Assembly: GCA_027325485.1 (NCBI GenBank)
Contig: DAIEFN010000005.1
Location: 1-34,764 of the forward strand
Direction: 5' to 3'
DNA from: Candidatus Saccharimonadota bacterium
GTDB taxonomy: Bacteria; Patescibacteriota; Saccharimonadia; Saccharimonadales; UBA4665
Length of the DNA: 34,764 nt
Shown here: in pieces, positions 1-34,764 of the stretch
Position numbering within the stretch: the first letter of the stretch is position 1
Layout: every line of letters starts with the position of its first letter
Program-made: the position numbers and the translations under genes
The notes under the pieces: generated by a model
Told to the model about the DNA's origin: nothing
Databases searched by the model: none
Seen by the model: the letters and a program-made list of their open reading frames with translations, nothing else

Positions 1-1
1 A

Positions 2-1945
2 TTAACTATAAGCATTTTGTTATATGATAAGTATCAAGTGTTCGAGAATAAGATTCAAATTGCAATTGACGAGGGAATATCTAAAGGTATTCCTATTGAT
101 TATATTGCCTACAGTCTAGAGCGCGCCGGCTGGCCGACGCAAATGATTCAAGAAGAAATCAACCATTGGTTAATCAACAATGGTCGCTACCACAAAACCA
201 CGGCTTTTAAAGACTGGTTGAAAAAGTACTACCACCAAGCTATTCCCGGCATCATCGTTATGACCTTGTTTAACGTTGTCGCTGACGGCATAGCATTGCT
301 TAGACCGGTGCCGTTAAAAATTCTTGCTGATTCCGTTTTTGGCAATATTCCGGCACCCGGTTTCATGAAGCCGTACACCGGCACTTCAACCTTGATTATT
401 ATCATTTCAGTAATGACTCTGCTGATCTTCCTAACTGGTTCAGTTTTTGGTGTAGTAAAGGATTACGTACTCAATAAAATCAGTTTTTCGTTAAATAAGA
501 GCGTTAAAGAAGAGTCCTTTCGGCACATTCTACATCTACCCCTATATCACGAAGGCAGACTTGCTAAGGGTGATTACATTTATCGTCAAAATGACGTAAC
601 AACCAGCCTATCTGATCTGGCACTTAACTCAGTTTCAGTCATAACTGAATCAGTAATTCTTGTCTTTGGCGTGCTAATAATCATGCTCAGAATCAATCCG
701 CCATTAGCGTTGATTACCTTAGCGGTCGTGCCTTTCCTGATTTTATCTGTTAAAAAATTCGGTCCCATTATGTCGAAGTTCGGCAAGCTTTTAGTTACCC
801 TGCAGAGTAAGATGTCTTCTTTAATTACGGAGTCAATCGATAACACTGAAACGGTACAAGCCTTTACGCTTCAGGAAAGACAAGTTAATCGGCTAAAAGA
901 GATTTGGCAGAATACGTACGACGTAACGAAAAAAGCAATTGTATGGAGCGACTTTTTCAATTTTAGTAATGGACTAATCGTTATATTGGGAACGTCGTTA
1001 GTTATTTATTTGGGGGGCAGCGAAGCTCTCAAGCATAAATTTACACTAGGAGACCTGCTACTGTTCATGACCTATATGGGCTACCTAATAGCACCGATCC
1101 AAAATATAACCGAGCAAGTTACTATTCGACGTCAAAAACTAGTAAATGTCAGACGAATTTACGAAGTTTTAACGGACCATGAGAACATCGAATACCAACA
1201 GCAGAATGTGCATATGGGCAAAAGTACAGGAAGAATTGATATTCAAAATCTCACCTATGCTCTTAATGACAAGGTCATACTAGATCAAGTTAATATGACA
1301 ATTATGCCAGGTGAGAAAATAGGCATAATTGGACCAAGCGGGGCCGGTAAGAGCACTTTGTTAAGACTGCTCGATCTATATCTTGAACCAACTGCAGGAC
1401 GCATATTGCTGGACGGTAAAGATATCCAGTCAATTAGCTTGCATGATCTACGCAAAAACATTGCTTGGGTAAGTCAATTTCCGCAACTTTTCGCAGACAC
1501 AATCGAGAATAACATTCGGGATGGAGATATCGATCGGAACATAGCGCCAGATGAATTAATATGGGCCGCAAAAGCCTCTAACATCGATGAGTTTGTATCT
1601 AAGCTGCCGCTTGCAAGTAAGTCTATCGTCGGTGAAGGGGGATCCAGCTTAAGTGGTGGACAAAAACAACGAATATCTATTGCGCGTGCTTTAATTAAAA
1701 ACGCACAGATAATCTGCCTCGATGAGCCGACCTCCGCGCTTGATGCTCAATCGGAAATTTACATTCAGAAGTCCATCGGCAAGTTGATTGAGGGAAAAAC
1801 AGTTTTATTGGTAACTCACCGTCTACCTCTATTAAGTCTAATGGATAGGGTTTTCGTTCTAAGTAACAGTAAGTTAAAAGATGTTAACGAGTTCGGCGGA
1901 CTCGAGAAATACCTCTATGAACTTAACGGTAACGGCGGACTTTAG
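2..1945 (+). CDS. ABC exporter half-transporter (TM domain fused to ATPase), 5' end open at window edge
   Basis: Type-I ABC exporter with fused membrane and nucleotide-binding domains, expected to dimerise and export lipid, peptide or drug-like substrates. Numbering from the TTG at 17: about six hydrophobic segments between residues 73 and 365, Walker A GPSGAGKST at 439-447, signature LSGGQ at 545-549, Walker B with D569-E570, and the switch His in VTHR at 601. All ATPase motifs look intact. Residues 1-65 form a soluble helical extension with an IAYSLERAGW-type helix-turn-helix pattern that most exporters of this class lack. The frame is open upstream to base 2 and TTG 17 has no Shine-Dalgarno site, so the true start probably lies outside the window. 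The disordered-protein gene follows after 182 nt with its own promoter. The substrate cannot be deduced. Confidence 0.93.
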   Translation, partial: LTISILLYDKYQVFENKIQIAIDEGISKGIPIDYIAYSLERAGWPTQMIQEEINHWLINNGRYHKTTAFKDWLKKYYHQAIPGIIVMTLFNVVADGIALLRPVPLKILADSVFGNIPAPGFMKPYTGTSTLIIIISVMTLLIFLTGSVFGVVKDYVLNKISFSLNKSVKEESFRHILHLPLYHEGRLAKGDYIYRQNDVTTSLSDLALNSVSVITESVILVFGVLIIMLRINPPLALITLAVVPFLILSVKKFGPIMSKFGKLLVTLQSKMSSLITESIDNTETVQAFTLQERQVNRLKEIWQNTYDVTKKAIVWSDFFNFSNGLIVILGTSLVIYLGGSEALKHKFTLGDLLLFMTYMGYLIAPIQNITEQVTIRRQKLVNVRRIYEVLTDHENIEYQQQNVHMGKSTGRIDIQNLTYALNDKVILDQVNMTIMPGEKIGIIGPSGAGKSTLLRLLDLYLEPTAGRILLDGKDIQSISLHDLRKNIAWVSQFPQLFADTIENNIRDGDIDRNIAPDELIWAAKASNIDEFVSKLPLASKSIVGEGGSSLSGGQKQRISIARALIKNAQIICLDEPTSALDAQSEIYIQKSIGKLIEGKTVLLVTHRLPLLSLMDRVFVLSNSKLKDVNEFGGLEKYLYELNGNGGL

Positions 1946-2058
1946 AACGGCTATTTAGTCTATGATATCTTTGTTAATCTTATTGAGCCATTTGTAGCCG
2001 ATTTGCTAAAAAATGAACATTTATTATTCCTTCCTCTATAGCAAAGGGTAAAATTAAA

Positions 2059-2087
2059 TTGCTATTGCTTAAAAATAGAAATATAAT
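2059..2087 (+). promoter_or_regulatory. Sigma-70-type promoter for the disordered repeat protein
   Basis: TTGCTA at 2059-2064 and a perfect TATAAT at 2082-2087 are separated by 17 bp, the best -35/-10 pair in this part of the window. Transcription would start near 2094 and give a leader of about 33 nt before the ATG at 2128. Confidence 0.7.
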
Positions 2088-2127
2088 TTAAACCATATAA
2101 TCAATAGAAAAGTAGAGAAACAAAATA

Positions 2128-3252
2128 ATGAGTTCAAACGCGGATAAAAATAACATAATTTCTAGAGTTGGTTCGCTTTTTAAAAGACAAGCGCCTACGT
2201 CCAATCCAAGTACTCCAGTTGAAATTCTAAATGGCTTTTCTAATGGTAATTTATCGCCATCAGAACAAGACGCCCTTAGGCACTCTCCATTCTTTGTCGG
2301 TAACGCTAGAGACAAGCAAGTAATTGCACCAATTGCTCTTAGTGATCCAGTTAGGTCTCCTCTCTCGCCTGATCATAGTTTCACTACTCAGACAGGTTCG
2401 GCTACTTCTCATCTTAACGATACCACTAGCCATAGCGCGGCCGCAGTGGACATAAAGCCTACTGCCGAAAATACCCTGCCATGGAATTATGCTATGGATA
2501 CACTTCATACGAATATATCCAATCCACAAGTTTTGAGTAAGTTAACGGACAATTCGGCAGGAATTAAATTCAACGGAAATGGACTAAGTGGTGGCAGTGG
2601 GGCTATTGATAGCGTAACAATTAATGGCCACACATACACCGATCTAGGTCACATCAATGGTGCAATAAAGCATATTCTAGACGAAAATCATTCAAATACG
2701 AATGCTTCGACAACAATTTCTGCCCAAAGGGAAGACCAGATTCTGGCCATGCATGCGGGACGCACTACTGGTAATGGCGCCTCTAGTGATCCAGTTAGGT
2801 CTCTCTCGCCTGATCATAGTTTCACTACTCAGACAGGTTCGGCTAGTGACTCAGTCCGTTCAGGTGCAGGCACTGTACCTTCGGCAACAGCAGTTAACAC
2901 TGAAATAAATACGCTGAACCAAGAACGTAATCTTATGGGTAACAACGTTTCTGACTCGGTCCGTTCAGGTGCAGGCACAACTCCCGCACAAAGCATATCT
3001 CCATCTCAGGCTATGCAGGCAGAACGTTCGGATAGCGGATTTCCACCAACATCAACATACGCAGTACGAGCACCTCAAATTCCCGCTAATCCAAACGGAG
3101 TAGCGGGAAATAGTCCCATATCTGCAGATATTAAAGATTCCGGATGGGGCGGTAGACCAGCTTTTGATCCTGTAAATCCTATCATGGAAGCACGTTCGCA
3201 AACACAGTCAAGCACTGCTAAAGTTGATACCCAACATCCCGGTCATTTATGA
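2128..3252 (+). CDS. Long intrinsically disordered protein with internal repeats, function unknown
   Basis: A 374-residue protein rich in Ser, Thr, Asn, Gly and Pro, with no membrane segment, signal peptide or recognised domain. It holds two copies of a 20-21 residue repeat starting SDPVRS and ending TQTGSA (residues 72-92 and 220-239), differing by one Pro, and two copies of SDSVRSGAGT (240-249 and 276-285). The motif PFFVGNARDKQ (54-64) recurs almost unchanged in the tail of the reductase at 11363-12430. A possible small structured segment lies around residues 140-190. A near-consensus promoter and an uninterrupted frame support a real gene. It may be a surface or secreted protein handled by the preceding ABC exporter, but that rests only on adjacency. 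Confidence 0.8.
   Translation: MSSNADKNNIISRVGSLFKRQAPTSNPSTPVEILNGFSNGNLSPSEQDALRHSPFFVGNARDKQVIAPIALSDPVRSPLSPDHSFTTQTGSATSHLNDTTSHSAAAVDIKPTAENTLPWNYAMDTLHTNISNPQVLSKLTDNSAGIKFNGNGLSGGSGAIDSVTINGHTYTDLGHINGAIKHILDENHSNTNASTTISAQREDQILAMHAGRTTGNGASSDPVRSLSPDHSFTTQTGSASDSVRSGAGTVPSATAVNTEINTLNQERNLMGNNVSDSVRSGAGTTPAQSISPSQAMQAERSDSGFPPTSTYAVRAPQIPANPNGVAGNSPISADIKDSGWGGRPAFDPVNPIMEARSQTQSSTAKVDTQHPGHL
2341..2404 (+). repeat. Direct repeat, copy 1 (64 bp)
   Basis: This 64-bp segment recurs at 2785-2845 with a 3-bp in-frame difference in a TC-rich stretch (CTCCTCTC versus CTCTC) and is otherwise identical by eye. Near-identity at synonymous positions implies recent duplication or gene conversion. 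Confidence 0.9.
2785..2845 (+). repeat. Direct repeat, copy 2 (61 bp)
   Basis: Second copy of the repeat at 2341-2404, lacking one codon (Pro). It is followed directly by the first SDSVRSGAGT repeat, so the two repeat families lie in tandem here. Confidence 0.9.
2848..2873 (+). repeat. 26-bp direct repeat, copy 1 (copy 2 at 2953-2978)
   Basis: A 26-bp stretch beginning GACTCAGTCCGTTC and ending GCAGGCAC recurs at 2953-2978 with a single A-to-G change. It encodes DSVRSGAGT. The DSVRS core is related to the DPVRS of the longer repeat. Confidence 0.85.
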
Positions 3253-3353
3253 TAAGTAAGCTAAAATCTTAATAATATGTCTGGTTTTGTAAAAATAACT
3301 TTGAGTTTGGGATAGACGTAATCGGCACTTAGATTGTTATTGCTAGATATAAA

Positions 3354-4079
3354 ATGAAAGACTTCTTACTTAAAAAAGTTAGACTTAGCACCTACTTCTG
3401 GCTGTTTTTCTTAGTTTTTCTAATTCTTTCGTTTACCCTACCAGAGTACAAGTTTGATTCTGGGTCTTTAGCATTATTCTCTGTGAACTCTTTCCTTTAT
3501 GGCTTCTATATATCACCAATACTGGGCGCCCAAAAAGCTCGGATTGACGCCTTACATCAAACAGTTAGAAGTGAAGCGACTGCACTATTTGATCTAGTGC
3601 TAGGCTTAAAGAAGTTAACCGCTCAGACGCGCAACCACTTACAAGGATTGGTAGTCTCCTATATGCAATCCAAAATTAAAGATAAAAGTATCAGCGGTGG
3701 CGAGAAAGATTACGAAGAGCTTATTACTTATTGCGTTGACTATAAAGGAGATGAGAAGGATGAAATTCAGGCGGTTATATCTAGCCTGGTTAAAAATCAA
3801 CAGAATCGAACTAACTATAGTATGCAGATGGGCAATAAGATATTTACAAACGAATGGCACATTACGGCTATTTTATTCTCGATCACTCTAGGTTTTATTC
3901 TAACTATCGACATTCCTCACAACTATTTGATGCGAGCCGTGAAGGCACTCCTATGTACTGGCTTAACCATGCTGATCGTAAACCTCATTAAACTAAACTC
4001 ATTAACCCATAAGAAAGCTAACCAAATGTGGTCGCCACTACAAAAACTAATTGCCACGAACTTCTATCGTATTGATTAG
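3354..4079 (+). CDS. Four-TM membrane protein with a central soluble loop, unknown function
   Basis: A 241-residue protein with hydrophobic segments at about 12-29, 36-55, 167-186 and 192-211. They flank a soluble, mainly helical loop of about 105 residues (60-165) containing an EKDYEELITYCVDYKGDEKDE-type acidic stretch. This 2+2 arrangement resembles bestrophin-like DUF4239 proteins, but I see no diagnostic motif, so the family is a guess. The ATG has no Shine-Dalgarno site. A TATAAA lies immediately before it, too close to be its own -10, and TAGATA at 3344-3349 is the alternative. It follows the disordered-protein gene by 101 nt. Confidence 0.8.
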   Translation: MKDFLLKKVRLSTYFWLFFLVFLILSFTLPEYKFDSGSLALFSVNSFLYGFYISPILGAQKARIDALHQTVRSEATALFDLVLGLKKLTAQTRNHLQGLVVSYMQSKIKDKSISGGEKDYEELITYCVDYKGDEKDEIQAVISSLVKNQQNRTNYSMQMGNKIFTNEWHITAILFSITLGFILTIDIPHNYLMRAVKALLCTGLTMLIVNLIKLNSLTHKKANQMWSPLQKLIATNFYRID

Positions 4080-4093
4080 ATGGCACTTGGCTT

Positions 4094-4102
4094 TGCTATA
4101 AT
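4094..4102 (+). promoter_or_regulatory. Extended -10 promoter (TGCTATAAT), predicted leaderless start of the NUDIX gene
   Basis: TG-C-TATAAT is a perfect extended -10 element. Its end lies 8 nt before the ATG at 4111, so +1 would fall at or within two bases of the start codon. No ribosome-binding site is present. Confidence 0.65.
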
Positions 4103-4110
4103 TGGCACCG

Positions 4111-4503
4111 ATGAAACACGTCGTCAAACTTGTAATAATAGATAACAATAACCGCCACTTAATATTAAAACGCAGTAACCACCCTAAATATCCAAACGAT
4201 CCGGATTTACCGGGTGGCACGCTCGAAGGTGATGAAGAGCCGCTGCAGGCCTTAGCTCGCGAGATAAGAGAAGAGACTGGCATTGTAACTAATTGGCAGC
4301 AGGCTACTAAGCTCTATGAAGGCACTGACTATGCTGCTAGTTACACTTACCACCTTTACAGCATTACTTTTAAGAATCGACCAGAAGTAGTCATTAGCTG
4401 GGAGCACTCATCCTATGAGTGGATCGAATTAGAAGAATTTCTAGAAAAGGCCAAAAATGCCAAAGACTCATATATGCATATGGTCTATGACGTTCTGAAA
4501 TAG
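4111..4503 (+). CDS. NUDIX hydrolase
   Basis: A 131-residue single-domain NUDIX protein. The Nudix box follows GX5EX7REUXEEXGU, starting GGTLEGDEEP and ending REIREETGI, so all Mg-binding glutamates are present. Such enzymes hydrolyse a nucleoside diphosphate linked to another moiety, in house-cleaning or sanitation roles; the substrate is not deducible. A TTG nine bases upstream is in frame, but the extended -10 ends on its first base, so it would lie upstream of the transcription start; ATG 4111 is preferred. A short AGCTA/TAGCT hairpin with a T-run follows at 4502-4519. Confidence 0.92.
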   Translation: MKHVVKLVIIDNNNRHLILKRSNHPKYPNDPDLPGGTLEGDEEPLQALAREIREETGIVTNWQQATKLYEGTDYAASYTYHLYSITFKNRPEVVISWEHSSYEWIELEEFLEKAKNAKDSYMHMVYDVLK

Positions 4504-4519
4504 CTATAGTTAGCTTTTT
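4502..4519 (+). terminator. Weak intrinsic terminator candidate after the NUDIX gene
   Basis: AGCTA (4502-4506) pairs with TAGCT (4511-4515) around a 4-nt loop, followed by four T and shortly afterwards a second T-run. The stem is only 5 bp and AT-rich, so termination would be weak. Confidence 0.3.
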
Positions 4520-4641
4520 ACTTTTTAAATATGAACGCATACTATTTTCAAACTACTCAACCCCACATGTACGAAGCGTTAGTATAGTTTGCTTAATAAG
4601 CCTAATGCACCTATGCTAAACATAACAAGAAAGAGGTCAGC

Positions 4642-5277
4642 GTGAATATTGCAGTTATTGCAGCTAATGGTCGGACTGGACGAGTCTTTGTTGAGCAAGC
4701 CTTAGCCGCCGGTCATAATATTCGTGCTGGTGTCTATCATACTAATAATCTTCCCGAGCATGAGCACCTGAGCATTGTTCAATGTGATGCCAGAAACTCA
4801 GCGGATTTAACTAATCTCATCGAGGGTCAGGATGCGGTAGTGAGCTTCATTGGTCATGTTAGAAACTCACCGGCGCAAGTCCAAACCGATGCCATGAAAG
4901 CACTAGCAAAAGTAATGCAGCAAGAAGGACTAAAACGCATTGTTAGTTTAACGGGTACCGGGGTACGCTTCCCGCAAGATAAGATATCTTTAATTGACCG
5001 AATATTAAACCTCAGTATCGCCTTAATTGACCCCAATAGAATTAAAGATGGGCGTGACCATGTCTTATTTTTTCAGCAAAGCAACTTGGAATGGACCGTA
5101 ATTCGGGTACTTAAACTACAGAACACCTCACCTAGACCCTTCAGTTTAACACTACACGGACCAACGAAATGGTGGGTTAGTCGAGAAGATGTCGCTAAGG
5201 CATCACTACAAGTACTTTCTGACCATAGCTTTATTAAACAAGCACCAATTATTTCAAAATTTAATACTATGCAGTAG
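4642..5277 (+). CDS. NAD(P)-binding atypical short-chain dehydrogenase (NmrA/BVR-B-like)
   Basis: A 211-residue Rossmann protein. The N-terminus MNIAVIAANGRTGR carries the GxxGxxG-type dinucleotide loop (here AANGRTG), followed by a strand-helix pattern, the VVSFIGH strand and VSLTGTG, as in NAD(P)H-binding atypical SDRs. There is no YxxxK catalytic pair, so this is a flavin-reductase/BVR-B-like or regulatory member rather than a classical dehydrogenase. Start is GTG 4642 with AAAGAGG at 4630-4636, 5 nt upstream. It converges on the small minus-strand gene ending at 5282, with 4 nt between them. Confidence 0.88.
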   Translation: MNIAVIAANGRTGRVFVEQALAAGHNIRAGVYHTNNLPEHEHLSIVQCDARNSADLTNLIEGQDAVVSFIGHVRNSPAQVQTDAMKALAKVMQQEGLKRIVSLTGTGVRFPQDKISLIDRILNLSIALIDPNRIKDGRDHVLFFQQSNLEWTVIRVLKLQNTSPRPFSLTLHGPTKWWVSREDVAKASLQVLSDHSFIKQAPIISKFNTMQ

Positions 5278-5281
5278 ATCG

Positions 5282-5527
5282 TTAGTTGATAATCGGTAAC
5301 TCTTCAACTGGTAAGTTAAGAACAGATGCCAAACGATCAATTTGCTGAAATTTACAGTACCGTATTGGCACGCCAAGATAATCATACGCCCGGTAGTAGT
5401 GGTCAAAGTTGATTATTTCACCCTTAAAGTTCTTAGCTTTGGTCGGTTGATCGATGCGCTTAATAAACCAGCCCTGGGCTTGATTATCGAGTATGCGTTT
5501 TAGCTTGGCGTAATGATTAAACGGCAT
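5282..5527 (-). CDS. Small protein of unknown function (81 aa)
   Basis: An 81-residue soluble protein, basic and aromatic-rich in the N-terminal half (MPFNHYAKLKRIL) with the sequence NFDHYYRAYDYLGVPIRY in the centre. No recognised domain and no membrane segment. Support for a real gene is an extended -10 (TG-A-TATACT) ending 6 nt before the ATG, matching the leaderless pattern elsewhere. Function cannot be assigned. Confidence 0.65.
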   Translation of the reverse strand: MPFNHYAKLKRILDNQAQGWFIKRIDQPTKAKNFKGEIINFDHYYRAYDYLGVPIRYCKFQQIDRLASVLNLPVEELPIIN

Positions 5528-5533
5528 AGTTAA

Positions 5534-5542
5534 AGTATATCA
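5534..5542 (-). promoter_or_regulatory. Extended -10 promoter (TGATATACT), leaderless start of the 81-aa gene
   Basis: Read on the minus strand, TG-A-TATACT ends 6 nt before the ATG at 5527. No Shine-Dalgarno sequence lies between them. Confidence 0.55.
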
Positions 5543-5625
5543 ATATGATTAAGCTAGATTTTAGCAACCCATATAGGCAGACTTTAGATAGGGAAGAAGG
5601 GCTTTGTCTTAAATAGCTCTAGGCT

Positions 5626-6306
5626 CTAAGGCTGGCGAAGCGGATCAGTGTTAATAGTCCAAGATTCTTCTACTATGCCACTACCTTCAAGAAGCTCAAC
5701 CTGATCGGCCATAATAAGCTCGCCGAGCCGGGCTTCGTCAACTCTTAGAACAACCTCAGAGTGCAATATTGAAGGAAGCTCTTCATTACTAAATCCTAAA
5801 CGTCTAATTCCGGCCTTAAGCGCCGTCTCGACTTTCTTGGTAGTAACAGTTCCTTTATTTGTTTCATGGCCTAAAGGCACAGATATTGTCGTGACTAAAT
5901 CTTCTCCGACGATTGTCGAGTAGGCGACACCTAAGGATTCTTTAAGGAGCTCAGCATTCCAGATAATTTTATGGGTTGGAATAGCTGTCAACGAAAGCTT
6001 GTCTGTCTCAGAGTCAACACCGCGCAGTCCAGGATGCCCTAAGGCCAGATTCTGGACCATTTCTTTCCTCGTATTCTGAGCTTTAGATAGTCTTGTCATC
6101 TGAGCTCTAGATTTTGCGATCATCCGCCCTGAGATTGCTAATCGGCCAAGTTCACGATTAATTAAACGTGGACTGTTAATGTTACCGCGCTCGACGCGCA
6201 AGTTGAGGCCTTTAACTTGCGTTGGGATTGATTCATAAACTGGCCGATAGGCACGCCGTCTTAAAACTTCTTCAAGAGACATAGAACTTTGTTTCGCTTT
6301 AGCCAT
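5626..6306 (-). CDS. Conserved-looking protein of unknown function (226 aa)
   Basis: A 226-residue soluble protein. Residues 1-95 are strongly basic and helical (RRRAYRPVYE, REMIAKSRAQ-like stretches with many Arg/Lys), and the C-terminal half is mixed alpha/beta ending in an acidic segment (VELLEGSGIVEESW). No motif I recognise. A basic N-terminus with an acidic C-terminus would fit nucleic-acid or ribosome binding, but this is speculative. The ATG has GGAG about 13 nt upstream, longer than usual, and a TATAAT-like sequence further up on the minus strand. It is transcribed divergently from the flavoprotein at 6456. Confidence 0.75.
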   Translation of the reverse strand: MAKAKQSSMSLEEVLRRRAYRPVYESIPTQVKGLNLRVERGNINSPRLINRELGRLAISGRMIAKSRAQMTRLSKAQNTRKEMVQNLALGHPGLRGVDSETDKLSLTAIPTHKIIWNAELLKESLGVAYSTIVGEDLVTTISVPLGHETNKGTVTTKKVETALKAGIRRLGFSNEELPSILHSEVVLRVDEARLGELIMADQVELLEGSGIVEESWTINTDPLRQP

Positions 6307-6455
6307 ATTGTTGCGCTACTCCAGCTTTAAAAAGCTATTATATAATGTTGCACGTTAATTTTCTTGATTTGTCGCACTAAGCGAGTCCTTATTTTAATAA
6401 TACATCGCAAGCTACCTGATATGATTAAGCTATATCTAAAGCTTTTGGAGAATCT

Positions 6456-7142
6456 ATGGTCTTAAAGTTAATTAATAAGGTGCACTTAACGGATAACGTT
6501 TACTCTTTTGTTTTTCAGCCAAGCGAACCACTAAAGATGCAGGCTGGTCAGTTCGTGCGGGTCGAGTTAGCGCATGACAACCCAGACGCTGAAGGCACTA
6601 AGCGTTGGTTTACTAATTCCGCCGCACCCTATGAGGGCATCTTGCAAATTACTACCCGTGTCACTTCAAGCACCTTTAAGCAAGCCCTCTCTAATTTAGC
6701 GGAAGGTTCAGAAGACCTCATTCTAGTTGAAGACCCAGAAGGTGACTTCGTTTGGCAGTCTTCCAGGCTAGCGCTTGTTTTTATTGCAGGCGGGATTGGT
6801 ATAACACCGTTTTATAGCATACTCAAGCAACGCTTACACGATAATTTAAACTTAGCTGTCACCGTAATCTATGCCGCCAGGACTGACGCCATACCTTTTA
6901 AGGATGAGCTAGCTAAGTGGCAGGACTCGCACCCAGAATTTAGAGTTAAGTATGTTATTGGTGAAAGGCTTGATTTATTTAAACTTAACCAACTAATACC
7001 CGCTCTTAAGCAATCATTAGTTTACTTATCTGGTCCCGAAGAGATGGTTGAAGCACTTGGCAATGAACTAAAGAAAGACGGCTTAGCGGAGACTCAACTT
7101 AAACAAGATTTCTTTCCAAACTATAATGATCTGAACTATTAA
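6456..7142 (+). CDS. Ferredoxin-NAD(P)H reductase-like flavoprotein
   Basis: A 228-residue two-domain FAD/NAD(P)H oxidoreductase. The FAD half contains the QAGQFVRVEL strand and RWFTNSAAP, corresponding to the family's RxY(S/T) flavin motif with Trp-Phe replacing the usual aromatic. The pyridine-nucleotide half has AGGIGITPF and SGPEEM (the usual CGPP loop with Cys changed to Ser). No iron-sulfur, heme or membrane domain is attached, so it needs a separate partner. It is a paralogue of the reductase at 11363-12430 but lacks its membrane tail. Start ATG 6456 has GGAG 5 nt upstream (6447-6450) and a TATGAT -10 candidate at 6420-6425. It converges on the sigma gene with a 9-nt gap. Confidence 0.9.
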   Translation: MVLKLINKVHLTDNVYSFVFQPSEPLKMQAGQFVRVELAHDNPDAEGTKRWFTNSAAPYEGILQITTRVTSSTFKQALSNLAEGSEDLILVEDPEGDFVWQSSRLALVFIAGGIGITPFYSILKQRLHDNLNLAVTVIYAARTDAIPFKDELAKWQDSHPEFRVKYVIGERLDLFKLNQLIPALKQSLVYLSGPEEMVEALGNELKKDGLAETQLKQDFFPNYNDLNY

Positions 7143-7151
7143 TTACTGAAC

Positions 7152-8999
7152 TTAGGCCCCTAAGTGGTTTTTAATTTTATACATCAAGAGCCGATCATCT
7201 TTCCTGATACGAACCTCGTTAGTGCCAATAAGTCGGCGCATCTCTCTAAAGGTCGCTATTTTATCTGGATCAAGTTCGTCAAAGACCGTATCGTAAAGTT
7301 TTACGCCGTCTTCGGTCAAAAGCTTTGTTCCGGACAGGGAATTAATATAGACATGAAACCTTAAACTTAAATGTAATAATTCCGCCTGATCAAGATTGGC
7401 TTTTTTAATGATTGATTCAAGTAAATCGTGATTTATAAATTTGTTCTGGCGGTCTTCTTCGCTCGAGGAGGTAACCATGTCGCCAATACTATCGACGCCA
7501 TCAGCGCCAACAGGCTTATCTAATGAAATTAAGTTTTGAGTTCCATAGCGGATAATTTCCGCCACTTGCTCCGGTGTACGATTAATAGATTGAGCTATCT
7601 CCGAAATTGTTGGTTGTCGCTTCAGCTCTTCAGCTAGTTCATCCTCGGTACGGTTAATTTCAATCCAATCATTATTAACTTTTTGAGGTATATAGATTGA
7701 GCGGTGGTATTTATTATGCGCACGCTGCGAGCGCTGCTTCAGCCACCACATAGCATAGGTGGAAAATTTAAAGCCCATACCTATATCAAAACGTTTAATC
7801 GCAAGATCTAGTGCAATGTTGCCTTCCTGTACATAATCTAGGGGATCAACTGCAGAATTCTCTTTTCGAAATCGGGGCTTATTAGCGAGAATAACTAGGC
7901 GCAGGTTTGAATATAATATCTTGTAGTAGGCGATAGTCATATCAATTAATACTTTTTCCTGCTCGGTGCTAAGATCTTTCCCGTCACTCTCAGCATAAAA
8001 TTCAAGACCTTTATCTATGGCACCAAATAAAACTTTTTCATCATCTGCGCTCAGCAAGGGATATTTAATTATTTCGTGACTATACTGCGTTAGCGGATTT
8101 TCGTTAAAACCAGCATCAACACTGCGGTCCTTATAAGCATGCAAGGCTTTGTTAACAGTCCGCTCATTCTGGTAGAACTTAACGATTTGATCAATATAGT
8201 TGCCACGCAATTCATAGCTAAGTCTTTCAGTTTTTGTACGGTCCTTAGGCTGATGCTCCAAGCTCGGGTCAGCGCTATTGGAATCAGCAGGGTTAGACTT
8301 GCGAGCAATAAGCTTGCCAGGCTGCAAATTATCTGTCGGTGCCGTTCGGGCATCTACGATTTGAGCATCGGAGCTTAAGCGGTATGTAATGCTTCCAGTT
8401 TTACCCTTACTAATCACAAGATCGTCAAAGCCTCTACGCACCCGATTAATCGCACGACTTATTAGGCCATCCTGTTCTTTGGTGACATTTGGACCAAACA
8501 AGCCTTTAATATCCGCCGAACTAAATTCTTCGCCAGCTAATAACAAATTAATTATTAGTTTGTCGAGATTATTGCTTAACTCTAGAGTGGACCCTAGGAC
8601 CGTGACGTTTCCTTCAGCGTTAATAGATATAGTTGGATTATCCTCACTTGGTTCATCATTTCTACCAGTCGGTATAATTTCTTCTAGCATAGTAGCGAGA
8701 CTTGCACTAAGCGTTTGCGTCCAGTCTTTTGCAATAAAAACTGTTTCTTCGGCTTTGGATTCAGGAGGCAAGTCGTCTTCACGACCATTCACGCTAATAG
8801 CCTCCACCTGAAGTCCCGCACTACCCAAAGCGGCGATAATTTCTGCCTTGTCGGTGCTTTCAATTGAAATACTTCCTATTTCAGTTTCAATCGGTTGCTC
8901 AACAAGTTTTTCAGGCTCAAGCTTCGCCGAACGACGCGCGCTTTGGTTGTTGCGATTAACCGGCGTTGAAGCAAATTCAGCAGTAACTTCTGGGGACAT
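7152..8999 (-). CDS. Sigma-70 family factor with an N-terminal winged-helix-like domain and divergent region 4
   Basis: A 615-residue protein. Residues 300-333 fit region 1.2 (NPLTQYSHEI...) and 348-440 fit region 2, including the DYVQEGNIALDLAI stretch and FSTYAMWWLKQ, which mark core binding and -10 melting. Residues 449-510 fit region 3. Region 4 (520-613) is poorly conserved: the usual helix-turn-helix is interrupted by about 30 residues and ends in a basic TNEVRIRKDDRLLMYK segment. Residues 126-208 show a strand/three-helix/hairpin pattern (VTVLGSTLELS, LDKLIINLLL, SRAINRVRRGFDD, GSITYRLS) very like the OmpR/PhoB effector winged helix. The first 125 residues are acidic and probably disordered. 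Probably an alternative sigma; an acid-rich N-terminus could also make it a divergent housekeeping factor. Confidence 0.9.
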   Translation of the reverse strand: MSPEVTAEFASTPVNRNNQSARRSAKLEPEKLVEQPIETEIGSISIESTDKAEIIAALGSAGLQVEAISVNGREDDLPPESKAEETVFIAKDWTQTLSASLATMLEEIIPTGRNDEPSEDNPTISINAEGNVTVLGSTLELSNNLDKLIINLLLAGEEFSSADIKGLFGPNVTKEQDGLISRAINRVRRGFDDLVISKGKTGSITYRLSSDAQIVDARTAPTDNLQPGKLIARKSNPADSNSADPSLEHQPKDRTKTERLSYELRGNYIDQIVKFYQNERTVNKALHAYKDRSVDAGFNENPLTQYSHEIIKYPLLSADDEKVLFGAIDKGLEFYAESDGKDLSTEQEKVLIDMTIAYYKILYSNLRLVILANKPRFRKENSAVDPLDYVQEGNIALDLAIKRFDIGMGFKFSTYAMWWLKQRSQRAHNKYHRSIYIPQKVNNDWIEINRTEDELAEELKRQPTISEIAQSINRTPEQVAEIIRYGTQNLISLDKPVGADGVDSIGDMVTSSSEEDRQNKFINHDLLESIIKKANLDQAELLHLSLRFHVYINSLSGTKLLTEDGVKLYDTVFDELDPDKIATFREMRRLIGTNEVRIRKDDRLLMYKIKNHLGA

Positions 9000-9009
9000 A
9001 TTGCCTGCT

Positions 9010-9039
9010 ATTATGCCACAATTAAATAGGTTTTTGCAA
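9010..9039 (-). promoter_or_regulatory. Promoter of the sigma factor gene
   Basis: On the minus strand, TTGCAA (9034-9039) and CATAAT (9010-9015) are 18 bp apart, and a TGG just before the -10 gives an extended element. The -10 ends 10 nt before the ATG, leaving a leader of only about 3-4 nt. It is divergent from the promoter at 9120. Confidence 0.5.
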
Positions 9040-9119
9040 ATATGTATATCTTATGGCTGAAAGGTTAGTTTAGTTTTCGCGCTCCACTTATGCTTAGCTT
9101 AGAAAACAGAGTGCAATAT

Positions 9120-9147
9120 TTGCAATGCCTTAATCAACGTGTAATAT
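9120..9147 (+). promoter_or_regulatory. Promoter of the 80-aa gene, leaderless
   Basis: TTGCAA (9120-9125) and TAATAT (9142-9147) with a 16-bp spacer. The -10 ends 7 nt before the ATG at 9155 and there is no Shine-Dalgarno site. The -35 lies inside a short direct repeat of TGCAAT. Confidence 0.55.
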
Positions 9148-9154
9148 AAACTTC

Positions 9155-9397
9155 ATGAGAGAGATTTCTAGCGTTTGTAGTGCAACATCTGAAATATGCC
9201 CAGCTAGGGAAGCGCTAATAGAAGCTATCGAGCATCATGATGCGACTGCGCTTAAAAATGGATCAGGCACTGAATTAGAGCCGCAAGCAACTGAGCAATA
9301 TCTAACTGCGCACAAAATACTTAACGAGGCTAACGCAAATTGTTTTGGCGATGAGTGCTGGGTTGTAAAAGGCTTAGTAAGAGCATTACTAAAGTAA
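9155..9397 (+). CDS. Small four-cysteine protein of unknown function (80 aa)
   Basis: An 80-residue soluble protein with four Cys (C8, C15, C63, C68), two near each end, and a helical middle (REALIEAIEHHDATALKNG). The Cys pattern could bind a metal or form disulfides, but it matches no zinc-ribbon or thioredoxin motif I know. The strong upstream promoter elements support expression. It is the first of a row of short plus-strand orphan genes. Confidence 0.65.
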   Translation: MREISSVCSATSEICPAREALIEAIEHHDATALKNGSGTELEPQATEQYLTAHKILNEANANCFGDECWVVKGLVRALLK

Positions 9398-9424
9398 GTA
9401 GGGCAGTGGATACAGCCAAAGCGT

Positions 9425-9430
9425 TATAAT
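9425..9430 (+). promoter_or_regulatory. -10 element TATAAT overlapping an upstream ATG
   Basis: A perfect TATAAT whose last two bases are the AT of an in-frame ATG at 9429. A transcript from here would start near 9437 and could not include that ATG, which moves translation to ATG 9450 with a leader of about 12 nt. Confidence 0.5.
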
Positions 9431-9449
9431 GCCGAGACAGATAAAGCAT

Positions 9450-9851
9450 ATGGAAAAAGACAGACTTAAGGCACATCCGCACGTCGTTAACCCAAAGGAC
9501 TTGCTAAGTAGAGAAAAGTCATTTAACGATCGGCTGGCCGTATGGATAGGCACTCATGTTGGTAGCATGTATAGCTTTTACCTCTTTAACGTCATTGCGT
9601 TCTTATCCCTTAAATCCGCTCTTGAGACCCATAACTTAGTGCCGATTATTAACTGGGTATCCTCTAATTGGCTTCAGTTGGTGTTGCTACCAGCAATTAT
9701 GGTTGCTCAAAATGTAGCCCAATCGGCTACTGACGCAAAATCTGAAGCTGATCATATGACTCTGACATATCTCGCCAACCTTCAGGATGAACAAATGGTT
9801 GAACTAAAAAACCAGACTAAAATTCTTTCAGTCCTCGAAAAGAATAAGTAA
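9450..9851 (+). CDS. Small two-TM membrane protein, DUF1003-like
   Basis: A 133-residue protein from ATG 9450. A soluble N-terminus (KDLLSREKSFNDRLAVWIG) leads to two hydrophobic segments around residues 36-55 and 69-90, and then an amphipathic helix with AQNVAQSATDAKSEADHMT. The NDRLAxxIG entry, two TM helices and an APAIMVAQN-like exit to a charged helix resemble DUF1003 proteins; this is a layout match, not a proven one. The upstream ATG at 9429 would add MPRQIKH but sits inside the TATAAT at 9425-9430, so I prefer 9450. No function is known. Confidence 0.8.
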   Translation: MEKDRLKAHPHVVNPKDLLSREKSFNDRLAVWIGTHVGSMYSFYLFNVIAFLSLKSALETHNLVPIINWVSSNWLQLVLLPAIMVAQNVAQSATDAKSEADHMTLTYLANLQDEQMVELKNQTKILSVLEKNK

Positions 9852-9920
9852 CAAAGCTAACACCTTCGTCTGCACAACGCTCTTGGAAAAAAATGAGGAT
9901 AGTGGAATAATAGTAGACCT

Positions 9921-10070
9921 ATGAATAACGAATCATTCCCTCAAGAAGCAAAAGATTTATCCTCAACAGAAAATTTAAACAGCCCTGAACTAACACAGCA
10001 AATCGGCCAAACGGCACTCGATGATGTTGAGTTAGATATCCCCGACAACATCGTCTTAGGCGAAAAATAA
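9921..10070 (+). CDS. Small acidic protein (49 aa), unknown
   Basis: A 49-codon frame from ATG 9921 to TAA 10070, rich in Asp, Glu, Asn and Ser and ending DIPDNIVLGEK. It has no TM segment or known motif. TAATAG at 9908-9913 ends 7 nt before the ATG, matching the leaderless architecture of its neighbours. It fills an otherwise unexplained 270-nt gap between two plus-strand genes. The length is short enough that chance cannot be excluded. Confidence 0.45.
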   Translation: MNNESFPQEAKDLSSTENLNSPELTQQIGQTALDDVELDIPDNIVLGEK

Positions 10071-10089
10071 CGCACTCCATCTAGCTAGC

Positions 10090-10119
10090 TTGCGCTTTTT
10101 GTTAGTTACTGTTTAGATA
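10090..10119 (+). promoter_or_regulatory. Promoter candidate of the 160-aa gene
   Basis: TTGCGC and TAGATA, 18-bp spacing. The -10 ends 5 nt before the ATG at 10125. Confidence 0.35.
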
Positions 10120-10124
10120 TATTT

Positions 10125-10607
10125 ATGTCTGCTCTTCCTGTGCGCATCTTGGTGGGGCCTTTATTCTATGAGTCTTTAAGTGGCGAATTCACGCTTGAAT
10201 CAAATAACAAAACTCAAGCCCACACCCTGGGTCGACTGGCATTTGAAGCCATCGACAGAGGTGAACAAATTAGGTGCTTCGACAACGACCGCTTTAGCGA
10301 ATTCTATTACCGACCCGATTGGGCGCCGAAAGTTTTAGCTAAAGTTACCTGTATAGATGATATCTGCCAAACAGTTTCAGAGCTATCTGAGCTGTCATTG
10401 ATTACGCCAAACAGAGAGCTAACTTTCCAAAATACTATAATGCAATCGCCGAATCTGCCGGGCGTAGCAATGATGCAAGGCAGGGAACGCAAAGTTTACA
10501 ATATCCACTTTAGCGACGGCATGAACTTAGCAAGATCAGATTTTGCCTTCATCGCACAATCAGTCATAGGCGAAACCACTGCAAGTAAATCAATCGAAAA
10601 TATTTAG
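10125..10607 (+). CDS. Protein of unknown function (160 aa)
   Basis: A 160-residue soluble alpha/beta-looking protein, starting VRILVGPLFYESLSGEF and containing two Cys in TCIDDICQ. No recognised motif, signal peptide or TM helix. TTGCGC (10090-10095) and TAGATA (10114-10119) are 18 bp apart and lie just upstream of the ATG, another start without a Shine-Dalgarno site. It converges on the HAD-like gene across 47 nt that contain a repeated TTGTATCAA. Confidence 0.7.
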   Translation: MSALPVRILVGPLFYESLSGEFTLESNNKTQAHTLGRLAFEAIDRGEQIRCFDNDRFSEFYYRPDWAPKVLAKVTCIDDICQTVSELSELSLITPNRELTFQNTIMQSPNLPGVAMMQGRERKVYNIHFSDGMNLARSDFAFIAQSVIGETTASKSIENI

Positions 10608-10654
10608 CGATACGTTATTGCGTTTTGTATCAAAAGTCATTTGTATCAATTGGC

Positions 10655-11236
10655 TTAATTCGCATCTATTTCTTTTTGTATGTATTCCGTTAGATTGTTA
10701 AAGTTATCGAATTGATAGATTTTAAGACCAATCTTCTTGCCAAAAGAAAGATAATCTAAATGTTTACTGATCAATAAACATTTTTCAGGCGGTTCACCGA
10801 TATCATATAAGGCTTGTTTAAAAAAGTCCTCACTCATTAAGGGTAAGCCATAGGTTAGTGGCCCGGCGATGAGGTCAACTTCCTTTGTGTACTCATCAAA
10901 TTTAGTCAATAGATCGATTTCTCTCTCACCGATATTTCCTACAATCGCGACTTTTAAAAAGCGAGCGTGCATTTTCTTGGCGAAATAGAGAACATGCGGA
11001 GGGATGTTAGAATCGTATAACTTCAGAAAAAACGTTGCTATCTTCTTTGTTCTAAATATACTTTCAAGATTCAGTATGAAACTATCAAAATTTATGATGC
11101 CGGAATAGTACCGATGAAGACTGTCCCTAATCTGAGCCCCAACTTCCGAAGACTGTTTAGACATTTCTTTTTCAAAAATTTCATATATATCCGGCGATAT
11201 TACAGAAAAATAATCAAGAATTACCGCTCTAATCAC
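10655..11236 (-). CDS. HAD-like protein lacking most catalytic residues
   Basis: A 193-residue protein with a haloacid-dehalogenase fold pattern: ILDYF at 6-10, helical cap around 16-90, VAIVGNIGE at 96-104, a SEDFFKQALYDIGEPPEKCLLIS block at 135-157 and GLKIYQF at 170-176. The nucleophile D8 remains, but the +2 acid is F10, the motif II Ser/Thr region reads GN, the motif III Lys position is Leu in GLPLMS, and the motif IV Asp pair is replaced by SK (157-158). It is probably a pseudoenzyme with a binding or regulatory role; dehalogenase-type HADs (D-x-Y) are the alternative. Start is GTG 11236 with ACAGG directly upstream and TATAAT at 11251-11256 on the minus strand. Confidence 0.75.
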   Translation of the reverse strand: MIRAVILDYFSVISPDIYEIFEKEMSKQSSEVGAQIRDSLHRYYSGIINFDSFILNLESIFRTKKIATFFLKLYDSNIPPHVLYFAKKMHARFLKVAIVGNIGEREIDLLTKFDEYTKEVDLIAGPLTYGLPLMSEDFFKQALYDIGEPPEKCLLISKHLDYLSFGKKIGLKIYQFDNFNNLTEYIQKEIDAN

Positions 11237-11250
11237 CCTGTAAGTTTAGC

Positions 11251-11256
11251 ATTATA
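11251..11256 (-). promoter_or_regulatory. -10 element TATAAT of the HAD-like gene
   Basis: Perfect TATAAT on the minus strand, ending 14 nt before the GTG start. A TTCAAA at 11275-11280 is a weak -35 candidate. Divergent from the redox-operon promoter about 90 bp away. Confidence 0.4.
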
Positions 11257-11340
11257 TAACTGATGTCACCAGACTTTGAATCAACAAAATATTTATTAGA
11301 TTTAATTCGTTTAGAAAACTTAACAAGCTCATCTCAGCAA

Positions 11341-11349
11341 TGCTATACT
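11341..11349 (+). promoter_or_regulatory. Extended -10 promoter (TGCTATACT) of the redox operon
   Basis: TG-C-TATACT has the same TGC extension as the NUDIX promoter. It ends 13 nt before the ATG at 11363, so the leader would be about 6 nt. No good -35 is visible, as expected for an extended -10 promoter. Confidence 0.5.
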
Positions 11350-11362
11350 AACGGATAAACAT

Positions 11363-12430
11363 ATGCGTACTTATCTAGTTCAAGAAAACCAAAAGATTAC
11401 AGCATCAACCATATTGCTAAGTTTAAAACGCGACGAAAGTGAGCGTCACTTAGCATTTCAGCCTGGTCAGTACGCTTCAATCGGCTTTGCGCGCAATAAC
11501 AAAAAATCTGCCGTACGTTGTTTCTCAATTGTTAGCTCGCCTACGGATCAAGATCGATTACAGTTTAGTATGCGCCAACGCGGTCGCTTTACGACGGCGC
11601 TAAGCAAGCTTGAGCCTGGCGACATTGTCTATGTAGCTGGGCCATTTGGTGGCTTTGTGTTTGATGCCGATAGGGACAAAACTGCAGTCTTAATGGCTGG
11701 CGGCATTGGTATCACGCCTTTTATGAGCATGATGCGCTACTTAGATAAACTAAATGCTGAAAACGACGTTGTACTACTTTATAGCGTTCAGAACCAAGAA
11801 GACGTGCCATTTAGCGATGAGTTAATCGCAATTGAACGCCGCCATCCGAACTTAAAGACTATCTTCGTGGTTGGTAAAGATAGTACCGATAAATTACCTC
11901 AGCATTCAGTCGTTAGCGGCTACATTACGCCGGAGTTATTAGACAAAGTTACAAATACCAAATATGATGAGCGGCGTTTCTTCATCTGCGGTCCACCAGT
12001 ATTCATGAAAGCTATGTCGGCACTCGTTATGCAAAAGCATGTTCCAAAAAGGCGCATCTTAACTGAAGCATTTACGCAATCATCACCCAAACAGACAAGT
12101 ATTTTGCGGAGCTGGCCAGCCAACGTTTATGCGCTCGGCGCAATCAGCTTTGCTCTTGGCAGTTTAGCGGTTATGGTCAGCGACTTGCTTAAAACATTAC
12201 CCCCGTTAAGCGCCGATCAACCAACAAAAACGACACCTTTCTTTGTTACTAACGCTCGCCAAAAACAGCTTGATCAGCTTGTTAACTCGATCCCGCCTTC
12301 AGCCAGCCTAATTAGTCTGCCGACGACCCCGTCCGCAACTGCTCCAACATCCACTGCGCCAGTAACCGCACCGGCACCAATCTATCTCGCACCCCCGCCT
12401 CGTACTACCGTATCGGTACCGCGACCGTAA
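11363..12430 (+). CDS. Membrane-tailed FAD/NAD(P)H oxidoreductase, first gene of a redox operon
   Basis: A 355-residue protein. Residues 1-240 form a ferredoxin-NADP+ reductase module: QPGQYASIGF, RCFSIVSSP (FAD-binding RxxS, 52-60), AGGIGITPFMSM (113-123) and CGPP (209-212) for NAD(P)H. A single TM helix lies at about 255-275, followed by an 80-residue Pro/Thr/Ala-rich tail. A cytoplasmic reductase would place the tail outside the cell. The tail contains PFFVTNARQKQ (292-302), almost identical to a motif in the disordered protein at 2128-3252, and ends with an APIYLAPPP stretch. The fused anchor is unusual for this family. Expected role: pass electrons from NAD(P)H to the heme membrane protein encoded two genes downstream. 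Confidence 0.92.
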   Translation: MRTYLVQENQKITASTILLSLKRDESERHLAFQPGQYASIGFARNNKKSAVRCFSIVSSPTDQDRLQFSMRQRGRFTTALSKLEPGDIVYVAGPFGGFVFDADRDKTAVLMAGGIGITPFMSMMRYLDKLNAENDVVLLYSVQNQEDVPFSDELIAIERRHPNLKTIFVVGKDSTDKLPQHSVVSGYITPELLDKVTNTKYDERRFFICGPPVFMKAMSALVMQKHVPKRRILTEAFTQSSPKQTSILRSWPANVYALGAISFALGSLAVMVSDLLKTLPPLSADQPTKTTPFFVTNARQKQLDQLVNSIPPSASLISLPTTPSATAPTSTAPVTAPAPIYLAPPPRTTVSVPRP

Positions 12431-12437
12431 AGAAATA

Positions 12438-13391
12438 ATGCAGTTTCATCAAGAACAACAAGCCTTAGGTAGTATCGCTCAAATAAGCATAATTGCACCT
12501 GACCAGCCACTTGCAGTTAAGTCTATGTTTGATTATCTCTGGAAACAAATATTCATGTTTGAACGTCAGTTTAGTCGCTTTCTACCCCAAAGTGAGTTAT
12601 CTACTTTTAACCGTAATGCTGGCTCAAAGCAGCAAATTAGTCCACAGTTCAAGCGCCTTTTAAAAGCTGCTCTAGATATTGGCCTAGCAGTTGATGGTCT
12701 CTACAACCCCTTCATCCTGCCAGCGCTTCAAGCTGTCGGTTATGGCCCTTCAATTGTTAAGGGACATGAGACTGACTCTTATGACGATCATTCAACTCGA
12801 CATGTCGTCGCTCTGGACAACCTAATAGTTGGTGACAGCTGGGCTAAGATACCTAAAGACACGGCAATTGATCTTGGTGGCTGTGGTAAAGGCTACTTAG
12901 CTGACCAACTAGTCAACGAGATTAAACATAAAGTAAGTGGCTACTGGATCTCTTTAGGTGGCGACGTGGTATTTGGAGGGGAAAATGATCTGCATCAAAC
13001 TTGGCGGATTGGTATCCAAAAAGCCAAGTCTGAATCTAGCTCAACGGATATAGGCTGGGCGGAGCTGGGAACCCAAGAGCGTTACGCCCTAGCTACTTCA
13101 GGCACCACTGCCCGCTACGGAGTAGCACAGGGCAAGCTCTGGCATCACTTAATTGATCCACGTACGCTTCAGCCATCGCAAACAGATGTTTTAACGGCAA
13201 CTGTGGCTGCGCCTTCTGCCCTAAAAGCAGATGTCTTAGCGTCTTGTGCTGTTATCCTAGGTTCAGAACAAGCAATACCGTTCCTTAAGCATCAAAAGAT
13301 AACTTCTGCCTTGCTCCAATGCCGTTCAATCGGGCGAGGGGACTATAATGTCAGCTACGGTAGCATAATACATATAGACGAGAATGCATGA
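12438..13391 (+). CDS. apbE: ApbE-family FAD:protein FMN transferase
   Basis: A 317-residue ApbE family protein, which attaches FMN covalently from FAD to Thr/Ser of target flavoproteins. Motifs: FERQFSRFLPQSELSTFNR (41-59), YNPF (89-92), DLGGCGKGY (145-153), ISLGGD (171-176), ATSGT (219-223), HHLIDPRT (236-243) and ADV with D265 as expected metal ligand. Length is slightly below that of the exported lipoprotein forms because there is no signal peptide or lipobox, which suggests a cytoplasmic enzyme. It starts 7 nt after the reductase gene and overlaps the next gene by 4 nt (ATGA). No classical flavinylation target motif (S/T-G-A-T) stands out in the window. Confidence 0.93.
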   Translation: MQFHQEQQALGSIAQISIIAPDQPLAVKSMFDYLWKQIFMFERQFSRFLPQSELSTFNRNAGSKQQISPQFKRLLKAALDIGLAVDGLYNPFILPALQAVGYGPSIVKGHETDSYDDHSTRHVVALDNLIVGDSWAKIPKDTAIDLGGCGKGYLADQLVNEIKHKVSGYWISLGGDVVFGGENDLHQTWRIGIQKAKSESSSTDIGWAELGTQERYALATSGTTARYGVAQGKLWHHLIDPRTLQPSQTDVLTATVAAPSALKADVLASCAVILGSEQAIPFLKHQKITSALLQCRSIGRGDYNVSYGSIIHIDENA

Positions 13392-14179
13392 AACAAAATA
13401 TAATAAAACTGTTTATGCATATTAATAAACATCGCTTCATGAGCTACGGCTTTGCTTTGCTTTTCGTGTTGTCTCTTTATGGCGTCTTTAATACCCCAGT
13501 TAAAGCGGCAGTGGTTAATAACCCGGCTCAAGTTATAACCACTAAAAGTGGTGATTCAGTAGACTTATTAGTTCCACCCCTACAAGGACCAGATGTAGCC
13601 ACCCGGCTATCCAGTCGGGCTCGATCTTCCTGGCCCTGGTACATCACACGCGCCTCTGGGCTAGTAGCAGCTGTTACACTTGTCATTTTAATTCTTTCCG
13701 GTGTCGGGTTAATTACTGGCTATTCGTTTCGGTTTCTTGAGCCTTTAACTGCCTGGGCGACCCATAAGGCACTCGCAATAGTCTTTGGGCTATCAGTTCT
13801 TGTTCACGGCACCGCACTCCTATTTGATCGCTTTGTGCCGTTTACGATTGTGCAGGATCTAGTACCATTTGCCTCACATTATCGGACGCTTACAATTGGC
13901 AGCCATCATTTTGGATCAATCTATACTGCACTTGGCATTATAGCGTTCTACCTTATCTTAGCTGTCATAATCAGCTCCTTACTCTGGATCGATAAAAAGC
14001 CACACACTTGGAAAGCGCTGCATTTCTCAGGCTATCTAATAATGATCTTTGTTTTCATCCATGCACTTTATTTAGGTACTGATCTTGCACACGGTATCTT
14101 TCGCATACTTTGGATTATTTTCGGTATAGGCGTAGCAGTGGCAATTATTGACCGGTTGCGCAGAGCAGGTTCAACATGA
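13388..14179 (+). CDS. Ferric-reductase-like di-heme transmembrane protein
   Basis: A 263-residue membrane protein. The N-terminal hydrophobic segment ends PVKA-A (38-41), consistent with a signal peptide cleaved after residue 40. An outward-facing segment of about 45 residues follows, then a ferric reductase-like core of about five or six TM helices. Two helices carry paired His: H126/H140 (14 apart) and H212/H225 (13 apart), the spacing used for two stacked b-type hemes across the membrane. Known relatives (NOX, FRE, MsrQ) carry electrons from a cytoplasmic flavoprotein outward. It lacks its own FAD/NAD domain, which the reductase two genes upstream could provide. ATGA overlaps at both ends imply translational coupling. 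Confidence 0.9.
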   Translation: MKQNIIKLFMHINKHRFMSYGFALLFVLSLYGVFNTPVKAAVVNNPAQVITTKSGDSVDLLVPPLQGPDVATRLSSRARSSWPWYITRASGLVAAVTLVILILSGVGLITGYSFRFLEPLTAWATHKALAIVFGLSVLVHGTALLFDRFVPFTIVQDLVPFASHYRTLTIGSHHFGSIYTALGIIAFYLILAVIISSLLWIDKKPHTWKALHFSGYLIMIFVFIHALYLGTDLAHGIFRILWIIFGIGVAVAIIDRLRRAGST

Positions 14180-14772
14180 CCGACGTCCAAAAAATACACC
14201 AACGTAATCGCTTCAAACGTTTAGCCGTTTGGATTGTAATTTATCTTCTAGTGTTCGGTATTTTTTTAGCGGTCATCTTGCATCAAAGTAGTCGCGTTAA
14301 TACTCTAGGATTTCCTGCCGGGCAGATTGGCTTAACAGTTTCAAATGTGAAATACACGGTCGGACAAACCGTCGACTTTACGATTACTAATCAACTAGAT
14401 AAGCCCATCACTCTAGTTGAAAATTGCCCCAATGCGCCGCTCCATATCTATCAATGGGAAAGCAGCCAGTGGGTGAGCCTTCATTCCACGTCAACCACAA
14501 TTATCTGTAGCAACCAACCTGGCAGAATAGTAATTCAGCCCAATGCTTCATACAAAGGTAACTACTCTAACTGGCCACAACTGTTCGCTAAGCCAGGGAT
14601 ATATCGCCTAGTTGCGTTTGCGGAGAACTATACGTCCCTACCATTTGTCGATTTTGAAGTCGTAGCGAAACCGATTCCAGTGACGCCAACTGTTATTATT
14701 CAGCAAGTCTTTACGCCAATTTACCTAACAGCACCAACTGACCACGGCGGTGGTGGTGGCACCGACAACTAA
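14176..14772 (+). CDS. Membrane-anchored extracellular beta-sandwich protein of the redox operon
   Basis: A 198-residue protein with a short basic cytoplasmic N-terminus, one TM anchor at about 17-36, then an extracytoplasmic domain (45-160) with alternating hydrophobic strands (IGLTVSNVKYTVGQTVDFTI, PITLVENCP) typical of an Ig-like or BsuPI-like beta sandwich. Two Cys (NCPNAP and IICSNQ) could form a disulfide. The C-terminal tail reads PIYLTAP followed by DH and a Gly5-type run. A PIYL-AP motif also occurs near the C-terminus of the operon's reductase. It overlaps the previous gene by 4 nt. The role is unknown; an external docking or assembly partner of the reductase complex is plausible. 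Confidence 0.85.
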   Translation: MTDVQKIHQRNRFKRLAVWIVIYLLVFGIFLAVILHQSSRVNTLGFPAGQIGLTVSNVKYTVGQTVDFTITNQLDKPITLVENCPNAPLHIYQWESSQWVSLHSTSTTIICSNQPGRIVIQPNASYKGNYSNWPQLFAKPGIYRLVAFAENYTSLPFVDFEVVAKPIPVTPTVIIQQVFTPIYLTAPTDHGGGGGTDN

Positions 14773-14784
14773 AACATAGAGTTA

Positions 14785-14816
14785 AACCCTAAACGACTGT
14801 AGCAATTTTAAGGGTT
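14785..14816 (+). other. Inverted repeat between the redox operon and the metal importer
   Basis: AACCCT (14785-14790) pairs with AGGGTT (14811-14816), extendable by three A-T pairs with one bulge around a 13-nt loop. There is no T-run after it, so it is not a standard terminator. It lies 13 nt before the importer's -35 and could be a regulatory site or a weak barrier. Confidence 0.35.
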
Positions 14817-14828
14817 ACTGCAACAAAT

Positions 14829-14858
14829 TTGCAATAACTGTATTGGGGTCGTTATGAT
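14829..14858 (+). promoter_or_regulatory. Promoter of the metal ABC importer, leaderless
   Basis: TTGCAA (14829-14834) and TATGAT (14853-14858) are 18 bp apart. The -10 ends 6 nt before the ATG at 14865, placing +1 at the start codon. A short CAAT-N6-ATTG inverted repeat overlaps the spacer and could be a metal-regulator site; no Zur or MntR consensus can be claimed. Confidence 0.6.
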
Positions 14859-14864
14859 TAGCTC

Positions 14865-15794
14865 ATGCCTAAGCTAAACTTCCGCCGAAAGATTGCCGTG
14901 AGCGTAATGCTGCTTTTCGGCTTATTGTTAATTAGCATGATGCTACTTAGCAGCGCTCCTAAATCTAACTCTAATAACAATAAAGTTAACGTAGTAGCAG
15001 CTGAAAACTTCTGGGGCAGTTTAGTGGCTCAAATTGGCGGTAACAAAATTAACCTTAAGGTCTTAATCACCGATCCAAATGCCGATCCGCACGAATATGA
15101 AAGCAGTACAAATGACGCCCGTTTATTTGCCAGCGCAAATTACGTCATCTTAAATGGCGCTGGTTACGACAGTTGGGGCAATAAACTACTAAGCGCCAGC
15201 CCAAGCCTGGGAAGGAAGGTACTTATGGTTTCAACCTTACTCGGTAAGAAGGAGGGAGATAACCCCCACTTTTGGTTTAGCCCAAGCTATGTTAATCAAG
15301 TAATCTACCAAATGAAGCAGGATCTTAGTGCTTTAGACCCAAAAGACAGCAGCTACTTCACTCAGCAATATAATCTTCTTACGACCAAACTTGCGCTTTA
15401 CCAGAACCAGATTTTAAACATCAAGGCGCATTACAGTGGCACTAAAGTTGCAGCAACCGAAGATATATTCGTCTATCTAGCACAAGCTGCAGGCTTAAAC
15501 CTTATTTCGCCGCTCACTTTTATGCAGGCCGTCGCTGAAGGTAATGACCCGCCGTCCAACAGCGTAGTGCAGTTTGAGCAGCAACTTAAGAGCACTCAAG
15601 TCAAATTACTAGTCTATAATCGTCAAACCATAACCCCACTCACTAACAGCATGAAGCAATTAGCGCTTACTAATAACATCCCTCTCATCCCAGTTAGTGA
15701 AACGATTGAGCCTATTAATTTGAGTTTTGAAACTTGGATGGGCGGAATTATTCAACAGTTACAGAACGCACTTAGCGCGCAGGTCAAGCCATGA
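14865..15794 (+). CDS. Metal-binding protein of a Zn/Mn ABC importer (ZnuA/PsaA-like)
   Basis: A 309-residue cluster A-I solute-binding protein. A hydrophobic N-terminal segment at 11-30 without a lipobox Cys suggests a signal anchor. Likely ligands: H76 in DPHEYE, H135 in NPHFWF, E199 in ATEDIFVYL and E279 or E282 near VSETIEP. An H-H-E-acid set resembles Mn-type PsaA/MntC more than Zn-type ZnuA, which has a third His and often a His-rich loop (absent here), so Mn is at least as likely as Zn. The stop overlaps the ATG of the ATPase gene by 4 nt. The start codon follows the -10 so closely that a leaderless mRNA is expected. Confidence 0.92.
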   Translation: MPKLNFRRKIAVSVMLLFGLLLISMMLLSSAPKSNSNNNKVNVVAAENFWGSLVAQIGGNKINLKVLITDPNADPHEYESSTNDARLFASANYVILNGAGYDSWGNKLLSASPSLGRKVLMVSTLLGKKEGDNPHFWFSPSYVNQVIYQMKQDLSALDPKDSSYFTQQYNLLTTKLALYQNQILNIKAHYSGTKVAATEDIFVYLAQAAGLNLISPLTFMQAVAEGNDPPSNSVVQFEQQLKSTQVKLLVYNRQTITPLTNSMKQLALTNNIPLIPVSETIEPINLSFETWMGGIIQQLQNALSAQVKP

Positions 15795-16594
15795 AACAAC
15801 TAGACAGTCCTAATATCGTAGAAGCTATTAACTTAAGTGCTGGCTATGACTCAACTAACATCTGGCGCGACGCAACATTTTCAATTAAAAGTGGGGAGTT
15901 TGTGGGCTTATTAGGAGCCAACGGTGCCGGTAAAACAACTCTGTTTAGACTGCTACTGGGCCTAGAGCTGCCCACGCAGGGCAGTTTGACTGTTCTTGGT
16001 GAAACGCCTAAGCGAGGTAACCCGCGCATTGGTTATGTGCCGCAACGGCACTCAATTGATAGTGATTCCAATATTGCTTCGATTGAGTACGTCCGCTTAG
16101 GAACCTTTGGTAATAAGTGGGCTTTTGCTCTTGGTAAAAAAGCGAAACATGAACTATCCCAGGCACATAAAGCACTAGCCCTAGTTGATGCATCAAACTT
16201 GGCCAGGCGCCCCTTAGGTGAGCTATCTGGTGGCGAGCAACAACGCGTGTTCTTAGCCCAAGCACTAGTTGGTAAGCCAGACTTATTACTACTTGATGAA
16301 CCACTAGCGAGTTTAGATATCCGGCGTGAAGTCCAACTGATTCAACTAATTAACAATATCTCAAAATCTACCGGAGTTAGCGTTATCTTAATCGCCCACG
16401 ACATAAACCCTCTGCTACCTGTTATTGACCGCATTATCTATATCGCCAACTCTAAAGTCGCAGCCGGCAAGCCAGCAGAAATTGTAACCAGCAAAAAACT
16501 ATCTGAACTTTATGAAGCGCCAATTGAAGTCTTGCATAGCAGCAGTGGCCGTCTCGCTGTTCTAGGTGTCGAGGAGGCAATCCACCATGACTAA
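15791..16594 (+). CDS. ATP-binding subunit of the Zn/Mn ABC importer (ZnuC/MntB-like)
   Basis: A 267-residue ATPase with GANGAGKTT (Walker A), a VPQRHSID Q-loop typical of the metal-importer branch, LSGGEQQR signature, LLLLDEPLASLD Walker B and an IAHD switch His. All motifs are intact. ATGA overlap with the binding-protein gene upstream; its last codons contain GAGGAGG, which serves as the ribosome-binding site for the permease. Confidence 0.95.
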   Translation: MKQLDSPNIVEAINLSAGYDSTNIWRDATFSIKSGEFVGLLGANGAGKTTLFRLLLGLELPTQGSLTVLGETPKRGNPRIGYVPQRHSIDSDSNIASIEYVRLGTFGNKWAFALGKKAKHELSQAHKALALVDASNLARRPLGELSGGEQQRVFLAQALVGKPDLLLLDEPLASLDIRREVQLIQLINNISKSTGVSVILIAHDINPLLPVIDRIIYIANSKVAAGKPAEIVTSKKLSELYEAPIEVLHSSSGRLAVLGVEEAIHHD

Positions 16595-17447
16595 CTTAGC
16601 CTTAATTGCGAGCAGCACCTTTAGCCCAAATTTGTGGAGCGATTTACGCGATATGTGGCAATACTCTTTCATGCAACACGCCTTTGAGACCGGTACCGTA
16701 ATTGCATTAGTGGCTGGTATTGTCGGTTATTTTGTAGTTTTAAGACGTTTGTCGTTTGCCGCCCACGCACTTTCTCACGCCGGCTTTGCTGGTGCCGCCG
16801 GAGCGGTACTAATAGGCATTAATCCACTGTTTGGGCTTTTATCATTTACTTCCTTGGGCGGACTAGCAATGGCGGCTTTAGGAAAAAAGGCGGCCAGTCG
16901 CGATGTTCAAATCGGTAATGTCTTGGCCTTCATGCTTGGCTTGGGTGTTTTATTCATTAGCCTCTACAAAGGCTACGCTACTGAAGCTTACTCACTACTG
17001 TTTGGTGAAATACTTGGCATTAGCACTACGAATGTATTTATAACAATTGCCGCCGCCATATTAATTTTACTTGCGGTCATTGTCCTTTACCGCCGTCTAC
17101 TGTTTACCTCATTAGATGAAGACGTAGCAGAAGCGAAGGGCATCTCAATGCTTGGCATGAATATTGCATTTATGCTCTTAGTTGCAGTTGCCGTTTCTGT
17201 TTCTGTCGAAGTTGTCGGAGTCCTACTAATATTTGCCTTACTAGTAACACCGGCAGCCATCGCTCAGCAAGTCACTAAAAACCCCAGGCATGGTTTAATT
17301 GTGTCGGCGCTAGTAGCTTTAATCGCCACATGGTTTGGCCTTTTTATTTCCTATTACGCTCCGTATCCAGTAAGTTTCTTCATCGTTAGCCTGGTCTTTG
17401 CAACCTATCTAATTGTGCGCCTCATTAAACATTTAACAGCGCAGTAA
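16587..17447 (+). CDS. Permease subunit of the Zn/Mn ABC importer (ZnuB/MntC-like, ABC-3 family)
   Basis: A 286-residue polytopic protein with about eight hydrophobic helices. It shows the ABC-3 pattern VVLRRLSFAAHALSHAGFAGAAGA near the N-terminus (coupling region to the ATPase) and DEDVAEAKGIS in the middle. ATG 16587 is preferred over the in-frame GTG at 16566 because GGAGG (16573-16577) lies 9 nt upstream of it. It overlaps the ATPase gene by 8 nt and converges on the minus-strand permease gene with a 10-nt gap. Confidence 0.93.
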   Translation: MTNLALIASSTFSPNLWSDLRDMWQYSFMQHAFETGTVIALVAGIVGYFVVLRRLSFAAHALSHAGFAGAAGAVLIGINPLFGLLSFTSLGGLAMAALGKKAASRDVQIGNVLAFMLGLGVLFISLYKGYATEAYSLLFGEILGISTTNVFITIAAAILILLAVIVLYRRLLFTSLDEDVAEAKGISMLGMNIAFMLLVAVAVSVSVEVVGVLLIFALLVTPAAIAQQVTKNPRHGLIVSALVALIATWFGLFISYYAPYPVSFFIVSLVFATYLIVRLIKHLTAQ

Positions 17448-17457
17448 AGTATTGATA

Positions 17458-19125
17458 CTATTCGGCCTGTATGTCGCGGTTCTCGAAGCCAATAATCCCA
17501 ATACAAATTCCGCCGATACCGAGCAGTGTCAGAATTGTAAAAGTACGCCAATTAGCAGTCGCCGCCGGGACTAGTGAAACGTAGTGCAGTAGGGAAGTTT
17601 GGGTTAAGGTCTGACTTAGCTTCAGAGCAGCCGCAATAATATCCACTGTAAATGACCAGGCGATAAGAGCATACATCACAATAACGCTCAGGCGAGGTTT
17701 AAAGCCATAGATCATTACGCCCAGACCGAGCATCAACATAACCGGCCCTAAGATATTTAAGCCGCCTAGGACTAAGGTTGCAAAACTAACACTCACTCCT
17801 TGGGCTGACGCAATCGCCCAGACCACAAAATTAGCAACTAGGCTAATCACTACAGCGGCGCTGATAATTAATACTAGACGCTCTAATAACCAGCGACCAC
17901 GGCTTCTGCTGCTGGCAATCATATTATCCAAACGGCCGCTTGCTTCTTCGTCGCGCACCGCACCGATATAATTAGTGACCATAATTAGCAGCAATGTAAC
18001 AATTAAAAACCCGGCTGCGCTTAAATAGGCAATTTCCATCTGCGCGCTATAGTTACCAGTTAGATTAGTGAAAGTCTGCGCAATCTTACCTTTAGTTGCA
18101 CCACTACTAGTTAAGGTTTTAGCCACTGTCTTATCGATTGACGCAATGAGTGCTGCAAAGCCAACGCTTCCTAGCAGCCAGCCAAACAGGACGTTCCGTG
18201 ACAGTCGAAAATCTAATCCAATTTGTGAAGCAAGTAATTTAAAGTGTGGTTTAGCACTTTCGTTATCGGCAATTAAGCTTGCCCCTAGATCGCGCCGACC
18301 GGCCAGCCAGAGCGCAACCCCAATCGTAATCAATGTAAATGCGCCTAGAGGTAACAACCAGACGGCTTGCGGATGATAGAACGGTCGCAATTTATCAATC
18401 CAACCAAATGGTGTTAAATTCTTAATCCAGGCTAAACTATCGACTGTATTACCAAGCGAACGTAGCATAAAGAAAAGGATAATGACGCTAGCACCATAAA
18501 GCATCGCATAACGCCGTGTTGCTGCTATTTGTGACGTTAAGGCACCGATAGCGACAGCTAAGATAGCGCCAAAAATTAAAGCCAGGGCATAGTAAAAACT
18601 GCCCCCAAGCGTAAGTATGAACTTGCCACTATGCCCAGCCGCAGCAAGCAACAAAGCAATTAAAAGTAGCGCTATGCTAATTGCGCCAGCTATACCAAAC
18701 AAGGTTTTAAGCGTTGCTGAACGGGCGGCCGACTGACCGCTAAGCAATAGCTCCCAGCGGCCGCTATCTTCCTGACCGCGCAGCATTTTTGTAGTAACTC
18801 CTAACATCCAAATTGCGCCAACTAAAACTAAGATCGGCATAATACGATAAACCATATAGCCGTCAGGACTAACGATATTGGCACTCTTGTCGCCGTAGAA
18901 TAAACTTAGCGCCGCATTGTTAGCTAGGCCATGTATTATTTTGGCTCGCTCGGCAACATTTGGAAAAGCCGCCACAATACCTCGACCTTGAGCGTAACTC
19001 TCGATACTAGCAAAGACGCCAAATAATAGGGCGCCAATTACAGCACGACGAAATGTAAACTGCGTAATAACGCGCTGGCTAGCACTTAGTATTTTGGCTC
19101 GTCTTAGCGCTATGGCTTGGCTCAT
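17458..19125 (-). CDS. ABC exporter permease, about 12 TM, TnrB/COG3559-like
   Basis: A 555-residue integral membrane protein with about twelve TM helices in two similar halves. Each half carries an equivalent cytoplasmic motif: GQEDSGRWELLLSGQ in the first, RDEEASGRLDNMIASSRSRG in the second, indicating an ancient internal duplication. This layout matches exporters of the polyketide-antibiotic-resistance class (COG3559), whose true substrates are usually unknown. It starts 20 nt after the ATPase gene, with no clear Shine-Dalgarno site, and is almost certainly co-transcribed with it. Confidence 0.9.
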   Translation of the reverse strand: MSQAIALRRAKILSASQRVITQFTFRRAVIGALLFGVFASIESYAQGRGIVAAFPNVAERAKIIHGLANNAALSLFYGDKSANIVSPDGYMVYRIMPILVLVGAIWMLGVTTKMLRGQEDSGRWELLLSGQSAARSATLKTLFGIAGAISIALLLIALLLAAAGHSGKFILTLGGSFYYALALIFGAILAVAIGALTSQIAATRRYAMLYGASVIILFFMLRSLGNTVDSLAWIKNLTPFGWIDKLRPFYHPQAVWLLPLGAFTLITIGVALWLAGRRDLGASLIADNESAKPHFKLLASQIGLDFRLSRNVLFGWLLGSVGFAALIASIDKTVAKTLTSSGATKGKIAQTFTNLTGNYSAQMEIAYLSAAGFLIVTLLLIMVTNYIGAVRDEEASGRLDNMIASSRSRGRWLLERLVLIISAAVVISLVANFVVWAIASAQGVSVSFATLVLGGLNILGPVMLMLGLGVMIYGFKPRLSVIVMYALIAWSFTVDIIAAALKLSQTLTQTSLLHYVSLVPAATANWRTFTILTLLGIGGICIGIIGFENRDIQAE

Positions 19126-19145
19126 ATTTTATAGACGCTTAGCTT

Positions 19146-20051
19146 TTAGCTTTTACCTGACTTTTCGCCGTAAAGCGCGAGGAACAATTCTTCAAGAGAT
19201 GGTTCACGGCTAAGCAGGGTTAGTGGTTTAGCTTGCGCTAAAGCAGTTAGTAGTTGATCAATTGGTCCGTTAACTTGGCACGTCAATAAATTATCACGGA
19301 TAACTACATTACTGACGCCTTTAATGTGGTTAATGAGCGGTGGCTTACCGTTAAAACTGGCTTCAATAGTGACAGCCGATAAATGGCGCATTTGCTCAAG
19401 CGTTCCTAGCTCAACTAATTTACCAGATCTTAAGACAGCAATCCGGTCACACAAAGCTTCGACTTCTTCTAGGATATGCGATGACAAAAAGATAGTTTGA
19501 CCGCGGTCTCTAGCTTCTGCTGCCGTCTCGCGAAAGACTTGCTCCATTAATGGGTCAAGGCCACTGGTTGGTTCATCTAAGATGAGTAGCTCAGCGCGTG
19601 AAGCTAGTGCAGCAATTAGAGTTATCTTTTGCTTATTACCTTTAGAATAAGTGCGAACTTTCTTATTGGGTTCAAGTTCAAAGCGTTTGATTAATTGCTT
19701 ACGATAGGTTTCATCGACACTGCCGTGCACTTTAGCGAGCAGATGCAAGGTCTCAATACCGGTTAGCGCTGGCCAGAGATTGGCTTCACCAGGGACATAG
19801 GCAAGGGAAGCATGCACCGCCGCTTTTTCAATTAAGGCGTTACGGCCAAAAATATGGACTGATCCACTGGTTGGTTTAATTAAGCCCAACATTAACCGAA
19901 TAGTGGTGGTTTTGCCTGATCCGTTCGGTCCGAGATAACCCAGGATTTCTCCCTTAATAACGTCAAGGTTGAGATCATTCAGGGCGACCATAGCGCCATA
20001 CTGTTTAGTTAAACCCTTTAGCTCAACTACAAAATTTGGGTCTGCACTCAT
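19146..20051 (-). CDS. ABC exporter ATP-binding protein
   Basis: A 301-residue ATPase paired with the 12-TM permease. Walker A GPNGSGKTT, Walker B LLILDEPTSGLD and SSHILEEVEAL switch region are intact. The signature reads YSKGNKQK instead of LSGGQ, a variant common in ABC-2 exporters, so it need not be inactive. About 80 residues follow the ATPase core and end EPSLEELFLALYG, the usual C-terminal signature. No clear promoter was found in the 108 nt separating it from glutamate dehydrogenase upstream, so it may be read through from gdhA. Confidence 0.94.
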   Translation of the reverse strand: MSADPNFVVELKGLTKQYGAMVALNDLNLDVIKGEILGYLGPNGSGKTTTIRLMLGLIKPTSGSVHIFGRNALIEKAAVHASLAYVPGEANLWPALTGIETLHLLAKVHGSVDETYRKQLIKRFELEPNKKVRTYSKGNKQKITLIAALASRAELLILDEPTSGLDPLMEQVFRETAAEARDRGQTIFLSSHILEEVEALCDRIAVLRSGKLVELGTLEQMRHLSAVTIEASFNGKPPLINHIKGVSNVVIRDNLLTCQVNGPIDQLLTALAQAKPLTLLSREPSLEELFLALYGEKSGKS

Positions 20052-20159
20052 ATGTTAGTTTTACTATTCACCTATTTAAGGTAGCCCAAAACGCTGTCGG
20101 TTACAACTGGCAAGCTAGAGCCAATCTATTGGTGAGGAGATAAAACGGCTGGGGCTAAT

Positions 20160-21368
20160 TTAGGCAACGTCTAGCAAGTGCTTAATCGCTAGCATAAAGG
20201 CGGCTTCGGTTAGGCTAGTCTGTTTTGACTTCGAAAGTTGCAGCAAATCACGCATTGCACGAGTCATATAGCGCTTAAGCTCACTGTTAACTCTTGCCTC
20301 GCTCCAACGTTCGTTTTTGGTGTTCTGGACCCATTCCAAATAACTAACAACTACACCACCAGCGTTAGCGATGATATCAGGCAAGATAATTACGCCCCGT
20401 TTATTTAAAGTCGTAAACGCTGCATCATTAACCGGTCCATTGGCTAGTTCAATAATGTACTTAGCGCGCACTTGGTCGGCATTACGCTCTGTCACGGCAT
20501 CACCAAGGGCGGCAAGGACAAGCACGTCAACATCTAAACCAATCAAATCGTCATTACTGATTTGTTGCTCTTTCTGATCAAAGTCGACAAACCGGCCACC
20601 GCCATTCTTAAAGTCAGCTAAGGTCTTAGCGTCTAATCCTTTCGGGTTATACACGGCAGTAGCCGAATCACTCGCTGCCACCAACTGCCAATTGGGATGG
20701 TCAGACTTAGCTACTAAGGCAAAGAATGAGCCAACATTACCAAAACCTTGCAAGGCATAGGTTAGTGGCTTGTCATTTATGCCTTGGTCTTTTAATAAAT
20801 CATTAAGCGCAAATACGCCGCCTCGACCAGTCGCTGCATCACGGCCTAAGCTGCCGCCACGGGCGACGCTCTTGCCGGTAAAGCTAGCCCGGGTAGTATC
20901 TCCGGTTAAGACTGAATACTCGTCCACCATCCAGTCAATAATTGCTGGGTTGGTGTTAACGTCTGGCGCTGGTATGTCTTGATGGGGACCGATATGGTCT
21001 TTTAAGAAACGCACATACTCACGACTAATCTGCTCAAGCGCAGCATCGTTTAACTCACGCGGATTAACTACCACGCCGCCTTTTGCGCCACCTAGTGGTA
21101 AATCGAGCGCTGCAGTCTTCATGGTCATTAAAATGGCCAGTGCTCTTACCTCATCAAAATCGACTTCAGGATGAAAGCGGATACCACCTTTATATGGACC
21201 ACGTTTATTATTGTGCTGAACCCGGTAGGCAGGGAAGCGTTTGCCATCCGGTAGCGTAATTTCAAATTGATGTTCTTTATTAATTTCAAGCAGCTGCTCA
21301 ATTGTCGCCGAACTTAATCCAAGTTGTTTCCCAGCACTAGTAATTAGCGCCTTTGCAGTCTTTAACAT
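20160..21368 (-). CDS. gdhA: Glutamate dehydrogenase (Glu/Leu/Phe/Val dehydrogenase family)
   Basis: A 402-residue hexameric-type dehydrogenase that interconverts glutamate and 2-oxoglutarate plus ammonium, using NAD(H) or NADP(H). Key features: KGGIRFHPEV, PLGGAKGG with the catalytic Lys, DIPAPDVNT, and the Rossmann motif QGFGNVGSFFA. Start ATG 21368 is chosen over a TTG at 21407 because AAGGAG (21373-21378, minus strand) lies 4 nt upstream of it. Length fits the short bacterial/archaeal class. A role in ammonium assimilation or NAD(P)H supply is likely; cofactor preference cannot be read reliably. Confidence 0.95.
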   Translation of the reverse strand: MLKTAKALITSAGKQLGLSSATIEQLLEINKEHQFEITLPDGKRFPAYRVQHNNKRGPYKGGIRFHPEVDFDEVRALAILMTMKTAALDLPLGGAKGGVVVNPRELNDAALEQISREYVRFLKDHIGPHQDIPAPDVNTNPAIIDWMVDEYSVLTGDTTRASFTGKSVARGGSLGRDAATGRGGVFALNDLLKDQGINDKPLTYALQGFGNVGSFFALVAKSDHPNWQLVAASDSATAVYNPKGLDAKTLADFKNGGGRFVDFDQKEQQISNDDLIGLDVDVLVLAALGDAVTERNADQVRAKYIIELANGPVNDAAFTTLNKRGVIILPDIIANAGGVVVSYLEWVQNTKNERWSEARVNSELKRYMTRAMRDLLQLSKSKQTSLTEAAFMLAIKHLLDVA

Positions 21369-21527
21369 TCTTCTCCTTAGTACAGCTTTGGCCGTTAGTT
21401 TAATCAAACTCTACTATGCACCCAATACATTAATTTGTCCTGAAATAAATTTCGCTCTACTGAGGTCCATATCCTCATGTTATGATTAAGACTGATTTAT
21501 TAAGTAGGGAATTTATTGGTGATTTAA

Positions 21528-22295
21528 ATGGCAAGTGATGCAATCTTAAAGGTCAAAAATCTAACTAAATCTTATGACGATATTGTTGCCGTTGATGGGA
21601 TTAGTTTTGAGGTAAAACGGGGTGAAATCTTTGGCATCTTAGGGCCCAATGGAGCCGGTAAGACAACAACGCTTGAAATGATTGAGACACTGCGCAGCAT
21701 CGATAGTGGCAGCGCCAGCATTGACGGTGTTGACGTAGCTAAGCATCCCTACCAGATTCGTGGCATGATTGGGGTGCAACCGCAAGCGCCCGGTTTCCAA
21801 GATAAAACCAAGTTAACTGAGTTAATCCAAATGTTCGCTTCGGCATACGGCGAAAAGGTAGATCCATTATCTTTCCTCAAAGAAGTTGGTTTGGGCGACA
21901 AAGCTAATTCCTATGTCGAGCAACTATCGGGCGGTCAAAAACAGCGCTTCAGTATCGTTACGGCATTAGTCCATAGTCCAAAAGTCTTCTTCCTTGATGA
22001 GCCAACAACTGGTCTTGACCCTCAGGCCAGGCGTAATCTATGGGAGCTCGTTACCGAAACACGTAATCGTGGCATTAGCGTTATTCTAACTACCCATTAC
22101 ATGGAAGAGGCAGAAATGCTCTGCGACCGCGTAGCCATTATGGACAGCGGTAAAATCATCGCCCTCGATACGCCCAAACACTTGATTAAAGCTCTCTTGC
22201 AGCGTGGTTTTTCAAAAACACAGCCAATTGAACGTGCTAATTTAGAGGATGTTTTTCTGGACTTAACTGGTAAGCATCTGGGGGACGAAAACTAA
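21528..22295 (+). CDS. ABC-2 exporter ATP-binding protein
   Basis: A 255-residue ATPase of the CcmA/DrrA-like class: Walker A GPNGAGKTT, LSGGQKQRFS signature, FFLDEPTTGLDPQ Walker B and TTHYMEEAEML switch region. It is shorter than many homologues at the C-terminus. TATGAT at 21480-21485 may be the -10, leaving a leader of about 36 nt. The stop and the next start overlap as TAATG, so the pair is translationally coupled. Confidence 0.94.
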   Translation: MASDAILKVKNLTKSYDDIVAVDGISFEVKRGEIFGILGPNGAGKTTTLEMIETLRSIDSGSASIDGVDVAKHPYQIRGMIGVQPQAPGFQDKTKLTELIQMFASAYGEKVDPLSFLKEVGLGDKANSYVEQLSGGQKQRFSIVTALVHSPKVFFLDEPTTGLDPQARRNLWELVTETRNRGISVILTTHYMEEAEMLCDRVAIMDSGKIIALDTPKHLIKALLQRGFSKTQPIERANLEDVFLDLTGKHLGDEN

Positions 22296-23416
22296 TGTCA
22301 GATCAACTTCTAATTCTAAAACAGCGCCTCTTTACCGTTTGGGTCTTTTTTGTGATTAATTTAAAGCGGGTATTTCGCGACCGCCTAGCTTTATTCTTTA
22401 CTTTTCTATTTCCGCTCATCTTCTTGTTTGTTTTTGGTAGCTTAAGCCGTAATGGTCAACTTACGCTGCGCATTGCATTAGTTAATGAATCCCATACTAA
22501 ATTTGCGCAAACATATGTGTCTGAGCTTGAACACAACAAGGTATTTAGCATTAATAAAAGTGCAACGACAATGGCTCAGGCCTATCAAAGCATGAGCCGG
22601 GGCGAAGTAGATACCGCGGTTGAGCTGCCACCATCATTTGGAGAGTTGAAAAATGGCATACCAACTGGGCAGGCAATAGTCCATTACACCCAAAATAACG
22701 AGCAGGCCAAACAAGCTTTAGTATCGCTATTGCAAACCCAATTAAGTACAATCAATGCTCACTTCGTTAATTTAAGCCCGCCACTTAGCGTAGCCGCTAG
22801 CGTGTCCAACCAACACAGCCTAACTGCCTTTGACTACACTTTTACGGGATTGCTCGGATTTTCTATTCTCGGTGCCGGCATTTTTGGCCCGATGAATGTT
22901 TTCCCAGAATTAAAGAAGATGGGTATTCTGCGCCGCTTACACACTACACCTTTAAAAGTTTGGCAATTCTTCCTTTCTAACATGCTAGGTCAGGCAGTCA
23001 CTGGTTTATTGTCATTAGCCTTAATGCTCGTAATTGCAATGTCGCTCTATCACATTAAAATCGTGGGCAATTTAGCTGAGCTATCAGTGTTTTTGATTCT
23101 TGGCATCGTCTTAATCTTAGGCATTGGTTTGGCGCTTGGCGGGTGGGCCAAGAACGAACGCCAAGTAGCCCCACTGGGCAACATCATCGTCTTCCCAATG
23201 ATGTTCTTAACTGGCGTATTCTTCCCGCGTTTTCTAATGCCGCAATGGTTGCAGTCGGTTACTAATTATATGCCGCTAACACCGGTAATTGACGGCGCAA
23301 GAATGATCCTAACGGAAGGGAAGAGTATATTCGATCTCGGACCACAACTAGCCGTCATGGGTGTCTGGATGATTATAATTTACGCCATTGCGTTTCGGGT
23401 TTTCCGTTGGGAATAA
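22295..23416 (+). CDS. ABC-2 type permease
   Basis: A 373-residue permease with the family layout: a cytoplasmic N-terminus with RVFRDRLALFF, TM1 at about 32-50, an outside domain of about 130 residues (55-185), then five TM helices with KKMGILRRLHTTPL in a cytoplasmic loop and a membrane-dipping VFFPRFLMPQWLQ segment. It pairs with the ATPase it overlaps by one base. Drug, lipid or peptide export is likely; the substrate is unknown. Confidence 0.92.
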   Translation: MSDQLLILKQRLFTVWVFFVINLKRVFRDRLALFFTFLFPLIFLFVFGSLSRNGQLTLRIALVNESHTKFAQTYVSELEHNKVFSINKSATTMAQAYQSMSRGEVDTAVELPPSFGELKNGIPTGQAIVHYTQNNEQAKQALVSLLQTQLSTINAHFVNLSPPLSVAASVSNQHSLTAFDYTFTGLLGFSILGAGIFGPMNVFPELKKMGILRRLHTTPLKVWQFFLSNMLGQAVTGLLSLALMLVIAMSLYHIKIVGNLAELSVFLILGIVLILGIGLALGGWAKNERQVAPLGNIIVFPMMFLTGVFFPRFLMPQWLQSVTNYMPLTPVIDGARMILTEGKSIFDLGPQLAVMGVWMIIIYAIAFRVFRWE

Positions 23417-23492
23417 GTTTAACTAGACCTGTGCTAATCAAAGGCAGGGGCGACGGCCTTAAATTAAACTTAAGTATTATAAGAGTAAATAT

Positions 23493-23519
23493 ATGAAGCA
23501 ATTGCGGAAGTCGTTATAA
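23493..23519 (+). other. Possible 8-codon upstream ORF before the VKOR gene
   Basis: ATG 23493 starts MKQLRKSL and ends TAA at 23517-23519; that stop overlaps an ATG (TAATG) in the VKOR frame and sits inside TATAAT 23515-23520. Either it is a coupled leader peptide on a longer transcript, with VKOR starting at 23519, or the TATAAT is the promoter and this frame is irrelevant. The two readings exclude each other on a single transcript. Confidence 0.2.
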
Positions 23520-23520
23520 T
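23515..23520 (+). promoter_or_regulatory. -10 element TATAAT, leaderless GTG start of VKOR
   Basis: A perfect TATAAT whose end is 7 nt before GTG 23528. The ATG at 23519 overlaps the hexamer and would be excluded from the transcript. Confidence 0.45.
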
Positions 23521-23527
23521 GAGCCAA

Positions 23528-24130
23528 GTGAAGACCAGCTGGAATCTAGAACGTACAATCCCATGGCTGTTAATAGTTATTGGTATCATCGGCTTAGTTT
23601 CATCACTTGTCTTAACGCACGACACTTTAGCCATTAATGCCAACGCGCATTATGTACCGTCTTGTAACCTTAACCCAATTGTTAGCTGTGGTGGTGTTAT
23701 TAGCCACAAGGGAGACACCATCTTCGGGCTACCGTATCCGTTTTATGGTGTGGCAGCCTTTGCGGCTGTTATAACCCTGGGCGTTGGCTTGGTCGCAAAA
23801 GCGAAATTCCAAAAATGGTTCTGGCTAACTTTCCAAACCGTCGTCACCCTAGGACTTGGCGGTGCCTACCTGATGCTACTTAAAAGCATCTACCAAATAC
23901 ATGCGCTTTGTCCGTTCTGCTTAACAGTGGATGTCGCTACGACAACGCTATTTTGGTACACCACACTATATAATGCCGACCGCGGACTAATCGATGCCCG
24001 GCTACCTAAAAACCGTTGGTACAAACTAGTTCGTAAACATCACTTAGACCTATTATTACTCTGGTTTTTGATTCTAGCGGCGGCCATTATTAAACATTTT
24101 TGGTATTACTACGGGAAACATTTTCTGTGA
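23528..24130 (+). CDS. VKOR-family thiol oxidoreductase (disulfide-bond formation)
   Basis: A 200-residue membrane protein with four to five TM helices. From GTG 23528 the loop Cys pair is C46 and C54 (CNLNPIVSC) and the redox-active CPFC is C128 and C131, the full four-Cys set of bacterial vitamin K epoxide reductase homologues. These enzymes reoxidise a DsbA-like partner and pass electrons to quinone. No thioredoxin domain is fused and no DsbA is in the window. The frame also contains ATG 23519, but that lies within the -10 element. The TGA stop overlaps the GTG start of the next gene (GTGA). Confidence 0.92.
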   Translation: MKTSWNLERTIPWLLIVIGIIGLVSSLVLTHDTLAINANAHYVPSCNLNPIVSCGGVISHKGDTIFGLPYPFYGVAAFAAVITLGVGLVAKAKFQKWFWLTFQTVVTLGLGGAYLMLLKSIYQIHALCPFCLTVDVATTTLFWYTTLYNADRGLIDARLPKNRWYKLVRKHHLDLLLLWFLILAAAIIKHFWYYYGKHFL

Positions 24131-24774
24131 GCCATACGGTTGTAATTAGTGGCAGCAGTCAAGGCTTAGGCCTAGTCTTAGCAAACTACTTTGCGACCCA
24201 GGGCTGGACAGTAATCGGCACTGGACGCTCGCAGCGCCCTGAAGGCATGAATGCAGTGGTACAATACCGCATCCTCGATAGCGCCGACCCCGCATCAAGC
24301 CAAAACTTCTGGCAGGAATTAAAAAGCGCAATAAACGCTGAACCACTTTGCCTGATCAATAACGCGGGTGGCTACAAAGGCGGTTTGTTGCTTGATCTTG
24401 CACCCGAAGACTATGCCCAACAAATGCAAAGCATCTATCTCACAGCCGTACACATGACACGCGGGCTAATTAACAACTTCACTCAAGCCAAAATATTTAA
24501 CATGCTCTCAGCTAGCGCCATGACACCACTAGCAGACAACGGCGCTTACGGCGCGGCGAAGACTGCGGCTACTCATTTCTTTAAATCGCTCCAGAAACAA
24601 TATTCGCCCGAACAATACCAAATTACGAATCTCTATCCGGATAAGATGGCAACCCACGGTATAGATGACTCCGCCATGGATCCCACCCAAGTAGCTGAGC
24701 TGATCTTAAACTTGGCTGGGCAAGATAAAAGTTATTATCTAAAAGACGTCTACCTTTACTCACTTAAGCGCTAA
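24127..24774 (+). CDS. Classical short-chain dehydrogenase/reductase
   Basis: A 215-residue SDR from GTG 24127. The Rossmann loop is SGSSQGLG, the NNAG motif is present (INNAGG), and the catalytic set is Ser in LSASA, then Tyr and Lys in YGAAK. Arg in GTGRSQR after the second strand hints at NADP(H) preference. The substrate is not deducible. A TTG at 24100 is also in frame but lies inside VKOR; the GTGA overlap with the VKOR stop favours 24127 and translational coupling. Confidence 0.9.
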   Translation: MSHTVVISGSSQGLGLVLANYFATQGWTVIGTGRSQRPEGMNAVVQYRILDSADPASSQNFWQELKSAINAEPLCLINNAGGYKGGLLLDLAPEDYAQQMQSIYLTAVHMTRGLINNFTQAKIFNMLSASAMTPLADNGAYGAAKTAATHFFKSLQKQYSPEQYQITNLYPDKMATHGIDDSAMDPTQVAELILNLAGQDKSYYLKDVYLYSLKR

Positions 24775-24835
24775 TATTGCATCATAATCACTGCGCATGT
24801 TCTTTGTAAAACATGCGTTAAATCACAATTAACAC

Positions 24836-24865
24836 TTGCTTTTTCGTCCAAATTCTACTTATACT
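24836..24865 (+). promoter_or_regulatory. Promoter of the 151-aa gene, leaderless
   Basis: TTGCTT (24836-24841) and TATACT (24860-24865), 18-bp spacer. The -10 ends 8 nt before the ATG at 24874, and no Shine-Dalgarno site is present. Confidence 0.6.
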
Positions 24866-24873
24866 AGCCCGTT

Positions 24874-25329
24874 ATGAATATGCGCAAAGAAAGAGAATGG
24901 GTCGCTGGAGCTCATTTGTACTTCAGTCGGAACACCCGGAACAAACCCGAAGCTCAAGAAGGTATTACATTCGGTATTTGCCACGCCTTAAGTGAAGCTA
25001 ATGTCCAGATATATGATATTAGCCAAGGAGTCTCTTTAGCTGCTATCTTTACCCTCGTCTCACCTTCGCGCCGTTCAGCTGAGCGACTAGCCTACAGTAC
25101 AATTAATGAAACACTCACCAATTATGCTGGAGCTATCAGCCTATCGCATCTGGCTGTAGTGCCCAAGGACGAAGTTCATGAGATGATGCTCAGTACGCAA
25201 GAAAACACCTGGCCAATCATTAGTAATCAGTTACCGGAAGTCGCCCAAAACCAACACCCAAGTAACAACTCCGAGCATTTAGCCGAAGTAATCTCAATTT
25301 TCTCGCCGATTAACCGTCGCCAAGCCTAG
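24874..25329 (+). CDS. Protein of unknown function (151 aa)
   Basis: A 151-residue soluble protein. The first 110 residues look like a compact alpha/beta domain (ITFGICHALSEANVQIYDIS, SLAAIFTLVSPSRRSAERLAY); the rest is polar and probably flexible. No recognised family. It has a good independent promoter. The TAG stop lies in a four-fold CTAGT tandem repeat. Confidence 0.75.
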   Translation: MNMRKEREWVAGAHLYFSRNTRNKPEAQEGITFGICHALSEANVQIYDISQGVSLAAIFTLVSPSRRSAERLAYSTINETLTNYAGAISLSHLAVVPKDEVHEMMLSTQENTWPIISNQLPEVAQNQHPSNNSEHLAEVISIFSPINRRQA

Positions 25330-25345
25330 TCTAGTCTAGTCTAGT
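25326..25345 (+). repeat. Tandem repeat CTAGT x 4
   Basis: Four perfect copies of CTAGT in 20 bp. The first copy supplies the TAG stop of the preceding gene. The array also places further TAG codons downstream. Confidence 0.85.
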
Positions 25346-25445
25346 TATAGTTTACATTGGCTTGAGACACTAAAGCCTCAGTTTCATTCTATAAATTACG
25401 TCATTTTAATAACTTTTAAAGCTACCCATAGCTAAGACTTAAAGG

Positions 25446-25451
25446 TATAAT
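25446..25451 (+). promoter_or_regulatory. -10 element TATAAT before the iron-permease-like gene
   Basis: A perfect TATAAT, 21 nt before the ATG at 25473. No convincing -35. The leader would be about 14-15 nt. Confidence 0.35.
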
Positions 25452-25472
25452 AGTCGCTAGTAGCTAAAACAA

Positions 25473-25952
25473 ATGCGTAAACAAATATCTCGTTTTTCCC
25501 AGTGGATATCTCGCTCCAGTTCGTCGCCGTTTGCTTTTTTCCTGGCAACCGTGGGTGTGCTAGTGTGGCTGGTTAGTGGACCCTTCTTCCATTACTCAAA
25601 TACTTGGTTAGTAACCATTGCAACCATTACGGACGTCATTATCTTTATCATGGTCTTCTCTTTGCAGAGCCGGCAAAACCGCGACAGTAAGGCAATCCAG
25701 CTAAAGCTAAACGAGCTGATTGCTGCTGACCAAAAGGCGCGCGATTCATTTATTGGTCTAGAGGAAATGACTGACGAGGAACTGGATGAACTCGACCAAC
25801 AATTCCAACGCTTGCTCACTGATTTAGAAACCAATAACCGACCCAGCGCATTACATAAATTGCACCACTCTATTAGGCAGGAAAAAGCCAAGCGCCCAAG
25901 TCTCTATAAGCAAGCTGAGCATTTAGTCGACCGCATTATTAAAGGCCAGTAA
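25473..25952 (+). CDS. Low-affinity iron permease-like protein (Fet4 family, Pfam Iron_permease)
   Basis: A 159-residue protein. Two TM helices (about 20-36 and 44-64) hold the family's GPFFHYSNTW, then ITDVIIFIMVFSLQSRQNRDSKAIQLKLNELI-type hallmark ending in the LKLNEL helix. The family is named after yeast Fet4, but short bacterial members have no proven transport role. A charged C-terminal extension of about 70 residues (EEMTDEELDELDQQF) is helical and acidic. The next gene, a one-TM coiled-coil protein, begins 10 nt later and is probably co-transcribed. Confidence 0.85.
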   Translation: MRKQISRFSQWISRSSSSPFAFFLATVGVLVWLVSGPFFHYSNTWLVTIATITDVIIFIMVFSLQSRQNRDSKAIQLKLNELIAADQKARDSFIGLEEMTDEELDELDQQFQRLLTDLETNNRPSALHKLHHSIRQEKAKRPSLYKQAEHLVDRIIKGQ

Positions 25953-25962
25953 GGGTAAGCAT

Positions 25963-26220
25963 ATGAATTATAACGAACCCGACACTACTATAAAAAAAGA
26001 TTCTGAGCGACGCTTTTACGTTGCCTTCATCGAAACGCTTGGTGTTCTAATACTAGCCGCCATGCTTGTCATTATGATCTACGGTGGTCTTAAAATTGCC
26101 CGCGAGGCTAAGAATGTAGGCGGGAAAGTAAGCAACTTTAATACTCAGGTCAAGCAGATAAACACCAACCTTAAAAGCATTGACAACAAACTACAAGCCA
26201 GTAAAGTAGCTGTTCCTTAA
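25963..26220 (+). CDS. Small one-TM protein with coiled-coil tail
   Basis: An 85-residue protein: polar N-terminus, one TM helix at about 24-43, then a heptad-like helix (VSNFNTQVKQINTNLKSI). AAGGG lies about 9 nt before the ATG. It is co-directional and 10 nt after the iron-permease-like gene, so it may be a subunit or regulator of that protein. It converges on the next gene with a 13-nt gap. Confidence 0.75.
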   Translation: MNYNEPDTTIKKDSERRFYVAFIETLGVLILAAMLVIMIYGGLKIAREAKNVGGKVSNFNTQVKQINTNLKSIDNKLQASKVAVP

Positions 26221-26233
26221 ATAAATCCGAGTA

Positions 26234-26632
26234 CTAAACTAAGCGCTGACGCATCAGTTTACGCCAGCTATAATGAGCGGTCATACCAATCAGCGTCGAT
26301 GCAATAAAGACGTAGAGCAAACTACTAATTGAACCGGGTCCAGTATTAACTAATGCACTCTGGGAGGTGGTTGTTTGAGTCTGAGTACTAGCCGTGGACG
26401 GGGCACTAACCGGACTATTGTTTGTCGGCGCAGGCTGTTTGGCTATTGCAGAGTGACTCGGGTGCTTAGTAGTTGGTGCGCTGACAGAAGTATTATTAAG
26501 AAGGCTATAGATTCCAACGCCTAATCCGGCGAGCACTAAGAGCACCAGTAGGGTTGCAGTTGCAATTCGTCGAGCAGCCCAGCGCATCGGCATTGTAAAA
26601 CCATCGTCATTAAAGTTGCTAGAGTTGCTCAC
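26234..26632 (-). CDS. Surface protein with N-terminal TM, S/T/P linker and LVNTG sortase-like motif
   Basis: A 132-residue protein: cytoplasmic N-terminus with basic residues (RWAARR), TM at about 23-45, a Ser/Thr/Pro/Gln-rich linker at 48-92, then LVNTGPG at 94-100, a hydrophobic helix (101-118) and a basic end (RKLMRQR). Motif plus hydrophobic helix plus basic tail is the layout of a cell-wall sorting signal (LPxTG) with Pro changed to Val. The sorting signal is almost the whole exported part, so it may be a linker or a pilin-like anchor. Start is GTG 26632 with GGAGG (26642-26646) 9 nt upstream. Confidence 0.8.
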   Translation of the reverse strand: MSNSSNFNDDGFTMPMRWAARRIATATLLVLLVLAGLGVGIYSLLNNTSVSAPTTKHPSHSAIAKQPAPTNNSPVSAPSTASTQTQTTTSQSALVNTGPGSISSLLYVFIASTLIGMTAHYSWRKLMRQRLV

Positions 26633-26663
26633 GTCCTGCTACCTCCAAGCTATAAAGATTACT

Positions 26664-26738
26664 ATAGTATTTATTGCATAATTTGTACAGCTTGTAATAC
26701 TATCGACATTGTTATTGTTTTAGTATATAATAGTATTT
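26664..26738. promoter_or_regulatory. Three ATAGTATT-type sites in a divergent intergenic region
   Basis: ATAGTATT at 26664-26671, its inverse AATACTAT at 26696-26703 and ATAGTATTT at 26730-26738 are spaced 32-34 bp, about three helical turns. The third touches the TATAAT of the MBL-fold gene. Possible operator for a dimeric regulator of both divergent genes; AT-rich chance matches are the alternative. Confidence 0.35.
26703..26731 (+). promoter_or_regulatory. Promoter of the MBL-fold hydrolase gene
   Basis: TCGACA (26703-26708) and TATAAT (26726-26731) with an ideal 17-bp spacer. The leader to ATG 26785 is about 47 nt and holds no close Shine-Dalgarno site. Confidence 0.6.
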
Positions 26739-26784
26739 GTTAACAGAGGTTATTGCTCGTTAACTTATTTATTTAAACAATCTA

Positions 26785-27600
26785 ATGTCAAACCACCACG
26801 AATCGCCAAGATTACTTTCCCCAGCCTTATCTAAAGTAATGGGCTACAAGCCCCTTATTGATTTAGCGCAATTACCTGGTAACGGCCGACGCATCGTTGA
26901 CCGGCATAGCTCTTTCAATCTTATTCTATTAGGTAATGAGCAATTTGTGGTTGTTGATGGTGGCTGGGACCCCAGCGCTAAACGCCTTGAGCGTTTCGTT
27001 AAGAATCAAGGCTTAGCCATGAAAGACTGTGTAGCATCTTTTACCACCCACGCTCACGTCGATCATTTAGGCTTTTTATCTGTTATTGCTAACAATAAAT
27101 CAACTAAGGTCTACATTAGTGAAGCCGAGAATGAAGTCTTGCAGGGAAGAGCTCCTGTTAGTGGCTCCGTGTCAAAGCTAATTGAGAAAATGCCTGGCAT
27201 ACCTAGTGTTGTCATGCCAGGACTAGAAACCGAAATCTTAAGCGATGGTGATGTCGTTAAGTTCGATCGACTGGAAGTTCACGCAATGGCATTGCCAGGC
27301 CACACTAAAGGCAGTAGCGGTTATTTGTTTAGTAACGCCCGAGACGGATCAGAAGTCCTTTACTCTGGCGATGCGGTGGATTTTATGACAAACGGAAAGG
27401 TTAGAATTGCACCCGGGCCCCTTAATGACGATGATGCAACTAATTGGCAAACGGTTATCGACCTGCCATCCCGCCTCATATCGATGCATAAGGATCATGC
27501 TGAAATTGTGCCCGCCCACTCTGGCAACAGTAATGTCGACACCTTATCTCGAGCGGTTGCTAGTCGTATGATTCTCGAGTCTGAGATTAGAACTCTTTAA
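26785..27600 (+). CDS. MBL-fold metal-dependent hydrolase
   Basis: A 271-residue metallo-beta-lactamase fold protein. The dinuclear zinc site is complete: THAHVDH (H89, H91, D93, H94), H173 in PGHTKGSSG, D196 in YSGDAVD, and a late His in VPAHSG. Resembles glyoxalase-II-like and arylsulfatase-like hydrolases; the substrate is unknown. The C-terminus includes a helix with DTLSRAVASRM. A 7-bp stem overlaps the stop codon (27589-27607). Confidence 0.93.
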   Translation: MSNHHESPRLLSPALSKVMGYKPLIDLAQLPGNGRRIVDRHSSFNLILLGNEQFVVVDGGWDPSAKRLERFVKNQGLAMKDCVASFTTHAHVDHLGFLSVIANNKSTKVYISEAENEVLQGRAPVSGSVSKLIEKMPGIPSVVMPGLETEILSDGDVVKFDRLEVHAMALPGHTKGSSGYLFSNARDGSEVLYSGDAVDFMTNGKVRIAPGPLNDDDATNWQTVIDLPSRLISMHKDHAEIVPAHSGNSNVDTLSRAVASRMILESEIRTL

Positions 27601-27607
27601 GAGTTCT
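27589..27607 (+). other. Hairpin spanning the stop codon of the MBL-fold gene
   Basis: AGAACTC (27589-27595) pairs with GAGTTCT (27601-27607) around a 5-nt loop that includes the TAA stop. No T-run follows, so it is not a canonical terminator; it may block 3'-to-5' decay. Confidence 0.4.
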
Positions 27608-27664
27608 AGGCGCTCCTCGCTTGGCGACAACTAAATCGCTGTCGGCTCAGCACAAGGAGGGTCA

Positions 27665-27703
27665 ATGGCTGGATTCTTAGTATTGGCTAATCACTCGATC
27701 TGA
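27665..27703 (+). other. 12-codon mini-ORF with a strong Shine-Dalgarno site
   Basis: ATG 27665 encodes MAGFLVLANHSI and ends TGA at 27701-27703. AAGGAGG at 27654-27660, 4 nt upstream, is one of the strongest ribosome-binding sites in the window. CTCCT at 27613-27617 can pair with its AGGAG, enclosing a CGACA/TGTCG stem (27625-27629 with 27640-27644). Could be a leader peptide, a gene remnant or chance. Confidence 0.25.
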
Positions 27704-27776
27704 TTGCATTATGAATTTCTATAGTGGCAATCTAAGGATCACCTATAAGAGCTAAATATTCCTTGTCGATGAACGT

Positions 27777-27782
27777 TATAGT
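27777..27782 (+). promoter_or_regulatory. -10 element TATAGT, leaderless start of the GtrA-like gene
   Basis: TATAGT ends 7 nt before ATG 27790. In-frame starts further up (TTG 27763, ATG 27769) lie before this promoter and would not be transcribed from it. No -35 is evident. Confidence 0.45.
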
Positions 27783-27789
27783 ATATGCA

Positions 27790-28218
27790 ATGAGTCTTAA
27801 GCAATACTACCGAGCGCACAACGAGTTACAGCGCTTTGCAAAATACTTTGCTGGGGGCAGCATCTATTTTTGGTTAGGTTATGCCATCTTTGCGCTTGGT
27901 TATAGCGGGCTCCACTTAGGCTGGCTACCGGCTAAGATAATCGCGGACGCTATCGGCTGGAGCGCTAACTACATCGCACAGCGGCTATGGGCCTTTTCAG
28001 ACCAAATCCACTTAAGCGAAATGCAACACGCTGGCCGCTATCTAATCATTGAAAGCATCGGCTTTGTGCTTGATTACTTAATTATTTATGGTCTTAAGTC
28101 TATCGGCATATCGCCCTACATTGGCTTCTTTATATCCAGTGGCTTCTTTACAATCTGGAGTTGGATCTGGTACAAGTACTGGGTTTTTCCGAAAGCTAAA
28201 CCTAGCATAAGAGGTTAG
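27790..28218 (+). CDS. GtrA/DPMS-like small membrane protein
   Basis: A 142-residue protein with four TM helices. It shows the GtrA pattern: FAKYFAGGSIYFWLGYA near the N-terminus, then SANYIAQRLWAFS between TM2 and TM3 (the family's NFxxNRxWVF), and WSWIWYKYWVF at the end. Members work with polyprenyl-linked sugar transfer in cell-envelope glycan synthesis, often as flippase-like or accessory subunits. No glycosyltransferase is adjacent here. ATG 27790 is preferred on promoter position. Confidence 0.87.
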   Translation: MSLKQYYRAHNELQRFAKYFAGGSIYFWLGYAIFALGYSGLHLGWLPAKIIADAIGWSANYIAQRLWAFSDQIHLSEMQHAGRYLIIESIGFVLDYLIIYGLKSIGISPYIGFFISSGFFTIWSWIWYKYWVFPKAKPSIRG

Positions 28219-28330
28219 TTGACTAGTCCATGGAGTAATCTATTTCAAAGTACGGCGCCATGCCATTGACAGTCTTACTACTAAAGGCTAATAATGACGT
28301 TATTAAGTGGTGGGAGAAGAGGGTAATTAT

Positions 28331-28798
28331 ATGGCTACACCAAATAATACAAAACTAAATTGGGCGGTCCTCGTTTGGCCGTTTTTTTATATCGTCGTCC
28401 TAGTGGCGTTACCGATATTTAGGAATCAATTTGCCGGCAGTCTGCCGCATTACATTCTGTACCCATTTCAGGGTATGCCCCTAAGCGTTCTCTGGTTTGG
28501 TACCTTGGGCGGCTTACTAGTTAGCCTGTACTCAATCATCACTAAGCAAGAGTGGAGTAATCCATTTAGCTTATGGCACATGTTCAGTGGTATGCTTGGC
28601 GCTCTTTATGGATTAATTAGTTACATACTCATCGTGTTCTTGATTAACGCCGTCACTATTAGCAACAGCTTTGATCGCAACTCAGTCGCTTTTGACTTGT
28701 TTGCCTTGCTGTTTGGCTTTGGTCAATCCACCTTTCAGGGCATGCTAAAGCGTTTCACGCGTTCAATCTTTGGCAACCGCACTGGTGCCGACGCTTAG
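28331..28798 (+). CDS. Polytopic membrane protein of unknown function
   Basis: A 155-residue protein with about four hydrophobic helices (about 10-29, 46-66, 79-107, 121-136) and a basic C-terminus (KRFTRSIFGN). The final helix reads FALLFGFGQSTFQGML, recalling the 'GFSE' end-helix found in several bacterial membrane modules, but no family can be named. ATG 28331 has GAGGG 7-8 nt upstream and is preferred over GTG 28307. Its last 4 nt overlap the end of the convergent HtrA gene. Confidence 0.78.
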   Translation: MATPNNTKLNWAVLVWPFFYIVVLVALPIFRNQFAGSLPHYILYPFQGMPLSVLWFGTLGGLLVSLYSIITKQEWSNPFSLWHMFSGMLGALYGLISYILIVFLINAVTISNSFDRNSVAFDLFALLFGFGQSTFQGMLKRFTRSIFGNRTGADA

Positions 28799-29604
28799 AG
28801 CGCTCCAACGTAAGGTTGAATAAAGCTTTTGGCAACATTAATCGGGATCGCAAAACTTAAGTTTTGACCCTGACCGCTTGTCGCCGTATCGATACCAATT
28901 ACTTCACCATTAATCATCGAGATGAGTGGTCCTCCGGAATTCCCGGGATTAATCGCTGCGTCTGTCTGCAGTAAACCGCTTAGGGTCTCGCCACCACCGC
29001 TAGGATTGCTGGCCGTTACAGTCCGGCCGGTGGCGGAAATGATGCCGTTAGTAACTGTATTTTGAAATTGACCCAAAGCATTGCCAATCGCAATAACACT
29101 ATCGCCGACAACCATACTGTTTGAGTCACCAAGCTTGACACTAGTTAGCCCAGTGGCATTAATCTTAACTAATGCCAGATCATTTGTTGGATCGGTCGCG
29201 ACGACTTGGCCGCTATAGCTAGTCTGATTGGCTAGAGTAACACTTAAACTAGTTGTCCCCTGAGGAACAACATGGTAGTTAGTTAAAATGTAACCGTTGG
29301 CGGTTAAAATCATGCCGCTGCCAGAGCCAGACTGGGTGACTGGACCGCCAAAAAAGCTATACGCCGTACTTTGAGTGTTGATTGCAACAACGGCCGCCGC
29401 ATTATCTTTAACCACTTGCGGTATGCTAAGACCGCTCGCATTAGATAAGACAATTTTCGGTTCAGGAGCCAAACTTTTTATGATGGTCCCACCGTAGGGA
29501 TGGCGTCCTTGGTAAATAGAGGCACCAACGACGCCACTCGCAGCGCCGAGCACTAGTACTAAAAAGATGATCAGCGGTTGTTTAATCGATCGGTTGTGTT
29601 GCAT
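28795..29604 (-). CDS. HtrA/DegP-like serine protease without PDZ domain
   Basis: A 269-residue trypsin-fold protease anchored by one N-terminal TM helix (about 9-30), so the catalytic domain faces outside. The catalytic triad is complete: H111 in NYHVV, D142 in NDLALVK and S223 in NPGNSGGPL. The protein stops right after the protease fold (AIPINVAKSFIQPYV), whereas DegP, DegQ and HtrA carry one or two PDZ domains. This may change oligomer control and substrate choice. The upstream gene on the same strand, 51 nt away, encodes the cupredoxin-like protein. Confidence 0.93.
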   Translation of the reverse strand: MQHNRSIKQPLIIFLVLVLGAASGVVGASIYQGRHPYGGTIIKSLAPEPKIVLSNASGLSIPQVVKDNAAAVVAINTQSTAYSFFGGPVTQSGSGSGMILTANGYILTNYHVVPQGTTSLSVTLANQTSYSGQVVATDPTNDLALVKINATGLTSVKLGDSNSMVVGDSVIAIGNALGQFQNTVTNGIISATGRTVTASNPSGGGETLSGLLQTDAAINPGNSGGPLISMINGEVIGIDTATSGQGQNLSFAIPINVAKSFIQPYVGAL

Positions 29605-29655
29605 AACTTAAACTTAGCCTATCTAGATTTCGTAAGAAATAGCTTAAAAATATTA

Positions 29656-30438
29656 TCACTGTGCTGTAATCTGTCCAACGTCTGTCGTTTCCCAGCTGTT
29701 TTCGTACAACCAGGTACCACCATGCTGAAGGATGAAAGATGCACTCTGATGAACGTTTAGGATTCCAAGATCTAAATTCGGGTCATTATTTAGAGCCATA
29801 AAGTGCATTCCGCCCTCGGTCGTAGAATTCAGTACACTAACTTTAGTGCCAATTGGTACTCGAGCTATATTAGGCACGAAGCCAAAGTTGGTGTAGTTAA
29901 TGAGCAGGCTCTTAGTCGCGGGATCATATTTAGGCATCTCGTGATCATTAAGACCCTGCCAGCTCGCCAACGACTCGTTAACGCCACTCACATTACCCCT
30001 TAGTGCTGGGCTGTTGTTGGCTTCAAACTGCCAGCTGCCAGCGCTACTCACCACGAAAGATTTAGTATTGCCTGGGGTAATAGTTCCTAAATTGAGTCCT
30101 GGCAGGTTACCAATTTGAATCGGTAGCGGCATGAACAGTAGCGGGTGAGTCGTTGCGTTACTAACAAATATCGTTGTGCCAACGGGCACTACGAACTCGT
30201 TAGGCTCAAAGCCGTACTGATCGAACGACACAACCACACTAGGGCCGGGAGGGGTCGACGGTACCGCTAAGACTGGAGGCGGACTAACTTTTTGCACTCG
30301 CGAAGAAGACGTAGCTGGTGGCTGAGTTTTATGGGTTGTTAAGCGACCCCAGGTAAAAACACCATAAATTGCGCCGGCCGCAACCAATAAAACAGCAGTT
30401 ATGATTAACACATTCCCTAAAATGCTTCGGCTGGACAT
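29656..30438 (-). CDS. Membrane-anchored tandem cupredoxin-like protein
   Basis: A 260-residue protein with an N-terminal TM helix (about 8-30), a Pro/Ser linker, and two related beta-sandwich domains. Both contain the cupredoxin motif: FDQYGFEPNEFVVPVGTTIFVSN in the first, YTNFGFVPNIARVPIGTKVSVLN in the second. Each also has a LDLG/LNLG strand and an end strand with GSWQF or GTWLY. The Cys of the type-1 copper site is missing in both, although His is present after the N in TTHP and in GGMHFMAL, so blue-copper electron transfer is unlikely. Binding of a ligand, a protein or a different metal site is more likely. Precedes the HtrA-like gene, probably in one operon. Confidence 0.88.
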   Translation of the reverse strand: MSSRSILGNVLIITAVLLVAAGAIYGVFTWGRLTTHKTQPPATSSSRVQKVSPPPVLAVPSTPPGPSVVVSFDQYGFEPNEFVVPVGTTIFVSNATTHPLLFMPLPIQIGNLPGLNLGTITPGNTKSFVVSSAGSWQFEANNSPALRGNVSGVNESLASWQGLNDHEMPKYDPATKSLLINYTNFGFVPNIARVPIGTKVSVLNSTTEGGMHFMALNNDPNLDLGILNVHQSASFILQHGGTWLYENSWETTDVGQITAQ

Positions 30439-30851
30439 ATTTTAGTGCTCTTTCTGCTTGTTTTCGAAGAACAATTTGTTCTATTTTTTACCTATATTGC
30501 ACTAACTAAATCAGAGTATACTATTTGGCAGGCAAGCATACTACGGTCCCTGCTTGATCCCTCTATATTTTCTAGATATATCATCAAGTTTTCAAGCTGT
30601 GATCTAGCCTAATACGCACTTTAGGTAAACTCACTTTCACCTTTTCCTAACCACTATCGTGGCCCTAATAGGACTAGGTCAGCATAACTCATTCGTTATT
30701 AACAGGGCCCGGAAGTCACGCTGCAATTTGCTTAGGCTAGCTACCCTAGTCTTACTAACATTCAAGCGGGACCTCTATTAAATCTTTTATTATTCTTCAA
30801 AGTTCAAATTAAGCCCTGCATACCAAGCGGGACATAAAGGAGAGCACTACT
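30439..30851 (+). ncRNA. Gene-free 413-nt stretch with several possible RNA helices (putative structured leader or ncRNA)
   Basis: No convincing coding frame. A TATACT at 30517-30522 could start a plus-strand transcript near 30529. Possible helices: CAAGCA (30533-30538) with TGCTTG (30551-30556); CTAGAT (30572-30577) with ATCTAG (30602-30607); GGCCCT (30661-30666) with AGGGCC (30704-30709), enclosing ATAAC (30684-30688) with GTTAT (30695-30699). GACTAGG (30672-30678) could pair with CCTAGTC (30745-30751) outside the loop, forming a pseudoknot. CAAGCGGGAC occurs twice (30763-30772, 30824-30833). It may be a long leader of the Pol IV operon. It matches no RNase P, tmRNA, SRP or 6S RNA pattern I can recognise. 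Confidence 0.3.
30468..30482. promoter_or_regulatory. Perfect 15-bp palindrome AGAACAA-T-TTGTTCT, possible operator
   Basis: Seven-base perfect arms around a single T, 30 bp upstream of the cupredoxin-like gene start and 35 bp before the plus-strand TATACT. The GAAC-N5-GTTC core recalls Gram-positive SOS boxes (GAAC-N4-GTTC), and the Pol IV operon lies downstream, but spacing differs. A T-run follows on the plus strand. Confidence 0.4.
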
Positions 30852-31118
30852 ATGCGCGAGCAAATCGGCCAAGAGGTAAGTGTGGTTATGATCTATAGCG
30901 CCCCCAAGCGCCAGGCCTTGCCACATATCATTCGCTGGCAAAATCACGACTACAAGGTTGGTCAGATCGGCTACCACCACAGCGTGCGCCAAGGAGCAGC
31001 CCTACACCACATTTTTGAGCTGGTGGACGAAGGGAAGGCAACCTGGTTTCGGCTAGACTTTAATACTGCCAACCTGCACTGGAAATTAGATGCTGTCAGT
31101 GACGGCCAGCCGGCCTAA
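30852..31118 (+). CDS. Small partner protein of Y-family polymerase (DUF6504-like), 88 aa
   Basis: An 88-residue soluble protein with the layout of small proteins found beside dinB in other bacteria (DUF6504-like): HIIRWQNHDYKVGQIGYHH in the first half, then ALHHIFELV and TWFRLDFNTANLHWKL with a closing VSD. The family match is a judgement from the W...Y.V and FRL...W.L spacing, not from alignment. Start ATG 30852 has AAGGAG (30837-30842) 9 nt upstream. The dinB start follows the stop by 11 nt, so the two are probably co-expressed in a DNA-damage context. Confidence 0.75.
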   Translation: MREQIGQEVSVVMIYSAPKRQALPHIIRWQNHDYKVGQIGYHHSVRQGAALHHIFELVDEGKATWFRLDFNTANLHWKLDAVSDGQPA

Positions 31119-31129
31119 AGAAAACTGCT

Positions 31130-32368
31130 ATGGCACTTGAGCTAAGTCTTAACTACAACCAACCCCTCATTATGCACGTCGATTTAAACTCCTGCTTCGC
31201 CATGATTGAGCAGCAGGCTAATCCACTACTACGTAACCGACCAGTAGGGGTAGCTGCTTATGACACGCCGAAAGGTATTATTTTAGCTGCCAGCTATGAC
31301 GCCAAGGCTAAAGGCGTAAAGGTTGGCACAAGCGTCAGTGAAGCCAAATTACTGTGCCCGGGAATTGTCGTCCTAACGCCGGATCCAGACAAGTACTTTG
31401 ATGCTCATGCCCGCTTTCGCAAGGTACTACTGAATTACACCAGCTCGATTACACCCAAGAGCGTTGATGAATTCGTAATTGACTTCGCGGGCTCGCCAGC
31501 CCTCAGGAATGGCATTCCGCTTGAAGAAATCGGCAGGCAAATCAAGCAAGGTGTCAAAGATTCTCTTGGGGAATACGTCACGATTAATGTTGGTATCGGC
31601 CCAAACCGTTTCTTGGCTAAACTAGCGGCTGGCCTCAACAAACCAGACGGCCTGGACGTGATTAATGCTACTAATTTAAGAGCTACCTATGCTGGGCTCA
31701 CGCTCATTGATCTGCCTGGCATCAATACGCGCTACAGCGCCCGACTCAATCTAGCTGGGATTTATACACCGCTTGAGTTCTTAGATGCTCCCATGCCTAA
31801 ACTGAAGCACCAGGTTTTTCATAGTATTAACGGCTTTTATTGGTACTTACGTCTGCGTGGGCATGAAATTGACAGTGTCGACTTTAAGCGCAAGAGTTTC
31901 GGCCAACAATACGCCATTGGCAAGAAGACAATGGATAAGCAGGAACTAGCCAGGCTATTAATGAAGCTCTGCGAAAAGGCTGGGCGACGTCTCAGGCAGG
32001 ACGGCTACTCGGCTTATGGCATTAATCTGTGGCTGGCTTTTGCCGACCGTACCTACTGGTCTAGACGCCAAAAAACCACCGTAGCTCTATATTCCACCCA
32101 GGATATCTTCCGAGCCGCCCAAAGCTTATTAGAAGAGGTGCCCATATCAACACTCGCTACCAATATAGGGGTTACGGTGTATAACCTAAGCTCAAGGACA
32201 CCTTACCAACTGGGGCTCTTTGACAACCAACGAGGGGGGAGCCAAGCGCTGGCTAGAGCAGCGGATGCAGTCAATGACCGTTACGGTGAATTTACCTTAG
32301 TGCCGGCGCTCATGGCAAACATGGAGGAGACGATTATTCGGCGCGTAGCCTTCGGGCAGAGAAGTTAA
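31130..32368 (+). CDS. dinB: DNA polymerase IV (Y-family translesion polymerase)
   Basis: A 412-residue Y-family polymerase that copies past damaged template bases. Palm motifs: HVDLNSCFA with D18 as metal ligand, and SVDEFVIDF with D113 and E114. IGPNRFLAKLA (156-166) is the conserved nucleotide-binding stretch, followed by a thumb with DLPGINTRYSARL and a little-finger domain. QLGLFD at 360-365 matches the beta-clamp binding motif QLxLF, placed near the C-terminus. Length fits the full-length enzyme. Preceded by the 88-aa partner gene. Confidence 0.94.
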   Translation: MALELSLNYNQPLIMHVDLNSCFAMIEQQANPLLRNRPVGVAAYDTPKGIILAASYDAKAKGVKVGTSVSEAKLLCPGIVVLTPDPDKYFDAHARFRKVLLNYTSSITPKSVDEFVIDFAGSPALRNGIPLEEIGRQIKQGVKDSLGEYVTINVGIGPNRFLAKLAAGLNKPDGLDVINATNLRATYAGLTLIDLPGINTRYSARLNLAGIYTPLEFLDAPMPKLKHQVFHSINGFYWYLRLRGHEIDSVDFKRKSFGQQYAIGKKTMDKQELARLLMKLCEKAGRRLRQDGYSAYGINLWLAFADRTYWSRRQKTTVALYSTQDIFRAAQSLLEEVPISTLATNIGVTVYNLSSRTPYQLGLFDNQRGGSQALARAADAVNDRYGEFTLVPALMANMEETIIRRVAFGQRS

Positions 32369-32465
32369 CAGCTGGAAATAGTAACCAAGAAGGACGGCTT
32401 AAAGATTATCAATTAAAATGAGTTAGAATTAAGTATCAATAAAGTGTTAAAGATGGTAGGCAATT

Positions 32466-33188
32466 ATGAATCGGGACTTTGAAGTTTTGGCACCAAAAGT
32501 AGTACTTGGCGTAGCAGCGCACCCTGACGATCTAGATTTCGGGGCTTCAGCTTCAATGGCTAAGTTTGCCGCTGAGGGAGCGGAAATTTACTATCTCATC
32601 CTAACCGACGGCAGTAAGGGCAGTGCCGACCGCACCATTACGTCCGAGCAACTAATTAAAATGCGCCATTCTGAACAGCGAGTGGCCCTTAAAGCAGTTG
32701 GCGGAGTAGACGTCACTTTCTTGGATTACCCAGACGCTGCGCTAGAGATTAGTCAGACCCTGAAACGCGATATTGTACGTGAGATCCGTCGCCGCAAACC
32801 TGACGTGGTCGTAACGATGGACCCCAGTGTTCTTTATTCGGAGGTCCGCGGTTTCATTAACCACCCTGATCACCGTGCTGCCGGACAGGCCACAATCGAT
32901 GCCGTCTTTCCACTGGCACGCGATTACCTCACCTTTCCGGAGTTACTCAGTGAAGATCTGGAACCACATAAAGTAGCAACCCTGCTACTTACTAATTTTG
33001 ATAAGCAAAACTTTTATGTTGATGTCAGTGACACACTAAACCAGAAATTCGCTGCCCTCCAATCTCACGTGAGCCAAATCAGTGATATGGACTCAGTAAA
33101 GAAGTGGGTTAGTGAGTGGGCAGAGAAGGCCGGCAAACAGGCTGGCTGCAAATATGCTGAAGGGTTCATGCGCTTGGATTTGAACTAG
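32466..33188 (+). CDS. PIG-L/LmbE-family deacetylase
   Basis: A 240-residue Zn-dependent deacetylase of the LmbE/PIG-L class (GlcNAc-PI, GlcNAc-malate or other N-acetylglucosaminyl substrates in relatives). AHPDD at 18-22 and NHPDH at 132-136 supply the metal ligands. LTDGSKGSAD follows as expected. In bacteria, relatives serve thiol (bacillithiol or mycothiol) or envelope-glycan synthesis; nothing in the window decides which. An ACTAAC/GTTAGT hairpin (33205-33228) follows the gene, with little T-run. Confidence 0.92.
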   Translation: MNRDFEVLAPKVVLGVAAHPDDLDFGASASMAKFAAEGAEIYYLILTDGSKGSADRTITSEQLIKMRHSEQRVALKAVGGVDVTFLDYPDAALEISQTLKRDIVREIRRRKPDVVVTMDPSVLYSEVRGFINHPDHRAAGQATIDAVFPLARDYLTFPELLSEDLEPHKVATLLLTNFDKQNFYVDVSDTLNQKFAALQSHVSQISDMDSVKKWVSEWAEKAGKQAGCKYAEGFMRLDLN

Positions 33189-33329
33189 TTAGACCAGCAT
33201 CTATACTAACCCCTTGATTTTAGTTAGTGTTTATGTAAAGATGATGCCACGCTAGAATATGCTGCTAAAAAATCTTATTTCTAAGAAGAGTTCTAGGTCT
33301 GTAAGTATTAATTTAAGTTTTCGAATTGA

Positions 33330-33365
33330 TGAGGTGCAGCTAAGCGTGAAGAACGACTTACCTCA
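33330..33365 (+). other. Structured 5' leader of the RRM gene
   Basis: TGAGG (33330-33334) pairs with CCTCA (33361-33365); inside, TAAGCGT (33341-33347) pairs with ACG-A-CTTA (33353-33360, one bulged A) around loop GAAGA. The helix ends 19 nt before the AAGGA ribosome-binding site at 33385-33389. Confidence 0.4.
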
Positions 33366-33394
33366 GTCCGAAGAAAGAGGTAATAAGGATAGTT

Positions 33395-33655
33395 ATGGCA
33401 AATAAACTATTTGTCGGTTCACTGGCTTGGTCTGCAACTGATGACGACCTAGCAAAATTTTTCTCTAGCGTTGGGACAGTTGTCTCCGCTAAAGTAATTG
33501 TTGACCGCGACACAAATCGCAGCAAAGGTTTCGGCTTTGTCGAAATGAGCAGCGATGCTGAAGCGCAGGCAGCCATCGACAAGTTAAACGGCCAAGACTT
33601 AAGTGGTCGTCCAGTCGCTGTAAGCGAAGCTCGCCCACAAGCGCCACGCCAGTAA
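33395..33655 (+). CDS. Single-RRM RNA-binding protein
   Basis: An 86-residue protein that is essentially one RNA recognition motif: RNP2 LFVGSL at about 4-9 and RNP1 KGFGFVEM at about 46-53, with the usual beta-alpha-beta-beta-alpha-beta order. Such bacterial proteins, known best from cyanobacteria as cold-inducible Rbp, bind single-stranded RNA, often with low specificity. The C-terminus ends in a short RPQAPRQ tail. AAGGA (33385-33389) lies 5 nt before the ATG. The gene has a structured leader upstream and a strong terminator downstream, so it is probably monocistronic. Confidence 0.94.
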   Translation: MANKLFVGSLAWSATDDDLAKFFSSVGTVVSAKVIVDRDTNRSKGFGFVEMSSDAEAQAAIDKLNGQDLSGRPVAVSEARPQAPRQ

Positions 33656-33686
33656 AGTTATTGATTTAGCTTTTTACGGTAAGTTT

Positions 33687-33722
33687 AGGACCCTTCTCCT
33701 TTGAAAGAGCAGGGTCCTTTTT
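33687..33722 (+). terminator. Intrinsic terminator after the RRM gene
   Basis: AGGACCC (33687-33693) pairs with GGGTCCT (33712-33718), with possible inner CTC/GAG pairs, and the last T of the stem runs into four more T. The clearest rho-independent terminator in the window. Confidence 0.88.
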
Positions 33723-33772
33723 ATATCAATCACAAAAGCTCCCATTTAAGCCTAAAACCAAGCACTCACTGT

Positions 33773-33778
33773 TATAGT
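33773..33778 (+). promoter_or_regulatory. -10 element TATAGT, leaderless start of pgl
   Basis: TATAGT ends 7 nt before ATG 33786. It lies downstream of the RRM terminator, as expected for a new transcription unit. No -35 is clear. Confidence 0.5.
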
Positions 33779-33785
33779 ATTAATA

Positions 33786-34463
33786 ATGCAAGTTTATAAA
33801 GTCGGGGTCCCCGAAATTGCGATTAGTCCACTGACTAGCAAACTAAAAGGGGCGTTAAATCTAGGTCCCACACTTTGGTTGGTGCCTGGAGGTAGCAATA
33901 TTCCTCTAGTTGTTGCGGTGATGACCAGTTTGAGTGCGGAGCTGACAGATAATCTAATAATTGGCCTAACCGATGAACGTTTTGGTCCGTATAATCACCC
34001 GGATTCCAACTGGACACAACTGAGAGCCGCTGGTTTTGACCCTAAGCGAGCCCAGATTATCGAAACACTTAAAGCCGGTGTTGATAGTAGTCTTGAAAGT
34101 GCAGTCTTAAGCTATAACTCAGAGCTAGATACGATACTTGATGAGGTCAGCGCTGCCATTGGTCTTTTTGGCATGGGTGCTGACGGACATATCGCTGGCA
34201 TCCTGCCTAACTCGCCAGCGACTAATGAGACTAGCTACACCACGGTAACTGGCTACAACGCAACCCCGTTTAACCGCATCACGATTTCCTTCTCGGCCAT
34301 CCGGCGCCTAAACTCAGTTTTCCTGATCGCGATGGGTGAAACAAAGCGAGCTCAGATTGAACGCTTAATAACTCAGGAGGCTCCACTTAACGAACAACCA
34401 GCTCAAATCATTAAACAAGTCAGTGAAGCTTACTTATATAACGATCAACTAGGAGGAAAATAA
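33786..34463 (+). CDS. pgl: 6-phosphogluconolactonase
   Basis: A 225-residue NagB/DevB-fold enzyme that hydrolyses 6-phosphogluconolactone to 6-phosphogluconate in the oxidative pentose phosphate pathway. PGGSNIPL near residue 35 is the sugar-phosphate loop, TDERFGP and SNW (about 62-76) form the second motif, and GMGADGHIAGILP (about 128-141) is the diagnostic signature. The end of the gene contains AGGAGG (34451-34456), the ribosome-binding site of gnd, whose ATG is 2 nt past the stop. Confidence 0.94.
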   Translation: MQVYKVGVPEIAISPLTSKLKGALNLGPTLWLVPGGSNIPLVVAVMTSLSAELTDNLIIGLTDERFGPYNHPDSNWTQLRAAGFDPKRAQIIETLKAGVDSSLESAVLSYNSELDTILDEVSAAIGLFGMGADGHIAGILPNSPATNETSYTTVTGYNATPFNRITISFSAIRRLNSVFLIAMGETKRAQIERLITQEAPLNEQPAQIIKQVSEAYLYNDQLGGK

Positions 34464-34465
34464 GA

Positions 34466-34764
34466 ATGAAAATAATTATCCACGGCTTAGGGCGGATGGG
34501 TATGCAAATTGCGCATAAACTAGTCGACGGCGAACATCAGGTTATTGCCCACAACCGTTCAGTCGACAAAATTGATGAAGCAGCAGCCTTTGGTGCCATT
34601 AAGGCAGAAAGCAAAACTGACGCCATTAAACTCTTTAATGATGAACCGGTGGTCGTCTGGATAATGCTACCTTCTGATGTTGTTGATGACCAAATTGATG
34701 AATGGATGGATCTACTGCCGGCTGGGAGCATCATTGTTGATGGTGGAAATTCTGACTTCCGATC
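34466..34764 (+). CDS. gnd: 6-phosphogluconate dehydrogenase, decarboxylating (partial, cut by right window edge)
   Basis: The first 99 codons of a gene running out of the window. MKIIIHGLGRMGMQIA is the N-terminal Rossmann fold with GxGxMG, followed by HNRS after the second strand, VVWIMLPS and IIVDGGNSDF, all typical of 6-phosphogluconate dehydrogenases. This is the next enzyme after Pgl: it oxidises 6-phosphogluconate to ribulose 5-phosphate, CO2 and NAD(P)H. Asn after strand two (HNRS) leaves cofactor preference open. AGGAGG lies 9 nt before the ATG, and coupling to pgl is expected. Confidence 0.92.
   Translation, partial: MKIIIHGLGRMGMQIAHKLVDGEHQVIAHNRSVDKIDEAAAFGAIKAESKTDAIKLFNDEPVVVWIMLPSDVVDDQIDEWMDLLPAGSIIVDGGNSDFR

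Follow-up and report, generated by a model that had tools for sequence, protein, structure and literature searches.

A conserved flavin/haem operon with a membrane-tethered reductase in Saccharibacteria: a probable variant of MsrQ-like flavinylation systems

The window analysed here, a stretch of 34,764 nucleotides from a Candidatus Saccharimonadota genome, carries at positions 11363–14772 four genes, all on the + strand, encoding an FNR-type flavin reductase, an ApbE FMN transferase, a ferric-reductase-domain (FRD) membrane protein and an anchored Ig-like protein. This operon is a real, conserved and readily mis-annotated feature, and it is best read as a probable Patescibacteria variant of the MsrQ-like flavinylation systems. 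We favour a function as a transmembrane electron-transfer module, in which electrons would pass from NAD(P)H via FAD and two haems b to an extracytosolic flavoprotein. The bearer is a tiny, probably host-dependent bacterium. If this reading is true, flavin-based transmembrane electron transfer extends to a group, the CPR, that was strikingly under-represented in the 2021 flavinylation survey (PMC8238504).

Layout and conservation of the operon

The four ORFs (11363–12430, 12438–13391, 13388–14179 and 14176–14772) are joined in order by a 7-nt spacer and two 4-bp ATGA overlaps, exactly matching the initial annotation, which had described them as a compact flavin/haem operon for electron transfer across the membrane. 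That description is borne out by the conservation of the gene set and by the co-variation of the gene trees. Among 43 loci from named genomes, mostly of Saccharibacteria, the complete order FNR-ApbE-FRD-Ig recurs in 28, counting L130, where the contig begins within the reductase gene; three further loci are truncated by contig ends and agree with it. The pairwise distance matrices of the four genes are correlated with rho values of 0.81–0.90, compared with at most 0.43 in 500 permutations. Independent scattering of the genes in relatives, or loss of the paired histidines of the membrane protein, would have spoken against the unit; neither is seen, since the order recurs, the distances are correlated and all four histidines are kept in 28 of 28 homologues.

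The distribution of the operon is patchy. Gene 3 is strongly matched in 13 of 61 genomes (that of the window plus 60 relatives), unevenly even within the genus; of 380 genomes from across the phylum, 38 have a match at E ≤ 0.001, and only about ten of these matches are strong. ApbE lies beside the FRD gene in nearly all loci. Weak FRD-like matches across the order (L041–L047) belong to a different, ApbE-less family. A paralogous three-gene form, FNR-ApbE-FRD, with a shorter FRD protein and no Ig-like protein, is found in G011, G017, G026, G028 and others; this two-form paralogy was missed by the initial annotation. The sole locus found outside Patescibacteria, on an actinobacterial contig (L156), has the order ApbE-FRD-NuoF, an arrangement of the type described for MsrQ-like systems (PMC8238504).

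The initial annotation had also pointed to the Zn/Mn importer next to the operon. The ZnuABC genes adjoin the operon in the window only, and in G031 they are on the opposite strand at a distance of about 2 kb; as this neighbourhood is not conserved, a link to the importer is not supported.

The four proteins

Gene 1 (11363..12430, + strand) encodes an FNR-type NAD(P)H:FAD reductase in residues 1–240 (PF00970, 3e-11; PF00175, 1e-15), followed by one transmembrane helix and an extracytosolic Pro/Thr-rich tail, as indicated by hydropathy. The anchor, at residues 255–276 or nearly so (12125..12190, + strand), is the hydropathy maximum and the single hydrophobic helix of the protein, with Y256, D274 and P280 invariant in 16 sequences, supporting the earlier suggestion of a membrane-tethered reductase. 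Identity to orthologues is 53–71% in the closest loci and about 33–50% in divergent ones.

Gene 2 (12438..13391, + strand) encodes an ApbE FAD:protein FMN transferase (PF02424, 1.3e-49), which matches PDB ApbE structures with values down to 3e-21. Its catalytic triad, S221, H237 and D265, with the catalytic Ser/His/Asp residues taken from PMC12052999, is invariant in 28 of 28 sequences. By hydropathy the protein has no N-terminal hydrophobic segment and thus no signal peptide, and the same segment is missing from the ApbE encoded at a second locus of this genome (L098, see below).

Gene 3 (13388..14179, + strand) encodes an FRD-like membrane cytochrome b. The protein itself has no convincing Pfam match, PF01794 being below detection, and the assignment comes from its family: PF01794 is matched by 12 of 16 members (E ≤ 0.5, best 2.5e-8), and an hhalign comparison of the 16-sequence profile with FRD-FNR ferric reductases gives a probability of 98.8% and an E of 4e-17, placing H126, H140, H212 and H225 in register with the FRD histidines. 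These four paired, invariant residues point to two predicted haem sites. From the N-terminal signal/anchor and the charge distribution we infer that His126 (codon 13763..13765) and His212 (14021..14023) would ligate the haem on the cytosolic side, and His140 (13805..13807) and His225 (14060..14062), all on the + strand, the outer haem. AlphaFold and hydropathy give five helices plus the N-terminal hydrophobic signal/anchor, which is possibly cleaved; the FRD protein of the three-gene form has no such N-terminal helix. The model is of moderate quality (pLDDT 73), and its top Foldseek matches, SpNOX, NOX and cytochrome b561, are not significant (best E 0.31) and are therefore not taken as proof. 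The best PDB profile match is STEAP4, with an E of 0.021.

Gene 4 (14176..14772, + strand) encodes an extracytosolic Ig-like protein with an N-terminal, N-in anchor. Big_14 is weakly matched in 10 of 11 family members (best 1.6e-6), and the AlphaFold model (pLDDT 80) retrieves Ig-like folds in Foldseek. Cys84 and Cys111, both invariant (28 of 28), probably form a disulfide. A VKOR gene is present in the window at 23519–24130.

The ApbE substrate and the reductase tail

A domain search found no FMN_bind domain in the operon, and across the 43 loci none of its proteins has a conserved [ST]GA[ST] motif. The variant TGA[ST] is only sporadic, in an FRD loop of 5 of 43 loci; this loop (TG-x-[TS]) was rejected as a flavinylation site, the acceptor being lost in L036 and L039 and absent in L153–L156. 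Because, in addition, the ApbE has no signal peptide, ordinary extracytosolic flavinylation, as the initial annotation had it, is unsupported. Substrates were then sought in 20 genomes, 19 from Patescibacteria that carry the operon or a related one, plus that of the actinobacterium. ApbE is present in all 20, and FMN_bind was not found at E ≤ 0.1 in 14 of them (G031, G357, G202, G327, G188, G061, G296 and G433–G439), although this HMM can miss divergent copies, as shown by G349, whose genuine SGAS protein reached no better than 0.0126. DUF2271 and DUF3570 are likewise not above the cut-off in these 14, and DUF2271 is not found in the window's own genome. Thus, 14 operon-bearing genomes have ApbE and no detected domain of a known ApbE substrate.

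The initial annotation had passed over a conserved motif in the C-terminal tail of the reductase, as well as relatives elsewhere in the phylum that have no reductase domain. In Saccharibacteria the tethered protein is the reductase itself, whereas several other lineages have a stand-alone tether; loci from outside Saccharibacteria can lack the FNR domain and have in its place, beside ApbE-FRD, a separate protein with a transmembrane helix and a Pro-rich tail (L154, L155, L193–L196). In 19 divergent loci, 20 of 20 tails end in [ST]-x-[AVST]-S-COOH (TTVS, TKTS, STVS, TRAS and others), compared with 1 of 202 other ORFs of the same loci, the pattern having been composed after the tails had been inspected. 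Tails of the four-gene form have a TT..[ST] core near the end in 27 of 28 cases, L136 being the sole exception; in the window this is TTVS in PRTTVSVPRP (residues 348–351, 12404..12415, + strand), the counterpart of the C-terminal motif of the relatives. Most of the four-gene-form tails extend past the motif or form a C...TTxSG..C loop.

The tails of L143 and L136 carry a C-terminal S74 self-cleaving chaperone (PF13884 was matched on L143, and the L136 sequence is near-identical). S74/ICA domains are reported to cleave N-terminally to the catalytic Ser of S-x4-K (P586|S587, with K592, in MyRF; PMC8326128), and by analogy the predicted cleavage of ...TTAS|SDKRLK would leave TTAS-COOH. Two related genomes therefore appear to make the free tail terminus by phage-type self-cleavage, an indication that [ST]x[AVST]S has a function when it is the free end of the protein. 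Within its motif, ApbE targets the final S/T; it also accepts C-terminal tags, and about 50% of the flavinylation survives a G-to-A or A-to-V change (PMC12052999). The tail terminus fits this behaviour except that it has no Gly-Ala. It may serve as a novel acceptor of ApbE or, alternatively, as a tag for docking or in sorting. The broader proposal, that throughout the Patescibacteria ApbE-FRD operons the free extracytosolic [ST]-x-[AVST]-S-COOH of the tethered protein would be a new ApbE acceptor, i.e., a natural C-terminal flavin tag that takes electrons from the outer haem, is tentative and on balance rather unlikely. The conserved tail motif is a new observation. According to the 2021 survey, unidentified ApbE substrates must exist (PMC8238504), and the tail, as a short conserved C-terminal peptide found alongside ApbE, is a candidate for one, making the ApbE-substrate question directly testable.

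Electron transport in the window genome and its relatives

On another contig, the window genome has a locus FMN_bind (QIISGATFTS)-ApbE-NqrB/FNR (L098), which is of the NQR/RNF-like class known from CPR (PMC8238504). The three-gene operon of L188 is convergent with a pair of FMN_bind (ISGAS) and NqrB-FNR genes that have no ApbE between them, next to genes for a cytochrome b and a Crp-family regulator, and in L120 the operon and an FMN_bind/NqrB-FNR cluster lie about 2 kb apart. This proximity supports a shared electron-transfer role of the two clusters. A haem-copper oxidase (PF00115) is present in 44 of the 61 genomes and was not found in the window's own, 83%-complete genome. Electron transport is therefore not the unexpected route for such a cell that the operon had been taken to be, given that relatives usually have the oxidase and a separate FMN_bind/ApbE/NqrB-FNR locus (L098 here) of a class known from CPR. 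What stands of the initial interpretation is the conserved, co-varying unit with its tethered reductase. G015, G054 and G031 have the operon without PF00115, so the operon is not dependent on this oxidase. Ferrochelatase is absent in 60 of the 61 genomes, so the haem is presumably imported or scavenged.

Proposed mechanism and alternative explanations

In the mechanism that we favour, the FNR domain at the cytosolic face would transfer a hydride from NAD(P)H to FAD and would then pass single electrons to the two haems b of the FRD protein, one on the inner side (H126-H212) and one on the outer side (H140-H225); these steps are based on family homology and invariant cofactor residues. We further infer that an extracytosolic flavoprotein would receive the electrons, its FMN having been attached by the ApbE of the operon, and that the Ig-like protein and the tail may stabilise the complex or serve to dock the flavoprotein. 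This flavoprotein would be either the tail of the reductase or an FMN_bind protein with its gene elsewhere in the genome; candidates for the final acceptor are O2, iron, a quinone and the host. Counting against the mechanism are the lack of FMN_bind and of a conserved [ST]GA[ST] in the operon, the mismatch between an ApbE with no signal peptide and a presumed flavoprotein outside the cell, the 14 FMN_bind-less genomes, the lack of ferrochelatase in 60 of the 61 genomes, and the moderate FRD model with its non-significant Foldseek matches.

As to the ApbE target, an exported FMN_bind protein encoded elsewhere (here at L098) is a possibility to be taken seriously, if short of an even chance; the FRD protein and the NqrB-FNR fusion would then be two inputs to one FMN carrier. 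This is consistent with the closeness of the clusters in L188 and L120, with the SGAT of the L098 protein and with the presence of FMN_bind in most operon-bearing members of the window's genus. However, the FMN_bind loci of that genus have their own ApbE, and FMN_bind is not detected in the 14 operon-bearing genomes, with the weakness of the HMM noted above. It is doubtful, by comparison, that the target is instead the extracytosolic tail of the reductase, a non-canonical acceptor whose FMN would shuttle electrons from the outer haem on a flexible tether. The same 14 genomes, with none of the known substrate domains above cut-off, argue for this, as do the motif as the natural C-terminus of the divergent tail proteins, the predicted TTAS-COOH of the S74 fusions, the persistence of the tail protein beside ApbE-FRD where the FNR domain is absent, and the tolerance of ApbE for C-terminal tags and altered motifs. 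However, the motif has neither the Gly-Ala nor the upstream Asp of D-x-x-[ST]-G-A-[ST], the ApbE looks cytosolic whereas the tail is extracytosolic, most four-gene-form tails run past the motif or become a loop, and the pattern was chosen post hoc.

A third explanation is that the complex is a NOX-like oxidase or a ferric reductase: O2 or Fe(III) would be reduced directly at the outer haem, and ApbE would supply or mature a flavin cofactor of the complex. The haem ligand topology is the same as in the FRD superfamily, the SpNOX (not significant) and STEAP4 matches point the same way, and the genomes with the operon and without PF00115 would be compatible with it. However, it does not account for the nearly constant pairing of ApbE and FRD, among the operon neighbours seen no iron transporter recurs, and no conserved metal site was identified on the Ig-like protein. 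We regard this explanation as clearly unlikely, and the reduction of external metal raised in the initial annotation is unsupported.

Relation to known systems

A literature search for ApbE or ferric reductases in Saccharibacteria or Patescibacteria returned no paper. The 2021 survey accepted extracytosolic flavinylation where ApbE or its substrate had a signal peptide or lipobox (PMC8238504); the operon fails this filter and has no substrate within it. That survey required a signal peptide or lipidation site and used PF01794, and either choice would miss the operon. MsrQ-like systems, as defined by Méheust et al. 2021 (PMC8238504), are built on a six-helix, two-haem FRD protein; it is usually accompanied by ApbE and FMN_bind, and by an NAD-binding domain or NuoF-like protein. 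The operon shares with them the FRD-family di-haem membrane protein (the haems being predicted here), an ApbE in the cluster and an NAD(P)H-linked FAD/NAD module. In MsrQ-like systems this module is often a fused PF00175 domain or NuoF-like, whereas in the operon PF00175 sits on a protein of its own that is tethered to the membrane and has an extracytosolic tail. Further differences are the lack of FMN_bind or another [ST]GA[ST] substrate typical of such clusters, the ApbE without a signal peptide, the added Ig-like protein and the escape of the window's FRD protein from PF01794.

The NQR/RNF-like single-path systems of CPR and Actinobacteria (PMC8238504; L098 here) resemble the operon in their NAD(P)H module, ApbE and extracytosolic flavin output, and occur in the same organisms. 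However, their membrane part is NqrB/RnfD with an SGAT-containing FMN_bind, whereas that of the operon is FRD-like, with no NqrB/RnfD. NOX/SpNOX, STEAP and the bacterial FRD-FNR ferric reductases have in common with the operon an FRD core with paired histidines and an FNR-type reductase, whereas the operon divides these between two polypeptides, with the FNR unfused, and adds an ApbE partner and the Ig-like protein.

Other genes of note in the window and at related loci

A second FNR-type reductase, which stands alone, is encoded on the forward strand 4 kb upstream of the operon (window 6456-7142). The same strand also encodes a VKOR family protein (window 23519-24130), which may supply extracytosolic disulfides such as Cys84 and Cys111, the invariant pair of the operon's Ig-like protein, would form.

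At two of the loci compared with the operon, L143 (741-2150) and L136 (2-1003), the C-terminal end of the FNR tail is a Peptidase_S74 (endosialidase chaperone) domain, i.e., a bacterial reductase bears a phage-type self-cleaving module, with the fusion junction at ...TTAS|SDKRLK. At ApbE-FRD loci of other Patescibacteria (L192, L194, L195, L196, L154 and L155), an acidic secreted protein is encoded, in most cases with DxDxDG-type repeats, and several of the FRDs carry N-terminal repeats resembling this type.

The paralogous three-gene operon in L188 (307-9035) is flanked by cytochrome b, a Crp regulator and DUF2127, as well as by an NqrB-FNR and FMN_bind pair without its own ApbE. In the window's own genome, contig C22 (L098, 6780-9562) encodes FMN_bind (SGAT), an ApbE lacking a signal peptide and an NqrB-FNR fusion, a type of locus kept across most of the genus.

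A separate His-containing membrane protein of ~210 aa, weakly similar to FRD (L041-L047, L202), is common across the order, and at three of these loci (L044, L046 and L202) its gene has a cupredoxin-like neighbour. The window itself encodes, on the reverse strand (29656-30438), a protein whose two cupredoxin-like repeats lack Cys and which has no Pfam match and is weakly similar to the L046 cupredoxin-like protein.
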